From contig CAJNOJ010000187.1 in NCBI GenBank assembly GCA_905250025.1, forward strand, positions 62,001 to 126,000: a stretch of 64,000 bases of DNA. Reading direction: 5' to 3'. This document shows, one piece after another, positions 1 through 64,000 of the stretch. Each line of letters starts with the position of its first letter. The first letter of the stretch is position 1. The DNA is from Adineta ricciae (lineage: Eukaryota; Rotifera; Eurotatoria; Adinetida; Adinetidae). A model generated the notes under the pieces. It was not told the origin of the DNA, made no database searches, and saw nothing but the letters and a program-made list of their open reading frames with translations. The position numbers were made by a program, and so were the translations under genes.

Positions 1-216
1 AACTCGATTGATAGAAAAGAAATGGTACGAGTTATTTCGGCTATGTATGATCTCTTAGGCAAATCCAAAGTTGATTATCCACCTGAGCGTTGCGTTGAAG
101 ACGTGTTTTCATTAATTGATGTTAATAATGATCGATCATTAACCAAAGATGAATTTATCGATGGTGTTATGAACAATCCTTATCTTTCCGACATTATCTC
201 ACCATTCAATGAATAA
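1..216 (+). CDS. Neuronal calcium sensor-family EF-hand protein, C-terminal part
   Basis: The reading frame is open from base 1 to a TAA at 214-216, so the gene starts outside the window. The fragment begins inside the third EF-hand (IDRKEMVRVISAMYDLLGK) and holds a complete fourth EF-hand with loop DVNNDRSLTKDE (Asp1, Asn3, Asp5, Ser7, Glu12). The IDRKEM...VISAMYDLLGK context is typical of the NCS-1/visinin/hippocalcin/recoverin group. These are N-myristoylated Ca2+-switch proteins of neurons and sensory cells that regulate receptors, channels or kinases. The N-terminus, where the myristoylation signal would lie, is missing, so the subfamily cannot be fixed. No intron is seen in this piece. 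Confidence 0.85.
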   Translation, partial: NSIDRKEMVRVISAMYDLLGKSKVDYPPERCVEDVFSLIDVNNDRSLTKDEFIDGVMNNPYLSDIISPFNE

Positions 217-2279
217 ACTCCTCGCGTATTTTGGGTAATATACAAAAGAAATATATATACATAGAGATACAATATGTGTGTGCATTGCTGTTTCTCTCTT
301 TTCTTTTTTTTTGGCGGTGCTTCTATATATAATATTTGACTTCTGCTTGTCTCCGTGTGTATATAAATATACGATAGTATACATATGAATATGTGTATAC
401 AAATATCTCTCGAGATGTTTCCTAAGAATTTGATTTAATGAAAGAGAGAGAGAGAAAAAACAAGAAAGAAAGCAACACGTATGAGAAACCTTTTCATTTT
501 TTTTTGTTCTTTGTTTTATTTTCAATTTGAATAAAAGATATGTGTAGAATGTCGGGCGTGTTCGGAATGATGAGCAATACAAAATGCAAACAAACTGGAA
601 GATATGAGTGGAAATTCGATATTCAGTGAGTGAGATTTTCCTCAGGAGATAAAACAACAGTTAAGATTACTTGAAAGAAAGAATAATTTAGATAAAATAA
701 GAAGAAATTCTTTCGTCATGTTCTCGGATACGATATCATCTCGATTAGAAATTGATGGGTTCTTCGTAAGACTGAAACTGTGATTTCATTCGATATTTGT
801 CACGCATTGATCATTCATTTTCATATAGAAAGTATAGGGAATAATCGTCTATGAAATTCAATCTGGATCACCAGAGATAGAAAGCGTTTTTTGATCATAA
901 TTATGTCTCCTGTGGTTTAGTCAAGAAAGAAATCAAGGCTGTCTTTCTTTTCCTTTTGATAACATATGCGAATGGAACATTGAATAAAACAACAATCGCA
1001 ATGTCTCTATCAAAAGATCTACAATTGAGAGATTATGATCAATCGTGGAACTTAACCTCGTCGATTTCCTTCAGCTTATTGACTTCGGAATGGTTTGCAT
1101 ACCAGATTTGATTGAGATAATGTCAACGAAATCTAATATGTGCTCGAAAATCTTCTCTTCTCAGATTTTCCTATCTGAAGAACTGAGTGGCTTTCTATTC
1201 CTCATCGGTCATATGTCAAAAAAAAATAGCCTACATATCAACGCATTAATACTATACAATCCTTCTTCGAATGTTGATTTCAACAAATGATTATGCAGTG
1301 ATAACATTAAACTAGTCGGAGTTTAACCTTCGCACAATGATGAATCTGTCGGACGAATGTTATTTATTCAATTAACCTTCTTGAAGATCTTACAGCATAA
1401 TTGAGTTCTATATAATAGAATTAGTTTTCATTGAAGAAATGAAGAAATTTGTATGTCAACACCTGAAACGAAACAAAGTTTCATCGGAGCATTTCGCCTC
1501 GTTTCGATATTAACCGAAGCAACCAGAGGTGAAACATAATACCTTAACTTATTTTGATATACGCGCGTTTTACTGCAAATGCTGCAGGGTTATCATTAAT
1601 ACGACCCTCATGAGTCTGTAGAAATATACACTTCACTGAATACTGCTTCATCGTAGAATTTACAGATTGATACATCAATATATGCAATTGTTTTCAGACA
1701 TATCTATACTAATATTAAACGATATTTTAATGCCTCGAATGCAGAGGCGCGACGGGTGCTGCTGTAAAGAAAATCTTATTGGAACTTTGGTGACCGGTTG
1801 ATCGAAGTTATACACTGCCGAATATATTTGTCCATAAATGCATTTGAAGCAAAAGAACAAACATGTCAACTGAGTAGGTGTATCATTTACTAATCTTAGT
1901 TTCTTTTATGTTGTTTACGAATATATTTTATTACCGTGTTATGAAACTAGAATTTTAATATAAATTATTCAAAGCCCTCCGGCATTCCAGATGGCTACTA
2001 TCGGCAACTTACATTGCATTCTCAATAGAGTAATGGCACACTCGTAGCTGCTCTTAGTAGACGGTCTTAAAAACCGAAATGAAGCAAGTCGTAACAACGA
2101 AATATTGTCTTATTTCATCTCCTTTTATGTATCATAATTTGATCAAAGATAAGTGAAACTACAAGAAAGAAAAACCGGCATATGTTCGTTGACTTCCATT
2201 ATCAAAAAAATTATATTTGTCTAAAAATCGAACGCCTACTTGTAAGATAAGAACAAGAAAGAAGATTTTTTTAAAAATA
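217..2279. other. Non-coding interval (3' UTR and intergenic)
   Basis: Two kilobases between the EF-hand gene and the glycosyltransferase. It has AT-rich simple sequence, a short GA repeat near 443-454, and a small hairpin-capable stretch near 1470-1510 (GAAAC...GTTTC, and CGAAAC matched by GTTTCG about 30 bases on). The short reading frames here lack splice partners or recognisable domains. I see no RNA gene. Confidence 0.5.
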
Positions 2280-3452
2280 ATGGACTATGACAATATGCTT
2301 GACAATCGTAAATATCTGTTGCTTTGTATAAAAAAAGATTTCGTTCGTTAATCTTGATATTTTAGGAGGTTATAAAAAATTTCTTTTCATCGGCTTCGGT
2401 GTTTGCATACTAATTACAGTTATTTACATTATTCAACGTCCGTCTTCATTAGAAAATCAAATTGAAACATTACCTTTACCATCATCGAGTTGTAAACATG
2501 TAACAGTCGAAGAATTGAATCAATGGTTTCATTCTCAAGTATGGAAAGACATACCAAAAATTATTCATCAGACATGGAAAAACCGAACACTACGCGAACG
2601 ACAAGCACAGTGGAGTCGAACATGGTGTGAACAATACACAGACTGGCGATATCATCTCTGGACTGATGAAGAAAATGAAGAATTTGTTCGAACGAAATTT
2701 CCATGGTTTTATCCGACTTACAAACAATTATCACCTGCTATTCTTCGAGCGGATAGTGTACGATATTTGTATATGTTTTACTACGGCGGACTCTATGTAA
2801 GATGATTTGTTTGACTACGATAAGAGCGAAATACATGTTGATTGATACTATGTCTATTTGTCTTCTTTCTATTTAGCTGGATTTAGATTATGAATCGATT
2901 CAACGAGTAGATCATTTATTTCGAAACAAATCGGTTGTTCTTTCATTGATTAACTATTCGTTTCAAACTAAGAATAGCGTACCTAACTCTTGGATGGCTT
3001 CAAAACCTACTCATCCCATATGGACTTATGTTTTACATCGAATAATGTTACTATGGTCTCGTGTAACAGATAAAGAACGGAATGAATTTTGGAATGGAAA
3101 AGCGGAGTTTTTCACTGGACCACAATCACTCTTCGAAGGTTTAATGTTTTATATTCAATCGAACCAGTATACGGACAAACCACTGGATCAATTGTTAGGA
3201 GATGAACTAAGTCGAACTTCAAATGCAACATTGGACGCAGCAGGTATAACATTTCTTGGGCCGAAATTAATGAATGCATATGACTGGATGAATGGAATCG
3301 GTGCAGATGTGTGCTCAGCAGAACGACCGACATTTGACGAGATGAAATGTAAAGTGATTGTTCAACCGATTTATGGTATTACATATTGGTCGCATTCCTA
3401 TGGACATGGACATGAAAATGATTCGAATTATTTGCAAAAGAAAGCACCTTAA
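2280..3452 (+). CDS. GT32-type glycosyltransferase (DXD sugar-binding, Golgi type II membrane)
   Basis: Three exons (2280-2307, 2366-2796, 2877-3452) give 344 aa; introns are 58 and 80 bp with GTAAAT and GTAAGA donors. Residues about 11-30 form a signal-anchor helix (FLFIGFGVCILITVIYII). The catalytic region has the Gly_transf_sug hallmarks IPKIIHQTWKN, then FYYGGLYLDLDYES, whose LDLDY is the DXD metal/nucleotide-sugar site and is split exactly by intron 2. The end reads YGITYWSHSYGHGHEND. The family includes fungal OCH1 and inositol-phosphoceramide mannosyltransferases, and such proteins act in the Golgi lumen. The donor and acceptor sugars cannot be told from sequence. The first ATG is chosen because a 28-nt first exon puts it in frame with the membrane anchor. 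Confidence 0.85.
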
Positions 3453-4151
3453 AATGAGTATTTGTTGTTAATCCTTTCATGATTGTTGCTTTTCTTATGG
3501 AAAAAAGTGTTTTAACATTTATTTTTATATGTACTCTTTCTTGAGATCAACACACTCACTGGGGTTGCTCAGTAGTATCCATATTTATTTATAGATTGAT
3601 GTTCCCGTTGGTCGATATATGAAACTAATCTTACATCGATACTTCTGAGTTATAAAATTCTTAGCTGGATTTACACAAGAATGAATATACAAAGGTTGTT
3701 CTGTGCGAGTATTCATTCCACATTCTATTAAGTCGCAATAGATATTTGAAGTCTTCAGCGATAGTATACGAAGATCTCACATAATTGTGACATGCATAAA
3801 GTCTAAATGAATATAATTGTATGTGGCCATTCACCAACTTAGGTAGATTGAAATTTTGTTTCACCTTGAGTGCATAAGTCTGGATAGAATAACTATGCTT
3901 TAGACACACTTGTCTTTGAAGACACGAATGAGAACATTTAACAACTTAGTCTATTGAATTCATTACTTTCAAAACTGCTGAAACAACAATAAAAATCTAC
4001 CATCTTGTTGAATTTCGCTTAACTGCGTAGTTTTTTTTTCACGCAGTGATACGGTGAGTCAGACGAGAGGAAAAAGAAAATAAATCATGGTGAGAAGGAC
4101 TATCAAGTCATTTCATTTTCTTCAAAAAGTATTGTTATACATTGATGAATC
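3453..4151. other. Non-coding interval
   Basis: Sequence between the glycosyltransferase stop and the B-box gene start. AT-rich, with pyrimidine runs near 4030. An 82-codon opening on the minus strand (3661-3909) has no domain or splice support. Likely 3' UTR plus promoter. Confidence 0.45.
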
Positions 4152-5600
4152 ATGGTTACCTGTGAAGAAACATCATGCACTGTTTTACCGGCGGCTATTT
4201 GTCTCCATTGTAATCGCCGTCTGTGCACTTCACATATTGTCGCACATGGAGTAGTTCTTCTGGGAGAAGCTGATGAATTATGTCAACAGATTAGTGAAGT
4301 AGCAGAGCATTTAAATAATTCTTCCGAAGACATTCAAGTAAAGCATAGTGAAGCTATTGCTGCACTTGATGCTTGGCGACAGAAAGAAATCGATCAAATT
4401 GAAGATCAATATACGGAAAAGATTCAAATCATCGAAGCAAAACAAGATTATCTAATTGATCTTGAGAATAATTTGATATTACGACTTACAAAGAATGCTC
4501 GCGATCCTTTGGAACAGATGCAAACCCAAAAAAATGCAAGCCGTCAAATGGCTGAAACTATTCAACAAGTTCTTGTGGAATTAAAACAAGAATGTAGAAA
4601 ACTGACATGGAATTCCGCGGATTCACCTGAGCAACATCTACCGATAACAGATCAGGGATGTTCATTAGGACAAAATCATCCCGCCACTGATGAACATATT
4701 CCATGTACATCGGTAAATTCATCAGGTATGTCAAATTTGCTCAGTTATTCTTGGTTGGGTAGGAAATGACATTCATATTTTCAGAAAGAAGACAAGTTTT
4801 GTTTCTATAATTTAGATTTTGTGCCGTTGGTTAAACCACAATCTGAATGTAAGCAAACAATCGCTTCTTCTATATCCTGCTATTCACAAATATCATCTTC
4901 ACCTACAACGGCCTCTACACAGTCTCATTTCACACAAATAGTTTCATCTGACGTCGTATCATCAGCACAATCTCCTTTCATCGATTCGCCAATCGACCTT
5001 CAGCATCTTCCTGTTGAATCGTGCCAAAAATTTATCGATTTCTTTTTAAACGTATCCGGTTCACATGATCAGTCCATAGATAACTTCCTTAATAACGTAA
5101 ATAAATCTTACACAAACAACCACCTTACTTCTGTTTCTTTCAGTGTCCCAATCAGACAGTTTATCTCAACAACTTCATGTGTGTCCTTCTATCTTTCCTC
5201 GAAGCATGGCATCCAAAAAGCTCACCAAAAGTTTTCAACGAACGTGTTTTATCCTATCATATATTCACAATAAAGAAGCACATAACTAATCAAGATTCTC
5301 AACGAGTTATCATCGCTGCAATCCTTGTATATATTCACTCATGTAATTATGATCAAATTCGATCAGGTAAATCCATCAATTTCATGTAATTCGAATAGTT
5401 CCTCGAAATTTTCTCTAGGACAAATTATGAGCAATCTCTTTCATCAGTTCCTCGATCATAAATGTCTATCAAAGGCATTTATACTTGATTGGTACGAAAA
5501 CAGTGGTCGATGCAACTATCCAAACATTCCCCAAGCAAAACAATGGGCTGCATCATTTATTGACTACTTGAATTCTCCGAGTCAATCGATGCAAACATGA
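4152..5600 (+). CDS. B-box zinc-finger/coiled-coil protein with possible C-terminal W2-like domain
   Basis: Exons 4152-4725, 4816-5096, 5144-5366 and 5419-5600 join in frame to 419 aa. Residues 4-32 carry a B-box-like zinc site: Cys4, Cys9, Cys17, Cys20, Cys25, His28, His32 (CLHCNRRLCTSH). A coiled coil of about 110 residues follows (KHSEAIAALDAWRQKEIDQI...), as in TRIM-type proteins but with no RING ahead of it. A Ser/Thr-rich linker leads to a helical C-terminus ending AFILDWYEN...AASFIDYLNSP. That end resembles the W2 fold of eIF5, eIF4G and eIF2B-epsilon, where ILxWYE precedes a final helix. The W2 reading rests on that short match and is tentative. Role unknown; an RNA- or translation-linked adaptor is one possibility. 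Confidence 0.65.
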
Positions 5601-5974
5601 AACTGTTGAGAAATACCGGTGAAATTCTGATACAAATTTTGTATTCAAATAACAAACACATGTTTACATTTCGATTGAGAAAATTGAACAATCAGAATCC
5701 TATTCAATATCTTTCGCCAATTCTTCCACTAATGAATCCAATGACTTGGAATATTTACACCCTAAACATCGCATATTCACATAACATTCTGAAAGAAAAA
5801 CATCAGTCAATCAGAAAGAATTCCAATCATGAAATGATTACTAACGAGCTAAACATAGTAAACGATCTTCGTCATATTGATTCCAATATCTTTCGAGGAA
5901 TTTCTTTCTTAAGTCCCATTGCTTTTGACTTTCCGATAGTAATCGATAACTCTTTTCGAATTCTTTGCTGTTGA
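5597..5974 (+). CDS. Uncertain 125-codon open frame overlapping the preceding stop
   Basis: An ATG at 5597 overlaps the TGA of the B-box gene (ATGA) and opens 125 codons. The length is notable for AT-rich DNA, but the product (MKLLRNTGEILIQ...) has no recognised motif, signal or membrane segment, and no acceptor lies before it. It may be 3' UTR, an alternative terminal exon of the B-box gene, or a second cistron. I favour UTR. Confidence 0.2.
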   Translation: MKLLRNTGEILIQILYSNNKHMFTFRLRKLNNQNPIQYLSPILPLMNPMTWNIYTLNIAYSHNILKEKHQSIRKNSNHEMITNELNIVNDLRHIDSNIFRGISFLSPIAFDFPIVIDNSFRILCC

Positions 5975-6344
5975 AATCTGTCTCATCGACCTTTGCTCGA
6001 GTCGCCATTAGATCTGAAATGAATTTTGATGTTTTATCTCGTAAGTCTAGTTTTGTTCATGGAAAAGAGAAGAAAAGAAAAGTCAAAGAAATGATCAAGA
6101 AGAAGTATATGTATAATATATACACACACATACGTAAGGAAATCAACACGAATGACAAGTTCCTGAGAAATTGAATACACAAAAACAAAACGTTAGCGCG
6201 CAATGAGACAAAAATTTAAAGACACAAAAATCGATTGAATCTCATGTTTTTCCTGATCGAACTTTATCGACTAGAAGTGAGCTATGATCGGTGAATATTT
6301 CGAGAAAACAAAAGCAAAGAAAATTAATAAATTATCCGACAAAA

Positions 6345-6831
6345 TCAAGTGTTCACTGACTGACGTAAATTATCATATTCTGCTTTCAACGCATCGCGCG
6401 TTGCCTTTAATTCACTTAATTGTTCAGACGTAGGAACCTGAAAGACGAAGAATGATTTGACAAAAAGAAAAACAACATCGTCTTACATGAATATCCAAAT
6501 CACGACAAATGATTGTTAGTGGATTATCGGGCCATTCGTTTTGATGATACATCCCTTGTAGACTGGTGAGAACTGCTTGGCGAACATCAGGTGCTTTAGT
6601 TTGAAAATATTCATCAACTTTGTCTAATTCAGTTTCAAATGAACGAAGAAATGCCGTTTGAGGAAGTTTATCTGTTGACTCGATTGAACCATTTTTCTCA
6701 TGAATTGTTTGATTATCTTCGAAAAGTTAAATACAAGATAGACTTCCAAAAGCTTTTTTCGCATTACCACAATTGGATATCGAAGAACTTGTTGATGAAT
6801 CAGGTGGTGTAGGTGAAAGGGCTGCGCACAT
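6345..6831 (-). CDS. Small conserved-looking protein, family not recognised
   Basis: Three exons on the minus strand (6831-6768, 6716-6487, 6437-6345) splice in frame through introns of 51 and 49 bp to 128 aa. The N-terminal 20 residues are Ser/Thr/Pro rich (MCAALSPTPPDSS...). The middle, LRSFETELDKVDEYFQTKAP, looks helical, and the end (TSEQLSELKATRDALKAEY) is a likely coiled coil. There is no signal peptide, membrane helix or catalytic motif. An AG acceptor sits a few bases upstream of the ATG (CTTCCTTCAG), so a 5' UTR intron or spliced-leader site is possible. The regular splice frames make the gene credible; the function is unknown. Confidence 0.6.
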
Positions 6832-9800
6832 GGATGATAAACTGAAGGAAGAGATAGAAATTTACTTATGAGATTTCTTTAGACAAAAAATAAATAAACA
6901 AACAAACATCTTTCAATTGAATTTGATTCGATAGTGGGTAAAACGGGATATATATAAGTGACGATGACGAAAGAAAAGGAGAACAGGAATATTTGTTATA
7001 TCAACTAGTGTCACCTATTGTTTTCTTTTCGATTAGATTTATCTTTCTTTGATTTAAACTTCATTTTCTTCTTGATCCTCTTGTTTGAAATAAAAATGAT
7101 TGTAATCTGAGATTTGCCGACAATTATCATCATGCATTGAGCTAATCAAGAAAAGAAATCGAATAAAATATACAATCGTAGTCATATTTAATCTTCTTGA
7201 AACAAAGACAATACGCAGAGGGAAATTGTGAAACAAACTTCCCAGTTAATATGATGCAGAGATAGTTATATAATCACTTTTCGCAATCCCAATAGCACTG
7301 CAAATCGTGTTCTGACTTTTATCATCGATGAACATGCACACAACCGTCACTTGTATGCATGATTTAGCGTGACAGAGAGAAGCTGACGACGACAAGTGCC
7401 GGATGTTTCTCTTTTGAATAAGAATATTCAAGTAATAGCTATATGTAATTCTCCATGATAATTTGAAGGAAAACAGAACAAATACTGGATTAATGAAGAG
7501 AGCAATTAGCATTTAGGACAAGCAAAGTAGATTTTGATTTCTATGAGGTTGTAGATGTGTTATTGTTGAAAGAAAATGAAAAATAACACACACGTATCGA
7601 CAAACATGGAATCAATGTACAGATGGATCGAACAGTTGTGTGTCGGGAAACGTCGGAATGATGATTAGCTTGTTCTTTGTCTAAATAACTTGCAAATAAA
7701 AGATGAAGAAGAAGAGACGATCCTTGTGGGAAGTCGTCAATTGAGGAGAGACCACGCTGAGTTTATACGTGTGCCGCATGTGGTCAAGTCGAGAAAAAAT
7801 ATTCTTGTTCAAATCATAGCCGTATGTGAGCTGTACGTTTCGATCATCGTCATTCGACATCATTTACCTTTCGCTAATACTCTAATTGATCATGGTCATC
7901 AAAATACATCACTATGGATATTCTGTGTCTTTGATTTTGTGCCTAAATAGTCAGCCGATTGATATAAATGAACGTCGAATGGACAGAAAGGAAATTAGAT
8001 AGTCTGACAGGCTATAAAATAAGAGCCACGCAATATCAGTTCGACATGTTTTCTCCATTATATTGTCTTCTCTTTCTCATGAACGATTCATTTTTAGATC
8101 AATCTCTACTCTTTTACTTGAGCAATGATAAATCAAGTGATGACGAATTGGTTCAGATATGTATAGATGATGATGATGAAGAAAGAAGAAGGGAGTTCGT
8201 CTTTTCTCATCAACAATAGTTAGTAGAGAGCAACTATATACGTCCAATTAGCCTTCCATTCAAGCATTTTAGCTCTTCTTTCCAATATTCTTGACACGAG
8301 CTCGTTATCATCATCGCCAAACAAGTGTCGGTAGGATGTGTGTGTGGACGCTCGAGGCCACTGTCAAGTGGAATAGAAAGCGCAACAGCTCGTTTAGACT
8401 TTTTTGACTAAATTAGTAGGCCAGCAGTGAACAAATATACATAAATACATATCATGTGATTGATCGATATTAAAAAAGAAAAGATATCATATACCATCTT
8501 AGAAAAAAAAGAAAGAATTCAATGGTAATGTACTTCTGTGTACATAGGAGTTTTAGGGATCGACATTAACGTACTGGTCGGTGTCTTTTTCTTTTCTTTT
8601 GTATTATGTTCATTCATATGCTTACATGAACATATAGAAATACATAGAGAGTAAAGAATCTAGAATAGTACACAAAGCTCATCATATAATCGTTGCGTTT
8701 TTCTTCTTCATTCAAAGAAAAGATGGAAATTCAATTGATCTATGCGAGAAGAAGAGAAAGAAATTAACTCACATCACTAATCAATAACTATTTTTCATCT
8801 TTCTTCTTCTTCTTTTTGTTTTATTCTCTGCTCATTTTTATTCAACAGGGAGATTCGCTCATGCCTTACTCTCACAAAGTATGTAAGTAGTAGTAGTATT
8901 GGTAATTCATCGCATAAGCGAACGAGCGAAAAAAAAACCATAAGGACATCTAAAGATAGAAGAGAGACTGCTTGCATAATCATCGAATTTGAAGGATTAA
9001 TACGTGCGGGAAGTGAGTAGAAGCATTGTTCATATGTATGCATATGTATGTGCTCTCGTTCAGTTTATGGTGGGTGAATAGTGACCACTTGGCTATTCTT
9101 TCGACTGACATTGACATCCTTGATTAAAACAATAAAGAAGTTAGGTGTTACTATTGTACTGTACATCAGGTACTAATTTCAGTGTAATATGTATGTGTAT
9201 ATAAAGTAATCAAGTCAGTGCATCATCATCATCAACGTCTGACTCATCAATTTACAGTTCATTAGCGTTGCAGCTAGTGAAGAGAGGAAAAGATGATGAA
9301 GCAAATGATAACAATGAGCCAATTATTTGACTGTCTGTCTGCTTTCCTCTCTCTCTCTCTTTCTCTCTTCCTCTTTCTTGTGCTCTTATGTCTCTGCTCT
9401 CTCTCTTGTGCTCTGTTTCTCATAAAATATATCGAAGAGAAAGTGGACGAAGAAAAGGAAGGTGATTTTATTTCTTCTTCTAACTATGTTTATGTCAGAT
9501 GAACCGTTCATTGCTGATGTACTCCCGAAAGCAGATCAACAGAAACGTCAGTCTTCGATAAATATAAGTGAGTTGATATCTTTTGTTCAATCTGTCCTTT
9601 ACTCTATTTTGTCTACCTGCTCATCGATCTTCGCTTCGAAATCTCTCATCTTCTCATTTTTTTAATATTAATGTTTATATCGTATGAGCGCGTGCGTCGA
9701 TGTACATTAACTGTTGATGATCGACGAGAAATGGGTGGAGATCAAGCATAATATACATACATCAACTGACCATCATCTACAAACTGATAGGAGATGAAAA

Positions 9801-10211
9801 TTGGAAAAAAATGAGTTCATTCATCCATTTTGATCATGTCATGACAAAGGCATACAATGTTCTTACTTTCTGTTCCGATGTATTCAAGGTTAAAAGTAAT
9901 AGAGACCTAAGACAACTAATCTTCCATGTATATAGACACATGCATGAAACCCATAGGGTCTAATATATATATATAAGAAGCTAAGTTGAAGTAGTATGAC
10001 ACGAGAAAAGAAATACAAGCAAAAGGAAGTAGTTGCAACCGTCAACGGTAGTATAGCGTGTGTAAGGTGTTAGAATTCGCTTCTGGCTATTCAACATTCA
10101 TTCATATATACATGTATCTATGTACGCAAACATGCGTGAATAGATAGACAAGCTTAAGTCTTTTCTTTTCCCTTCATCACACACATATCGCACTTTTTAT
10201 TTTCTAGATGT
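6832..10211. other. 3.4-kb non-coding interval upstream of the Ig-domain gene
   Basis: No exon chain could be built here on either strand. It contains a CT tract at about 9347-9369, a TA run near 9964-9975, and many AGAAAG/TTTCTT stretches. Frames such as 7968-8219 (plus) and 8795-9043 (minus) show no domain or splice logic. The position next to a likely neural adhesion gene makes distal regulatory DNA the natural reading. Confidence 0.45.
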
Positions 10212-12174
10212 ATGATCGTTTTTCTACATATTGATGAGATGATTATCTGTCGTCTGATGACGACATTCATTTTAACCGTTTTGCACACAATGACAGCGAG
10301 TTTCCAGGATGATCCGCAGATATCTCGCGAGCACATTAATGTCAACGTAGGCAAACGGGTTCGAATGGAATGCGAACTAAGTAATTTAACAATATCTGGG
10401 AATATGAAAGTAAGTTCAATTATGAATGACATTCTTCTTTTTTCTTCACCTGTCGTCAAACGTCTAATGATCATTGACATTTGAGGAGAGACGAATGAAA
10501 TGAAATGAAATAGAAAAAAAAGAAGGAACTTTTCATTTGATTATAATCAAACTTAATGATCCCTATGTGTTTCTTTTTGTTTCGTTCATTCAGGGTCTAT
10601 GGCTCCGTTTAGAAGATGCCGAAGTGTTTTTCTATTCAACAAGTCGAATCAATTCCGATCAACGTTTTCAAATCGAGCAACGTCCTATCCTACATATTAA
10701 TAATGGAACATCATACGAAATAATGACATATTCATTGACAATTGATGATGTACGTTTAGATGATGGCGGGACATATTCATGTCAAGAAGATAACAGAATT
10801 CTCAAACTATTTCTTCTGAATATTGTTGGTAAGTATGTTCATCATCATCCGTTTATGACATATATCTATATCTTACATTTGATAACAGTGCATTACATCA
10901 TTCGATTCTCTCTCTCCCTCTCTTTCCAAAGATTTCAATAGAGAAGAAAAGGAATTAAAACGAGACGATGATTAGTCATCAGAGTCCTGTTGTCCATTGT
11001 TCAGTACTAATGAACATTGGGTCAGCATTTACGTTTTGTTTCTCAAGTGGACACTGAATATCCTTGTTCCTTCTTTTTATTTGATTAGAACGACCCTACT
11101 TTGTAACACATGAATATACAACATTATTACGTACGCAAATCGGTAAAAATGTGTCTATTGCATGCGAAGCACAAGGCAAGCCCAGTCCATTTGTCAGTTG
11201 GATAAAAAAGATCGATGGTAGAGATTAAAAACAATAAGAATCTTTCATTCATTTCTTTTGTTTGCTCTTCCTTTCATCAGACGATCAGCCCAAAACGATG
11301 ATCAATTGTACAACTACGCCTACCACCTGTCAATTGAATCTCCTCAATGTTAATCGTTGGCATCGCGGCGTTTACGAATGTGTCGCAACGAATTCGATCG
11401 GTACCATTGGACGATTTTATACTCTAGATGTTCAATGTAAGTTATACTGAGGACAAAACAAGCATCTAATGACACCCATTGTCTTATTAGTTCCTCCTGA
11501 TGTGTATAGTTCAAAAGTAAAATCATTTCATTCAATTGGTGATACAATTACGTTTGAATGTTTGATTGATGCTAATCCGGAACCGGATATACGGTGGTTA
11601 CATAGATTCAACGATGATATTAATCAAGAAATGGATCTCTCTCGGCAATATAATCAAGGATTTTATAATAATAGAAGACGAGATGGTCCGATTTGGTCAA
11701 TTACCCAAGAGAAAATCAATTCCACTCGATGGAAAACTATTCTTTTTATCAAAGTAAGACAATAGTCAATGTATTCTATCAAATGAATCCGACACAATTT
11801 ACTTTAGCATATACCAAAGCGATTTTTCAACTCAAAATTTATCTGTCGTGCGAAGAATCGTCACGGACAAAATGAAAAATCGATCACCGTCATTCAAAAT
11901 CAGCATCATCATATAATTTCGAAAAAACATCGTCATACATCCCTTTCAACAAGAATCCCTACAACAAGTCTCCCAAAACAATACAGTGCAGGTGAATATC
12001 AATCCACCAGTACAGTTCGTAAGTGATCTTTTCCAATAGAATCACTTCAAATCTTCATTGATTATTTCTTTAGACTTTTTCTCCCAAGAAACAGATGAAC
12101 TATCCAATGATTCACAAAAACTCTCACCATATTTATACTATTCACTTCTTTTAACTTTCTATTCATTTCTATAA
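10212..12174 (+). CDS. Three-Ig-domain cell-adhesion protein, lachesin/IgLON-like, GPI-anchored
   Basis: Seven exons (10212-10409, 10594-10828, 11089-11217, 11281-11436, 11491-11753, 11808-12018, 12074-12174) give 430 aa. A signal peptide (MIICRLMTTFILTVLHTMTA) is followed by a V-type Ig with Cys in VRMECEL, Trp in LWLRLED and DGGTYSCQED. The second Ig has VSIACEAQGKPSPFVSWIKK and RGVYECVATNSIG. The third has ITFECLIDANPEPDIRWLH and FICRAKNRHG. The C-terminus ends in a hydrophobic stretch without a basic tail (LYYSLLLTFYSFL), as in GPI-attachment signals. This layout matches lachesin, IgLON/neurotrimin and DIP proteins, which mediate neuronal or epithelial surface recognition. An in-frame ATG at 10239 is an equally good start for the signal peptide. 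Confidence 0.85.
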
Positions 12175-13012
12175 TGAAACAAAGCTCTATACTCGCATTT
12201 TGTTCATCTTCTCTCTCTCTCTCTCCGTCCGTGATCCATCGAAGAACTCTTTTTTTTCAGTATTAATATATATGTTTGTTTTCTCATTTTTTCGTCATCG
12301 ATTACTCTCACGAAAGAAAATAAACATATCTATTGTATAAAAAAAAGACCAATCAAGTACCTCATTGTTTTCAAGACAATGACAAATTGCTCGCCGTTTA
12401 GCTTGTCAAAAATATTTTTAATTATGCCAATAACTCTTGACATATCACGTTCTTCTATTAATCTAATAAAACAAATATTCATTTTGTCAAATGACCGTGA
12501 GTGGGCCACACCATAATTCGCGATTAGCATTAAACCGATGATCACTTTTCCCTTCCGGTTGATTCAATTAACGATTGCATCATCGAATGAGACAAAACTA
12601 AAAAGCAGCTACTGTTTCCGAGAGATGTCCTATATTTAAAAATGCATGACAATGACAACGATAAAAAAACCGCGGGCGCACGACAGAGAGAGAGAGAGAA
12701 AGAAAGATAGTCAGAAGTAGAAAAACGACTAGTCGAATGAGTATCGAACATGAGATTCGCTATTCATTCATTTTCTTATCGAGAGATGATTGCACGAAGA
12801 CGAAAAGTTTCATTCTCTGTTCAACACAACAAGGCGCACAAAGAGAGCACGAATAGTCAATTTTGTGCTTTTCATCTTGAATAAAATACTGAATGGACAA
12901 TGTCCAGTGATAGATATTCTTAGAACGACACACGCACAACATGAGATTAATAAAATAGACGAGATCAATGGACATCTGACTTGATTCTTGATTTTTCTTT
13001 CGCAGTTTCACT
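12175..13012. other. Convergent intergenic interval
   Basis: Lies between the Ig gene end and the MEK gene end (convergent). Contains a CT repeat at about 12210-12226, a GA repeat at about 12684-12699 and a short GC-rich patch (CCGCGGGCGCACG, about 12670). No coding exon is supported. Confidence 0.5.
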
Positions 13013-14955
13013 TCACTTCATTCGGTTATTTGTATCATTGGTGCCATCGGTATCCATACGACAAACTTGTCGAATCCAAGATGAAACATCTTGATTATCA
13101 CTTTCGGTTTCGTATCGTTTGTAGAACGAATGATGCTGAATTGAGGAAGTAAAAGAAAAGACTGAGTTTGAAGGAGATGTCAAAATTAACTTACTAAAAG
13201 AGTATTTAGATCAGCGCGTTCAGTTGTACTTTTCTTCAAACTGAAAATGTTTAACGTTAGATGAAAAGTCAAAGATCAAACAAATGTTTCATTACCAGCG
13301 ATCGACAAAATCATAGAATTCTGCCGAGAAATGTGATCGACATAGACTCGGTGGTGTTTCATTAACAATCCATTCCATCAATTCAAATATTGCTAAACCT
13401 TTATGACAACCGTATCCTAAATGTGATATTATTACATTTGACTCAAATTCAAATATTCAATGACAACAACTCACCTTCAGGTCGAGGTCGATTACCATGT
13501 GGATCTTCTTTGAATAAATCATCAATGTCTTGACTTGACGGTGGTGGAATCGGGTATCGACCAACAGCCATTTCCACAAGCGACAGACCCAGTGACCATA
13601 TATCACTCATTACTCCATAATGTGCACCTTCAAGTCTCTCCGGCTTTGAAGAATGAACATTATTACCCGATACGATTTGAAGAATATAAAGTTTTCTTAC
13701 CGACATGTATGAACGAGTGCCAATAAATGTATGTAAGGTTGAATCAATCAATTGTGCACTTACACCAAAATCGCATAGTTTGATTTCACCTAGAATCGAT
13801 GAATCATGTTCTTCAATGTAGTGAATGTACTTGAAAATGAATTTGACCTTGATGATTGACAAGAATATTTGATGGTTTGATATCTAAATATTATGAATGA
13901 ATTAACAAGAATAAATATTCATCGAATGAATGTGTACCTCGATGCATGATTCGATGACGTTCACGTAAATAACTGAGACCACGGAGAACCTTTTGAAAGA
14001 CGAATTTGATTCATTCGATTAGATGACATTTCGATTGACTTACAGCAACAGTTATTTTACCCAGAATATGTTCAGGTATGCGCATGACTTTCTTCAATAT
14101 CAGATCCAGTGATCCTCCGTCCTAAGAAAAAATCGTAAATTTTATCAATCGAAAAGTTAATTAAGCGTATAATTGAGACTTTTAAACGTTAATTTTACAT
14201 ATGTCGAAACGCAATTTCACATATAATTAACTAATAGATACCGATAAACTTGTTTGTTTAGAAAGAAAAACTTCAAAATCTATTTCCGCGATTTTTAGTA
14301 TGAGGTGTTTGTTTTCTACTTACCATATACTCCATACAGATACTAATTTGTGCTTCCACAGCAAATGCGCCATAGAAACCAACGATGTACGGAGAATTGC
14401 ATTGATGAAGAACCTAAAAACAATGCATTGAACAAGTTTATTCTCACGATGAAGATCATGTTGTACTTTTAATTCACGAATAATTTGTGTTTTTAAAGCC
14501 GGTTTCACTTCCAAATAGATCAACTACAATACGAGACGAATATTCATAGTAATGAACCATTTCACAACTTGTTTCTTTCATACTTTTCTTGCCATGATTT
14601 TCTCTGTTGGTTTATGTCGAACTTTCCAAACCACTCCGCCATTTCCTTGACCTAGCTCACATATATTTACAAGATCATCTTGTTTTAATTCTCCCACAGC
14701 ACGTTTTGATTTGAAAAACTCTTCCATTCGATCTTTTTGCTTGTCAGTGCAATCCAATTGATTGAATTCTTCTTGTAAACGTTCAATGCAAACATCTGGA
14801 ATACTAAAGCCAAAAGAACATAAACTTCAATCATGAAACACTTGTGATTCTTACCCATTTTCAGTATGATTCTGTTCACTGGGATCTTTTGGTACTTCCG
14901 GTAGTGTTAAACCTAATTTATTCTTTCCTGATGATATGATTTCATTGATGGGCAT
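13013..14955 (-). CDS. MAP2K1: MAP kinase kinase, MEK1/2 orthologue
   Basis: Twelve minus-strand exons (14955-14855, 14803-14584, 14523-14467, 14413-14324, 14121-14044, 13989-13938, 13883-13848, 13789-13701, 13643-13475, 13416-13296, 13240-13195, 13135-13013) give 393 aa. This dual-specificity kinase relays RAF signals to ERK in the cytoplasm. Visible are the glycine loop [13 protein letters not shown], lysine in [12 protein letters not shown], catalytic [14 protein letters not shown] in IKLCDFGVS, and the MEK1/2-specific [20 protein letters not shown]-terminal [10 protein letters not shown] fits an ERK-docking D-motif. Activation-loop Ser228 matches human MEK1 S218, but the S222 position is Thr232 ([11 protein letters not shown]). 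The proline-rich insert before [10 protein letters not shown] is short. The C-terminal [13 protein letters not shown] corresponds to the DVD-region tail. Confidence 0.95.
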
Positions 14956-15296
14956 TTTAGTTTGTAATCAAATGATCAATCAGATAAATCTCTTAAGATA
15001 GAAATATCATTAGCAGAATTGCAGATGCGTCAAATTATATATTGACAACATGATAAACAAGATGATACGAGCGCCACTTTCGATGTCATTTGTACACGAA
15101 TATTTACTTATTGGTAAATTTATGAATAAATCATCGATTATTCTCAGAATTAAATCGAACTTTTTGAATAAGAAAAAGTCGAATTTTTTTAAGATGAGCT
15201 TTCATTCGTCGATATTCTTGTCCAGTGAGATTGAAGTGAAATTATTAAGCAATAGGTTTTTTTTCAAATTCAAATCAATTTGTACTAGTCCAATAA
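14956..15296. promoter_or_regulatory. Divergent intergenic region between MEK and the 15.3-kb gene
   Basis: 341 bp separate the MEK start codon (minus) from the ATG at 15297 (plus). The interval is AT-rich with T runs and must hold both 5' UTRs and promoters. No TATA box can be singled out. Confidence 0.4.
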
Positions 15297-16787
15297 ATGT
15301 CGAATTATCAAGGCCGAAAATCGGAATATACGCCAACGGTCTACACACGTTATTTTGAACGAACTGAAACTCCTAAACAGTCGAATGGTCATATCTATTT
15401 CGACGACGAGCGCGACGAAAAAGCGTCAAATTATCAAATAAAACGTGATCTTATATTTAAACGATTATTCCCTTCCAAATATGCTCAATCAAATAATGAA
15501 CAATCTGAAGCCGACAAGTAAAATCTTTTCTACCAAAAGAAAACACTCGATTTGTCCTTTATGTAACTAGAAATGAACCAAAGAAAACTAATACTTTGTC
15601 AAATAATGATGCTGCTCAGCCATTAGGTGATTTTATTCCACTTTCTAGTTCAAAGTAAAACATTCAATCAACACATCTCATTTCATTCTGATCTCTTCGT
15701 CCCCCAATAGAAAACAACCAATATCTGAAAAAGATATCACACTTTCCAGTTCAGATGAACTTAACGATGATGATGATGATGATGTTTTAGTAGAGTACGT
15801 ATTCACCAATTTCACCGAGATCTTCGACAACATTTTTCGAACTTTTAGAGCACAACTGCCGACAGTCGCACATGAATCAATTATTGGTCATGTTCATCCT
15901 CGTACAACAATCGAAAACGTTCGAGCAATTCTCATTCGTGAATTCTATCAACGTACCAGTGATTCGCATACGGAATGGTTGAAATGCAAAATGGAATTGC
16001 CCAGAGAATACATTAATCCGAAGTATTATGCTGATTTTCAGCGACGATATAGGAAAGATATTCAGAGGAATGCCACGGATAAGAAGAAATTGAATTCAAC
16101 AAAAACTAAAACTGATAATGGTTATCATGCTTTTAATTCAACGAAAACTAACCAAATTACCAAAGAAACTACTGTTAAATCTGAGAATGGTAAGGCGAGA
16201 CTTTCTAAGAAATTTCGACAATATGAATTGAAATAAGAGAGAGTGTCTATTTTTGGTTTTTAGACGAAATCATCGAAACTTCGTACATAAAATCGGTTAA
16301 AGGCAATTCATCTTCATCACCCATTGTTCTTTCCAACAGTGCTTCTGTTGAATCCAAGTCTCCACCTGAATTTATCGTTCTTGACACCGAAGACGATGAT
16401 AATGATAATAATCTCGATTCCACTACAAACACCTCGTACTTCATCGATCGTTCGTCGACATCATTCGCCAGCGCATTTCAACCAACAACTGACACATCTA
16501 ACAATGATTATCACGAAGAAGATTCCAAATACGCGCAGTTACCATCCCGTGCGACGTCTTCATCAACTGTGATTCGTCCTATTCTCAGTAAACATCAACG
16601 ACGTCGACAAAATCAAACGAAACCGTCGACCAAACCGCTTGTCTCTGCAATCGATCGCATTATCGATCATATGGATCAATCGAAAACCTTAAATGATTCA
16701 CATACAGCAGAAGAACAAAATCTTCTCATAAAACAAGTTAAAAAGCGCAAGAAAAAGAAGAAGAATAAGTCAGTTCCTGCTAGTTAA
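15297..16787 (+). CDS. Acidic/basic low-complexity protein with SUMO-interaction-like motifs
   Basis: Five exons (15297-15517, 15571-15654, 15711-15794, 15849-16189, 16264-16787) give 417 aa. Three hydrophobic cores next to Ser/Asp/Glu runs resemble SUMO-interaction motifs: GDFIPLSSS, KDITLSSSDELNDDDDDD and PEFIVLDTEDDDND. A central block of about 70 residues (VHPRTTIENVRAILIREFYQ...LPREYINPKYYADFQRRYRK) looks folded. The C-terminus is strongly basic (VKKRKKKKKNK), like a nuclear localisation signal. I do not recognise the central domain. The composition suggests a nuclear chromatin, DNA-repair or RNA-processing factor that reads SUMO, which is inference. Confidence 0.65.
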
Positions 16788-17207
16788 ATCGTCGCCATTT
16801 GTTTGTTTTTCTTGTTTGTTATACGAGTAACTGCATAAAGTCTTTCCTTTGTTCTTCTTGCATCAAGACATTTGTTTGAAATTTAGAAAAGAAAAGAAGT
16901 TGAGTTTAATACATATTTATATTTCTTTATAAATGGAAAAAACGAAAAAAAAAAACTCTCACATTTGACTTTTCCACGATAAAAACGGAATGATAACACA
17001 GTTAAATACTGTTTCTGAATTTTAGTTTTTCACTACCACAATATATAAAAGAATTAAAGCAAAAAACGAGAAAAAAAACGAACTGCCACCGTAAGACAAT
17101 GAACAAAAGAAAAACGAATGAAAGGAGAAAAAAAATATTTGTAATAACAATATCAAAACTCGAGAAAAATGTACGTCTGTGTCATGTACGGGTGTTAGTT
17201 GCTTTTT
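16788..17207. other. Convergent 3' UTR interval
   Basis: Lies between the stop codons of two convergent genes. Very A-rich, with AAAAAACGAAAAAAAAAA-type runs near 16940-17140. No coding potential. Confidence 0.5.
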
Positions 17208-20200
17208 CTATTCGATTAATAACTCTTTAACATTTTCAACCCCATGAAGCGGATCTGGTTGAACAAGTGTTCCATTGAAATGAAGTTTCATATGTTCTCC
17301 AAGCTTAGACGACGATGTTGTATGAGCAATAAAAGAACAAAATGGACATGATTGATTGTTTTGCAGATGATTCGAATGATCAGTATAGATATGCATGGTA
17401 AACTGTTCAAGATTTTGGAAATTACTTGATGTTGATGGTACACATAATGGACATTGAAAAATATTTCTAGTTGAATCGACCGGTAAGTTGCTATCGTCAT
17501 TATCCATCTCTTCTTCTTCATCAACATCATCATCACCACCGCCAATACCTGAGGAAGAGTCGATATCAAATTCTTCGTCATCATGTTCGAGACGACGATG
17601 AAGTTGTAGTGCTTCGGAACGATCACATTGATATGAACACATTGGACATTGATGCTGTTCAATAACAGTTGCACTTGATGTTCGAATGACAGACGGAAAT
17701 TCAGTTGGCATTTGACTAGTTGGATGCGCGATTGTTATATGATGAATCATGGACTTGGAAGATAATACTGCATAAGAACAGAGGGGACAACTCACACCTT
17801 GGCCAGTTAAGTGAAGTGTAAGATGACGTTGAGCGGAATCGAAGTTCGAACGTTTCCATGGACATTTTGAACAAATGTAAGCCACAGTGGAATTATTGTC
17901 TTCGTCTTCATCGCTTTCTTCAGCATCGGAATGCTTATATGTCGATTGATTCTGATGATTTCCATTAGATTGTTTGAAATTCATTGGCATGGTCACTTGA
18001 TGATTTGGTTTAAGAGACAGATCTAATGGTGCGTCGCCGTCATCACTGTGCGAAGGTGATGTGGTCAACAGAAGACGTGAGACAATATTCGATGAATTGG
18101 GTAATTGTTTAAACTAAACGGAGAAGAAAAATTTAAATAGGATAAGAATGAATAGTCTGCGTGTTTACTTCATCTTTTGGGTTTGATAGAACTTGATTGT
18201 AATTTTTAGTGAGAATTTTTGGTTCATGTTTCACTTTGGGTTTATTCAGACGTCTTGTATCATCATTAGTTGATAATGGCATTGAAAGGTTTCTCTTTAA
18301 TTTATTCGAATCCATCGGTGGTGTCCCACCATTTGTATTACTCTGTCGAAACGAAGATTAGAAATGAATTGGACGAGAGAAAGAAGTATTTGACTTACAT
18401 ATTGCAATGAACCATCCTTTGGTGTGAATTCTTCTTCAGCTTTAGCCCAATCGTTCCATGTGCGAAATGTTCGTCGCCGTAATTCTTTGCCAAATGTATT
18501 TTCATATGTTTCGATAGTCGCACGTGCTTCTTGTTCAGTCATCATGATCATATCTAAGAACACAAATCATACATATCACATTGGTTTTCAATTAGTTTAC
18601 CTTTATTATGATCAGGCTCGGTTAGGCTATGTCTGATTCTAACGTGTCGGATCATATCTGTTTTCCAATTTGAACGATAGAAACAATGGCGACATTTTAA
18701 GCGTTTAATACCGAATTTCGGTTGTACAGCGTAGAGACCAGCATTGATTTTCGAACCTTGTAGTGACAATATAGCTTCTTCGACTGCAGGAGGAAATTTG
18801 GCTTTTGCTAATGCACTTGTTGGTGATAATGGAGCGGTCATTGGGATTTTCGTTACGGTTGCAATGGTTGTTTGATGTCCATTTTTGTGCTTCGATTTCT
18901 TTGAATTCAATTTCAAAGTGTGATCATTTAGTGCTGACCGACACTGGGTTAACATATGAGCATTGGGCTGATCAGAATGTAAATCGTTGATATGCTTCTG
19001 GATATTCCATGGTACATTAGATGTAAATTCGCATACGGAGCATTTATATACGAGCGCTATTGAACCGTTGATGGTTGGATTCAATGCACGAGCGTTGTCA
19101 CTCTCATCGTCTTCATCGTCTGGATCTTGTTGACGAAGGAAATCGACTTGTCCATCAGTACCAGTGTCATTACATGAACTACTCACGGACGATGATTCGG
19201 AATCGTGATTATCAGATTTATTCAAAAAATCTCCTAATCAAACAAAAGAAAATCGATATATAGATGACAGGTATTCGTAATTATTACCATTTTGATAGGA
19301 AAATGCTTCATCATTGATCGGTGTTCCATCTGGCTGTATGTCAAGGACAGAGGCGGTTTGCAGTGTATGAAAATGTTTGATATGCTAGAAGAATAATGCA
19401 ACTTCATTAGAATCTGATCGATTTGAGAATTAAAAGAAAAGACATACACGAATAATGACCCACGTGTGTTTCGATTGCAACGGGCACAGCGAACAACGAA
19501 ATCGTTTCAATGGTGGTGTGATTTTCTGTAGTTTGACAGCTAATTCGGCTGGTAATTCGATGACATGTGCATCGGGTTGATCGGGATGTTTTGCACGTAT
19601 GTGTCTTTCAACTACCCACTTGTAAGTACCTTGTTGATGACATGAACTACATTGGAAAACGCGAACGGGCGCAAAATTTGGTGGAATAGGTAGAGCTGAT
19701 GGATGCTGTTGGATGAAATTCACCTCCGTTTTCTTCACTGTTTTGATTTTCTCTTTGCGTTCTTGTTGCTCAAGTAAGTTCACATTTGGTTTGGTGATGA
19801 TATTCAGAGTGTCTTCATCATCATCGATTGCTCGATCGTCATTAGATGGAAATGGATGTTCAAGATTGGATACGGTTACGTGACTTTGATGTTCAGATTC
19901 TTGTCGAACCATTTTTATGACTTTAGATTCAACATTCGGATGTTTCCGTGCTTGATGTTTTCTAATCGAAACGAAAAAAAAGATGCAATTCGAAAATCGA
20001 TGAAACGATAAGCATCAATTACCGAACATCTCCACCGTAATTGGATGTATAATCACAATAAGGACAACCGAAATATCGCACAGGTTCATCCGGTTCACGA
20101 GAGATATTCGAACTACTCATAATACCATTGATCGATGATCCATGTCCACTGGCTTGTGTTGACATAGTTTCATCTCCATCAGTCGTATCGAATAAAAATC

Positions 20201-21488
20201 GTTGAATATAATCATTTGAATTTATACTGTATCGATGATGTTTACGACGAATATGAAATGAACAATCACCTATGAAAGAAACCTTTTCGAATCAAAAACA
20301 TAACGACATGTCTGCCGTTTACCTCGATATTTGTACAAACGATTGCATAGTAAACATCGATAGTTCTTATCACGAATATGCCCTATGATATGTAGTTTGA
20401 ATTGTTCAATGTCTGCGGTCTTATAATCACAATAAGGACAATTTGTTGCCGCATTTGCATCGGATGGTGTTTCATCTAAGAAAAACGACGATTGAAATAA
20501 TTATGCGGATTGAATTCGATTTACCTAGCTGCTCAGATGGTTTGTCTAATGAATCGGTCTCATCGATCTTAGACATATCTACTTGCTCTTTACTGTTCTT
20601 ATTTACTTCGAGATCAGATGATTCCATTTGATTGGTTTGTGATGTAAGAATGTCGAACGTTTCTGGTCCATCATAGTTCGATAAATCAATACGATGTTTT
20701 CGCTTTGCATGTCGTATCAAATGTCCAAGACGATGATATGTTGAACCGCATGTTGGACATATAAGAACAGCTTTTGGCGACATGGTTGTTGGATTCGACG
20801 ATGAATCACGTTCGTCATCATCGTCTTCATCCGACGTATCTGAGTCGTCACCTTGTTTTGAATTATTATCATCATGGTCATTGACAAAGACATTCGGTGG
20901 TGTAGTTGGAGACAATGTGCGTCGAACTCGTTTGACTCCGAATGGATGATCTACGAGAAAAATGTAATGTGTGTTTCAACTAGAATTATGTAATCCTTTT
21001 CTTCGACGGAAAAGTCTTTCGTTTTGTCTTTCTGTCAGATAAGGAGAAGAATTTCGAGTTCGGTTGACCGGAAAATTTCAAATCGAAAGATGTTCAATAA
21101 ATACCTTTTGTTTGTTTAATACCATTCAATGACGATTGAGGCTAGATAAACATAGATAATATCGAATGATTGTACGATAGAAAAAGCGATCGAACGAGGT
21201 TAATGTACGAAATTTACCTGTTCATCATCAGGCGCCTCGCGTTTGCCGGCCTTGGTAGTAATGTTCGATGATGATGATGATGATGATGACGATTGTATAT
21301 GTGATGGTAGTGGTGCATCTTGACACCCGTGCCCGTGCGTATCTGAATGCGTATACATATGTGAAGAGTAGATCAAGGTGACATTAAATTTATTTTATAC
21401 TTGTTAAATGATTTTCAAGTGCTTGTAAATTGTCTGAATTGAATGGACAATAGATACAAATATAAGCTGTTGATGCATCGTCAGTCAT
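17208..21488 (-). CDS. 14-finger C2H2 zinc-finger transcription factor with CtBP-binding PLDLS motif
   Basis: Twelve minus-strand exons (21488-21401, 21342-21218, 21141-21105, 20950-20525, 20475-20323, 20269-20023, 19961-19448, 19384-19288, 19233-18601, 18553-18399, 18342-18169, 18113-17208) join in frame to 1184 aa. I count 14 C2H2-type units, among them CPTCGSTYHRLGHLIRHAKR, CPYCDYKTADIEQFKLHIIG, CSSCHQQGTYKWVVERHIRA, CRHCFYRSNWKTDMIRHVRI and CPLCSYAVLSSKSMIHHITI. Long acidic Ser-rich linkers separate them. In the last exon DAPLDLSLKPNH is a textbook CtBP-recruitment PxDLS motif, so a repressor role is likely. Several fingers lack the TGEKP linker and have CxxC(P/E)xxS cores, reminiscent of REST/charlatan-type dispersed fingers, but orthology is not established. 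The start is the first ATG of the exon holding finger 1; an upstream coding exon is not excluded. Confidence 0.8.
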
Positions 21489-23269
21489 CACCGGTGCTTG
21501 GCAAAATGGAAAAGTGAAAAAAACAACAAATGACGATTAGATTGAAACAATCTACAAACGAAACAGATCAATAACGATTTATTCGAGGGAAAAAAAAACG
21601 AGAAAAAATGCTTCATCCATATACATATGCACATGTCAACTGTGATTGATCATCATACGTGCACACTCATTCACGATCTATTCTTTGAGAAATACATCAT
21701 TTGATTTCTCTTCTCATCGTCTTCATTCTTCAATAACAACAACAACAACAGTATCATTTTACGTCATACAGGTGTATTTCAATGAATATCAACTTGCGAA
21801 GCTTTTTATCAAGAAGGAAAATATGAAAGTCTTATTCTCGAATTTGATCAATCTAATAATGATAATTTATGATTAGTTCTATAATTTGAATATTTATCAC
21901 ATGAAAACAAGTATTAATATTAACTGTATCTAGTAAATGTTACGTTTTTCTTGATTTGTGCGTATAGCTTTCTATCCTTACCTAGTTATTGATGATCAAT
22001 CATCGGAGAGAGGATCATAAATGTCATATTCATACAAAAGAACTCGGATCTAAAACTGGAAATAAAGAGATAGAGAGAGAGAATATCTCCTAGCAATCAG
22101 TATGTTGAGATTCAGTTGAGAAATTCTTCGAAAATCGATATCACTAGTAACGGTTGAATTATAGAAAGCTTCATACGATTTGTAATAAATGTACATATGC
22201 ATACATATTCGATAATGATGGGCACGTATAGATAAGACAAAAAAGAGAAAAAGAAAAAAACATCTTTTTTTACATCTTCGTTTTCTCGTATCCTGTAACA
22301 CTAAGAGAGAGAAAAACGATGTAAGGCGCAACATTCTTTTCGTCTTCTTGTTCTTCATTATATACATTCATACTCATGTTCTTACGTCTTTTCGTTCTCT
22401 GTCTCTCTTTCTCCTCTTTCCCTGTTCGTCTTCTTTCGACGTGCACACATATATAGATTCGTATTGGCGTGATTATAGAACATGTCGAGCAAAGACGAGA
22501 AGAAGGAAGAAGAGAGAGAGATGCGCACGTCTATAGCACATATGATGCGCTTATGCACACGCAGTTTTTAAAAAAAATGAAAAAGAAAAGACAGAGAAAG
22601 AGAGGAGTACATTGAAGGCGAAAGACGAAGGCCAAAGACGTGTATATGTGTGTACATAGATACATCATCGCCTACTTTCATTGTGATCTTCCAATCATTA
22701 TCATCTTCATCTTGTTCTTTTCTCCTCACTTCCAATGGAAAAAGGTGTAATAGGAAAACACTGACAATCTTGTCAGATATTATACAGACAACAACCGAAA
22801 AAAGACATGATCAAGAAAAGAAATCGATTTTTCGCACATATATACATACATTTACTAACATACTAATGGTTTCGACTTTTACCTGTGCATGAATATGTGT
22901 GTATAAATACATACAAGTATTCGTACGCATGTCGTTACCACTTTAGCTCTTATAGGTGGAAAAAAATTAATTGGCCATGAAAGTGAATACTCAGTTGTAG
23001 AAAACTAATGAGAGTTTTCACACTTCCAATAAAATAATGATTTATGAAAAACATTTAATTTTTCATATGGCGTTGACAAGTCAGTGGAACTAATAATTGC
23101 TAATGAAAATGTAATGAAATGAAATTGTTTCTGATATTAGTCATATTTTCGAATCAAGAATACTTACGACAACGAGATATCACATCAAATTCATTTATCA
23201 TCTCGCGATAAAATCGTCTATTTGTGTCTTGTTCTTCTTCTTCCCAATTTCAATATATGTGAAAAAGAC

Positions 23270-23287
23270 AGAGAGAGAGAGAGAGAG
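23270..23287. repeat. (GA)n microsatellite
   Basis: About nine GA units after AAAAAGACA. Members of the same class occur near 443, 12684 and 59326, and as CT on the plus strand near 9347, 12210 and 46276. Confidence 0.85.
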
Positions 23288-24269
23288 CATATACGAAGAG
23301 AAAGGGTTTAGATTTTTAGTCCTTTTTTCTTCTTTAAATTCAAATATGAAATTGGTAGCGATAATAGTAAGTCACTACTGACAAAGAAGAAGAAGAAGAA
23401 GAAGGAGAAAAGATTTTTTAACATGACGAGAATATACGCAGATGTACTTTTCATTTATGAAGAGAGTATAGAGATATATATTGAGGAGATTTAGTGGTTC
23501 TATGTTTGAAAAGCAAAGTGAGGGGATCGAAGCACAGATGGTTCGAGAATGGAAAATGTGAAATAAAAAAAAACGGGCAAAGAGAGAATAAGAGAGAAAT
23601 ACGAGACTGATTTCTAGTCAGAGTATGGCTGCAGATGGTAGTGAAAGAATTCGTACGTTTCACTCATTCTCAAGAATAGAAAGATTCTTGATGGCAATAT
23701 TTCTCTTATATTGTCTGCATATGTGTGTCTATGTGTTCTCTTGTTCTATGTCTGTATTTGTTAAAAAATGCTTACAGAAAAAGTCTACGCGAGAGCACTA
23801 GTCGAAGAATATTTTACTTTCTAAACAATCCTCAGTATCTTTATTCGATTAGTCAAAGAACAAAGCCGAGAGATACAGAAATGTCGATAGAATATCTCTC
23901 ATCATAAAGATAGACTCTGATAAAGTCATCTAGATCCAAGACTTCTTTCTTTTTTCAGCTTTTTCGTATTATGATGTATGACTGTATATGTGATAGACTC
24001 TATCTCGTCCAAGGAATATGAATACCAACATCAATAGTTTACGTCTATGCACACGAATACACATAGGAAAAGAGAGACCGAGAGGAAAAAAGTAATGTTC
24101 GAACGCGAAAGTGGATGCATGGATGGTTGACTGAGAAGAATTATAATCATTTACTTAAGATTTTGCTCTACCTACTGCAATGTTTCTATACATAAAGAAA
24201 GAGAGCAGGACTACTTACAATCGAAGAGAAGAAATGCAAGAGTTTTATGCTCTACCGATTCAAAAAGGG

Positions 24270-24290
24270 TATATATATATATATATATAT
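24270..24290. repeat. (TA)n microsatellite
   Basis: About ten uninterrupted TA units follow AAAAAGGG. Similar short TA runs occur near 9964, 53596-53615 and 58317. Confidence 0.85.
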
Positions 24291-25179
24291 GCATGTCAGA
24301 AGGGAAGAGAAAAGGAAGCAGGGATTAAGTTCATGTGCGCACAAGTGAGTTTCAAATAATTCTAGTCCTTCCCGTCTTTTGCTTTTCGAGATTTTTTTCT
24401 CTCGTCTGTATGTACATGAATGTATATACCATTCCTCCTCGAGCGCAGAAAATGTTGTACAAAATGTATTAAGCAAAGAGAATGAGGAATATTATGAAAA
24501 AATGCATTTGAGAGAGTTTATCGATATATAACAGGATCGAAAGCGCAAGAAACTATTTTCGAAACATGTATTCGCCTATTTCTTCTCATTTTTTTCTTCC
24601 CAATCATGCTCTCTCACTCTTCTTCCTATTTCAATCGAAAATCGTCCGGATGAATGAGTTTCATGTAGGTTACGCATATTGATCCAGGTAGATGTGAATA
24701 TGCATCCAAATGCACATTCGATCAGTGAATTAACAGAAGCCTATGTAGGTATGTCGTTATACTTACTTCGATATTCTCCTTTCAATGTTCTTGATATTTG
24801 ATAAATTGATCACGAAAAAAGTAACATATTCTCTCGTTCGATTTTTTTATCAATGCTGGAACATATGTTTAGAAAGTAGAAGTATAGAAGAAGAAGAGAC
24901 GTTGTGTTCAGTAAAGAATACCATTAAAGGAAAAAAAAATGAAAAACAAAAAGGCAAATGAAGAAAAGGAAGTCAAGAGACATGTACAATGATACACACA
25001 AACACAAAACACATGCAAGTCGAGTACTTTGCTTTCATACTATTCACATGTAGTAGAAAATCCAATGCAATCGTATTGATATCTCTTTGCATGTAATATG
25101 AAGTCAATGTCAAAGAAATACATGAACTACAAAGACGGGTTTATCACTAAGATGAACAACTAGACATGAACATAGTGAT

Positions 25180-28100
25180 TTAATAACGTCGTGGCTGTAT
25201 TGGTTGTGTAACAACGTAGTGTGATTCGTAAGTACGTGCTTGTCCTGTTGGATGAAGGACAAGTCCAGGAGGTGGGGCTTGTTGAGCTACATAAGCAGTT
25301 GTATGATGAAGAGATGGTGGTGGTACTAATGATGCGTGTTGTTGAGATGTTGGAATAGCACTAACAGGTACACCAGGATGATTGTAAATGTGACTTTGAC
25401 CAGTCGTATTACCACGTGCTGATGGAGGTGGAGGAGGTGGTTGATTTGATGAAAGCATTGGAATACGTTGATTACTGATAACATTTGTACGAGATCGATC
25501 GTGAGCTGGCGGTGGTACTTGTGATGAAACATGTTGCCAACTATAAGGATCAACGACCGGTGGGTGAACAGGTGCTAAAAAAGTTGAAAAATTTTTCAAT
25601 TAAAAGGATCAACCCGACTAAACCATCTCACCTTTAACAGATAGATCACCATGATGATGTTGCGCTCTAGATGGCGGCGCAGCTGACCATAAGCCTTGCG
25701 GCTGCTGTTGTTGCATTGATGGCGATGTATCGGAGAGATATTGATTAGATAAATATTTATGAGCATCTAAAATAACGACACTACACATTGTTCATCTCGA
25801 TCATTTTCTGTATTTGTTTACCCTCACTATAATGCGTGCTATCACGTGCTTTTGGCCGTTCCCAATGTGCAGTTTCCATTGGTTCACGACGTAATGTCGA
25901 AGTTGGAGGTGGCGAACGATCACGACGTTGTGCTTGTTGAAGGAATTCTCGACCATCAAATCGTTCTCGAGAATGTGGCCGTCGAAGAAGTGCACTGTTA
26001 TTAGTCGGTGATGTAGCATTGTTTCGTGAAGAACGTTCATAAACAGTACTAACAGACGATGTCGGTGGCAAAGCCATATCTCGACCACGCTGCGGTAATG
26101 CATTGTATGGATCGACTGGTCGATTTTGATGCGATGATGGAGGAAGATATCGTGGATTATTGTTTGTATTACTTGAAATAATTGTTGATGGAGAACTGAG
26201 AACCAGACTCGAACTGGACGAAGAAATATCTGAATCACGACCAGCAACGCGATCGCGACTAAAGAAAACAAAAAGACAGGAGAAGAGTTTATTTTTCTAG
26301 GATGCTTTCCGTATTCTGGCACTTACAACATTGTCTCACGTTGATTATTCATATTGTTACTGTATGGTCGTTTGGCTTCGGAATAATAATCACGATTTGT
26401 TTCACCAAGCGATCGATCCCGTCCACGTTCGTTACTTGTGTTCGATGACGATCGATGATCGTATCCTTTACTTGAATTATCGTTATTATTGTTTGAATTT
26501 TGATAATGTGATGAACGCTGTGAATCACGCGGATGTTTATTATCATGATGAGCTATTCGATGTAATTTTTCATCGCGTAATTTCGCTTCTGCTTGCTGTT
26601 GACGATGTTTAGCTTCATCAGCTAAGCGTCTTTGTTGTTTATCGAGTTCTCGTGCTTGATCTTGTTTTTCTTTTTCTAGGGCTAGTCGCGTTCGTTCGAT
26701 TTCTAAACGTTCACGTTCAAGAACTAGAAAAAAAAGAACAGAGCATATGAATGACTTCGAATGAAGGCGAAAAGAACTTACATTCGAACTCTCTTCGCAC
26801 TCTTTCACGTTCTTCGGCTAATCGTCGTTGTTGCTCTTTGATTTTCTCTTCTTCCTGTTGTTGAACAAGTTGTTTATGTACAAGTATTTCTTTCTCATGT
26901 CGCAAACGTTGTTCATTTTGATGTGTTGAACGACGATCACTATCATATGAATTGGATGACGCTGAACGATGAGTGTCTTTCGACTGAAAGTGAAATAAAA
27001 AGATTAGTTCACGCATGTTAGTTTAGTTCAAAATTGTTTACAAATGAGTCTTTCGATTTATCGTATTTGTTTGTTGTACTGTGAGATGTTGTGCGTGGTT
27101 TAGATTTATCACCAGATAATGAATGATGATAATCGGGTTTTGTTGATGTCGAAGTTAAACGTTTTTCATTAGAACGACTACGGTGCGAAGTTGATGATGA
27201 GGATGGTTTCGTTTTAGATGAATCTAACGATGATCTCTCCGGTCGATCGGGATATTTCTCATTTGAGCGATTGCCACTGGACGATTTATAAGAAGATTCT
27301 AAAATGTACGGCAAATTGTTGGTCGATGTACGAATATTCTTCTCTTTAACATTCAAATTTCAATCTTGAATCAATTATCATACCTATTCGTTCGCTGGTT
27401 CGTGGAACATCTGACCGAGACGCATGTTGTTTATTTGATTGACTATTATTGCTACTAGACGACGTCCTTCTTGGATTGGAATCCAATGGTTTTCGAGATG
27501 ATATATTATTTTCATTGGATTTTTTCACATCGTGAGTTGATAGTTTCTTCTTATTATCGTTCGACGTTGACGCTGGCCGTTTTTTTGATGACACATTGTG
27601 ATCAGTATTGACCGATTTACTGTGATTATTCGTATTCGAATCGCGTTTTTTAAACGAATCACCTGTTGTTGATGATGATGACTTATGATTCGACTGATCT
27701 GATGATCTCTTATGCGCACTCGATGAAATAGAATCACTGTGTGACTTTGATTTCGATGATGACGAAGAACGTTCTGGTTGATCATGCATTTCCTACAAAA
27801 TTCAAAGCGATTGTAGACTTTCAAATTCTTAGAAAATTATTTTCTGATGAACACGCCTCCTGAGACATGACAATTCAGTTCTTTATACATACTCGATCGA
27901 CATAGATTTTCTTTCCATGTAATTCTGTTTGATGCAACGCATTAATACACTTTTCAACATCATCCGGTGTCGCTAGAGTAATGTATCCAAACCATTGTGA
28001 CGAACTGGATCCAATGACTTTAGTTGTTAATACCTATCGTATAAAACTCTAAAGATATAATAATCGTGAAAGAAATGTTTATTACTTTTCCGTGTTTTGA

Positions 28101-29720
28101 AAATAAGTCTTTCAAATCGGATGCATGAGTTTCTTTGGCAATATTTGATACCCAAAGATGACATTGATTACTTTTTTTCGGTTGTTCGTCTGTTGATCCT
28201 TGTTGTTTGTTCTCACTGATAATTACAAAATGAAAGTTAGATCGTATTCTTTGGAAAAGAAAAAACCTCAACGAAAGAAACAAAAATCTGTTCGCGCAAC
28301 GAAATGATTAATAATAATAAATAGAGAATAGAAGAACAGATTCGATTGGGCCATCGTTGTTGGTTCGTAGACAAAAACAAAATTTTTGGTTATTGAATAG
28401 TTGCCATTGCCGTTGGTTTGTTGTACAAAAAAAGTCAACAAAAACACGCATACACACACACACACATTCACAAAATCTGTTCAATGTATTCAGAATAGAG
28501 ACGAAATCGATTGATTACCTTTTTGACAGGTTCTCATTATCAGTCGAGAGATTTGTTGTTGGCAATGACGTCGTCAATTGATGATCTCCGCCATGATTTG
28601 AATCCGACGAAATGTGTTGATCATGCGCTGCTGTTATGGAAGTTCTCGTGTGAGTAGCGTCCGACGAATCGGCTGAATCTTTTATATATGGATCTTCATC
28701 TGATGAGGAACACAGTGGTTGCGTAAGACCATGATCGATGTTATCATTACTATATTCGTCGTCGTGTTTAGTTGTTGTTTGATCAATTGAAGAAAAAATA
28801 TTTTCATTTTGTTGATCGTCGACAATTTGTCTCAAATCGATTGTATCCATTTGATTGATTTGCTCATCGTTGGTGTCGAGTGTCGTCGATGGCGCTGCTG
28901 TTGAATGGATTTGCTCTTTGAAACAATATGGATTTACTTTTTTTTTCAAGATTTCTGCCTATCTCATCGACAGAGAAATATAGATGAATCTGTTTTCCAG
29001 AATAGAAGAGCTTTCCGATCAACTAGTTTTCTTAGATAAGTTTTGTGTTGAATCGAACGCAGGTAGAATATGTAGAGATGAATAAGGATGAACAAAATGT
29101 CAAATTATCGAGAAAACAGAAGGAGAATTAGAAAGTGACTAAGTTGTTCAAAAAAATAGCCAAAAACAAAATTGCAGAAGATCTTGTGATTCTCACCTGA
29201 ATTTTCAATGTTTAATGCTTGATCAGAGCTAGTCTAAATAAAATAAAGAATGAAAACGAATGTGTAATTCAATATTTCTCGTAATCTCAATTCAACAATG
29301 ACGTAAGACAATCAATAAAACTAAACTGTTCTTTTCGTACAGAAGAATCTCATTAACATAAATATTACACTTCTCGCTATGTGTTTATGAAGAAACATAC
29401 CTCCATTGCGGACGGTTCTTGTCCATATGAGCCGTTTTCATCCGATGGCATTGATTTCAAATCACTAATTGTATCGAATGAGTAACTTTCTGGGTCAAGA
29501 TTACGATCGATCAAAGCCTAGAAAATTCCGATAGAAAGACAAACAACAAAAATCTCTACTAATAAGACTTTACCTGCCGTAATTTTTCCAGGAGTGATCC
29601 TTTCAATTCTTTCTTATCATAAAATATATTAAACAAGCGTAATTCACGTTGTAAATCAGCTACACGTAAGTCTGCTAGTTTTCGCTGTTTGCTGGAATTT
29701 GTTGTAGATGTCATTGACAT
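25180..29720 (-). CDS. SAFB/SLTM-like SAP-RRM nuclear scaffold protein
   Basis: Thirteen minus-strand exons (29720-29574, 29517-29401, 29233-29197, 28915-28519, 28215-28086, 28033-27893, 27792-27384, 27298-27042, 26983-26782, 26723-26327, 26258-25822, 25766-25632, 25574-25180) give 1066 aa. Order: SAP domain near residues 12-49 (KLADLRVADLQRELRLF...LLEKLRQ, a scaffold-DNA-binding helix pair); Ser/Thr/Asp-rich acidic stretch; one RRM (CHLWVSNIAKETHASDLKDL...GYITLATPDDVEKCINALHQ); Ser/Lys/Arg-rich region; Arg/Glu-rich coiled coil (LVQQQEEEKIKEQQRRLAEE); Pro/Gln/Gly-rich tail ending PIQPRRY. This is the diagnostic order of SAFB1/2 and SLTM, which couple chromatin to transcription and splicing. 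The start is the first of two nearby in-frame ATGs before the SAP domain. Confidence 0.9.
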
Positions 29721-30151
29721 AAAACAATTGGATTGCACGAACAATAAGACAATGAGTTTATAAACATCTACAATTGAACTTTTCGCATGAAGATTTCATC
29801 TATGTTTGCATGAATTACAACTGACGAACACGTTCTGCTTTTTTGTTTATTATGAGTTCACATACGTGCAGCAAAAGGGAAGATGGAATTTCATCCATTA
29901 TGAATCAAAACAAACCTCTCGAAAGATAGATGGCGCCAGCAATTGACTTTTCAATTAACATGTCATTTCAAAAATCTTGTACGGTAGAACTTTCTTTTTC
30001 AAGATGGACGGATAAATGTTGAATTGTCGTCTTTTATCTCGATGAAAGAAAAAAAAACAATATTGATAGTCAATAGAATGGAAATTATTCGGCGTCAGTT
30101 TGCAAATGTTATCGGATACATATGCTGTTGTTTTCTCAACATACGACACAC
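29721..30151. other. Intergenic interval between two minus-strand genes
   Basis: A minus-strand frame at 29955-30176 continues past the stop of the small membrane gene but in another frame; I read it as 3' UTR. The SAFB-like promoter and 5' UTR must lie here. Confidence 0.45.
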
Positions 30152-30525
30152 TTATTGAGTCAAACTCTAAATACACAACCCAAACTATGATTAACTTACA
30201 TGATTATCAGTTTCGATTTCATTGAGACGATCTTCAATAATACCAGTCAAATCTCGACAACAGAGTATCGTATTAAACCTGAAAACAGGATCTGTTGAAG
30301 TTAGTTTTGCTTATCGGTACGAACCATATACATGTGATCAGACAACCGATGCTCAATAAAATCAGTAAAGCAATAGAATTGAGAATCACACTGCAAAGAA
30401 AGAATAGAATTATTGAATGATACGATATTTGTGTTGATTATCAGTTACAAAATTAGAAAAGAATTGAGGAAAGTTTCTAAACGTTGATCATAATTAACAA
30501 TTCGAGTTGCATTGATCTCGATCAT
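30152..30525 (-). CDS. 78-aa single-pass membrane protein, family not recognised
   Basis: Four small minus-strand exons (30525-30449, 30390-30325, 30278-30200, 30166-30152) splice in frame to MIEINATRIVNYDQRLETF...SLTQ. Residues about 19-46 form a long hydrophobic segment (FLNSFLIFVILNSIALLILL followed by SIGCLITCIWF). A short acidic tail follows (DLTGIIEDRLNEIETDNH). The last coding exon adds only four residues and the stop. No cleavable signal is evident, so it is likely a type II or tail-region membrane protein. The gene is head-to-head with enkurin, which hints at co-expression, perhaps in ciliated cells; that is inference. Confidence 0.6.
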
Positions 30526-30567
30526 CTGATTAGAAATTCACTTTCCCGCGTATGTTATTTCAATCTA
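30526..30567. promoter_or_regulatory. 42-bp bidirectional start interval
   Basis: Only 42 bp separate the ATG of the small membrane protein (minus) from the ATG of enkurin (plus). Both 5' UTRs must be extremely short, overlap the opposite gene, or be replaced by a trans-spliced leader. It reads GATTAGAAATTCACTTTCCC and on, with no TATA box. Confidence 0.6.
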
Positions 30568-31516
30568 ATGAATAGTGTGGACGAAACAGTTTACAATCTT
30601 CTCAACCAAATACCTCAATGTCCATCAATATTACCAGATCCTTCCAAGTACAACATTCCTTTCAAAGCCGATTAATTCTCAAGAAAAATCATATTTTAGA
30701 CATATTTATCGATCGACCTTTGCGTCAGATGTCGTACACAATTACAATAAACATAAATATTCCCATCGAACGATGGGTTTAGCTGTTATTCCAAAACCCG
30801 ATCCATGCCAACCACTTCGCCGACGACAAAACTATATTCAATTACCGGAAAGTAAGATCAGTTGACTTTGATAAGCATTCGAAAGCTCGACTGCACGAAC
30901 AGTTAAACCATTCATTCGATCCCATCGAATGCCGCCGATTCCGAAACCAAATAAATTACAATCAAAATTGTCGAAAGATCATGTCCAAGAGAATATCATT
31001 CATATAAAAAACTCACTACCGAAATGCTCCCGTCGATACATCGTTTCAGATCGCAAAGGAAACAAATTTCTAATTGATGGTAGTGGTTTACAAAAAGAAT
31101 TTATTTATAAAAGAGTTGTACAATCACATTGATCTGTCAGTTTATTCTCAAAATTTCCTTATGTAGAATTACGGTCGAATTCCATCGTATCTTCGAGCAT
31201 ATAAAACATGTCAGCAACCACCGAGTTGTGATTCGAATGAAAATTCAATGCAATTGATCTCGTCTGAAGAGCATTTTTCGTTGATTGAGAGTAATTTTCA
31301 TCGAAATCTAATTGATTAATGACTCTGAAATGTTTAGGTTTGAAACAACGTCATCAAGAAGTGTTTACTGAATATCAACGTTTACCTTTGCGTCTAGAAA
31401 GCATCTCATCCCGAAAGAAACATGCATTGTTAACTGAGAAATTGATTCAAATTGAACGCGATCTCGCTTTTCTTGACAAACACGAGCATATCTTCATTGA
31501 TCGACTTCAAAGTTGA
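30568..31516 (+). CDS. ENKUR: Enkurin
   Basis: Five exons (30568-30647, 30700-30851, 30903-31114, 31167-31290, 31338-31516) give 248 aa, close to the usual ~255. Enkurin is an axonemal microtubule inner protein of motile cilia and sperm flagella, first found as a TRPC/calmodulin/PI3K adaptor. Family landmarks in order: N-terminal VYNLLNQIP; YSHRTMGLAVIPKPDP (the TMGPA-type motif); RYIVSDRKGNKFLIDGSGLQ (the YVDKRTGDKH...SGL block); NYGRIPSYLRAYK (the YGxxPxYL motif); and the C-terminal enkurin domain EVFTEYQRLPLRLESIS...KLIQIERDLAFLDKHEHIFI. Intron 3 uses a weak GTTGTA donor but keeps frame. Co-orientation with cilia biology fits a ciliated microinvertebrate. Confidence 0.92.
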
Positions 31517-32247
31517 TTTCGAACTAAAATAACAAAAAAAAGAAAGACATTTCTTTTCGAATGTACAAATAGAATATCATGTATCTCATCAAATCGCGCA
31601 ATGTTCATCTTGTCTTTCTTGAATAACAACAATAAAAACCAAATCAACTGAGTCGTCCTTCGAGGCAATTCAAAAAGTACCAAAGAGATCCTTCATATCG
31701 ACATAGACAAATTATCTATTCATAGAACAAAATAGTTGAATTACCATTAACAAGCACTTGGATTTCAAGGGTCTAAAAATCTGAATGAGATGCAACGTTC
31801 AACAAGCTGAAAATAAAAGCAAAAGAACAAAATCGACTTACGACCACAGCATTTTCCGTCTCCCTTCATAACTATTTTTCCATTCTTAATCAATCGAACT
31901 CGTTCAATATCGAAATAGGAGACATTTGCTCATGGTTTACGTATATTTGTTAGTTTCTGTTCGATATCGCTTGAGATCATCGACGAAACATGATGAATTG
32001 TGATATATAACAAAGGAGAACGAATGACAACGAGAAGCAAATGAAGGTTGAAAAAAAGTCAGCAAGAAAAGACAAAAAAGAAGAAAAACGAAATCTAGAT
32101 ACAATGATACACGATAGACTTTATCGAATTTTTTCCATCAACAACGTCATCAGCTAGAGCAACATCAAAAATCAATTGTCAATCCAAAAGTTGTTCATCG
32201 TGGAAACAAGTACAACTGAACTACGTCAAAAAATGTTCCCAAGCAGT
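31517..32247. other. Convergent 3' UTR interval
   Basis: Between the enkurin stop and the hnRNP M stop. Holds an AATAAAAACC polyadenylation-like signal near 31628 for enkurin. No coding potential is seen. Confidence 0.5.
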
Positions 32248-34723
32248 TTAACGATACGGTGATCGGCCTCGTGAACGATCGTAAACACCGGTACTCGGAC
32301 CGTTTACATTGGAATTACTAAGCACGCCTCCAACACTACGTTGCGTATTTGTATTCGATTGGGTATAAGGACCTAGAGATCCACCAAGACCGCTGACACC
32401 TGTGCCTAATACATTTCGACCACCTGCAAACGATGTATTCGGTTGTGTGCGAACCGATGACACGGCTGACACTCCGACAGGCGCTGATTGACCCAAACGT
32501 GCATCGTCATCTTTGTAGAATGAGCCTGGATGTGGATAGATAGGAATTCAAATCGAGATTTAGATTCAAAACAATCAAACTGAAAACAACACGATAGCAA
32601 ACTCCGTTTTCGACATTACCTGATAATTGAGATGACAGTTGAGACGCACCAGTTAAACCTGACGATTGTTGGTAATTTGAGTAACCACCAGCAAGCGATG
32701 CATACAGAGAATCTACTAGACAATCAAATATTTCAGAGTGGAAGATCAGTATTACAAACTTGTATTTGCATAGGGATCGATGCCCAATGTAGACGAGGTA
32801 TTTAAATTGGAATTAACTGATTGAAGTCCTAAACAAAGAGAGAAAGTGTTTGAATATTAGGAATACGAATCGATTGCGTGACAAACCAGCAAGAGAATTC
32901 AATCCGGAAAAACCACTAGTGGCTAATTGAGTTAAAGCGCTGATTGCGCTGGGTGATAACTGTGAAAGTGCTTGTAAAGCTGTAAGGTCATTATGATTAA
33001 TATAATCTAAAATAGAAAAGAGACTCTCTGCCATTTTTTTAAGAGAAATAGTCCTTACCAGAAACATTCGGTGTAACATTTTGTATAGGATTGGGATTAA
33101 TCTGCGGCAGAGGTGGCTCAAGTTGATTAACGTCTAAACAAATGAATTGTATGTGAAAAGTGAAAAGTTTTTTATTCAAATTTCTTACTATTTGTTCGTA
33201 GTGGGTTCCCAGCGAGGCCTAAACCAACACCAATCGACTTCAATCCGCCTAAAAATTGAAAACCAATAAACTCTGCAAAAATAAAACGAATCTTTGATAT
33301 TTACTTGGCAATTTCATTGAACGACCATCATCTTTGCCTTCATCTTTCAAATCAATTTTCACGGCCATAATTCGATCGTATAGTTGTTGTTCGTTAAACA
33401 TCGACACAGCTTGCACAGCTTCTAATGGATGTTCGTATTCAACTACAGCCATACCACGGCTTTGACCTTCTTTATTTCGTTTCAATGTCACTTCACGTAC
33501 GCGACCGGCCAAGGAAAAGACTTCTCGAACTTTCTTTTCATCACATTTGAAATCCAACTAAATAGAAAAGTTTTCTTCGTATCAGTTGTTAACTCAAATC
33601 AAACAACATACATTCGCTACAAAGATTTTATTTGTAACAGGTCCATCGATACCTAATCTTTGTAGAACATATGCTGGAATGCCAGCAACTGATGAATAGC
33701 CCGATAATGATGTGCCAATACTATTGAGACCTACATATGCCATGATTGAATCCGGAATTTTCGAATTTTACAAATGAAGTAAAGAGTCTTACCTGCGACT
33801 TCGGGTGAACGAGACATATTGCCGGAATTTCCACTAGCGTTGCCGAATTGATTCGAAAGATTATTGTGTTGTTGAAGCATATTGTTCTTTTGTGAAAGAC
33901 GACCTTCGAGCGATTGATATTTGGCGCGTCGAGTACGAAAACCTTCTTCGTCCTAGGAATATGAAATTGAAATATCGTGTATGATTTAGGTCAAAAGATA
34001 TCGTCTGTGTTCTTACTAATTTTACAGCTAGTTTTCGACCGCCATATTCGAATTGATGCATCTTTTCCACCGCGCGTTTGGCTTCTTCAACTGTTCGAAA
34101 TTCCACAGATCTAAATTGCACAAACATTCATTTCTAAATCCAAAATAAATCCACCCGATCTCACCCGCAACCAAGTGATTTGCCATCTCGTTCAAAAACT
34201 TCCGTATACATCACTTCCCCAACTAGAATCAAACAGATACAATGCTATAGAGCCATATTCTTTATGAAAACATACCTTCTGTACGAAATAAATCTTTTAA
34301 AGCTGTCCATCTCATGTCATATGGAATGTTCGAAACATGAACTGTTTTTTCCCATCTAAATTCCGGACAAAGAAGATCCAAAATCAATCCGATGAAATCG
34401 ATTCCTACCGATATTTTAATCCCAATTCGCGATCGGAATATAAATTCACCGTTTGACCAAGTCGATCTGCGCCACCGCCTCCACCACGATAATCATTACC
34501 ATTGTTATGATTTGATCGGTATCGATTATTTCTTCGGTCATGAAAATGATGTCCGTTGTTATTTCTCGATGATGATCGACTATTGTGCGAAGGTGAAAGA
34601 CGATTTGGACTGCGCGAACGTGAACGAGATCGATCAGGTGATTGTTGGTTCTTATAATCACTTTATTAAGAAAGGCAAAGTTAAAAATAAATTTCTCTCG
34701 AAAATCTCAAATTACCCAGACAT
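32248..34723 (-). CDS. HNRNPM: hnRNP M / MYEF2-type RNA-binding protein (two RRMs)
   Basis: Fourteen minus-strand exons give 573 aa. The first is only 8 nt (34723-34716, ATGTCTGG); then 34660-34409, 34355-34276, 34222-34165, 34110-34017, 33952-33793, 33730-33612, 33557-33305, 33248-33189, 33133-33059, 33006-32887, 32828-32760, 32715-32620, 32525-32248. An Arg/Ser/Asn-rich N-terminus precedes RRM1 (TVHVSNIPYDMRWTALKDLF...SVEFRTVEEAKRAVEKM) and RRM2 (KIFVANLDFKCDEKKVREVF...MAVVEYEHPLEAVQAVSMF). The IPYDMRWTALKDL and EAVQAVSMFNEQ cores are those of hnRNP M and MYEF2, which regulate splicing. The C-terminal 230 residues are Gly/Ser/Asn/Leu rich and end RSRGRSPYR, with no third RRM, unlike vertebrate hnRNP M. 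It lies 68 bp downstream of the S9 peptidase stop on the same strand. Confidence 0.9.
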
Positions 34724-34791
34724 GTCGATATTTGTAGGTGAAAAAAGTCAAAACAAGAAAAAAAATCTAAAAAGAAATAAAAGAAGACTCG
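34724..34791 (-). promoter_or_regulatory. 68-nt intercistronic spacer with acceptor-like site
   Basis: Read on the minus strand, the S9 peptidase TAA is followed by CGAGTC and then the pyrimidine-rich TTTATTTCTTTTTAG, then a second T-rich run and, about 45 nt after the AG, the hnRNP M ATG. No AATAAA lies in the spacer. This is the arrangement expected of a spliced-leader acceptor inside an operon, although a very short conventional promoter is not excluded. Confidence 0.45.
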
Positions 34792-36959
34792 TTAATCATC
34801 GGAAAGATTTTCAATTTCGATTGGCTCGACACGGTCAGCCATTTGAAAATGGAATATTCGCGAGAAAAAGTAAAACTGTCCGTCTAAGCTACGTCGAATA
34901 TTTTCAGCTTTTCGAAAGCCATGTTGTTCACCGTCAAAAAGAACATAAGCAACCGGAAGATGTTTTTCACGTAAAGCATTCACCATAATCTCCGCTTGAC
35001 TCGGTAGAACAATCTTGTCTTCAGAACCTTGAAAGAATATGATTGGTTTTGAGACCTTCTTCACATGAGTCATCGGCGAACGTTCAATGTAAATATCTCG
35101 TTGCGCCGGATAATCACCGACTAACCGATCGAGATAACGCGATTCGAATTTGTGCGTATCTTTGGCGAGTAATTCTAAATCACTAACACCATAATGGGAT
35201 GCGCCAGCAGAGAAGAAATCGTACATTGTCAATGCACATAATGTAGTGTATCCACCAGCTGAACCACCATCGATAGTTAAGCGATTTCTGTCAGCTTTAT
35301 TTTGTTGAACGAGATATTCTGCACCCGCAATGGCGTCCTGAACATCGTAGATTCCCCAATGATCTTTCAAACTATCACGAAACTTCCGTCCGTAGCCAGT
35401 CGAACCTCGATAATTAACATCGAGTAAGGCAAAGCCACGTGATGTCCAATATTGTATTCGAAGATTGAACGCACTTGTTGTGGCTGCTGTCGGACCACCA
35501 TGGGTGCGAACAAGTAACGGTGGAAGCTCAGTTGTACTTGACGGCAATGGATAATCGTCGTTTTTGGGTGGATAATAAATACCATAGGCAATTTCATTGC
35601 CTGTTTTAAAAGTAATCATTTCTGGTACAGATAAATAACGTGGATCGATCGTGATATTCGTTGAACGAAATAAAACATTTTTTGTATTTGTCTCAAAATT
35701 GTATTCAACCACTTCAGCTGGTTTTACTGCAGACGAACCAACGAAATAAACAGTTTGTTTATTGACTCGAACTGATCGAATATCAGTGTATTCTTCAGTT
35801 GCTGTTAAAGGTGTTGACTTCTTGGTTTGAACATCAATTCGACATAGTTTAGCAATGCCATTCTTCCAATAAACGCTCACCAAATTACTATTGGAATCGA
35901 ATCCATAATAAGTTCCAGCGAATACCCACGAGGGTCCGCCAAATTCTGCTTGGTCGTCATAAACATGTTCAACATTTTGCCCATCGACACTTGTTCGATA
36001 AATATTCCACCAATTATTCTTATCGCTAACAAAATAGATAAATTTTCCATCAGGTGACCATTCTGGTTGCAAGATAGATTCGTCTATTTGGCCAAATAAT
36101 TTCTTTTTGTTAATCAATGATGAATTGTCTTCATTACTAAATTCTCCAATCCATAATTCAGTTTGGTCCCATGGCATATTAGGATGATTCCAACAAATCC
36201 AGACTAGATATCGTCCATCGGGACTAATACGTGGTGAAGAATAAAAATCGTAACCCGAAGCTAATGTGACGATGGATGAATCGTTCAATGACACGCCGGC
36301 AATCGAATTCTGAACATCATGTTCACCTTGATGAACTTCATGAACACAGACTAAACGTTTTCGAAACGAATCCACGGTATAATCTGCGTAGCGTAAAGAC
36401 GCATTCTCGGATTGTTCCGTTATCGGTACTGGTACGTTGTTTTCTTTCGTATTAATTTGATAAAGACGTTGGTCAGCGAAATTCGAAAAATAAACCACAT
36501 CTTCCTTAACTAGATAAGACCCACCACCATATTCATGAACGCGTGTACGTGCGTTGAACGGTTGTTCGAGAATATCTTTCTGAAGCGGTTGTTTATTCGA
36601 GCAAATAACATATCGACCGCTTTCCGACGGACGAAGTTCAAGCCAGTAGGCATTACCATTTTCATCCAGACGAACTTCCGACGGTGTAATCGTATTTTCA
36701 ACAATCAATGCCGAACTTATCGGTGATAACCATGTCCCGTATGACATTGTTCTATAAGAATGTGTCGTTAAAGTTTCGTAATTTAATCTAAAAAATTGAA
36801 TTGAAAAACGATGATGTAAGGATGTGTCGACTACCTGTTGTCGAGGCAATCGCTTTCGTATTCTTTACGCGCAGAGCATTGGAGCAAAGGAGTTTTATCG
36901 TCATAACAATAATGATAGACAATAAGTGATAAGAATAACGATGATAACGATAAAAGCAT
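34792..36959 (-). CDS. Secreted S9-family serine peptidase (prolyl oligopeptidase/dipeptidyl aminopeptidase type)
   Basis: Two minus-strand exons (36959-36835, 36787-34792) joined by a 47-bp intron give 706 aa. Exon 1 encodes a signal peptide (MLLSLSSLFLSLIVYHYCYD). A seven-bladed beta-propeller region follows (YSSPRISPDGRYLVWICWN, LQPEWSPDGKFIYFVSDKN). The C-terminal alpha/beta hydrolase has Ser551 in GGSAGGY, Asp632 in GSEDKIV and His664 in GEQHGF, a complete triad. Oxyanion-side motifs LLVRTHGGPTA and NYRGSTGYGR are also present. The overall type matches the DPP/acylaminoacyl peptidase group common in bacteria, plants and fungi. If exon 1 is not used, the internal ATG at 36747 would give a cytosolic form. 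The remaining 1995-nt coding exon has no introns, unlike most neighbours. Confidence 0.9.
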
Positions 36960-37285
36960 TTTTTTTCTTACGTATGTGATACGTAATGATCAACAAAAAC
37001 GTCGGAAGTCAAATCAAATAGCTCTAGAGGTAAAATGAACGAATGAAAAATGTGTCTCGAATATGAATTTCTCATGTACATGAATGTAAATGTTCTTCCG
37101 TTGTGTATGTAAATAAATTTTATATTCATTTTGTTTGAAGAGAAGAAGAGGTCCAATGGCGAGTTTTTATTGGTTCAGATAATGAACAAATGGTAGAGAA
37201 AAGAAGCGATAGAATGTTTGCTTAACGTTTTTCGTTTTTTCTTCTTCTAAGATGCGCGTAATCAAAGGTCAATAAACAAAAAAAA
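36960..37285. promoter_or_regulatory. Divergent intergenic region between the S9 peptidase and Vav
   Basis: 326 bp between opposed ATGs. T-rich runs and CTTCTTCTAAG close to the Vav start could be a 5' UTR intron or spliced-leader acceptor. No distinct promoter motif was recognised. Confidence 0.4.
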
Positions 37286-40200
37286 ATGAGTAGTTTATCA
37301 CCGTTACCCCCACCATTCGATCCAAATAAAACTTTCCAACCCATGTGGCGTCAAGCTTTTCACTGGCTTAATCAATGTCATGTTTTATCACCTGAAGCTA
37401 ATCGATTGTTAAATCTTCCAACGAGTACAGTGGAAGATTTAGCAGATGTCTTATCCGATGGTTTGATTTACGAAATAAAACATCAAAATTCTTCTGTTTT
37501 CTCTCTCTTTTTAGGAATTGTTCTATGCAATTTACTGAATTATATAGTACCAGGAATTATAAAATATACGGATGTTTCGTTTCGACCACAAAAAAGTCGA
37601 GTAAGACAGGAAAATCGAAAGATGAATATTGTTTAATGATTTGAGTATATTTAGTTTTTATGTTTGCAAAATATTCGACTGTTTTTGGATGCATGTCGAC
37701 AGGAATTACATTTTCGTGATCGTGATCTCTTCGATCCGTACATGTTATTCGATAAATATGATCTTGACAAAGTAAATCATCACAATTTCGAAAGCTCAAT
37801 CACCTGAATTCCATCTTTTTTTTTCAGATCATTGAAACACTCTCGAAGATATCTCGTTTAGAGATTGCAAAAAAGAAAAAACTAACTCCATTTCCAAGTA
37901 CTAGCCCAGTGAATTATGTCAACATCCCCCAAGAAGATCATGTCGGAATCTTGCCAATCATGCGCTCACTTGACGAACCATTACCCGTCCAAGAGTAAGT
38001 CAATTCTTCGATGCAAATCATTATCTGAATTCTCATTCATCAGTCTTTCGATGAATAATCATGATGATTCTCGAGCACTATTGTATTATGCATCGCCTGA
38101 AACAGTTGTTGCTCCAAGTGAACAAAATATTCTCTATGGATGTTTAATTGAGAAGAAAAGGGTCGGTGTCCTAAACGATGAAAAAGTACTGCTATACGCT
38201 TTGTTTGTTTTTTATTTAACCATTTCTTGTTGGGTTTGCTCGTTGAAGTCTTCATGCACATTTTGTTTTCGCTTAATCTACGCTAAACTTCGTTCACAAC
38301 TTGCTTTTGCTGCTTACTCTGCACCCTATCTGATTTCTTTGTTAGACCGGCGAAATTACAACGTCAATCATCCTTGTGTCACTCATGTCGCTATGCACGT
38401 ATTCACCATGTTCCATCGTTTCATTCGACAAATTCAAGTCAATTAACTAAACAAAATTCGCCATTGATGAAAACAACAAGTTCATCGAATATAAATGAAT
38501 CACTTTCTTCTTCATCACTTGTTGCTGCAAATGCAGCATCAACACTTTCGTCAGCAGCTGCTATTACAGATCATAATTCTGTTGAATTACTTTCACCATT
38601 AATAAAACATCGTCTATCAACATCATCACTTCCATTTTCAATTCTAAATGGCGATGCTGGTGTTTATGGATCGCGTATAAGTATTGCTGATGATGTTTAT
38701 GAACAATTATGCGAAAAACCAAAGAAATCTGTTAGTTTTTTTTCCTTTCTTCTCCTTTGCTTAATGCTTATTTGACTAATTTGCACCTATGTTTAACTAA
38801 TCGAATTCTGCATTTCTTCGTGTTACACATGAAATTGGATTTTCTTTAGGATCATCACAAAGCATTTCTTCCACGTGATCATTGTGTCAAAGAGTTACTT
38901 GATACGGAATTGAATTATCGCGATTCTTTGAATCAAATTGTAACGGTATGTTGAGATCTGTTGTGTACTAAACGATGATTCTATTCGAGTCGTTTCAGCA
39001 TTTCATCGAACCATTGCAATTGAAGCCGGAAGAACGCAAAAAGATCTTCTTAAACATATCTGTAAGTATTTCATTTGTTTTGATTGAACAGATTGTAGGA
39101 AATTCTTGTTTGAAAAGGACATACATGCTTTGCATTCGGAATTCTACGAAGATTTATGTCGTGCCGGTCGAAATGAAAAGGGCCGAACATCCCGAATCGT
39201 CGAGTTGTTTACTAAATGGCAGGACCGATTTCTGATCTATGCAAAATATTGTTCCGAGTTACCTGATGCACAAGAATTTCTCGATCGAAAGATCAAACAA
39301 GATGCAAGCTTTTCTCAGAAACTTGAAGTAAGTAGGAAATTAGCGAGCGACATCATTTCATTCATTGCTTCTTTTAGCAATGCCGACAGAAAGCAGGCGA
39401 ACTTGGTAAATTTCAATTGCGTGACACTGTTGTTTTGCCATTTCAACGTATCGTTAAATATTCATTACTTTTACATGTAAAAAAATTTTGTTTATTCTTT
39501 TGTGCTTGTTGAAAAGCTTTGTATTCTATTTAGACAATGAAAAAAAATGTTCCAACGACTGATCCGAACGGTGAAGTCAAACGACAACTATTAGAAAAAG
39601 CAGAAAGTCTAATGACTGTACGCGACGAACTTCTCGAGTTGTCAATCAATAGGCATTTTGATTATTTGTTTAGGATGTAAATCAATATATAAACGAAGCG
39701 AAGCGTGCGCATGATAATTTGAAAGTGATCAAGAACATTGAAAAAACAATTTGTGATATAAAATTACCATCCGATCGATGTTTACGCAATTATGGACGAT
39801 TTATTGCAGACGAACAATTTACTGTGTATGAAGATGGACATCGTAATGGAACAAGGTTTGTTAGAAAATCGATTGAAACGATTGGTAATTAATGGATTAT
39901 TGTTTAGAACGGTATTTCTCTTCGATCGTGTTCTTCTAATTTGCAAAGTGAAAGTAATGACGAAAAGATTCGAAAACGTTTGCTTGATCAATGGCGATTT
40001 GTTTGTCGTACTTAGGGATCAGAAAAATATACATTTCGTGCTGCACTATTCATTCAAGGATGTCAGATCGAAGAATTAAAAGCAACAAAACGTGAAGTAA
40101 GTGGATTAGAACGCTTTGCCGATGAAGTTTTTATTGAAAATTTTCCTTTAGTTTCCATTTATTCTTCGTGATTCAACGAAACGTGAATACAAATTCGTTG

Positions 40201-42483
40201 CCAAGACCGAAGATAAACGATCGTTTTGGTTAAAGAATCTGCGTGATGCAATGTAGGTCCAGTTGAATGGAACTAATCTGAGAAGATTTATGTTTTTCAT
40301 TTTAGTGATCGATGTTCTAATCCGGAATTATCTGAAAACGGGCATTTCTTTCAAATGAAATCATTCGATGAAATAAATCCACGCTGTGATCATTGTAATC
40401 GATATTTATGGTGAGAGAATATTCTCATGAAATTCAATATTTATAAACATTCATCTTCTTCTAGTGGAATATTTTATCAAGGTTACGAATGTTCAAGATG
40501 TCAGAAAAAAATTCATCGAGAATGTATAAAAAAAGTTGGAACATGTATTCATCGGGGTATGTCAATTGAAATTCTTCGCGTTAGGTGCACATTCAGTGTC
40601 AATCTGTCTGTAGTGAGACATTCCTATTGATTATTAGTTGAATATAAAACAGTTGTAGATGTTGACCGTGTAGGATGCACATGATTTTGACAGAGAGGAG
40701 AAAGCTTTTAGACGTAATAATATACCCTGTCGATATGAATTTGTAGAAATGATTGATCATAAGATTTTATTTATAGCAGAATAGTTTTACTGTTGAGTAT
40801 ATTTTCTTTTCTTCCGGTTTGTACCTAGCCGTCAAAATATGTACTTTTAATAAATGTGCGATCATGTGTAAGAATCTCTAATTTGTACTTGGAGGAGTTC
40901 GTGAGAACTAAAGTACTTGAACATGAATAAATAATTATTTCGAAATTCCTTCACTTTAGCATCATTGGCACGCATACGAAGTTTTGACCGTGGTTCGATT
41001 GAATTACCACGTGCGTTCAGTAATGCATCTAACGTTAATAATCACAGTACGTAGCCGAAAGTCGATGGATTTTGACGTGTGAAAAACGAACGAATCTTGT
41101 TTAGATCACATATATGCACTGTATAATTACGATGGAACGATGAATAATGGCAATGGTAGAACAGCAGCGAATCGATTTGGTGATCGACACATAAGAGTAA
41201 ATGAAGGCGACAAATTAGAGATTCTCGAAGATGATGATGAACATATCTGGAAGGTGAGAGAAGAAAGTATTCAAATAGATTTCGCATGAACGATTTGTTT
41301 TTAGGTGAAAAATCTTCGAACAAATGAAGTTGGTTTCATTCCATCAACGATTGTGAGTGTTAATGATGTCGATTCTCAAAGAACAATTCAACGTTCATCA
41401 ACAACTCTCGTATGAATTCATTTTTGGAACTATGTTTAGAAATTTCGGTTTTTCTTCTCTTCAGGCTGAAACACCGTCGTTGGTATGTGACTGTGAGACT
41501 TGGTAGGTATCATAAAAAGTTTTTCGTTGAATCATTTCAGCGTTCGAATATCTCATCAACACTTGCACAGCATTTTCCTTTCATTCGTTCACTTGTGCAA
41601 GCCTATAGTCCGCCCATATCAATACGTTCAGCAAATACGAATGCCTACTCGAATCCTCCATCCGCAAATAATCAGAATCAGACCCATAACTCTAGTAATA
41701 TACCTATTCAACGTTCAAAATCGATTTCAACGCCAACAACACCTGAAAATATTCTGAATAAGCATCGAAATTTACAATTATCATCTTCTTTTGATAATAC
41801 ACCTATATCTCCGACATTCGTCCCAGTCGTACCAAACAATCATATCTATGATTGGTAAAACTCCATACATTTATATAAACCATTAATGTCTAGTGTATCT
41901 ACTAATCATTCTATTTTATCCATGGGCGAATGTTTATGATCATTATTATAATATCGCTTGTTTTGCAATGCTAATGATAATCGTTTCGAAATATTTCCTC
42001 TCGAAATAGAAACTAATTTTCTCTTTGACTTGTTCTAGGTATCTTGACATTAGTCGAAATCAAGCCGAAGAGATCTTGAAAAATGATTCAGTACCAAATA
42101 ATACATTTCTTGTTCGTAAACAAGGCAAAAACGAAGGACATGCTATTTCAATCAAGTAAGAAATCAACAATTGAATTCCAGTGATATTCTGACTATTGGA
42201 TTTAGACATAACAATGAAGTTTACCATATTCGAATATATACTCATGAAATTGATGGTTGTATGAAACATTACTTAGTTGATAGTCTACTTTTTGATAGTT
42301 TACAAGTAAGATGATATTATTGAGAGAAATATTTGTGTTAAACATGTTTTGATTTAGTCATTAATTCAATATTATCAAACACATTCGCTTGAAGATCGTT
42401 TTCCTCCTGTTAAAAGCTCGTTAGTCCATCCAATCGCTCATGTGTGTAGCCACGACATGCTACTCTTACCGGCCACATTATAG
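37286..42483 (+). CDS. VAV: Vav-family Rho/Rac guanine nucleotide exchange factor
   Basis: About 20 exons on the plus strand. Secure ones include 37286-37460, 37515-37600, 37655-37771, 37828-37994, from 38044, and from 38346; the junctions near 38160-38345 and 39060-39100 are uncertain. Domain order by position: calponin homology (37286-37994: FHWLNQCHVL, LADVLSDGIVLCNLLNYIVP, FLCLQNIRLFLDAC); acidic region with regulatory Tyr in DDVYEQLCEKP (codon 38698-38700, cf. Vav1 Y174); DH (38851-39720: KELLDTELNYRDSLNQIVTH, LPFQRIVKYSLLLH); PH (about 39760-40256); C1 zinc finger (40360-40555: INPRCDHCNRYLW, YECSRCQKKIHRECIKKVG); SH3 (about 41105-41355: LEILEDDDEHIWKVKNL); Ser/Pro-rich linker; SH2 (about 42040-42470: NNTFLVRKQGKNEGHAISIK). 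It activates Rac/Rho downstream of tyrosine kinases. The frame ends 11 residues after the SH2, so there is no C-terminal SH3. Confidence 0.93.
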
Positions 42484-42926
42484 ATTTCAACGAAATTTGT
42501 TTTATATATGAACAAAATTCGAATATTTGTCTGTTTTCTTTTTCTTTCTTTCTATTTATTCTTCTTTCTGTGAAACAAACTAAAACGAGCTACGAATAGA
42601 TTAACAGTGACAACTCTTTGTTTTCTTAAGCAATATGATGCAAAACTAGGATCATACGATCGTACGATACAGATAATCCTTATTTCTTTGTTTGTGTGGC
42701 TATATTAGACGTAAAAAGAAAGTTCTTTTGTTCTTTTTTTTCATAATTTTCTCTTATCATTCATTTGTGCACATTTTGTTACTCTCTATTTTTTTATTTT
42801 CTATCAAAAGAAAGAAATCTTTTGTTCGTTGATCGTTTTCTTTTTGTACCTCATCAAGATAATTGTAAACAAAAACGTGGATATCAACGAAAATTTTGTT
42901 TTTTCTTTTTCTAAAAAACACTCTAG
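42484..42926. other. Intergenic interval, T-rich
   Basis: Same-strand gap between Vav and the PAAT-like gene. Dominated by TTTCTTTC runs. The CTAAAAAACACTCTAG just before the ATG at 42927 ends in AG directly against the start codon, so a 5' UTR splice or spliced-leader acceptor is possible. Confidence 0.4.
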
Positions 42927-44585
42927 ATGACTGATTATGTCTCAGTTCGATCAAATTGGTCGTCTACTAATTCAATCTCACTCGAACAGATTTGCGATGT
43001 TATTCTTGAGGAGGAAAATCAATCGACAGAGGCGGATAACCAAGACACTGATGATCATTCTAGGTTTGTTCATTTCTTCTTTTATTTCAAGAAAGTAAAG
43101 TGTGATTTGTGATTTTTGTTTACCGTCTAATAAGTGAGAGAAAGATCATTTGTTGACAGTGTGCGGGTGTGAATTGATAATTGGGTATAATTAAACTCTG
43201 TGTAGAAAGATGACGTCAGCAGACGAGAGTTTAACTAATGTCATACTTCGCTGCAACCCAAATGATACACGAGAAGATCCTGTGATTATCATAAGTGTAC
43301 TTCAACCTGATGAACGGCAAATTGTTTCAATTCAACTTCTTTCCAATGCAAGACATATTGAAGTAACAATCATAATTATCTAGGAATGTTTTCTTCGTAT
43401 ATTTTTGTTATGAATTACTAGTTTTATCATCGAGAATATCTCGGAAGTTGTCAAGGATCACGGGTAACGGAACTAGATAGTGAGTGTATCTATGAATCAG
43501 CATTCGAACTTCATCAAGTACATGAACAACTGACCTTAAAAGTAAAATCGCCTTCGAAAACGGCACTGACTTTTGTGTATGAAAACTTAGTGTTTGAAAC
43601 TTGCTGACGCAGAGGGATTGACCATCTATTGTATACAGATAACAATGAAAAAAATTCAATCAGTCCCATCAACAAGCTTTCCGTTCGATATCAATCGCGT
43701 TCGGTCAATGGTTGACGAAAACCATTTATCATCCAATGCCCGTCAATTCATGAACGATCTTCAACATATTCAAGAACAGCGTCGAACGAAAGAAGTATCC
43801 TCACCACAATTCAACCTAAGCTCATTGATGTCATTGATGACTGGTAAGATACACTGAACCCAATCTCGACCAAAAAGACAATAATATTCGTGTAATTTAG
43901 GTATGAAATCTTCGTCGACGGCCTCGAAGTATGTCGTTTTTAGAGATTAATTCAAAATAAATCAACATACTTTTCTTTTGTTGATATAAATGACAAGATC
44001 CTGTGTATTTATTCTCGCTTGATAGAATTCTTTTATCTTCACAATGATGACGTTAGCATATTTCATATACTCGACTTCACTGTTTTTGACCTGCAGCAGG
44101 ACGATCCCCATCGACGTTAATCATCATAAGAACTGCTTCTCTCGTTACTCGAAATTGATTAAAGTGCACGTCAATTTCTCACATGTTTTACGACATATTA
44201 ACAGACTTACAGTTAAGATAAACGATTTCTATTCTGAGAAATAAAACTTCAGGGGGGAAAAACACAAGCATACCTATGTGTAAAGTTAATCTGAGAGGAA
44301 AAATCATGATTTCATGTTGGCGAATTAATTGTTGAAGTTTTTCTTTTGTTTGATTTCAGGCAAGCATCATCCGCTCCTCTCTCATCAATAGTTAATGAAA
44401 TAAGATCTTCTTTGAATGAAGATGTGAAGAATACTTGTAGTCAAGACAATGAAAAAACAAAACAAGAATTAAACGCCTTAGAAAATCGTCTCGAATCCTA
44501 TATTGCCCAGCGATTCGATGAACTCAAACAACATATCGATAAACGCTTTAATCATTTAGAAGATTTATTAACTAAAAACAAATAA
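42927..44585 (+). CDS. PAAT (C10orf88)-like protein
   Basis: Six exons (42927-43063, 43206-43362, 43422-43541, 43591-43843, 43901-43928, 44360-44585) give 306 aa. The N-terminal half is a beta-rich domain with LLSNARHIEFYHREYLGSCQ, then ELHQVHEQLTLKCLKLADAE and TIYCIQITMKKI. The SSEARxxEVYxxxEYxGTxRG-like core is what I recall of human C10orf88/PAAT, an ATPase-associated partner of mitochondrial ABC transporters. A conserved-looking LSSNARQFMNDLQHIQEQR follows, and the C-terminus is a coiled coil (ELNALENRLESYIAQRFDEL). The assignment rests on these resemblances without alignment. The last intron (43929-44359, 431 bp) is long for this locus. Confidence 0.5.
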
Positions 44586-44940
44586 GCAGCGAAGTTTTCG
44601 GATTTTTTTAATACTTCGCTTGTTACTTGTCAAATAAAACAGATTAGCAAAAGACAGTTTTCTCTATTCGAATTAAAAGATTTGTTCTGACGTCAAACTT
44701 GCAACTCTACAATGTTTGACATCGTTAGTACTTAACACATAATCAAAAATAATTGGTTTCCTTTATATTCGCTGTTGCCATCATTGAAAAAAAACATTGA
44801 TCATGTTATAGTCACTGAAGCTTTCTTCTTTTTTCTAAACTTTTCTTTTTTTTTTCTTTCATGAAGAGAGAATTGTGTATACTCATCCTTCGACTTTTAC
44901 TTCTTCTCATTTCTTTCTTTTCACAAAGACAAACAACAAC
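44586..44940. other. Intergenic interval upstream of insulin-like gene 1
   Basis: 355 bp, AT-rich, with a TTTTTTTTTCTTTC run near 44850. It should hold the promoter of the first insulin-like gene. No coding potential. Confidence 0.45.
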
Positions 44941-45478
44941 ATGTTCGCCATTCTTCTCCTCTCAGTTTACACTTTTGCATTAGTTATCAGTTCTTCAGTT
45001 GACACTGAAGTCAATCCAAAGCATCTCGATGGAAAACAATATACAATTAAAGGTGTTGACACAGTTTACACCCAGCACGTTTCGAATAATGGTAAGACTC
45101 CTTGAACTCGGACTAAATCGTATGTACAAGAGGGAGACTTCTTCCTAAATAGATCATTGCACAGTTGAAGTTAATGGTCAAGATGAAAGTGTTCAAATGT
45201 TGACTGAAGGTGAAATTATCAAACTAAAGAACAAATGGTTCAAAGTTGAAGATTGTCGATTAAATCGTGCGTATGTCGCTGAATGTGGTTCGAAGTTATT
45301 TCATCAAATGCGCGAACTTGTTTGCTCGTATACGACCGAACATTCGACGAAAAAAGTTCTCAAACGTCGACAAATCAACGCTGAATTGATCAAATCACTA
45401 GATCAAGTCTATTACGGTCTGTGCTGTAAAACTGCTTGTACAGTATCGGAATTGCTTAAATATTGTCCGGAAAAATAG
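44941..45478 (+). CDS. Insulin-like peptide precursor 1 with extra N-terminal cysteine module
   Basis: Two exons (44941-45091, 45153-45478) give 158 aa. Residues 1-19 are a signal peptide (MFAILLLSVYTFALVISSS). Residues about 31-85 form a module with Cys53 and Cys85 (GKQYTIKGVDTVYTQHV..DHCTVE...KWFKVEDC). The B-chain-like segment is Cys95-Gly96...Cys108 (CGSKLFHQMRELVC) with 12 intervening residues, one more than human insulin. A basic site KRR (121-123) follows, then the A-chain CCKTACTVSELLKYC (Cys141, 142, 146, 155), which matches the canonical CCx3Cx8C. All six insulin cysteines plus two extra are present. The product is a likely secreted hormone or growth factor for an insulin/IGF-type receptor. 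Tandem neighbour of gene 2. Confidence 0.88.
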
Positions 45479-46428
45479 TTTGTGACAAGAAGAAAGAAGC
45501 AATCCAAGAGAAAGAAATTCCTTCTAATTTTTTCTTTGTATTTTTCGATGTTCTCAACAAATATATATTCACTGGCATTTGATCTCTTCTTATTGTGTTG
45601 TTTTTCCTCTTCACTTATGTACAAAAACATTAATATAATAGAAAAAGAACTTCTTCTAACGTCTTTCCGTGTTATATCTCTAGTTAATTACTTGAAAACA
45701 ACCAGATGGTTTCCCCAAGCCTCAGCAGACAAATAGAATCAATTTGTGCAAAAGCAAATTTCCATGCGGTCGATAAAACATTCTTCAAACTTCCAAATTC
45801 TTATCCACAAGGCCGTGAAGTACATTTGCAGATAAATTTGTCAGCGCTGTCGATTTAAAAAGTCTCCTGCATCTGTTCCATGATAAGAAATCCATGATAT
45901 GTGAAAAACTATGATCTGACTTAACTATTTGCTTATTGAAAATGTACACGGAAATGCACGGCAATATTGATATTTTCATCTGAGATAACGCGCTAAATTC
46001 CGGTCACAAACGATATAGGCTCTCTCTTTAATTTTAATTTAACATTAATATACGTAGGATTAGTTGAAAAAGAAATGGTGGTTTCTCCACGTTTCTTTCT
46101 CTGTCTTTTTTTTCAATGTTAACATTTCCTTTTTTTGAGAAATGAGCTAACATTTAGACATACATATAAATATTCAAACTTCTCTCAGCATTCAAACAGC
46201 AATAAAATTCTTGCAAGCAAATTTAACATTTAGCTCAGAGAGCGTTGGAAACATCATATCATGTAAGTTGATTTCTTTCTCTCTCTCTCTCTCCCTCCTT
46301 CTTTCTCTCGTTATCCATTTCTCTTTCACTTTAATGATAATCATATATTTAAAAGTCTGTTTTGCAATTCTCTTCTAGTGTGCTAGTTCACATTTTATTT
46401 GAAAATCATTAATAACGCAAGCATCATT
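45479..46428. other. Interval between the two insulin-like genes, with 5' UTR intron of gene 2
   Basis: The first part is the 3' UTR of gene 1. A probable 5' UTR intron of gene 2 runs from GTAAGTTG at 46263 to TCTTCTAG ending at 46378 and contains a CT repeat (about 46276-46293). A minus-strand 64-codon frame at 45785-45979 has no support. Confidence 0.45.
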
Positions 46429-47037
46429 ATGAATACGTACATCCCACTATGCCTCTTAGCACTGGTTGCTTTTAGTCGAACAATGCCTACAATTGATGAT
46501 GATCTGATCAATTTTAATCATAATTTCAATTACACCGATAGTCATCATAATGAAAATCAAGGATCTCTTCGTGAGAAAATTCTACAGGCCGATAAACAAT
46601 ATCAAGCGAAAGTGTTACGCCATCTTCATTATATTCTGGATGGAAAAATTTATCATATCAAAGCAGCTGGTGTATCTTATCGACAACGTTTACGTGAAGA
46701 TCAATGCGTTGTCGAATATGATGGTAAATATTTGAATGAAAACAGTGTCATACAATTGCGAAAGAAACTCTATCGAGTGGAAAACTGTTTGTTAGAACGA
46801 GTTTTTCATGCATGTGGTCCGAATTTATTGTTAATGTTAAATGTTGTCTGTCGAGTTGTTGAACAACATCAAATAACAACCCCGATACCAGCGCTTCATC
46901 GTCAAACAACTTCAACATCGAAAGATTTTCTTCATCGAATATCTCCGCGGGCCAGTAAAACACCTCGAGTGATTACTGAATCTTGTTGTGAAAATCTTTG
47001 TACTATCTCTGAGTTGACACGATACTGTCATCGATAA
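46429..47037 (+). CDS. Insulin-like peptide precursor 2 with extra N-terminal cysteine module
   Basis: A single coding exon of 202 aa. Residues 1-18 are a signal peptide (MNTYIPLCLLALVAFSRT). The module at about 71-120 (DGKIYHIKAAGVSYRQRL..DQCVVE...KLYRVENC, Cys93 and Cys120) aligns by eye with that of gene 1. The B-like segment CGPNLLLMLNVVC (Cys129-Cys141) has the canonical 11 intervening residues. The A-like segment is CCENLCTISELTRYC (Cys186, 187, 191, 200). The 44-residue connecting region has single Arg sites (LHR, SPR, TPR) but no dibasic pair, so processing may be monobasic or absent, as in IGF. It lacks the coding intron of gene 1, and its N-terminal spacer is longer. A likely secreted paralogue. 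Confidence 0.88.
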   Translation: MNTYIPLCLLALVAFSRTMPTIDDDLINFNHNFNYTDSHHNENQGSLREKILQADKQYQAKVLRHLHYILDGKIYHIKAAGVSYRQRLREDQCVVEYDGKYLNENSVIQLRKKLYRVENCLLERVFHACGPNLLLMLNVVCRVVEQHQITTPIPALHRQTTSTSKDFLHRISPRASKTPRVITESCCENLCTISELTRYCHR

Positions 47038-49134
47038 ACAATATTTGATCACACAAAAATAGACACTTAAACATACACATTTTGAACTGTTATGATTGTT
47101 AATCATTACATGTAACGCTTCGCTTAAAAGGTCGCTGGCCGAATTGAATAAAAAAAAAAGACGAAAGAAAGAGAAATGAATGATTATTTATTTAATAAAT
47201 ATGATTGCAAACAAATACTTTTTCATAAGTATGACATTCATTTGAAAATAGCGATAATAATGTAAATATAAATATCTATTTGCGACAAATCAATCGAATA
47301 TCATGCACGGTTTAATGATGTGAGGTACAAAATTTATTTATTCCTCATTAAATAATGTAACATCTCCTTTCATTTCTATTCTTGCTATTTCATTAGCCCT
47401 TTATTACCGCCCTCATTTTCGGCAAATTTCGACTATTCAAAAGTGTTCCCAAAACGCCAAAACAAAGAATTTTAGATGGATCCGTCCCGCCCCCACAACA
47501 CTAACACAGAGTTAATCATTATGCAACGCCATGCTTAACTCCTTCTCAAAAAAAGTAAAGAAGAAAACTCGTTCGTTAATTGTCGAAAGTGCTTATCTTC
47601 AGAATGAATGTCGAAATTCTCAGTCTTAGGAGCAGCATGTTCGAGATCTTTTTAAGAATCGACCAATGGTATCATCAAGTTCAATGAATACAGCTTAGAT
47701 AATATTCTAAAAAGACATTTTATCTTGTTGATATTACAAATGAATTAATAATTAATTGCAAATTTTCTCTCAGAAATACCCTGCGGTTTGATAAATATGA
47801 TACCTCTGACGTCGTATAATTACGAACAGCCGAAGGTATGACGTGAAATTTCAAGACTGCGAGAAACAATCTTTGAAATAAAAAGAAAAGGTTCAATAGA
47901 ATTCGAAGCTCAAGAACTTCTCTGACGTCTGTGTTGTTTTGATAAATGGTAGAAAGATTATCAATGCAGACTGAGGCTTTTTATAAACTGGTGGTATATT
48001 GAGCATCTGCTTGACTAATTGAAAGTTGAGATGTCATTTTGACTTGTCGATTAAAATGAGTACAGACAGAGAGATTTGAGATCAATATTATCTTCCGATG
48101 GGAACAAATCGATATTCGGATGAAAAAGGTTCTTTAAAAACTATTAGCGAAGACAATGTAATCAAATATATGAAATCTGTAAATCCATTCCAACACTTTG
48201 ATGACTTCATTTCTCCTCGGAGGAAGTTGATACATTGGGTGATCATGTTTTGATAACTTCGTTTCAAAATAGATCATATATACTGTGTTTTACGGTACAT
48301 GAAACTATTTTTAATCATTCGGAGAATAATAGCAAGCTTCTATGAATATTTATCATTGATATGATAGTCATTGTTAAGGATAATGTAAAACAAGTATAAG
48401 CCAAAACGATGATGAAGGTGCGTGACACTGGAAAAAGTGTGCTGTGAAGTAGATCAGTTCTCTAGTAATGAGCTTATGGATTCGATTTCAGTGTATTGCG
48501 AATATTTTCTTCCAAAAATGCTCTTGCGAGAGTTGACGAGGAGATAGTATCCGATATTCCGCAGAACAATTTACAACTAGATTCAACTGATGTAGAATAA
48601 ATTCATATGAGAAGGAGAATTGACATTTGAGAACATCTAGGTTCTTTACATGTTTTACTCTAAACTCGATGACACTGTTGGCATATCGAATGAATATACT
48701 CCGAATTACCGTATGATATTCGATCGCTCTCTCATGAACAGAAAAACGTAGTCTAATTAACTGCAATTCGATCCGAAGGTACGAACTATTTGCAGTTTTT
48801 TATTGCTATGAAATTGTTTTTCTTCCGTTTTATCTTTGATGCATTGTGAAGATATTTCAAGAAAAACAAACAGATAGAGGTGAAGAAGGAGAAAGAAAAC
48901 AGCACAGTGAACCCAAATGAGAATGAAATCAATGCAAACACATAGTAGATATACAGGAAGAAATGAAAATATGACAGAAAAACAGGATAACTCACAGCGA
49001 TGCTTGTATTGATTTCTTCAAAGTTATCTTCAAATAGTCTTTGATCGCCAAAACGCACAAAATCAAAAAAGGACAAGTTGAAAAAAAATACATCATTCAG
49101 GAGAACGTAGAAGAAGCAGATCGCATTTTATGTT
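47038..49134. other. 2.1-kb interval with no recognisable gene
   Basis: Convergent interval between insulin-like gene 2 and VMP1. It starts with an AATAAAAAAA signal near 47147. Minus-strand frames at 48488-48766 and 48786-49076 lack an ATG start and any domain. No tRNA, rRNA or transposon signature was seen. Confidence 0.45.
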
Positions 49135-50501
49135 TTACATCAGTTTCAATCCTGTGCGTGTTCGTTTATAGTACCGTTGTGCTAATGAATTGATAATTGA
49201 AGCAACAAAATATATAATCATTCCAGCAACAAAGAAATTAAATATTCGAGTCAATAAGGATATTCTTTGCACATGACCAGTCAAATTCTCGCCTGGTTTT
49301 CGATGCATTTTGCCCTTTTGTTCCTGTAGCCAATCTTTAAATGGTGTTTGTAGTAATCGACCATAATATGGAATATGTTTCATCCAGCGAATGATTCTTT
49401 CCACGTGATGTTCGCTGAAGAGAAAGATGATAAATACTGTTTGAATGCTCATTTTAATCAATGCTTTGCCAATGATTGTTGCTAAAAAGAATGTCCAAAA
49501 CGAGATAAGAAAATAGCCACATGTGATGCCAGCTAAGTCAAACAAGGGATTTGGAATGCTTGCGCATAAAAGTATGCCTAAAAATCCGATACGTTTGATT
49601 AAACGGAAGATTAAGTACCGAACACGTTCGAATAAGGTCAAATTTTTTAAGTTATGTGTTTCCTCTGTCTTCAGCAATTGTTCAAAGTCACCTAATTCTT
49701 CGTCATCATCCATATCGGTATTTCCCAAACGTGCCGCACGCGCCATAAAGTACGGAGGTAATTCACCGAATGCCGTACCTAGACCCCAACAGAAAGCTTC
49801 TAGTTTAACTTTCCATAGAATTTTCCAGAAAGAGATTGTTCCGGTTTCCAGTAGATCAGTCAGAATTGTCTCGTTCGCATTGATTAACATTCGTGTTGTC
49901 GTTGTTGTACTCGTAGTCGGTGGGCAAACGATTTCATTAGGGTAAGGTGGACGAGGGAATTTGATTGATCCACATTCATATGCTGCTAGAGTAACCTGAG
50001 CAATAAATGGACCGAGATAAAGGAGAAATGTATGTAAACCCGTGCCAAGACCAACTGACGAGGCAATGCCAAGACCAAGCCAATATAATGCAGATAGAAG
50101 TAAACTTTCTACAAGTTGAATACTTGTTTGATGCGAACCTTCAACATTATAAATGAGCAGAAGAGAAAGACCGATTGCTACTGATAGAATCAACGTTTTC
50201 CTATAGGATATCAAACGTTTGAAACTAAGATGACTCAGATAAAGCAGTTCAAGTATACAATAATGTAGTGTGCGTATGGGTTGTCTCCAGAGAACGATCT
50301 TAGCTGTTTCATGACGTAACATTTCTTTTTGAGATTTTTTTAAATGGACTTTTTCAGGCGTGAAGTTTGATTGTCTAAATGGCATCAACGACAAAACTAA
50401 AGATTGAAAATGCACTGGATTACATACGAATTTAAAGTTGCCGAAGATTTGTCTCGTTTTCGTTTACGCTGACGATTTGAAGATGATGCTGATGAAGCCA
50501 T
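49135..50501 (-). CDS. VMP1: Vacuole membrane protein 1 (VMP1)
   Basis: Two minus-strand exons (50501-50428, 50374-49135) give 437 aa, versus ~406 in human. VMP1 is an ER multi-pass phospholipid scramblase needed for autophagosome formation and lipoprotein release. Landmarks: basic N-terminus NRQRKRKRDKSS; LWRQPIRTLHYCILELL; membrane segments near LILSVAIGLSLLLIYNV and ALYWLGLGIASSVGLGTGLH; and the VTT/DedA core EAFCWGLGTAFGELPPYFMA. Then RIGFLGILLCASIPNPLFDL and AGITCGYFLISFWTFFLATI follow. A Thr-rich patch (PPTTSTTTTTRM) and an acidic loop (MDDDEELGDFEQLL) account for part of the extra length. The C-terminus lacks a dilysine signal and ends TRTGLKLM. Confidence 0.95.
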
Positions 50502-51095
50502 TGTCAAATGAGGTTCAAGACCTGCTTTGAAATTCATTCATAGGTAAATATTTTCTCAATAGAATTGATCATTTAGCGTTTGAAAACTCGAAATCTACAA
50601 CAACAACAAAAGTTGACACGTCATTTTTTTATGTATCCCGTCCCATTTTCTCTCCACACATACTAAAATGTAAATAGCCAACCATTTTCGGCAACAAACA
50701 AATTCACGTATGGTTAATTGAAATCACCACTCAGCTCTTTAAGAAATCCTACTTCGAAAATTTTTCAATTTTATTTTCGAAAATTTCTCTATATTCATTC
50801 GCTTTTCCTAACAAAAAATTCTCCTTTGTTCCCTCAGCTCCCTATAGACATCTATCGTTGAATAACAATGACCGAATCTTTGCACGAACCAGATTCATTC
50901 CCTTATCGTGGTTTGTCATAAATCACATATAGGCGAGTATTACTCATTAGTTATCAGACTATATGTATCTATTCATCGAGGGCAAATTTCGTACTGTTTC
51001 GACACACAAAAATAGACGAGCGATGATGCATAACCGATATTTTTCTCATCTGTTTATCCGCTGTAAAAAGCACATAAACGTCATCACGAATATCC
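50502..51095. promoter_or_regulatory. Divergent intergenic region between VMP1 and the LOR gene
   Basis: 594 bp between opposed start codons, AT-rich, without exon evidence. Promoters and 5' UTRs of both genes presumably lie here. Confidence 0.4.
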
Positions 51096-51627
51096 ATGAA
51101 ATTTTCCATCAATACCGAAGATTTCTCCTCGAAATTTGATGTATTCGATACTGAAGGGTTGAAGAGATATCTTGTGAAAAATGAAATGGAATCTCTTGGA
51201 AGAAAATTCACTATATTCGACTTAGGTAAACTATCCTACATATCCTTGACTTTCTTTGTTAATATTTTTCATTATAGCCGATGATGTTGTCTGTACAGTC
51301 GAAAAGCAATTCTTCGCTCTACGTCCGACATATGTTGTTCATAACAAACATCATCAACCAGTGATGAATATACGTAAGAAATTCAATTTACTACATCCAC
51401 AATTCACGATCTCGTCGGAAGTTGATGAAGTCAAATTTCACACAGTGGGCGATTATTTTGGTGCAAATTTTTCGATTACAAGTAAAGATGAAAAAGAGAT
51501 TATTGCCAAAGTCACGCGAAAGAATGGATATACCATCGAAATACTCGATACCGAACATGATGCTCCAGCTTTAATTGCTATTGTGATTATTATTCATTTG
51601 TGCTGCTATTATACGAAAGACGAATAA
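51096..51627 (+). CDS. LURP-one-related (LOR/YxjI) beta-barrel protein
   Basis: Two exons (51096-51225, 51278-51627) give 159 aa, the normal size of a stand-alone LOR domain. The pattern of paired strands matches the tubby-like LOR fold: KFDVFDTEG..RYLVKNEMES, LGRKFTIFDL, then CTVEKQFFALRPTYVVHNKH, VMNIRKKFNLLHPQFTISSE, DYFGANFSIT and EIIAKVTRKNGYTIEIL. The EKxFxLRPxYxV and F-x-I-xxxDEK repeats are the family signature. The C-terminus is hydrophobic (APALIAIVIIIHLCCYY), as in many LOR proteins. The fold is related to phosphoinositide-binding tubby and scramblase domains; the actual ligand is unknown. The stop TAA overlaps an AATAAA, and the next gene starts 41 nt further on. Confidence 0.8.
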
Positions 51628-51667
51628 AATTTTCCTTTTTGATAATTTTCTCTTTTCTAGATCGAAT
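51628..51667 (+). promoter_or_regulatory. 40-nt intercistronic spacer with strong acceptor-like site
   Basis: After the LOR stop the sequence is pyrimidine-rich and ends ATTTTCTCTTTTCTAG (AG at 51659-51660), followed by ATCGAAT and the AMSH ATG. This is far too short for an independent promoter plus terminator, and fits a spliced-leader trans-splice acceptor of a downstream operon cistron. Confidence 0.5.
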
Positions 51668-53465
51668 ATGTCCCTTTCGGAAGAATCGATAAAACACGGA
51701 CGAGATTACGTTCAATCTTTACTAGAAAATCAATGTCGAATACCAATTCGTTCAACTACACCGATTAATTTTTATTATAAAACATCCGATAATTTAATAG
51801 ATGAAGCGGATTATCATTATCGAAATCAATTATATGAACAAAGCTTTATTCTCTATTCACGATACATAACGTAAGAAGAATTCTAATCGATTGAAAAGCG
51901 ATATAAAAGTTTTATCGTGTAGATTATTTGTTGAAGAACTTAAATTGCACCACCCTAGTTACGCAACTGTTTCTGTAAACGATCGTGAACGTGTGAAAGA
52001 GGTGAACATAGAGTGGATTGATCGTGTCTTCTTGAAAATAGGCGTTTTTCGTAGATAATTCGGTCGAAAGCTTTTCCACGTGCTGAAGAATTAAAATTGA
52101 AGTTGCAAGATAAATACGCACGTGAACACGAAGCACAATTGGTATGAAAAAGACAAAAGTAGTTTCCAGTATGAGTAGGAGTTATGTTTAGAAAGCAGCT
52201 CAAGAAGAAGAAAATGCCAAAGCGCTGGCGGCTGCAGCAGCAGTAGCAGCAAGTAAACCAACGACGAAGTATGAAAAGCAAATACTGATCATCTATTCAT
52301 CTTAGAATCATTCGCTCTTTAGTATTCATAATGAAAATCAACAAGCATTCCAACAATTGAAAGCAAATTTTACTCCTACACAACCAGCACACGTCGCTTT
52401 ATTTGCTATTCCAGCTACTGATAGAAATCTATTGGAAAACAGCAAGGAACCTACAAAGTAATCACTTAAAAATTCTCTCTATCAAACTAATTCCTTCATT
52501 TTCAGGCCAACATATGATCGCGCACAAAAGCCGATCTTGAGTATGTTGATTGAAATAAGATCATGAATATCTTTCTATTCGTTGCTTCGAAATAGACTCG
52601 ACAAACTCAAGTATGGCAATCTTTCGTCGAATTGTAGTACCGAATGATATCACACATAAATTTCTTCAAGTTGCACTGCGAAACACAGGTTCGGCCATGT
52701 CCGACAATTCACGAATTTTCTTACTTTGAACTTCTTTTCAGAACGGAAAATTGAAACCTGTGGTATTCTTGCAGGCAGCAAAGTAAACTTATCAGCCTGT
52801 CTTCTCATATCTCGTCACTCGTATTTTTCAGAAAGACAATCAATACATTATCACACATATTGTGGTACCAAAACAAAACGGCGGACCAGGTGATTTTCAT
52901 AAATCTATCCAACAATTTCTTTTTGCTAAACGCCCGTTTTCGACGTATTAGATTCATGTGATACAGAGAAAGAAGAAGAAATGGTTGAGTACATCGCTAG
53001 TAATGACTTAATCACGCTTGGCTGGATTCATGTATGTCTAACATAAAAGAATATCACAATGTCGACGAGTCTAATCTATTTTTAGACCCATCCCACCCAG
53101 ACTGTGTTCTTATCCAGCGTGGATCTTCATACACATTTACCTTATCAAATGTTAATGCAAGAAGCAGTTGCTATTGTCATTAGTCCAAAATACAACGAGT
53201 AAAGCATCGTCGGAAAGATTTGTTCACTCAGCGATTTCGATTCGTTTAGAACTGCTATATTTTCTCTTACACCCGAGACGGGTATACCGGTGATTTCAAC
53301 TTGTAAAAAAACCGGCTTTCATGAACATGTCAACAATCCTCCATTGTTCCTAGTATGGTTCTCTTTGATATCAAACTTCTGAATCTATGACTACTGTTTT
53401 AGCCTGCAACTCATACAATGTATGATCCCGGTCTTCAATGTAAAATAGTTGACCTACGCGCTTAA
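51668..53465 (+). CDS. STAMBP: AMSH/STAMBP-type JAMM deubiquitinase
   Basis: Thirteen exons (51668-51870, 51923-52001, 52055-52141, 52192-52268, 52323-52457, 52506-52540, 52596-52688, 52742-52782, 52832-52889, 52952-53031, 53086-53198, 53250-53352, 53403-53465) give 388 aa. AMSH cleaves K63-linked ubiquitin chains on endosomal cargo. The N-terminus is the USP8/MIT-like dimer domain ([20 protein letters not shown]). A helical Ala/Glu region precedes the MPN+ domain ([28 protein letters not shown]). Catalytic zinc residues sit in [17 protein letters not shown] (His296, His298, Asp309). The AMSH-specific structural second zinc site is intact: His311, Cys352, His358, His360 (CKKTGFHEH). The protein ends in DLRA, as the family does. 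It should be active. Confidence 0.95.
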
Positions 53466-53674
53466 AAATCTGATACGAAACGAGAATGCCGTTCATTGAT
53501 TTCTACGTACGACAGAAAAACACTATGAAACCAAGTCAAATTTCTTTTCTTATGAACTCTGTCAATCTATTTTCATTTCTATAGATAAAAACAGAATATA
53601 TATATATATATATAAAGATAATTTCGAATGTATAAATCAACTTCTCAGATAATATTTCTAGATTTTTCGAACCT
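53466..53674. other. Short same-strand intergenic interval
   Basis: 209 bp between AMSH and NDST, including a TA repeat (about 53596-53615). ATATTTCTAG ends 14 nt upstream of the NDST ATG and could be a 5' UTR or spliced-leader acceptor. Confidence 0.4.
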
Positions 53675-56600
53675 ATGGTTCGTTGTACATTGAAACGTGC
53701 AATTAAAGCACTGAGTTTTTGTCTGATTTTCGTCATCATTTGTACATACTATTCTTCTCAATCTGTTCCAAATAAAAATTTTCTCCAACGAAAATCTTTG
53801 TCAATTTTCATTCTCTCATCAACACGCTCGAAAACAATTCAACGCATTAGTCTCTTTTTCAACGAACTTCGCCTGAATTACGTTGAATATCGAAGAATTG
53901 ATGAACATTTTTACGAAAACGTTAAGACTCTGTTACCAAGATTAATCATTCTTGATTATCATCCTGATGAAAATCTTCGTTCAGTTATTAATCAATATGA
54001 AATTAAATTATTAATCTTATTGAATGCACAATGTACTGATTGTACAAAAGTTTCTTATTCGGAAATGTTATTTGAGAATGTCAGTTATCCAACAATGGAT
54101 TTCAATCGTGATGTATTGAAACCGGTGATTCACACAACGAAAAGTCCATTTCGACTCGTTCAACATAACAAGATCATTCAAATTTTACGATTCGACACAG
54201 TCTTGCCATACTTTCACCATCAACAATTCGAACGAAAAACTAAATGTTTTGTCTTTCGGACAACCGACAATCATCGAACCGATACGATTGTTTATGTGCA
54301 TAGTCGAACATCTTCTGAAAAATTGAAATTATTGTTCGAATACCACGAGAAACAACTATATTTATCTGAATGTCTCTTTGATTATTGGTTTATCTGGCCG
54401 GTGATGATGGATATAGTGCGATATTTAACTTCAAATGAATATGATTATCATGGATTGAAACGATATGTACAAGTTGATATTGATGATATCTTTTTAGGTG
54501 ATAAATCGAATGGTTATTTAATCTCGGATGATATTCAAGCACTGATTCGTTCACAATTATTTATTCAGAATTATATTGAAAATTTTCGATATCGATTGGG
54601 ATTTTCGGGTTATTACTATTCGAATTCTACGAATGAACATGCGAATGAAGCAAATCGTTTGTTAATGAGTAAGTTTCTTCTTTTTTTTTAAGATCGTTTT
54701 CTCTAGCGGGAAAAACCGTTCTAGACGAGAAAGATCGATTCACTTGGTTTCATCATACTTGGAAACATGAAAAATTAACAAATGTTACTAATAAAATTCT
54801 TTTAATCAGCTCGACGGAGACCAACATGGCGTTTGCACAAGTACTGATCTCTTTCGAACGACCAACGAATTGAAGACTTTTTTTTTCAGAAACATCAATT
54901 ACCATTGGATGAAAATTATGCTGTCGCACCTCATCATTCAGGAATCTATCCAATTAATCATATTGTTTACGATGTTTGGCATCGTTTCTTCAATTTCACT
55001 GTGACAAGTACAGAAAACTATCCCTATCATTATCAATTACCATCGGATCGTCGTGGTTTCATTTATCGAAATATTTCTGTAAGATCATCTTCGAGTTTCG
55101 AAAACAACCGACTTAATTCATGTGATTGAAGGTCTTACCGCGACGATCATGTGGATTGTATACAACTACGAGAAATTATACAACGTATCCAAATGGCAGT
55201 CATCGTTTAGAACGAATTTTAATGGGCGGAAGACTATTTCGAACGATATTAACAAATCCTGTAATTTAGTTGAATGTGGATTGTCAATTGATGAATGAAA
55301 ACTGTGTTTAGATCTCGATCTTTATGTCACATAATGTGAACTACGGTCATGATCGTATGGGTAATTACGTTTTCGCTAAACTGGTCTATTTAATTTCCAA
55401 ATGGACGAACATTCAATGGTCCAGGGATCTATCGTCATCTGAACTAGCCCGGAAATACTTTCATCATTTCTATCCCGAAGAACAAATGCCAATATTTACG
55501 GTAAGAACTTCAACAAAATTTGTTTTATAAGTTGTATGTGATTTAGAATCCATGTAGTGACCGAATTCTGATGAATCTTTGGAATGGAAATGATTCTCTG
55601 TGTACAACTTTTCCTCAGTTCATCATTGTCGGTCCACAAAAAACAGGTACGACTGCGTTGCATGCTATGCTATCTCAACATCCTGATCTCCGTCCGTCAC
55701 GAGCAATTTCGACAACATTCGAAGAAGTACAGTTCTTCAGCAATAATACGATCTATCTCAATGGAATCAACTGGTAAGACAATCGCCACGAACGAAAATC
55801 TCAAGATTCTACGTTATTCTTTCGCAGGTATTTGAATCAGTTCGATCCCGACGAACAATCAATGAACTTCGAGAAATCTGCAACTTATTTTGATTCGGCC
55901 GTCTCTATCAAACGGTTGAAAGCACTATTACCAAACATACGTTTGATAATGATGTTAACCGAACCTGGCCATCGTGCTTATTCGCGATATCAAGTAAGAT
56001 GTCAACAATAGACAAGGTTTACATAGACAAATCGATTAATTATAGATGGAAATATGTAAGTCAATATCATCCACGAGTTTGATTTGTTGGAGACAGATTT
56101 GCGAAGGTCAAGGCTATGTTGTCAGACAAGTGACAAGCTTGTCTTGAGGACAAATTCTTGATCATTGTGTAGTTTAGGACAGTTTAATCAAAAGCCAATA
56201 GCCTGAATGTCTGGTCAGCATCCGGCTTAACCTTCGCATTGCCTGCGTGTAATTAGTGTCTATCTTACAGTTATTTATAATTGAATTGTCTATGAAAACA
56301 AATGGAAACATTTGCATTGATGACTGAATAGAATATTTTCTTCTCCTTTAGCATGAAATTGCTCGAACAAATCGAACGATAACTTTTGATGAACTACTGA
56401 AAATGAAACATAAAGAAAACTCCGAGGATTTTCGTTTGAAGCAACGCTGCCTTCAACCAGGACATTATGCTGAACATGTTCGTAATTGGTTAAAGTATTT
56501 CTCATCAAAACAAGTAATTCCTCGTTGGTATTGGAAGCTCTGGAATAACAGGAGATTTTTCTAGATTTACATAATTGATGGTGAAGCATTTCGCCAAGAT

Positions 56601-56935
56601 CCTCGTCCAATTCTGGATGATCTTCAACATTCATTTCTTCAACTAAAAAATTCTCGGAAATCTTCACAGTTGGTCAGGTAAGTTATTTCGGTTTTTCCGA
56701 AATGATAACGAACCTAATTCTCGATAGATTCAATCGCAAAAAAGGTTTCTTTTGTCCAATTTCATCCAAACATCGTTTTCGATGTCTTGGCAATAGTAAA
56801 GGACGTTCGTATCAACCGATGTCATCTCAATCACGTGAATATTTAACAAATTATTACTTATCCCACAATCGAATCTTGATTAAACTTCTCAGAGATTATA
56901 ATTATTCACTTCCATCATGGTTGTCAGATAAATGA
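53675..56935 (+). CDS. NDST: Heparan sulfate N-deacetylase/N-sulfotransferase
   Basis: Ten exons (53675-54668, 54725-54840, 54890-55078, 55132-55260, 55312-55500, 55547-55773, 55828-55993, 56352-56513, 56565-56677, 56728-56935) give 830 aa; vertebrate NDSTs have about 880. This bifunctional Golgi enzyme removes N-acetyl from GlcNAc and adds N-sulfate from PAPS. A type II anchor lies near residues 10-25 (ALSFCLIFVIICTYY). Deacetylase motifs are YVQVDIDDIFLG, NYAVAPHHSGIYPINHIVYD and ISIFMSHNVNYGHDRMGNYV. The sulfotransferase begins FIIVGPQKTGTTALHAML with the catalytic/PAPS lysine in PQKTGTT, then the EKSATYFDS and HRAYSRYQ 3'-phosphate region. The C-terminus has CPISSKHRFRCLGNSKGRSY. Intron 7 (55994-56351, 358 bp) is the longest. 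Confidence 0.95.
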
Positions 56936-56964
56936 GAGTAAATTTTGTTCTTGACCTTTTTCAG
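56936..56964 (+). promoter_or_regulatory. 29-nt intercistronic spacer ending in AG at the NDUFAF3 start
   Basis: The NDST TGA is followed by GAGTAAATTTTGTTCTTGAC and CTTTTTCAG, whose AG abuts the ATG of NDUFAF3. No AATAAA or room for a promoter exists. An ATG overlapping the NDST stop (56932) is in frame, but the second ATG starts a clean mitochondrial presequence. This best fits a spliced-leader acceptor. Confidence 0.55.
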
Positions 56965-58066
56965 ATGAATTTCCTTCTCAAAAATTCCTCTCAATGGATT
57001 TTCAATCCAGCAAAAATCTCTTCCAAATTCTTTTCTCTATCTCATCTCGCACGTAGTGCCGAGGGTCGCATGGGTTATCCGAATGAACGATATGAACCAA
57101 CGACGATCGCAGCTATGGATCAAGATGATAAACGTCTACCGTTAATAACCGGTTTATACGACGACGGTTTTCTCATTGCTGGACGAGATCGCATTGTTGG
57201 AGCAATCTTTTCTTTTCCACGACAGATTGTTTGTTGGAATGTAAGATATCTTTAGTATTTCATTCTATATCATTGATTAACATATACGATGAAAGATAAG
57301 ACATAGGAAAAACATCAGTTTCGAAGCAAACTTAGCCTTCCTTTTTTTGGGCACACTGATGTTTGATAGTACTCATACGAGAAAAAATAGAGTTCCGTTT
57401 CTGTCATCAGATAATGGTATCTTTTTTTAGGTTTTTTCACCAGAACAAATAACACCGGAGTCTTTAGCTTTACTTGAAGTTATTCAGCCTCGTCCAGGTA
57501 CTTCCGGTTTTGTCTTTGATAATCAAAACATCGATCAATATTTTTAGAAATCTTCGTGTTGGGCTTCGGTGCCCGGACGAATAAAGTTCTTCCGGAGACG
57601 ATAAAATATCTTCGTTCGTTAAAAATTGGTTTTGAAATTCTGCCAACAGTTAGTAAAACATTTTTCTTCTCTGTCAACTTTCATCATATCTTTCATCTAG
57701 ACACAAGCCTGTGAGACCTACAATTTCCTCTTATCTGACAATCGTCTAGCTTATGCCGGTTTCTTTCCTCAGAACGATCTCGTCGACCAAAGTTACGGTT
57801 TACGAAAAGCTCTTGCACGAAGTCAATTATATGAAAAAGACGAAGAATATATCAAAACTGATATGTTAAAAGATACATATGAAATCATGATAAAAGCTCA
57901 TCGAGAGCGAAAACTACTACGACCTTATTCGCCATTGGAACAACGTCAATCGAGTCAACAGGAAGAAAACGATACTCATGTTCAGTCAGTAATTGGTACC
58001 AGACCGACAGAGAAAAGACCATCAATAAAGCAAGATAATGACGACCGTACAGATAAGCAAAAGTAA
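56965..58066 (+). CDS. NDUFAF3: Complex I assembly factor NDUFAF3 (Mth938/DUF498 domain)
   Basis: Four exons (56965-57240, 57431-57497, 57548-57648, 57701-58066) give 269 aa. The first ~33 residues are a mitochondrial presequence rich in Phe, Lys, Ser and Arg without acids (MNFLLKNSSQWIFNPAKISS...). The Mth938 fold follows: LYDDGFLIAGRDRIVGAIFS; CWNVFSPEQITPESLALLEV; PEIFVLGFGARTNKVLPETI; FEILPTTQACETYNFLLSDN; LAYAGFFPQNDLVDQSYGLR. These blocks match NDUFAF3, a matrix protein that assembles the Q-module of respiratory complex I with NDUFAF4. The protein has a ~90-residue charged C-terminal extension after the domain, absent from the ~180-aa human protein. AATAAA occurs near 58098. Confidence 0.93.
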
Positions 58067-59896
58067 TGTTTCTGGTTTTGTTTCTTGTAATGAGAATTTT
58101 AATAAACGAGCTAAATGTAACAACTCTCATAATTCATATCCAAAGTACAATTGATGAATATCGTATTGAATTGTAATCGAACGCTGCACTATTGTCCTTC
58201 ACGGGTAATGTGAGAAGGTTAACAGATAAGTCAAAGTTGAATGGTCAATGATTTATCGGCCTATTTTTACGTCTGATATTGACACAATCATCGAGTTTAA
58301 TAAATAATGCGATACATATATATATATACAAAAGTTTTCCATTTCATCTCTAGAAGAGTTTCTCTCGTAAGGAAACTATCACCAATCTGTCAAGTTGTGT
58401 TTTCTGTTGATACTATCGTTCGTTATTAGATATCATTTTCTGTTTATAATCAATTCTAATAATATCTTCTACAGTTTCTTTTTTTTCTAAGAACAAATAT
58501 CTATATAATTCATCAATTTATGTTACGATAACAATGTACTTCTGTATTTGTCTTTTGTAATTAACTTTCGAAAGTCGAAACGATTGTTTATACATTAACC
58601 AAACCGATTGAAAGATGTTTTGCTAAGTCATTATTAGACTTGATCTTTACTTTCCAACCTTTGCTATATAAATGACTCGTGTCGCGAGGACTTCGCTCGA
58701 TTTCAGTAAATCAAACAAAGCATCTTTTTCAGTGAAATAATTCGTTATTTTCTTTTCATCTCTAATAACAAATGCTTCATTGATCTGTTTTTCTAAATAA
58801 TTTTCCAATAGTCATAACAAAAAGATAAATAGATCGATCGGTTAAACGGCTATTACAGACACATGAATGGATCACTGAATAGGTGAATGTTATATGGATA
58901 TGTATTTCTTTGCGTAATCAATAAACAAAACAAAGATTAGACAGAAATATATACTTTCATCTTTTCTTTAATGAGTTTTTGATAGATCCGAATCGATTAA
59001 CAGGCATTCTTTTTCGTACACAACCATTAAAGTGATGTGGGAATTACACGTACAGCGATTAGCACCTCGATTTGTCTCGTATAATTATTAATATCAGAAA
59101 GAGAGAGAGAGAACAAAAAAAGAAATCGGTTGGACCTTCACTTTTTATTGCATATGTATATATACTGAGAGAAAGATATGAAGCAATCTAGTCAATCATA
59201 CGCTTATTAGACGAAAATAGACGATTGATCAAGCTTGTTGGATTGACGACAGAATATAAAGGCAATGATTATAGGCATCCTGTGTAGGAGAAGAAAAAAG
59301 AACTAAAGAAGAATGATTATCGAAAGGAGAGAGAGAGAGAGACATACATAAAATAGATCTCTACTATTGAAAATAGCAGAGAGTAGTCAATTATTAAAAA
59401 AAAACCGAATCAGGGATTAGGACATGTCAACAACATCATTTGAATGGAACGTGTCTTTTTAATTTCATCTGTCATATTACTGGCCAATCTATTGATAACA
59501 AGTACGAAGGCAAGTACAGTTAGAAGAATAAATAAAAGTAACGAACGAGCTCTCATCGACCGATAATAAACAGTCAGATATTTCCGATACGAGTTTTGCT
59601 CTTTCTTTTCCCTCCACATTTCCTACACTATTACATTAGAAAAGAGAGAAAGGGAGAGAAAGAGAAACAAGTCTCGGATATTTTATCTGAACATTATCAT
59701 GCGAGAAAGATTATGTGACATATTCTGTTTTCTCATTGATTGCATTCATGTTAGTTTCGTACTTGTACTAACATGTGAAAAGGTATCATTTTGTCGGTAT
59801 ATTCATTAGTAATATCATCATATTTTTCCTTGTTATTTTCATATCAAATGCAAATATTTTAGAAAAACTTTGAATGTGCTTCTCATCAAGTAAATT
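58067..59896. other. 1.8-kb mostly non-coding interval
   Basis: AT-rich, with a TA run near 58317-58329 and a GA repeat at about 59326-59342. Apart from one possible small minus-strand gene (59410-59619) no exon is supported. Confidence 0.45.
59410..59619 (-). CDS. Possible 69-aa single-pass membrane protein
   Basis: A true ATG at 59619 opens 69 codons on the minus strand ending at 59410. A basic N-terminus (MWREKKEQNSYRKYL...RSMRAR) is followed by a 19-residue hydrophobic segment (SLLLFILLTVLAFVLVINRL) and a short polar tail. AG precedes the ATG by four bases (GTAGGAAATG), compatible with a 5' splice. Positive-inside charge suggests N-in, C-out topology. No homologue is recognised, and it could be a chance frame. 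Confidence 0.35.
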   Translation of the reverse strand: MWREKKEQNSYRKYLTVYYRSMRARSLLLFILLTVLAFVLVINRLASNMTDEIKKTRSIQMMLLTCPNP

Positions 59897-62198
59897 ATGG
59901 ATTATTCAATTGTCTCCTATATTCTTATCATACTTATTCAACTAACTTACACCTTCGAATTCGATGATGATCATGATGACGATAGACAGCTGGTCCTACA
60001 ATCATGTAAGTATGATTTTTGATCGAGATTATCTAACGAGTATTCGGAAAAAGAAGACAAATAATTAGTGAAGTTTGCGACACCTCACGAATAAACAATT
60101 CTTTTCGAAGTATTGTTTATAGTATATATCTTGCATAATCCTCTCTCGCGATATCCTATCATAGATTATCCAATTCATCGAACTACTATTATCTTAGCGA
60201 CCAGATGAGATAAATCTAATGATTAGATTTGATTACCCTCGTTTGTCTTTGTGTAGAAATGATTGTTTATGCATACTGATGTATCGGAACGATTTTTGAA
60301 ATTTTTTTTTTCATCTCATCAACAATCTGTCGCGAATCATTATCGATAACATTCTTTAATGAGCCAAGGTTGAAATAATGAATATTCATATTTGACTTCT
60401 TTTTTTTATTATTAATGATTGTTACGTGAAATACTCGTAATATGTTTTCGATATTACTCGAATGTGTATACAAAAGGAAACGATTGTGATTTGTCAATGT
60501 CGATACGTTGTTGTGCGCATAGGGAAAGAAATTATATGACAACAGTTGCACATCGAGAGAAAGGGAAAGATCGATGTACTTCTTCTGATCGGATGAAGTA
60601 TTTTTTTTCCTTTGAATTTCTCTGTTCCTTGAATCTGATGTCATTATGTTGTATTCTATCGAATAGTATCATTAATTGAATGATTTTTTCCTTTTCTCAA
60701 GGTTAATCGATGTTTTGACATGAGAAAATATCGTTCGTGGCGGTTCGATTTCGAGTCGAAAGATGTTATATAAGATTGAAATGTTTCGTAATTTTCGAAG
60801 TATGAATTTTGTCCAAGAAGAAAAGGATAATGAAAGTCGTAGGACTATAATTTTCGATAATAACTAGTGTTTTGTTTAGCTTTACCAATATCGGAGCCGA
60901 TTCATCATTTAACTTCATCTGTATTCGATACTTTATATCAATCGAATGTAACATTTACATCATTTCTGTTTCCTGATCAAACAATTAATCTGGACAGTCT
61001 CGGAATCTCAAGTATTGATCCAGATGCGTTTATAAATAGTCCAGTACCGATAACAACAATCATTTTATCGGCCAATTATCTTTCCGATCTCCCGGATGAC
61101 GTTTTTCATACATTTAGTTCAACATTGATCAATCTCAATCTTCAATACAATCAATTTCATTCGTTAAGAAAGAGTTCGTTTCTCCGACATTTAGAATTTC
61201 TTCGTACACTTGACTTAAGTAAAAACCAATTCGATGAATTACATAAACAAGACTTTACAGGTTTAAAACGCTTAGAAACATTAATCTTACGCGAAAATAA
61301 ACTAACCAATCTATCGCCTGCTCTCTTTATTCGTTGTCGAACAATCACGACACTCGATCTTTCAGATAATCAAATCTCTCACATTGACCCAAACGCCTTC
61401 CGTTCATTGTATCGTTTGAAAATTCTCCTTCTCAGCAACAATCCGTTAAGGCAACGTTCATTAACAACTCACCTGTTAGAACCGCTGAAAAACCTCGAAT
61501 ATTTCGATCTTGAAAACACTCAACTCGACGATCTTCCTCCTTTTTTGTTCATCTCGAATCAACGCTTACAATCAATTAAATTACGACGGAATAATTTCCA
61601 AACCGCCTTATCTGATTCTACTCATAGTTTACAACGAACATTCTGTCGTGCACATTCGTTAATTGAAATCGATCTTGTTAGCACACATCTGCGTACATTA
61701 GATGTTTGTACTTACGATCAACTTCCATCATTACGACGATTGTATTTAATGAACAATCCGTTGCATTGTTCGTGCGATCTATTTTATTTGAAATATGGAG
61801 ACATTTACCGGGTTTTAGTCACAGACGATAATGAAAATATCGATTTGTATCTCGATCGATGGATTTCAAGGCCAGAGCTTCGCCGTCATTTGGAGAAATC
61901 TCATGCGCGTGGTGATTTCCATCGTTTACCGATTGAACTCTCGTTATTCGCACGATGTGCAACACCGAAACAATGGTTCGGTCGAGAAGTGGGAAATATA
62001 TCAGGAATATTCACTCAATGTCAACAACGATGGTTAATGATTGAAGAAGAATGTCATAATTATTGTCAATTCGATACGACAAGTTCAACTTCCACAGTGA
62101 CACTCGACGAATTAACATCAGATTTCCATCAAACATTTGTTCATACGTATTTTATTCGATTATATGTATTTGTTCTTTCGTTTTTGTTCATGAACTAA
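59897..62198 (+). CDS. Secreted or GPI-anchored leucine-rich-repeat protein
   Basis: Exon 1 (59897-60005) encodes a signal peptide (MDYSIVSYILIILIQLTYTF) and an acidic stretch. After an 874-bp intron, exon 2 (60880-62198) completes 475 aa; exon 2 has no usable ATG near its start, which is why the distant first exon is required. There are about eight LRRs (FLRTLDLSKNQFDELHKQDF, TITTLDLSDNQISHIDPNAF, RLKILLLSNNPL). An LRRCT cap follows with LYLMNNPLHCSCDLFYLKYG and downstream Cys (FARCATPK, FTQCQQ). The end is hydrophobic (YFIRLYVFVLSFLFMN), suggesting GPI addition or a C-terminal anchor. This class mediates extracellular recognition; the partner is unknown. AATAAA occurs near 62272. Confidence 0.8.
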
Positions 62199-62355
62199 CT
62201 TTCCGGTGATGTTTTTCTTGCGATAGTATTTTTCTACTAGTTATATATTTTGTTTGTGACTAGTGACTTGAATAAAACGAGCATTGTGCTCGAAAGAAAA
62301 CCGAATTTTTTCGCGCTTTGTCTCATCAAACATTTCATTTTCTTCACAAACAATT

Positions 62356-63003
62356 ATGAAATTGACTATTTTTTTTTCTATAATTTTTATGAGTTTTATT
62401 GGAAGTTATTCACTGTACATGATTTCTGATCAGACGACGACAATAGCAAAGCTAAAGAAGAATACTATGATCGAGCAAGAACCGAATGTGGCCACTTATT
62501 TGGATATTATTATTTCTGAGCAAAACATCATCGTATCGAATAGGACACAAAACTTCTCGCAAGTAGACGAAGCTGAAAACGATCCTGAAGATACACATGT
62601 ACAATCCTATATTCGTATATTATTGGATCGAATTGATTCAGTACAGAGCTCGAATCAAGTTCGATTCGCACATGTATTGATGATGAAATTTAAGATGATT
62701 TTCTTTGGATTTAGATTACAAATGTGGATAATCGGAAACAGTTCTTATTTCAAAACATAATTGAATTAGATTCGAAACAAACAGCGATTGTTATCTCCTT
62801 AATCACGAGCTGTATTGTAACTTTTCTGGCGATAGTTTTGTAAGTTATTTTTGGTGCTATATTCTAAAATTCAAAAAAAAAGTTTCTTCAGGATGTTTCA
62901 TCGTTCACGCCGACAGCGAAATAAATTTCACATCACTCGATTTGGCTCTCTATTAGTCAACAACGAAAACAAAAAACACGAAATGATAAAATTACTCTCC
63001 TAA
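62356..63003 (+). CDS. Type I membrane protein of unknown family
   Basis: Three exons (62356-62658, 62715-62839, 62892-63003) give 179 aa. A signal peptide (MKLTIFFSIIFMSFIGSYSL) is followed by an extracellular part of about 105 residues with possible N-glycosylation sites (NRTQ, NFSQ) and many acids. Then comes a membrane helix (TAIVISLITSCIVTFLAIVL) and a short basic cytoplasmic tail (MFHRSRRQRNKFH...). No domain was recognised. It lies 157 bp after the LRR gene on the same strand; a functional link is only a guess. Confidence 0.6.
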
Positions 63004-63218
63004 TTTGACTTTTATTAATCGATAGGAACTGTTTGTTGAGATATATTAATAAAAGTTTTCCATTGATAAGAGTGACATCTAGATTCTGCGTACATTACTG
63101 GTAAAATTATGGTTTGTCCAAGTTAGTTTTAGGAGAGGAAAAGTGACTTGATCCATTGTCGATGTAAAATACCTATGACGATGTGACGTGTTGTCTTTTT
63201 CTAAACGCTTTTGTCTAC

Positions 63219-64000
63219 ATGGCATCAACATCTCATACGCCTTTTTATTCAAATCTATCCTTATGTGTTTATATTGGCAACAGCACATCGATTAATGAAA
63301 GCATTTTGTTAAGTTATTGTTCACAATTTGGATCGATTGTTACGTATTGGTTTCCCAAAGAGAAATTTTGTGATTTTCATCTGATTGAATTCGCTGATTA
63401 TGAACAACTGACGAATTTTCTTCGAATACCCAATCATAAACTCGACAGATATACTCTCGAGGTGAAATTATATAAACATATTTTAATGAATCATGATGAA
63501 CTGAATCTCGATCGGAAATTTTACATTGGACCGATAAGAACTCAAAACGATATCCATCGAATCATCGAGTTTTACCAAAAAATCGATCCGACAATGCAAT
63601 ATTTCCTGTCAAAACAGAATGAAGAAGATTATTTGTTATTAGAATTTGCTACACGACAATCAATTTCACGAATATTCGACAGAAATCTTATTCCAAATCT
63701 GAATGAACATCGAAAACTATGTCTATCTAAACCATTTCATCCAAAACAACTTGTTAATAAAATAATTTCAATGAATGACAAAACAAATCAGATACACGTT
63801 CATGGATTAACATCAAAGATTACCGATGAGATATTAATGTAAGACTAAAAAGCCAGTTTTTTCCTTTTTACATTTCTTCATTTTAGAAATTTCTTTCATA
63901 AACGAACACCTCTCATTGCTTGTTATATATTTCCGAAAGATCCAACTTGTGCTGTAGTTGAATTTTCCGATGAAAAAACCGTTCGACAAGTTCTTGATAT
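63219..64000 (+). CDS. Divergent RRM-type RNA-binding protein, N-terminal part
   Basis: Exon 1 (63219-63838) and exon 2 (from 63887) are in frame, and the second runs off the window. At least two RRM-like folds are visible. Residues about 12-65 have an RNP2-like LCVYIGNSTSINESILLSYC and an RNP1-like region FCDFHLIEFADYEQLTNFLR. A later one begins QIHVHGLTSKITDEIL and continues CAVVEFSDEKTVRQVLD. A middle unit (RKFYIGPIRTQNDIHRIIEF...DYLLLEFATRQSISRIF) is similar, making three units in tandem. RNP aromatic residues are poorly kept, so some units may bind protein rather than RNA. The in-frame non-ATG codons before 63219 were not used. Confidence 0.6.

Follow-up and report, generated by a model that had tools for sequence, protein, structure and literature searches.

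Results

Two tandem insulin-like genes with an extra cysteine pair

The genes described here lie within a 64,000-nucleotide stretch of the Adineta ricciae genome (the window; C187:62001-126000 of the 130-Mb genome), and positions are those of the window unless a contig is named. Gene 1 has two coding exons, and its translated product of 158 amino acids carries cysteines at residues 53, 85, 95, 108, 141, 142, 146 and 155. Gene 2 stands in tandem with it on the same strand (46429-47037, +) as a single open frame of 202 amino acids, and translation places its cysteines at 8, within the signal peptide, and at 93, 120, 129, 141, 186, 187, 191 and 200. The features of the two genes are as follows.

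44941..45091, + strand: gene 1 coding exon 1, read from the translation, with signal peptide, short spacer and module arm (GKQYTIKGVDTVYTQ)
45092..45152, + strand: gene 1 intron of 61 bases, GT-AG, phase 1, directly before the first module cysteine
45153..45478, + strand: gene 1 coding exon 2 (L015), with core module, B region, KRR-bearing C-peptide, A region and stop
45158..45256, + strand: gene 1 core module, with Cys53 and Cys85
45257..45337, + strand: gene 1 B-chain region, with Cys95 and Cys108
45371..45475, + strand: gene 1 A-chain region, after KRR, with Cys141, 142, 146 and 155
46429..46482, + strand: gene 2 putative signal peptide, a hydrophobic start that is helical in the model
46483..46623, + strand: gene 2 propeptide, weakly conserved and mostly of low model confidence
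46639..46698, + strand: gene 2 module arm (GKIYHIKAAGVSYRQR), two beta strands in the model
46705..46788, + strand: gene 2 core module, with Cys93 and Cys120; pLDDT 94-96 in the full model
46789..46878, + strand: gene 2 B-chain region, the last strand of the beta unit (residues 121-126) and then the B helix (131-150), with Cys129 and Cys141
46969..47037, + strand: gene 2 A-chain region and stop, with Cys186, 187, 191 and 200

An earlier note on this DNA had read the six-cysteine insulin pattern in both precursors, and translation confirms it together with every cysteine number. Gene 2 exceeds the Pfam cut-off for insulin (PF00049; 32.9 bits against 23, E 1.3e-7). Gene 1 stays under the curated cut-off despite its full cysteine pattern (12.4 bits against 23, E 0.33), and we placed it in the insulin family because of that pattern and its homology to gene 2-type proteins. 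The gene 1 splice is backed by the deposited homologues P0089-P0093, and homologue comparison also finds an N-terminus like that of exon 1 in P0089-P0091. P0089, a deposited A. ricciae protein, is 92% identical to the spliced 158-residue product.

No RNA families or tRNAs were found in the 64-kb window. A single 690-amino-acid open frame (34795-36864, -) encodes a prolyl-oligopeptidase-family (Peptidase_S9) protein, part of a heparan sulphate N-deacetylase-type gene (HSNSD-CE) lies at 53636-54688 (+), and a leucine-rich-repeat protein is encoded at 60864-62195 (+). At 49138-50463 (-) there is a VTT-domain-like membrane protein that scores under the Pfam cut-off.

The module marks a large family of bdelloid insulin-like genes

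Genome searches found the module cysteine pair at at least 15 loci of A. ricciae. Gene 1-type loci are present on C187, C5 and C32 with a gene 2-type locus adjoining each one, and nine short-type genes are found on C294 (two), C75, C282, C248 (two), C36, C55 and C107. A query with the core module only returned exactly these 15 loci; two further loci lack the module, giving at least 17 insulin-like loci. At one gene 1-type locus (L013, C32:361474-361773, -) the frame is open across the expected intron and extra residues are inserted, which marks either a stop-free intron or an altered gene.

In protein databases, the gene 2 query yielded 88 proteins out of 165 candidates, the gene 1 query 24 out of 29, and a nine-row profile 136 matches out of 867. 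This search relies on exact shared words, and most of the matching proteins come from environmental assemblies. Among the matches listed from these searches (120 of the 136 for the profile), all those named to species belong to Adineta vaga, A. steineri, A. ricciae or Rotaria species, so that no module-bearing insulin from outside the bdelloids appears among them.

In the resulting set of 171 proteins, which includes the product of gene 2 itself (P0001), clean A-chain (CC-x3-C-x8-C) and B-chain (C-x11/12-C) patterns are found in 168. The module pattern accompanies them in 157, that is, in every protein long and clean enough to show the cysteine pair; 11 others start past the first module cysteine and 3 are without a clean A or B pattern. 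The second module cysteine is present in 168/168, nine residues ahead of the first B-chain cysteine in 146 and ten in 22, and the two module cysteines are spaced by 27 in 142/157. One protein (P0145) has a further cysteine within the module. Alignment rows in which the respective column is filled have Cys93 in 103/103 and Cys120 in 112/112 cases. Since the queries themselves bear the module, these counts speak for its conservation and not for the abundance of module-free insulins. The conservation of the 53/85 and 93/120 cysteines proposed in the earlier note is thus borne out.

The core module usually begins near residue 31 in the short type (Cys-x26-Cys), close to the signal peptide, without the GKxYxIK...YxQ arm. 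The core is therefore what all types share, and the arm is particular to the branches of gene 1 and gene 2. At its true distance the arm is present in 86/88 gene 2-type, 7/14 gene 1-type and 1/55 short-type proteins; six of the seven gene 1-type proteins without it there are open frames that miss exon 1, and the seventh (P0094) has the arm further upstream. A looser test (YxQ or FxQ up to 30 residues before the first module cysteine) was rejected, as its 20/55 short-type hits are FNQ-like letters of the signal peptide.

Compared without B and A chains, the modules of the gene 1 and gene 2 types prove homologous (hhalign probability 98.6%, E 5.7e-16, with P0089 and relatives as the gene 1-type rows, the window's own copy excluded), and so are short-type and gene 2-type cores (E 1.2e-13). 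The module had been taken as a property shared by the tandem pair; the homology stands, but the module is not confined to the pair, extending over 15 loci and occurring in a short form that lacks the arm. A tree of 36 rows, with an arbitrary root, separates the 8 gene 1-type rows and the 12 gene 2-type rows, each group at 100/100 and each containing Adineta and Rotaria; the 16 short-type rows do not form one resolved group. The occurrence of all three types in Adineta and Rotaria indicates that the module is older than their split. The tandem pair is old as well, since the A. vaga orthologues carry consecutive locus tags (I4U23_021229 and I4U23_021230).

Four short-type proteins that we tested all fall below the Pfam insulin cut-off. 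In UniRef, all five named gene 1-type proteins are called 'uncharacterized', and 10 of the 12 named short-type proteins are called insulin-like. With gene 1 and the four short types below the cut-off and the gene 1 type uncharacterized, the module insulin family is partly hidden from annotation.

The module is under purifying selection, and no dibasic site separates it from the B chain

Across six pairs of A. ricciae copies, dN/dS was 0.083 for the module, 0.066 for the A chain, 0.184 for the B chain and 0.479 for the C-peptide, on small counts (20.5 synonymous against 8.5 nonsynonymous changes for the module; 5 against 4 for the C294 pair). The arm gave 0.045, and the propeptide with the signal peptide (residues 1-70) 0.371, values that come nearly all from the gene 2 pair. 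The module is thus under purifying selection. Column entropy in 88 gene 2-type rows was 1.00 bit for the core module, 0.4 for the A and B chains and about 2.4 for the propeptide and C-peptide (2.42 for gene 2 residues 19-69). In these comparisons the module behaves like a mature part of the hormone, though a less rigid one than the A and B chains.

Not one of 168 proteins has a dibasic site between the second module cysteine and the first B-chain cysteine, which argues that this cysteine should stay on the B chain; the argument covers processing at dibasic sites alone. C-peptide dibasic pairs are found in 12/14 gene 1-type, 50/55 short-type and 72/88 gene 2-type proteins. The C-peptide of gene 2 itself (46879-46968) differs from these 72 in having none. 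Within the module a basic pair is present in 87/88 gene 2-type, 1/14 gene 1-type and 6/55 short-type proteins. In gene 2 it is the RKK of residues 111-113 (46759-46767), at a predicted hairpin turn, and may serve for cleavage or else have a structural role in the turn.

The gene 2 module is predicted to fold as a beta domain joined to the B chain

We modelled full-length gene 2 with AlphaFold2 from 112 rows (the window gene and 111 of the 112 proteins then collected). Residues 71-130 reached pLDDT 93-96, with seven strands between residues 74 and 126, and the insulin fold was present, with the B helix at 131-150. The propeptide and C-peptide scored low (pLDDT 47-59 in blocks of residues 21-70), and pTM for the whole model was 0.54. 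Modelled alone (residues 66-130, with 99 of 171 proteins), the module gave near-identical strands (mean pLDDT 87.4, pTM 0.69). The gene 2 module is thus a confidently predicted beta fold that includes the first B-chain residues; strand 121-126 is built of these residues, making module and hormone one piece in the model. For gene 2 this prediction argues against a disordered propeptide, which had been raised as the alternative to a folded module. Conservation, dN/dS, the fact that no dibasic site precedes the B chain, and the two AlphaFold2 runs on gene 2 all point to the structured module, kept by the B chain, that the earlier note had put forward.

That note had also likened the module to a VWC or SVWC domain. 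SVWC domains have an eight-cysteine pattern, and fibronectin type I domains have four cysteines in two bonds. VWC domains are described in a section of PMC6270503 as having ten conserved cysteines, with subdomain 1 held by a bond between the first and fourth within the domain. By sequence, the module with its two cysteines matched neither the VWC (PF00093) nor the SVWC (PF15430) model of Pfam, nor the fibronectin type I profile (PF00039). The Pfam VWC model matches 21 places elsewhere in the genome, and aligned to the genome's own VWC domains by hhalign the module gave nothing (0.5% and 0.07%); the SVWC profile matched nowhere in the genome, controls included, and is uninformative. A search of PDB sequences with the module profile returned matches at chance level only (best E 0.34). 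No donor protein was found in the genome: five protein queries, two of them module-only, hit insulin-family loci only, with two weak exceptions (E 0.46 and 4.1), and a module-free insulin query also gave one weak match (E 1.3).

By structure, a Foldseek search of the PDB gave nothing at E <=0.001, with beta-hairpin repeat proteins crowding the list at low probability, and nothing in a viral fold library matched at E 0.001. Among the low-scoring neighbours, VWC subdomain 1, fibronectin type I and VWF E' modules recurred. The predicted fold thus seems weakly closest to these three, a likeness that need not mean common descent. Of the proposed resemblance, the sequence part fell away and a low-scoring fold likeness to VWC subdomain 1 survived.

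Introns, module-free insulins and receptors

The genome also encodes a conventional insulin without the module, in two copies (L019, C163:72256-72608, -; L022, C209:72210-72562, -), of which the C163 copy matches PF00049 at E 2.5e-10. This pair has a phase-1 intron in the C domain, which all insulin genes are said to carry in the part of an ambulacrarian study that treats them (PMC8286064). The intron is absent from gene 1, gene 2 and the other module loci viewed, whose frames are open there. Gene 2 and the short types viewed have an open frame across the entire hormone, and the sole coding intron of gene 1 precedes the first module cysteine. An intron-less copy as founder of the module family would fit the missing C-domain intron. 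As the core module shares one exon with the hormone, exon skipping cannot remove it; the splicing-out of the module considered in the earlier note finds no room, at the sequence level, in this gene structure.

Insulin-receptor-type ectodomains are encoded at two loci (L025, C4:924544, +; L026, C86:166704, -), the two places in the genome that match PF01030 at E 0.001; the C86 copy matches the L domain at E 1.8e-18 and the furin-like region at 1.3e-11. At least 17 insulin-like loci thus stand against two such receptor loci.

Discussion

The genes described here define a family of insulin precursors with six plus two cysteines, in which neither an exon boundary nor a dibasic site separates the second module cysteine from the B chain. 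We consider it likely that the products are secreted bdelloid insulin-like hormones in which a small beta-domain with its own cysteine pair lengthens the B chain at the N-terminus, and that this domain is retained. We infer that the two module cysteines bond to each other, since neither the A chain nor the B chain has a cysteine left over and VWC subdomain 1 has a like-placed pair (C1-C4).

The position of the module between signal peptide and B chain would also suit a propeptide or intramolecular chaperone that folds, aids formation of the insulin-core bonds in the secretory pathway and is then cut off, and the basic pair conserved inside 87/88 gene 2-type modules could serve such a cut. We regard this as unlikely: no dibasic site follows the second module cysteine in the 168 proteins, a cut at the internal pair would leave that cysteine (and, if it is bonded, the front half of the module) on the B chain, the internal pair is mostly absent from the gene 1 and short types, and the dN/dS of the module is near that of the A chain and far under those of propeptide and C-peptide. 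The same basic pair, set as RKK between the predicted strands 107-110 and 113-118, might in the gene 2 subfamily direct a convertase to the turn and produce a three-chain hormone, in which the module disulphide would hold the front peptide on the B chain. In gene 1, however, the residues at this turn are KNK, and short types show KGK, RGK or KSK there; the lysines could thus have a structural role, and the sheet is predicted at high confidence; the three-chain hormone therefore seems quite improbable to us. Each molecule has one spare cysteine pair, which might instead link two molecules in a covalent dimer. VWF-type modules elsewhere can bond between chains. A passage of PMC6270503 describes self-association of VWF through a like bond, but the same source places the corresponding VWC pair within one domain; here the spacing of 27 holds in 142/157 proteins and the module is predicted to fold alone, and we give a dimer very little credence.

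An artefact of pseudogenes, misjoined exons or chance cysteines might be suspected from the sub-threshold Pfam scores of gene 1 and the four short-type proteins tested; it is refuted by purifying selection, the 15 loci, conservation between Adineta and Rotaria and the deposited gene models, and hardly deserves further thought. The fold neighbours and C1-C4-like pair of the module might mean that an insulin gene has captured a genuine VWC subdomain 1 or fibronectin type I domain in reduced form, which we find doubtful in view of the absent sequence signal and the lack of a donor among the genome hits of five protein queries, two weak hits aside. In a tentative account that we rate as only slightly more probable, an insulin may have been fused, before the split of Adineta and Rotaria, to a one-disulphide binding domain of the VWC-subdomain-1/FN1 type, with the N-terminus of the B chain as its last strand. 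The family would then have grown far larger than the conventional one, each hormone having a built-in module that chooses receptor, carrier or matrix.

Several known systems resemble the bdelloid hormones in part. As described in sections of PMC8286064, the B chain of the dilp7/relaxin type is likewise lengthened at its N-terminus, by a long conserved stretch called the 'F-domain', and its genes share a phase-2 intron with the multinsulins in addition to the phase-1 intron of the C domain. The two window genes lack the phase-2 intron: that of gene 1, ahead of the module, is phase 1, and the coding frame of gene 2 is uninterrupted. They also have a cysteine pair in the module, which the section on the F-domain does not describe. 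The ambulacrarian octinsulins and four-disulphide multinsulins treated in the same portion of that work likewise have eight cysteines and four predicted disulphides; here both extra cysteines precede those of the B chain and the A chain has its plain four (the comparison covers the numbers of cysteines). Molluscan SjILP, in the relevant part of PMC9221753, also has eight cysteines, one of them N-terminal to the B-chain pair (Cys48 before Cys63), but this one bonds to an extra A-chain cysteine (Cys48-Cys132, CxCCx3Cx8C), whereas the window genes have only CCx3Cx8C, without an extra A-chain cysteine, and the probable partner is placed 27-33 residues upstream. In arthropod IGF, too, an insulin gene has acquired a region that has a disulphide of its own; according to a section of PMC7357564 that extension is C-terminal, arginine-rich and encoded by extra exons, in contrast to the N-terminal, beta-rich bdelloid module in the exon of the hormone. 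VWC subdomain 1, fibronectin type I and VWF E' (PDB 2mhp, 1u5m, 5nir, 2cg6 and NEL entries) share an antiparallel beta sheet of about 35 residues, but at low scores, with no sequence match, and with the module holding two cysteines where VWC has ten and fibronectin type I four. The nearest comparison within the genome is its conventional insulin (L019 and L022), with insulin A and B chains, no module and the C-domain phase-1 intron.

The earlier note knew of no described insulin family with this architecture. The literature searched agrees, in that no earlier description of a bdelloid insulin with such a module was found in the parts covered of the works consulted, including PMC8286064, PMC8557429, PMC6425005, PMC11863921, PMC9221753, PMC12343078, PMC5818035, PMC5333405, PMC7357564 and PMC6270503; the dilp7 F-domain, octinsulins, molluscan insulins and arthropod IGF qualify the claim as partial precedents. 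Passages in these sources name Rotaria socialis among the species mined for relaxin/insulin precursors (PMC11863921), report three Rotaria species mined for prohormones (PMC6425005) and call gnathiferan peptide hormones undersampled (PMC8557429), and bdelloid sequences of the present kind may already be listed in the supplements of the first two. Insulins with eight cysteines, B chains with a long front and added regions that bear a disulphide are thus each known singly. Set against the parts of the literature searched, what is new is a two-cysteine beta-module built into the N-terminus of the B chain and spread through a large family.

We propose that the signal peptide would be removed, the N-terminal propeptide of gene 2-type precursors probably cut off as well, and the C-peptide excised where basic sites exist. 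The mature hormone would join an A chain to a long B chain, of about 100 residues in gene 1, and contain four disulphides. Its insulin part may engage the insulin receptor kinase, represented in the genome by two ectodomain loci, and the module may serve as a second surface that sorts many ligands among receptors, binding proteins or extracellular matrix; both steps are weaker suggestions than those on processing. The most economical view of the module's putative function is that it would add a binding surface.

Insulin is among the best-studied hormone folds, and the N-terminus of its B chain lies near the receptor-binding surface. Bdelloids serve as models for ageing, desiccation survival and asexuality, in which insulin signalling is a first suspect. 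If our reading is true, a folded domain grafted at the N-terminus of the B chain would represent a new way to diversify insulin ligands.
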